In this document: positions 1 through 6,711 of the stretch, piece after piece
Layout of the letters: each line of letters opens with the position of its first letter
Numbering within the stretch: position 1 is the stretch's first letter
Assembly: GCA_016550415.1 (NCBI GenBank)
Contig: JABXGU010000657.1
Location: 1 to 6,711 of the forward strand
Reading direction: 5' to 3'
From: an archaeon
GTDB taxonomy: Archaea; Asgardarchaeota; Hermodarchaeia; Hermodarchaeales; Hermodarchaeaceae
DNA: 6,711 nucleotides
Notes under the pieces: generated by a model
Seen by the model: only the letters and a program-made list of their open reading frames with translations
Databases searched by the model: none
What the model was told of the DNA's origin: nothing
Program-made: the position numbers and the translations under genes

Positions 1-284
1 CAGGAATCATCGCTGTAATTGCTGTCACTTTAATAGCCCCTATAATTCCAGCATTCATCACAGAACAAATTGCATTAAAATGGATTCTAATTGGTGTCTT
101 CATCATTGTAGGAGTGCTTGTATTTGGTCTCTTCAAATGGGCAGAAAGCCTTCTCCAGTTAATCTGCACCATCCTTGGTTCCCGACCACTCCTCCTTATC
201 CTATCCTTCATAGGTGTCATTCAAGCAATAGCGTTAATCGTCTTTGGAGGAAGCGGCGGAATTCTCTGGCTTTTCATCCACTAG
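1..284 (+). CDS. C-terminal part of an unidentified multi-spanning membrane protein (5' end outside window)
   Basis: An open frame enters from the left edge (first full codon at 3-5) and ends at a TAG at 282-284, giving 93 visible residues. The protein is strongly hydrophobic and reads as three membrane helices, around visible residues 1-19, 27-45 and 58-92. A short polar, basic stretch (F-K-W-A-E, later G-S-R-P) lies between the second and third helices, and the chain ends in F-I-H. No catalytic or transport motif is visible, so the family cannot be named; a transporter or a polytopic protein of unknown function is equally possible. The gene is convergent with the permease whose stop codon lies at 300-302. 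The 15-bp gap means the two transcripts probably overlap at their 3' ends. I prefer this frame to the competing 91-residue ATG frame at 80-355, which is rich in Cys, His and Trp, has no membrane pattern and runs into the permease gene. Confidence 0.7.
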   Translation, partial: GIIAVIAVTLIAPIIPAFITEQIALKWILIGVFIIVGVLVFGLFKWAESLLQLICTILGSRPLLLILSFIGVIQAIALIVFGGSGGILWLFIH

Positions 285-299
285 TATACATTATTAAAA

Positions 300-1670
300 T
301 TAAGGGGCAGGAATTGGCAAGAACAAGAGGCGAAGCAGCATATAGCCAGTGCTGATTAATAAATAGGTAAAGAACAAGATAACACCCGCTTTGAGGAACT
401 CGGAGTAAGAGATTGGACGTTTTTCCTTCTCTGCCACACTCATCGTCAAAACATTAGCAGCACTAGCTATTGGTGTCAAAGCACCACCTAGCACTGCACC
501 AACAGTTAATGAAGCCCAAAGGGTGCCAACAGCGCCTTCCATTCCCGCAGTTCCACCAACGATGTCTACAACAGGGATGAGAGTGGCGGTAACAGGAATA
601 TTATCTATTGCACCACTTGTAAACCCAGTTATCCATACCATGGAAACAGTGGCAAGTAGAGGATTACCCATTGCAATCGCAGATAGACCCTCTCCTATTT
701 TGAAAAGGACTCCAAACTCCTCCATTAGTCCAACCAATAGGAAAAGCCCGATGAAAAAGAAGAGTGCTGCCCAGTCAACCTCCCGGAAGAGCCGTTCGGG
801 CTGAACACCACTAAACATTATAAAAAGTAAGGCACCTATCAGGGCAACCAGCCATGATAGTCCCGCTGAACCCAGTACAATGAAACCAACGATTAATCCA
901 ACTAAGAGAATGGCAGTACGGTAGAAAACACCACGATCTTCAACCATATTCCATTCATCTAGTAACATAAGGCGTTCAATTCGCTCTTCTCGTGGCATCT
1001 TCAGATCCTTTTGGAATATTCGCATAGAGATGAATAATGTGACAACGAGGAGAATGAGTGCAAGCGGGAGAAGATTAACAACAAACCAGAGGAAGTCGTA
1101 GGCGGTTGCACCAGCAACAAGCATGCAAGGAATACTGGAAATCAATGTGGTGATGCCGCCCACATTGCAGACCATTGCTTCAGATATTAGGAAGGGTGTT
1201 GGATTTGTTTCGAGTGCGTCACAAGCAAGAATTGTTAGTGGTGCGATTATAAGCACTGTAGTAGCCAAAACTGTAGACATTAAGAAACTGAGAAGGCAAA
1301 ATATGACAAGAAGTCTTCGAGGACTACCCCTGCTGAACTTTAGTGATTTTACAGCTATGAATTGAAATAATCCTGAGTCCTTTGCCACTTCTGTTATGAC
1401 CATCAATGCGAGGATGACAATGAGGGTGTCCAGTGAGACAAATTTTTCAAAGAGGTAGGAGAATACTTCTGAGCCAAAGACGGGAGGCAAAGTCAGATAC
1501 TCAGCTGCAAGCTCAGGATCATATAATGGGGGATTGGCTATTATCCATTCACGCCAAGGGAACCAAATATGCCATAGAAAGATTAGACCGATGGAAGCAC
1601 CAAGGAGAGCCGCTACAGTGTGGTCTGTCATGTCTAAGGTTATCATTAGGATGACAGCGATGAAGAGCAT
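300..1670 (-). CDS. Ion-transporter superfamily permease (ArsB/NhaD/CitM-like), divergent motifs
   Basis: A 456-residue polytopic membrane protein with about 11-12 hydrophobic segments and a basic, acidic cytoplasmic loop around residues 218-250, the usual length and shape of the ArsB/NhaD/P-protein group. Family marks include H-T-V-A-A-L-L-G-A at 17-25, S-R-G-S-P-R-R-L at 113-120, N-V-G-G at 169-172, the second-repeat motif G-A-I-D-N-I-P at 353-359 and S-A-A-N-V at 403-407. These proteins move inorganic anions, organic acids or sodium across the cytoplasmic membrane; the substrate cannot be read here. Several positions depart from the family pattern as I know it. The first-repeat L-D-N-V-T-T hairpin appears as L-A-T-T (135-138), G-D-P-P-N appears as S-S-I-P-C (178-182), and G-G-N-x-T appears as G-G-A-L-T (395-399). 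The ATG at 1670 is the first ATG/GTG/TTG start after an in-frame stop at 1713-1715. It has no clear ribosome site, so a short-leader transcript is likely. No arsenic-resistance gene is nearby, so an arsenite role is not supported. Confidence 0.85.
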   Translation of the reverse strand: MLFIAVILMITLDMTDHTVAALLGASIGLIFLWHIWFPWREWIIANPPLYDPELAAEYLTLPPVFGSEVFSYLFEKFVSLDTLIVILALMVITEVAKDSGLFQFIAVKSLKFSRGSPRRLLVIFCLLSFLMSTVLATTVLIIAPLTILACDALETNPTPFLISEAMVCNVGGITTLISSIPCMLVAGATAYDFLWFVVNLLPLALILLVVTLFISMRIFQKDLKMPREERIERLMLLDEWNMVEDRGVFYRTAILLVGLIVGFIVLGSAGLSWLVALIGALLFIMFSGVQPERLFREVDWAALFFFIGLFLLVGLMEEFGVLFKIGEGLSAIAMGNPLLATVSMVWITGFTSGAIDNIPVTATLIPVVDIVGGTAGMEGAVGTLWASLTVGAVLGGALTPIASAANVLTMSVAEKEKRPISYSEFLKAGVILFFTYLLISTGYMLLRLLFLPIPAP

Positions 1671-1820
1671 GATAATGAAGATTTCAGGCCAAATTATCCA
1701 AATTATAGGGCATCACCCGAATTCTGGTGACCTTCCATCGCAGTGAAGGCTGAGCGAGGGAAAGCTTGAGTGTCAACAATAACAGTCTATTCTTAAAATA
1801 AGCTTTTGCTGCTATTCCAT
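1671..1820 (-). promoter_or_regulatory. Intergenic promoter region of the permease
   Basis: This 150-bp gap separates the end of the URO-D-like gene from the permease start. Reading on the minus strand, a TATAAT element (1702-1707) lies 32-37 bases before the ATG at 1670. That would place transcription start near 1675-1680 and give a leader of only a few bases, consistent with the missing Shine-Dalgarno site. Just upstream is the 18-bp palindrome listed separately. A smaller inverted repeat, CCTTC/GAAGG with a 9-base loop, lies at 1731-1749. Close to the end of the URO-D-like gene the minus strand has a T-rich run (about 1791-1802, C-T-T-A-T-T-T-T-A-A-G) that could act as an archaeal T-tract terminator. 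No tRNA or small gene is visible. The promoter assignment is by eye. Confidence 0.4.
1713..1730. promoter_or_regulatory. 18-bp near-perfect palindrome, candidate operator
   Basis: The two halves, TCACC and GGTGA, flank a central GAATTC. The only non-pairing positions are the C/T pair just outside the hexamer (1718 and 1725), so 16 of 18 bases are symmetric. It lies 43-60 bases upstream of the permease ATG and about six bases upstream of the TATA-like element. That is where archaeal regulators often bind to block or assist basal factor loading. The symmetry is directly visible; the operator role is inferred, and the same sequence could instead form a short RNA hairpin with a weak loop. Confidence 0.4.
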
Positions 1821-2981
1821 TTATACATCTAAGGACCGGAACTGTATAACCGCCTTTATGATTGCCAGGAAATATTCTATCTGGGATAAATCCATCACCG
1901 TATGGGTTAGCCCGAAAATATAGCCACCACCAATTCCTAGGATTCTAAGTTGTTCGTTCAAGTAATGTAACGCCTTAGGTATTGGCTTTGCTTTTAGTTG
2001 GTGGAGATCAATACCTCCATGAAAGGTGAGGTGTTCACCAAATTGGCTTTTCAGTCCCTTGGCACTCATATTTTGAGCAGTTGGTTGGATAGGACTTAGC
2101 ACATCTATTTTTGATTTTATTAAGCTAGGAATCAGTGGCTTAATAGCCCCACATGAATGGAGGAGCACCGACACTTTGGAGGCTCGCTTGATTGCCTTGA
2201 CCAATCGACTAAGACGAGGCTGGATAAGTCGCTGGAAAATACTGGGTGCCATGAATGGTCCACTTTCCATTCCATAGTCATCCCCAATAATGACAATTTG
2301 GATGTGGTCACCCCCCATTGAGAGAAAGTTCTCCCAGAAACTGATCTTGAAGCGGAGTGCCTGATCCATTAGATAGGTGGCTAATTCAGGATTTTGGAGG
2401 AGTACAGATAGGAATCTTGGCCAGCCCATGAGCCAGCAGCCTAGTTCAAAGATGCCAGGACAGGATGGGTCTGCAATGACTGCATATCCTTCTCTGGAAT
2501 AAGATTGGGCTAAGGCGATTGCTGGAGTAAACCATGATTCTTTTAGCTTTGGCCAGTTAAACTTGTCAATATCCTTGGGTATCTGGGCAGCAGCCAGTGG
2601 AGGTGACTCAATCGAGAAGATAGTTCCTCTTTGATGGTATCTTAGCCCCAACCAATCCACATAGTATTTAGACAATTCTGTTTGAGTAGGAACTGGAAGA
2701 GAAGCATGGATATGACGAGTATCCACTTTGAGCTGCTGTAGAAGTGGCTCTGGTATGTCTACTAATTGCTGAACAGGATTCCACACTGAAACTCGTTGTC
2801 CTGGTAACTGCAAGCGCTCTAATAACTTCTCAGCTATCTGTTTTGAGATACTATTGGCTGGTCCACCCAAATCAATTGGAATCCGGTCTGTCTCTTGACG
2901 CCTTAAAGCAGCTAAGACCCGTTCTCGCGACTCCACATCCAGCAACCTCTTGATGGAATAAAAAGTACTAAACAAAGACAT
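1821..2981 (-). CDS. Uroporphyrinogen decarboxylase (URO-D) superfamily protein, probable cobamide-dependent methyltransferase-like
   Basis: A 386-residue soluble TIM-barrel protein of the URO-D superfamily. The N-terminus S-R-E-R-V-L-A-A-L (18-26) with T-D-R-I-P-I-D-L-G-G (31-40) is the standard opening of the methyltransferase-like branch rather than of true HemE, whose M-R-Q-A-G-R motif is absent. H-S-C-G at 275-278 matches the first part of the zinc site that activates the methyl acceptor thiol in MtaA/MtbA-type enzymes. It is followed by L-S-P-I-Q-P (295-300), H-G-G-I-D (321-325) and G-G-G-Y-I-F (351-356) with H360. Members transfer methyl groups between corrinoid proteins and thiols or demethylate small substrates; which applies here is unknown, and no corrinoid protein gene is in the window. 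The ATG at 2981 has no ribosome site. A GTG at 2934-2936 (residue 16) has AGAGGT 8 bases upstream and would begin close to the family N-terminus, so the start is uncertain. The gene follows the hydrolase gene after 14 bases, implying one operon. Confidence 0.82.
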   Translation of the reverse strand: MSLFSTFYSIKRLLDVESRERVLAALRRQETDRIPIDLGGPANSISKQIAEKLLERLQLPGQRVSVWNPVQQLVDIPEPLLQQLKVDTRHIHASLPVPTQTELSKYYVDWLGLRYHQRGTIFSIESPPLAAAQIPKDIDKFNWPKLKESWFTPAIALAQSYSREGYAVIADPSCPGIFELGCWLMGWPRFLSVLLQNPELATYLMDQALRFKISFWENFLSMGGDHIQIVIIGDDYGMESGPFMAPSIFQRLIQPRLSRLVKAIKRASKVSVLLHSCGAIKPLIPSLIKSKIDVLSPIQPTAQNMSAKGLKSQFGEHLTFHGGIDLHQLKAKPIPKALHYLNEQLRILGIGGGYIFGLTHTVMDLSQIEYFLAIIKAVIQFRSLDV

Positions 2982-2995
2982 TGACTGTTCTGATA

Positions 2996-3790
2996 TTACA
3001 ATGATTGGCAGAACTCCACAATCGTACTCACAAGTGCTTCAGGTTGTTCCAGCTGAATAGAATGCCCAGTATCTTCAATTACTTTCAACACAGCTTTGGG
3101 AATGTGAGTAGCAAAATATTCACCAACACGACAAGGGAAAATATTGTCTTGCGAGCATTGGATAATAAGGGTTGGTGCCTGAATTTCTCCTAGCCGGGCT
3201 TCAATATTGAAGCGTAATGCCGCACTAGCTGCATATCCGTGACTAATCTGATTTGCCTTTACCTGTTCTTCGTCAGCCAATAGAAGTTCTATCATTCCAG
3301 GTGTAGAACGGATTTTTTCAGGGTTGAAGAATTTTGCTTCTAGTTGTTTCTCGAATCTTTCCTTTGGAGGCAGTCCAAATCCAGCTTGACTCTCTACAAG
3401 CCACGCCTCGGCAACTTCAACACCTACCTTTGGACCAGTGCAAATGAGTATAAGAGCCTTGAGTCGTTTTGGAGCATCAAGTGCCATTTGTTGAGCAACA
3501 AACCCTCCAAGACTGTGTCCAGCCACAACGCATTTTTCAACCTTCAACTCATCTAAAAGACCCACAAGATCCTGTGCAAACATTTCAGGCGTGTAGTGGA
3601 TGTTTGGTTTGTCTGATCTACCATGACCACGCAACTCTGGAAGGATTAGGTGAAAATGCTTCCGCAAATTTGGACGTATGTACTCCCACATTGGAAGAAA
3701 GCTTGAGAAGCCATGGATAAGTAGCAGGTTTTCTCCTTGTCCATCAATTTCATAATATATCTTATATTCTCCAACTTTGGCATATGGCAT
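2996..3790 (-). CDS. Alpha/beta-fold hydrolase
   Basis: A soluble single-domain serine hydrolase of 264 residues, the normal size for the family. Numbered from the ATG at 3790, the oxyanion-hole motif is L-L-I-H-G-F at 23-28. The strand R-G-H-G-R-S-D (54-60) is typical, the nucleophile elbow G-H-S-L-G-G is at 91-96 with Ser93, the acid is Asp215 in Q-D-N-I-F-P, and the base is His243 in D-T-G-H-S. The triad is complete, so the enzyme should be active on an ester, lactone, amide or C-C bond; substrate cannot be inferred from sequence. I chose the ATG at 3790, preceded by GGTGA five bases away, because family members commonly begin M-P-Y-x-K-V. A GTG at 3797-3799 with AAGGG nine bases upstream would add three residues and is also possible. 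It is the first gene of a minus-strand pair with the URO-D-like gene and is transcribed divergently from the zinc-finger genes. Confidence 0.88.
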   Translation of the reverse strand: MPYAKVGEYKIYYEIDGQGENLLLIHGFSSFLPMWEYIRPNLRKHFHLILPELRGHGRSDKPNIHYTPEMFAQDLVGLLDELKVEKCVVAGHSLGGFVAQQMALDAPKRLKALILICTGPKVGVEVAEAWLVESQAGFGLPPKERFEKQLEAKFFNPEKIRSTPGMIELLLADEEQVKANQISHGYAASAALRFNIEARLGEIQAPTLIIQCSQDNIFPCRVGEYFATHIPKAVLKVIEDTGHSIQLEQPEALVSTIVEFCQSL

Positions 3791-3799
3791 CGATGTCAC

Positions 3800-3994
3800 C
3801 GAGTATATCCCTTATTAGATGACTAGAGCTAATGTGCTTTTCGTTCCACCTCACTTGCTGCCTTGGATGAAAAATTGCATACAAAGATTGTCTTGTAGCG
3901 GCTTAGCCGGGTTAGTAAACCTAATAATGCTCAATTTACCTTCAATATTTTAGAGGGACCATACTAGCATGAAAATGCATTCAGAATAGGTTCC
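3800..3994. promoter_or_regulatory. Divergent intergenic region between hydrolase operon and zinc-finger pair
   Basis: This 195-bp spacer must carry promoters for both directions. On the plus strand an AATATTTTA run (3943-3951) is the best TATA-like box. It is followed by GAGGG (3952-3956) and, at 3969, an ATG that opens only a six-codon frame. An 11-bp perfect odd-centred palindrome, CGGCT-T-AGCCG, lies at 3899-3909. It is followed at once by a GGTT/AACC repeat with a four-base loop (3910-3921), together forming a small cluster of symmetry in mid-spacer where a regulator could bind. On the minus strand AAGGG (3809-3813) is a ribosome-site candidate for the GTG start of the hydrolase, but I see no convincing TATA box. 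No RNA gene is visible. Confidence 0.35.
3988..3991 (+). promoter_or_regulatory. Candidate ribosome binding site for first zinc-finger gene
   Basis: AGGT lies three bases before the TTG at 3995 and nine bases before a second in-frame TTG at 4001. The nine-base spacing is the more normal one and favours initiation at 4001, which would remove the first two residues. There is no in-frame ATG until the one encoding Met150, in the zinc domain. Confidence 0.35.
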
Positions 3995-4573
3995 TTGCTA
4001 TTGGGGGCCCTTGCACTGGACAACCTGCTATTAGCATCATATATACTAATTTTCCCATTCCTTTTGATTATCATTATCTTGTTGATAGTATGTATTATTT
4101 ATCTGGCAGTTCGTGAAGCTACAGAGTCTTCAGAATCTCACGCATATGTGCGAGCTAGTCCAGGAGATGAATGGACTCCCGTTGAACCTATCAGCAAACA
4201 ACGACCATCGCAGTCCTCCAAGCATCAAGTGGATGTGATTGTATGTACTTGCGGGAAATGGAATGAACCAAGTCAGCATATCTGTTGGAATTGCAGCGCC
4301 TCCCTTAGCCCCTCCACAAAATTTCTACAAACCTTTACCTTCGAAACAGCACCACGATGCGCAGTATGCACCTTTTGGGTATACCCAGGTGAGCGGGTCA
4401 TACTTTGCCCTGCTTGCCAAGCACAAGGACACCGTGCCCACATGCTTGAATATCTTAAAGCCAAAGGAGCCTGCCCAGTTTGTAAACGGCGATTTACCGC
4501 GGACCAATTTCTTACAGCAATACCAATTATTGGACCCTCTCGAGAATTATCTCATATTCAAGAGGCGAAGTAG
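3995..4573 (+). CDS. Membrane-anchored zinc-ribbon plus RING/PHD-like zinc-finger protein (copy 1)
   Basis: A 192-residue protein I cannot assign to a named gene. Residues 11-38 form one strongly hydrophobic helix (I/L-rich) that probably anchors it in the membrane. Next come a polar Ser/Pro linker (41-76) and then two zinc modules. The first has Cys84, Cys86, Cys97 and Cys100 with Asn90; apart from the C-x-C start this fits both the archaeal zinc ribbon and the RanBP2/NZF finger pattern C-x3-N-x6-C-x2-C. The second has Cys122, Cys125, Cys138, Cys141, His146, His149, Cys160 and Cys163, eight ligands in the spacing of a RING/PHD-like cross-brace. A short tail follows. Such domains bind proteins and, in RING ligases, recruit ubiquitin E2 enzymes, but activity here is inference. 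The next gene is a close paralogue beginning directly after this stop codon (TAG). The start is uncertain: TTG at 3995 or 4001, with an in-frame stop at 3965-3967. The zinc domains probably face the cytoplasm, given R40 after the helix. Confidence 0.78.
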   Translation: MLLGALALDNLLLASYILIFPFLLIIIILLIVCIIYLAVREATESSESHAYVRASPGDEWTPVEPISKQRPSQSSKHQVDVIVCTCGKWNEPSQHICWNCSASLSPSTKFLQTFTFETAPRCAVCTFWVYPGERVILCPACQAQGHRAHMLEYLKAKGACPVCKRRFTADQFLTAIPIIGPSRELSHIQEAK

Positions 4574-5017
4574 GTGCTTGAATGGCTCATCATTGACATT
4601 GTACTTCTCCTAGTGTGTCTTGCTTGTGCAGGAGCTTGTGACAAATCAAGAGAACAGTCTAGGAGACCACATGGTTCACCTGCTTCTCCAAGGTCAGCTC
4701 CTTCATATACAAAACCAAGGGTTAAACAGCAAGTTCAACGACCCTGGCAACCATCTCAACATCAAATAGATGTGATTGTATGTACTTGTGGTAAATGGAA
4801 CCAACCGGATCAAACCAGTTGCTGGAGCTGTGGTGAAGCCTTTACTTCCAGTGACGCTCCGAAGACCTTTACCTTTGAAACAGCTGAACGTTGTGCAGTA
4901 TGTAGCTTTTGGGTATACCCAGGTGAACAAGTTACACTTTGCCCTGCTTGCAAAGCACAGGGACACCGAGTTCATATGCTAGAATATTTCAAAGCCAAAG
5001 GAGCCTGCCCAGTGTGC
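4223..5017 (+). repeat. Tandem paralogous segments encoding the zinc-finger modules
   Basis: The segment at 4223-4483 (copy 1, residues 77-163) and that at 4760-5017 (copy 2, residues 63-148) encode nearly the same module. By eye, about 60 of 87 aligned residues are identical with a single one-residue gap, in the linker between the two zinc modules. DNA similarity is also high and includes an exact 23-base match (4457-4479 and 4991-5013). The N-terminal helices and linkers outside these segments do not align. This indicates a tandem duplication with conservation limited to the zinc-binding part, or replacement of the ends after duplication. Confidence 0.85.
4562..4565 (+). promoter_or_regulatory. 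Ribosome binding site of second zinc-finger gene, inside the first gene
   Basis: GAGG lies eight bases before the GTG at 4574 and inside the last codons of the upstream gene. It supports separate initiation at this GTG and suggests translational coupling, since ribosomes ending at the TAG (4571-4573) would be on top of the start codon. Confidence 0.6.
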
Positions 5018-5071
5018 ACTCAAAGGATTAGTTCATCCCATTTACTTCATGCAAAAAGTCTCTCCGCTTAA
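4574..5071 (+). CDS. Membrane-anchored zinc-ribbon plus RING/PHD-like zinc-finger protein (copy 2)
   Basis: A 165-residue paralogue of the preceding protein, also unnamed. Residues 4-21 form a shorter hydrophobic helix that is Cys-containing (Cys15, Cys18, Cys22). It is followed by a basic, Ser/Pro-rich linker (24-62), which by the positive-inside rule puts the C-terminus in the cytoplasm. Zinc module one uses Cys70, Cys72, Cys83 and Cys86 with Asn76. Module two uses Cys107, Cys110, Cys123, Cys126, His131, His134, Cys145 and Cys148. All twelve ligands of copy 1 are kept, as are F-W-V-Y-P-G-E (112-118) and H-M-L-E-Y (134-138) between them, so both copies should fold and bind zinc. The start is a GTG directly after the upstream TAG and in the same frame, with GAGG eight bases before it. 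Two interacting subunits or a pair with different partners are both plausible; ubiquitin-ligase-like function is only an analogy. Confidence 0.8.
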   Translation: MLEWLIIDIVLLLVCLACAGACDKSREQSRRPHGSPASPRSAPSYTKPRVKQQVQRPWQPSQHQIDVIVCTCGKWNQPDQTSCWSCGEAFTSSDAPKTFTFETAERCAVCSFWVYPGEQVTLCPACKAQGHRVHMLEYFKAKGACPVCTQRISSSHLLHAKSLSA

Positions 5072-5104
5072 ACCTCAACTCCATAATGGTGTAGGAGTTT
5101 AGGT
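5072..5104. terminator. Hairpin between convergent genes
   Basis: An 11-base arm (5072-5082) pairs with 5094-5104 with one C/T mismatch around an 11-base loop, giving ten base pairs. It lies one base after the stop of the second zinc-finger gene and 15 bases before the stop of the convergent peptidase gene, so it could serve both transcripts. No long T-tract follows on either strand, so a classical intrinsic terminator is not certain; 3'-end protection or an accidental repeat are alternatives. Confidence 0.4.
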
Positions 5105-5119
5105 AATTAAATCTGCAAA

Positions 5120-6304
5120 CTAGATGAAATAGGTGCGTGGCAATCGGGTTATCCTATGTGCACCTCTTTTTGTGATAATAGCATCATCTTCGATGCGTAC
5201 ACCACCAACACGCTTGTAATAAAGACCGGGTTCTATGGCTACAACTGCTCCTTCACGAAGAAGAGAGGGAACGGGAGAAAGACGGGGAAGTTCGTGAACA
5301 TCAAGCCCAATACCATGTCCAAGTCCGTGAAGCATACCTTCTTTAATTTCAGGAGTACGATTTGCAGATGGATACCCATCATGTTCTAGAGAATCAGACA
5401 TAGCATCCAATAATTCCTCTGTGGTACCTCCTACCTGAATTGCATCTAATACTGCATCAAGGGATGATTCCACTGCTTCGAACATCTTCTGCAATTTGGC
5501 TGATACCTTACCACGCACAATTGTTCGTGTGATATCAGCGTGAAATCGTTCTTCAAGCCGTCGTGGGTAGATATCCACTATAATAGGTTCATTGGCTCGA
5601 AGTTTATCCTTTCGTTGTCCTAGATAATGGAAATCGGCACTACGTGGGCCACCAGCAACAATTGATTCCTGACTATTCTCTGAATCATTTTCAACAAGTG
5701 AATGCTCGATAATGCGTTTAACTCGCCCGACAGTAAGTGGAGCGCCATCATGTAAAAGCACATTTTTGGGTCCCACAGTAGCATTCTGAATAACTTCGAT
5801 TACACGCTCAAATGTTGCTTCAGTTGCACGACTCGCCTTATTTATCGCCCGGAGTTCCTCTGCACTCTTAGTTTCACGGGCTTGGAGAAACAAGTCATGA
5901 ACAGGCTTTGTCTTCACATCATAATGGTTCAACTCAGCAACTACAACTGAATCAATATCACGTGGAATACCAACCACACCGCCAGAAGGAAGCAAATTCT
6001 CAACAATACTGATTATAATGCGCTTTTCTAGCTCCTCCCGTGATAAGCGGTTACGAATTGCCTGCTCCCATATCGGACTCAAACTATGAAATTCCTGCAT
6101 CAGAGAATGTTTCTTTGCCCGTTCACATACTAAGTCTGTGGCTGCTAATACTGGAGACTCCCCCGCAGACTTTACATAATAGGCTTGATCCACTGTGAGA
6201 AATTTTGTAACATAATATAGATTGGGGTTATGAATGCTAAGACCTTCAAGGAAGAGTGCATCTACTCCAAATTCTGCCATTAAGTTATCTAGGTCATCAA
6301 GCAA
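5120..6304 (-). CDS. M24 family metallopeptidase (Xaa-Pro aminopeptidase/prolidase-like)
   Basis: A 394-residue cytosolic enzyme with the two-domain layout of aminopeptidase P and prolidase: a creatinase-like N-terminal domain (about 1-140) and a pita-bread catalytic domain (about 145-394). The five dinuclear metal ligands are all visible: Asp244 (V-D-I-Y-P-R), Asp257 (A-D-I-T-R-T), His330 (G-L-G-H-G-I-G), Glu358 (A-I-E-P-G-L-Y) and Glu372 (R-I-E-D-D). Substrate-site histidines are seen at 226 (F-H-Y-L-G) and 337 (D-V-H-E-L-P). It probably removes N-terminal residues ahead of proline or splits X-Pro dipeptides during peptide recycling; which of these cannot be told from sequence. The D-I-Y-P-R form of the first metal motif resembles the archaeal D-I-F-P-R subgroup. 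The start is TTG at 6302-6304 (in-frame stop at 6317-6319), giving L-D-D-L-D-N-L-M as family members typically begin. The next ATG, at 6280, would trim eight residues and has no ribosome site. It is divergent from the MFS-like gene and convergent with the zinc-finger pair. Confidence 0.92.
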   Translation of the reverse strand: MLDDLDNLMAEFGVDALFLEGLSIHNPNLYYVTKFLTVDQAYYVKSAGESPVLAATDLVCERAKKHSLMQEFHSLSPIWEQAIRNRLSREELEKRIIISIVENLLPSGGVVGIPRDIDSVVVAELNHYDVKTKPVHDLFLQARETKSAEELRAINKASRATEATFERVIEVIQNATVGPKNVLLHDGAPLTVGRVKRIIEHSLVENDSENSQESIVAGGPRSADFHYLGQRKDKLRANEPIIVDIYPRRLEERFHADITRTIVRGKVSAKLQKMFEAVESSLDAVLDAIQVGGTTEELLDAMSDSLEHDGYPSANRTPEIKEGMLHGLGHGIGLDVHELPRLSPVPSLLREGAVVAIEPGLYYKRVGGVRIEDDAIITKRGAHRITRLPRTYFI

Positions 6305-6386
6305 GACACCACGTCCCTAGTACCCATCATTCCACACCCCCCTAAAAGAAAAGGTTTTTCCACAGATGAAATAACAATGATTCCCT

Positions 6387-6410
6387 TCAAATGAGTACAA
6401 ATCCATTTGA
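6387..6410. promoter_or_regulatory. Inverted repeat TCAAATG-N10-CATTTGA, candidate operator
   Basis: Two perfect 7-bp half sites at 6387-6393 and 6404-6410 are separated by ten bases (17 bases centre to centre). The right half touches the A-rich TATA-like box of the MFS-like gene. That spacing would suit a dimeric winged-helix regulator, which could control both divergent genes. The dyad is visible; the binding role is inferred, and in an AT-rich spacer a 7-bp repeat can arise by chance. Confidence 0.35.
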
Positions 6411-6467
6411 TTAAAAAAATAAGTTCAAAAACTAAAAACCCCTTAGAAAGCTTCTCAATCATTCTAT

Positions 6468-6473
6468 GGAGAG
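6468..6473 (+). promoter_or_regulatory. Ribosome binding site deciding the start of the MFS-like gene
   Basis: GGAGAG lies 10 bases before the ATG at 6484 (12 bases from its GGAG core). The alternative in-frame ATG at 6466 overlaps this motif and has no purine-rich site of its own, so 6484 is the better start. Confidence 0.45.
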
Positions 6474-6483
6474 ACATATTACT

Positions 6484-6711
6484 ATGAAAGACAATACAAC
6501 AACCAACTCATCTGAACACACCCCAACCACCCCTAAGGGTACAGAAGATGAATCTCAGATATCTGAAGAAGGAACACAACCAGCTAAAATTGGCTTCTGG
6601 AGAGCCTTCTGGACCGTTTTAACATACCGAAGCTACTCAGTATATCTTGTAACATCTTGGATTCTGGGCATCTTTGGCATAATTATTGAATGGTACCTTT
6701 TGCTCTACTTA
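6484..6711 (+). CDS. N-terminal part of a probable major facilitator superfamily (MFS) transporter (3' end outside window)
   Basis: The first 76 codons are open to the right edge. Residues 1-35 are a polar tail rich in Thr, Ser, Glu and Pro, probably disordered and cytoplasmic. It is followed by G-F-W-R-A-F-W-T-V-L-T-Y-R-S-Y (37-51) and a first membrane helix from about 53 to past 76. A short basic segment of the type F-x-x-x-L-x-x-R-x-Y/F before helix 1 is common in MFS exporters, which is why I suggest this family. The signature loop between helices 2 and 3 is not in the window, so the call is tentative and another polytopic membrane protein is possible. The ATG at 6484 is supported by GGAGAG upstream; an in-frame ATG at 6466 would add six residues. 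It is divergent from the M24 peptidase gene. Confidence 0.6.
   Translation, partial: MKDNTTTNSSEHTPTTPKGTEDESQISEEGTQPAKIGFWRAFWTVLTYRSYSVYLVTSWILGIFGIIIEWYLLLYL

What the first reader, a model, noticed from the sequence alone, without database searches (positions are those of the whole stretch)
3995..5071. Tandem pair of membrane-anchored zinc-ribbon/RING-like proteins, candidate archaeal membrane ubiquitin-ligase-like module
Seen: two adjacent paralogues, each with one N-terminal helix, a polar linker, a four-ligand finger and an eight-ligand cross-brace domain, with all twelve zinc ligands kept in both. Known: the first finger fits C-x3-N-x6-C-x2-C, shared by archaeal zinc ribbons and by ubiquitin-binding RanBP2/NZF fingers; RING domains recruit E2 enzymes, and ubiquitin-like systems with RING proteins are known in some archaea, including Asgard lineages. 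Inference: the pair could be membrane-tethered E3-like or scaffold proteins acting as a heteromer. No ubiquitin, E1 or E2 gene is in the window, so the link is unproven.
Basis: partly seen in the sequence, partly recalled or inferred. Interest (0 to 1): 0.7.

Follow-up and report, generated by a model that had tools for sequence, protein, structure and literature searches.

The report
Membrane-anchored RING protein pair, Asgard archaeon
Two neighbouring genes from an Asgard archaeon encode membrane-tethered proteins whose end domain is related to the RING protein in such archaea's own ubiquitin gene cluster, so they are candidate membrane ubiquitin ligases or scaffolds, although no activity has been tested.

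Summary
Genes 3995-4573 and 4574-5071 (+) lie stop-to-start and encode paralogues: one N-terminal membrane helix, polar linker, four-ligand zinc ribbon, and an eight-ligand C4-H2-C2 domain predicted to be a RING cross-brace. Named relatives are all Asgard archaea. All seven genomes found with the family carry RING-ubiquitin-E2-E1 genes (on two contigs in one; E1 cut by a contig end in another) and a JAB gene. The cluster's RING has the same ligand order and nearly always the same spacing; profiles match far beyond the ligands (98.4 against at most 35.9 in 60 ligand-preserving shuffles). The E3-like idea thus gains real support. Two parts weaken: the ribbon lacks the NZF Thr-Phe pair in 36 of 36 rows, and the basic 'linchpin' after the last cysteine is Lys in 8 of 36 rows (gene 1) and non-basic in 28 (gene 2, Thr). 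Best reading: cytosol-facing membrane RING proteins that dock the archaeal E2, perhaps in pairs; fused double-module versions sit at the same locus in three genomes. Ligase activity, E2 binding and pairing are untested. New variant of a known kind.

The parts
3995..4573 (+). Gene 1: membrane-anchored zinc ribbon-RING protein, 192 aa (TTG start; the true start is uncertain, a database version, P0001, starts two codons later)
4043..4099 (+). Gene 1 transmembrane helix (best hydrophobic window, residues 17-35); in the 15 residues on either side: no Lys/Arg before, one Lys/Arg (and three acidic) after
   Evidence: helix 2-44 in the model
4244..4294 (+). Gene 1 zinc ribbon, C84-x-C86-x3-N90-x6-C97-x2-C100
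4358..4483 (+). Gene 1 RING cross-brace, C122 to C163 (C4-H2-C2; V124, Y153, P161 at E2-contact positions, K164 at the linchpin position)
4574..5071 (+). Gene 2: paralogue, 165 aa, GTG start directly after the stop of gene 1 (probable translational coupling, inferred)
4583..4639 (+). Gene 2 transmembrane helix (best hydrophobic window, residues 4-22), no Lys/Arg before it, four in the 15 residues after it
4781..4831 (+). Gene 2 zinc ribbon, C70 to C86
4892..5017 (+). Gene 2 RING cross-brace by homology, C107 to C148 (Thr at the linchpin position); not modelled on its own
2996..3799 (-). Syntenic left neighbour, alpha/beta hydrolase (context, not part of the module)
5120..6304 (-). Syntenic right neighbour, M24 metallopeptidase (context, not part of the module)

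Best explanation
The pair are membrane-tethered, cytosol-facing RING proteins belonging to the ubiquitin system of Hermodarchaeota-type Asgard archaea. One N-terminal helix anchors each protein (N-out/C-in by the positive-inside pattern; inferred, and weak for gene 1). The C-terminal C4-H2-C2 cross-brace is homologous to the RING encoded beside ubiquitin, E2 and E1 in related genomes (shown by sequence) and would dock the charged E2 through the Val before the second Cys, the aromatic four residues after ligand 6 and the Pro after ligand 7 (inferred by position). The zinc ribbon would hold a partner or a membrane-near substrate (inferred). The two products are encoded in tandem and probably pair, with gene 1, which keeps a basic residue at the linchpin position, as the more active member and gene 2 as support (inferred). 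The output would be ubiquitylation, or E2 recruitment, at the cell membrane.
Confidence: 0.55

Rival explanations
1. Non-catalytic ribbon-RING scaffold: the domains serve dimerisation and assembly of a membrane complex, as the C-terminal zinc finger-RING modules of GATOR2/SEA and IFT-A do (their role is recalled), with E2 docking lost or vestigial.
Against: No Foldseek hit passes E 0.001, and rmsd over the long alignments is 10-14, so ribbon and RING may not be arranged alike; the best PDB sequence hit is an E3 RING (RNF24, 4.3e-6); E2-contact positions are kept in the single-module rows.
Confidence: 0.3
2. The zinc module has left the ubiquitin pathway and binds something else at the membrane, such as lipid, metal, nucleic acid or a protein linked to the neighbouring peptidase or hydrolase.
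For: Conserved synteny with an alpha/beta hydrolase (6 of 7 genomes; the seventh contig ends there) and an M24 peptidase (7 of 7); the ribbon region matches generic double zinc ribbon models (DZR in 27 of 36 rows); sixth RING ligand lost in 4 of 36 rows.
Against: The flanking genes run on the opposite strand, so no shared transcript is expected; conservation of the E2-facing positions would be unexplained.
Confidence: 0.13
3. Chance arrangement of Cys/His codons or an assembly artefact.
For: None found.
Against: 36 aligned rows with eleven invariant ligands, dN/dS about 0.14 between the two copies, same locus in seven genomes.
Confidence: 0.01

Closest known systems
Small RING finger protein (srfp, E3) of the archaeal ubiquitin operon, tested in Caldiarchaeum subterraneum (PMC5654768, abstract and passages seen) and found here in Hermodarchaeota-type genomes
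   Same: Against the Hermodarchaeota-type copies: ligand order and spacing, hydrophobic residue before Cys2, aromatic at the W58 position, C-P-x-C; profile score far above ligand-preserving shuffles
   Different: Adds a membrane helix, linker and zinc ribbon; Trp replaced by Tyr/Phe; residue at the linchpin position Lys or non-basic, never Arg; encoded away from the ubiquitin cluster
Pfam Prok-RING_1 (PF14446)
   Same: 34 of 36 rows match at E<=0.05
   Different: Window proteins score 16.4 bits, under the 29.1 cut-off
Eukaryotic RING-H2 and other RING E3s (RNF24, RNF165, RNF4)
   Same: Best PDB sequence match RNF24, 4.3e-6; fold match to RNF165 and RNF4
   Different: Ligands C4H2C2 in place of C3H2C3; no proof of activity
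Zinc finger-RING C-terminal modules of GATOR2/SEA and IFT-A (domain make-up recalled)
   Same: Ribbon followed by RING; structural hits
   Different: Standalone and membrane-anchored here; weak scores, and the domain arrangement may differ
RanBP2/NZF zinc fingers (consensus recalled)
   Same: C-x3-N-x6-C-x2-C
   Different: First Cys spacing one in 30 of 36 rows and no Thr-Phe pair in any of 36

Membership tests
RING-type E3 ligase | Two-zinc cross-brace fold | tested here: met
RING-type E3 ligase | Hydrophobic, aromatic and proline E2-contact positions (I30/W58 type, PMC5654768) | tested here: met
   V 36/36, Y or F 36/36, P 35/36; Trp itself in 0 of 36
RING-type E3 ligase | Basic linchpin right after ligand 8 (R69 type; said to be Lys/Arg in all E3-RINGs in PMC5654768) | tested here: inconclusive
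   Gene 1 met (Lys), gene 2 not met (Thr); Lys in 8 of 36, non-basic in 28 of 36; Arg/Lys two residues further on in 30 of 36. 6 of 19 cluster-type RINGs also lack it
RING-type E3 ligase | Stimulates ubiquitin transfer from E2 | not testable with these tools
   Needs biochemistry
Archaeal ubiquitin-operon srfp | Sequence kinship to the operon RING | tested here: met
   hhalign 98.8%, E 4e-17; shuffle control
Archaeal ubiquitin-operon srfp | Encoded in the Ub-E2-E1 cluster | tested here: not met
   No Ub, E1 or E2 match among the eight window ORFs scanned; the cluster RING is a separate gene in 7 of 7 genomes
Pfam Prok-RING_1 | Score over the curated cut-off | tested here: not met
   16.4 bits for each window protein against 29.1
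NZF ubiquitin-binding finger | Thr-Phe pair after Cys2 (recalled) | tested here: not met
   GK 33, GR 2, GS 1 of 36; no zf-RanBP row for either window protein at E<=5
GATOR2/IFT-A zinc finger-RING module | Same two domains in the same arrangement | tested here: inconclusive

The most novel reading that the evidence does not exclude
Hermodarchaeota-type Asgard archaea evolved a lineage-specific family of membrane-resident RING proteins that direct their own ubiquitin cascade to the cell membrane as obligate pairs with divided labour (one RING with a basic linchpin, one without; sometimes fused into one chain). Such ribbon-RING modules would be prokaryotic counterparts of the zinc finger-RING dimerisation modules of eukaryotic membrane-coat and signalling complexes.
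Probability: 0.25. Interest if true: 0.8.

Novelty: new variant of a known kind. Interest (0 to 1): 0.55.

Why it matters
In the work seen here (PMC5654768, abstract and passages) the archaeal E3 is the small RING protein of the ubiquitin operon. A family of membrane-anchored RINGs in genomes with that operon would suggest that location-specific ubiquitylation can arise in archaea. It would give the ubiquitin-ESCRT link in Asgard cells a possible membrane starting point, and it is directly testable with the cognate E1, E2 and ubiquitin, whose genes are identified here.

Tried and rejected
Window's own genome: none is held, so seven relatives stand in. Viral or phage origin: 13 stretches in viral contigs matched a pattern for protein 1 but none encodes a relative, and there was no match among phage records for protein 2. 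L008 (Natronomonas) was returned as a relative, but its matched stretch lies near an ORF sharing little more than a short 'CAVC' motif; I dropped it as a chance match. Double zinc ribbon in place of a RING: weak Pfam DZR hits (27 of 36 rows), but the model and the cluster kinship favour the cross-brace. NZF reading: rejected on the Thr-Phe test. Co-occurrence with E2 as proof: rejected, base rate 167 of 227. Shuffle control: one of the 60 ligand-preserving shuffles still reached probability 79.6 (score at most 35.9), so the probability alone would not be safe; the score gap is what counts. RING tree: 90 rows, 64 columns, the fork between cluster RINGs and the rest weak (24/92); used only for family grouping. 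In it the window paralogues do not pair with each other (gene 1 joins P0002, support 99/90), which argues against a copy made within this strain. P0001 and P0025 (database copies of the window proteins) were dropped from counts and tree. First modules of the fused proteins did not fit the ligand pattern and are absent from its counts and the tree. The 19 'cluster-type' RINGs were chosen by me; by the coordinates, 18 of 19 lie within about 1 kb of an E2 on the same contig (two of them, G081 and G082, on the opposite strand); G004's sits at a contig end. Print: the listings of searches (some show only the top few of many papers) show no paper on this family by title or start of abstract; one DOI tried from recall for a 2011 survey of prokaryotic RINGs is not held, so earlier notice cannot be excluded.

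Full report
What is there. The two ORFs lie stop-to-start on the + strand: 3995-4573 and 4574-5071. Their neighbours are a CitMHS/ArsB-type permease, a URO-D/MtaA-like protein, an alpha/beta hydrolase, an M24 peptidase and the start of an MFS-like gene (weak, E 0.014). Each protein has one N-terminal hydrophobic helix. Protein 2 has no Lys/Arg in the 15 residues before the helix and four in the 15 after it; protein 1 has none before and one after, with three acidic residues. In 32 of 36 family rows there is no Lys/Arg before the helix. By the positive-inside rule (recalled) the zinc domains face the cytosol. Against this, P0034 and P0035 show no helix in that scan and P0027 and P0036 only a weak one; these four are also the rows that lost the sixth RING ligand.

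Family and host. The one-sequence search gave 27 proteins and the alignment search 36 among 5.8 billion; both lists include the two window proteins. The sources that give an organism name them Promethearchaeota, Hodarchaeota and Hermodarchaeota archaea; most rows carry no name. Neighbouring genes match the window's at 48-68% identity: alpha/beta hydrolase on one side in 6 of 7, the seventh contig ending there, and M24 peptidase on the other in 7 of 7; the permease was seen further out in three (G003, G004, G070) and the URO-D-like gene in one (G070). At this locus G001-G004 have one family gene, the window has two, G005 and G070 have three genes carrying five modules, and G071 shows two genes before its contig ends. 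The tandem pair is therefore part of a local expansion, and the 283-292 aa fused proteins suggest that modules work in pairs.

Link to ubiquitin. The family profile also hits a small RING gene (81-131 aa as called) in each of the seven genomes. Those loci read RING, ubiquitin (ending in Gly-Gly), E2, E1 on one contig in G001, G002, G003 (E1 cut by the contig end), G005, G070 and G071, and on two contigs in G004. Pfam was run on the G002 copies and confirms ubiquitin, UQ_con and ThiF; the others were named by BLAST to these. JAB (PF01398, the Rpn11 superfamily) is in 7 of 7; the model also matched two of 14 control genomes, so it is not specific. The cluster RING has the same ligand order as the window proteins and the same loop lengths in 17 of 19 cluster-type RINGs against 36 of 36 family rows. 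The profiles match with score 98.4 against a mean of 19.2 and a maximum of 35.9 in 60 shuffles that kept the Cys/His columns. This is homology, not shared zinc ligands alone. Presence of E2 in 7 of 7 genomes is unremarkable by itself (167 of 227 overall).

Mechanism. In the Caldiarchaeum RING, changes at I30, W58 and R69 impaired ubiquitylation (PMC5654768, passages seen). I map these by position: I30 to Val (36 of 36), W58 to Tyr/Phe (36 of 36), R69 to Lys in 8 and to non-basic residues in 28 of 36. Cluster-type RINGs have Trp in 19 of 19 and Arg/Lys at the last position in 13 of 19. So the docking face is kept while the activating residue is relaxed; gene 1 has Lys, gene 2 has Thr. I infer E2 docking at the membrane with weak or partner-dependent activation. 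The ribbon is a generic zinc ribbon with Gly-Lys, Gly-Arg or Gly-Ser after its second Cys, not an NZF.

Rivals and novelty. A non-catalytic scaffold like the zinc finger-RING ends of GATOR2 and IFT-A is the main rival: these are among the top Foldseek rows, but with E>0.001 and rmsd 10-14 over the long alignments, and one IFT-A chain superposes at rmsd 2.7 over 64 residues. The RING tree (90 rows, 64 columns) puts the family in one group (99/95), next to other membrane ribbon-RING proteins of the same genomes and outside the cluster RINGs, though the deepest fork is weak; I take it as a separate lineage-specific branch. I call it a new variant of a known kind. None of the listings of the ten searches named in Tried and rejected shows a paper on it; I saw only listings, starts of abstracts and the passages cited.

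Noticed in passing
L056:3319-10745 (G002): A Hermodarchaeota genome has VPS28 (2.6e-13), an E2-like protein with a weak Vps23-core match and a MIT-AAA Vps4-like protein beside the RING-Ub-E2-E1 cluster. A passage of PMC10936438 on the many ESCRT families of other Asgard groups says that Hermodarchaeia 'have none' (its Fig. 6A was not seen), which seems at odds.
   Followed up: partly
L056:3322-4404 (-): The cluster E1 ends in a weak ubiquitin-like match (PF00240, E 3e-4, under its cut-off).
   Followed up: no
L007:4413-7272: Two adjacent genes (471 and 479 aa) end in RING-like matches; the second has leucine-rich repeats plus a RING-like match (PF13639 9.2e-6, just under its cut-off): possible substrate-binding E3-like proteins.
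   Followed up: no
L033:52-1758, L034:34-1725, L031:3-1118: Large proteins (L031 cut at its start) with a repeat-rich N-terminal part, by eye one hydrophobic segment, and a C-terminal ribbon-RING match: possible membrane RINGs with an outside domain.
   Followed up: no
L084, L085, L086, L088, L090, L093, L094, L096, L097: Proteins of 431-441 aa in other Asgard genomes end in a RING close to the cluster type.
   Followed up: no
L050:866-1351 (-), L051:7778-8272 (-), L052:7659-8048 (-): Single-module copies in G005, G070 and G071 replace the sixth RING ligand by Glu, with an extra His just after the fifth.
   Followed up: partly
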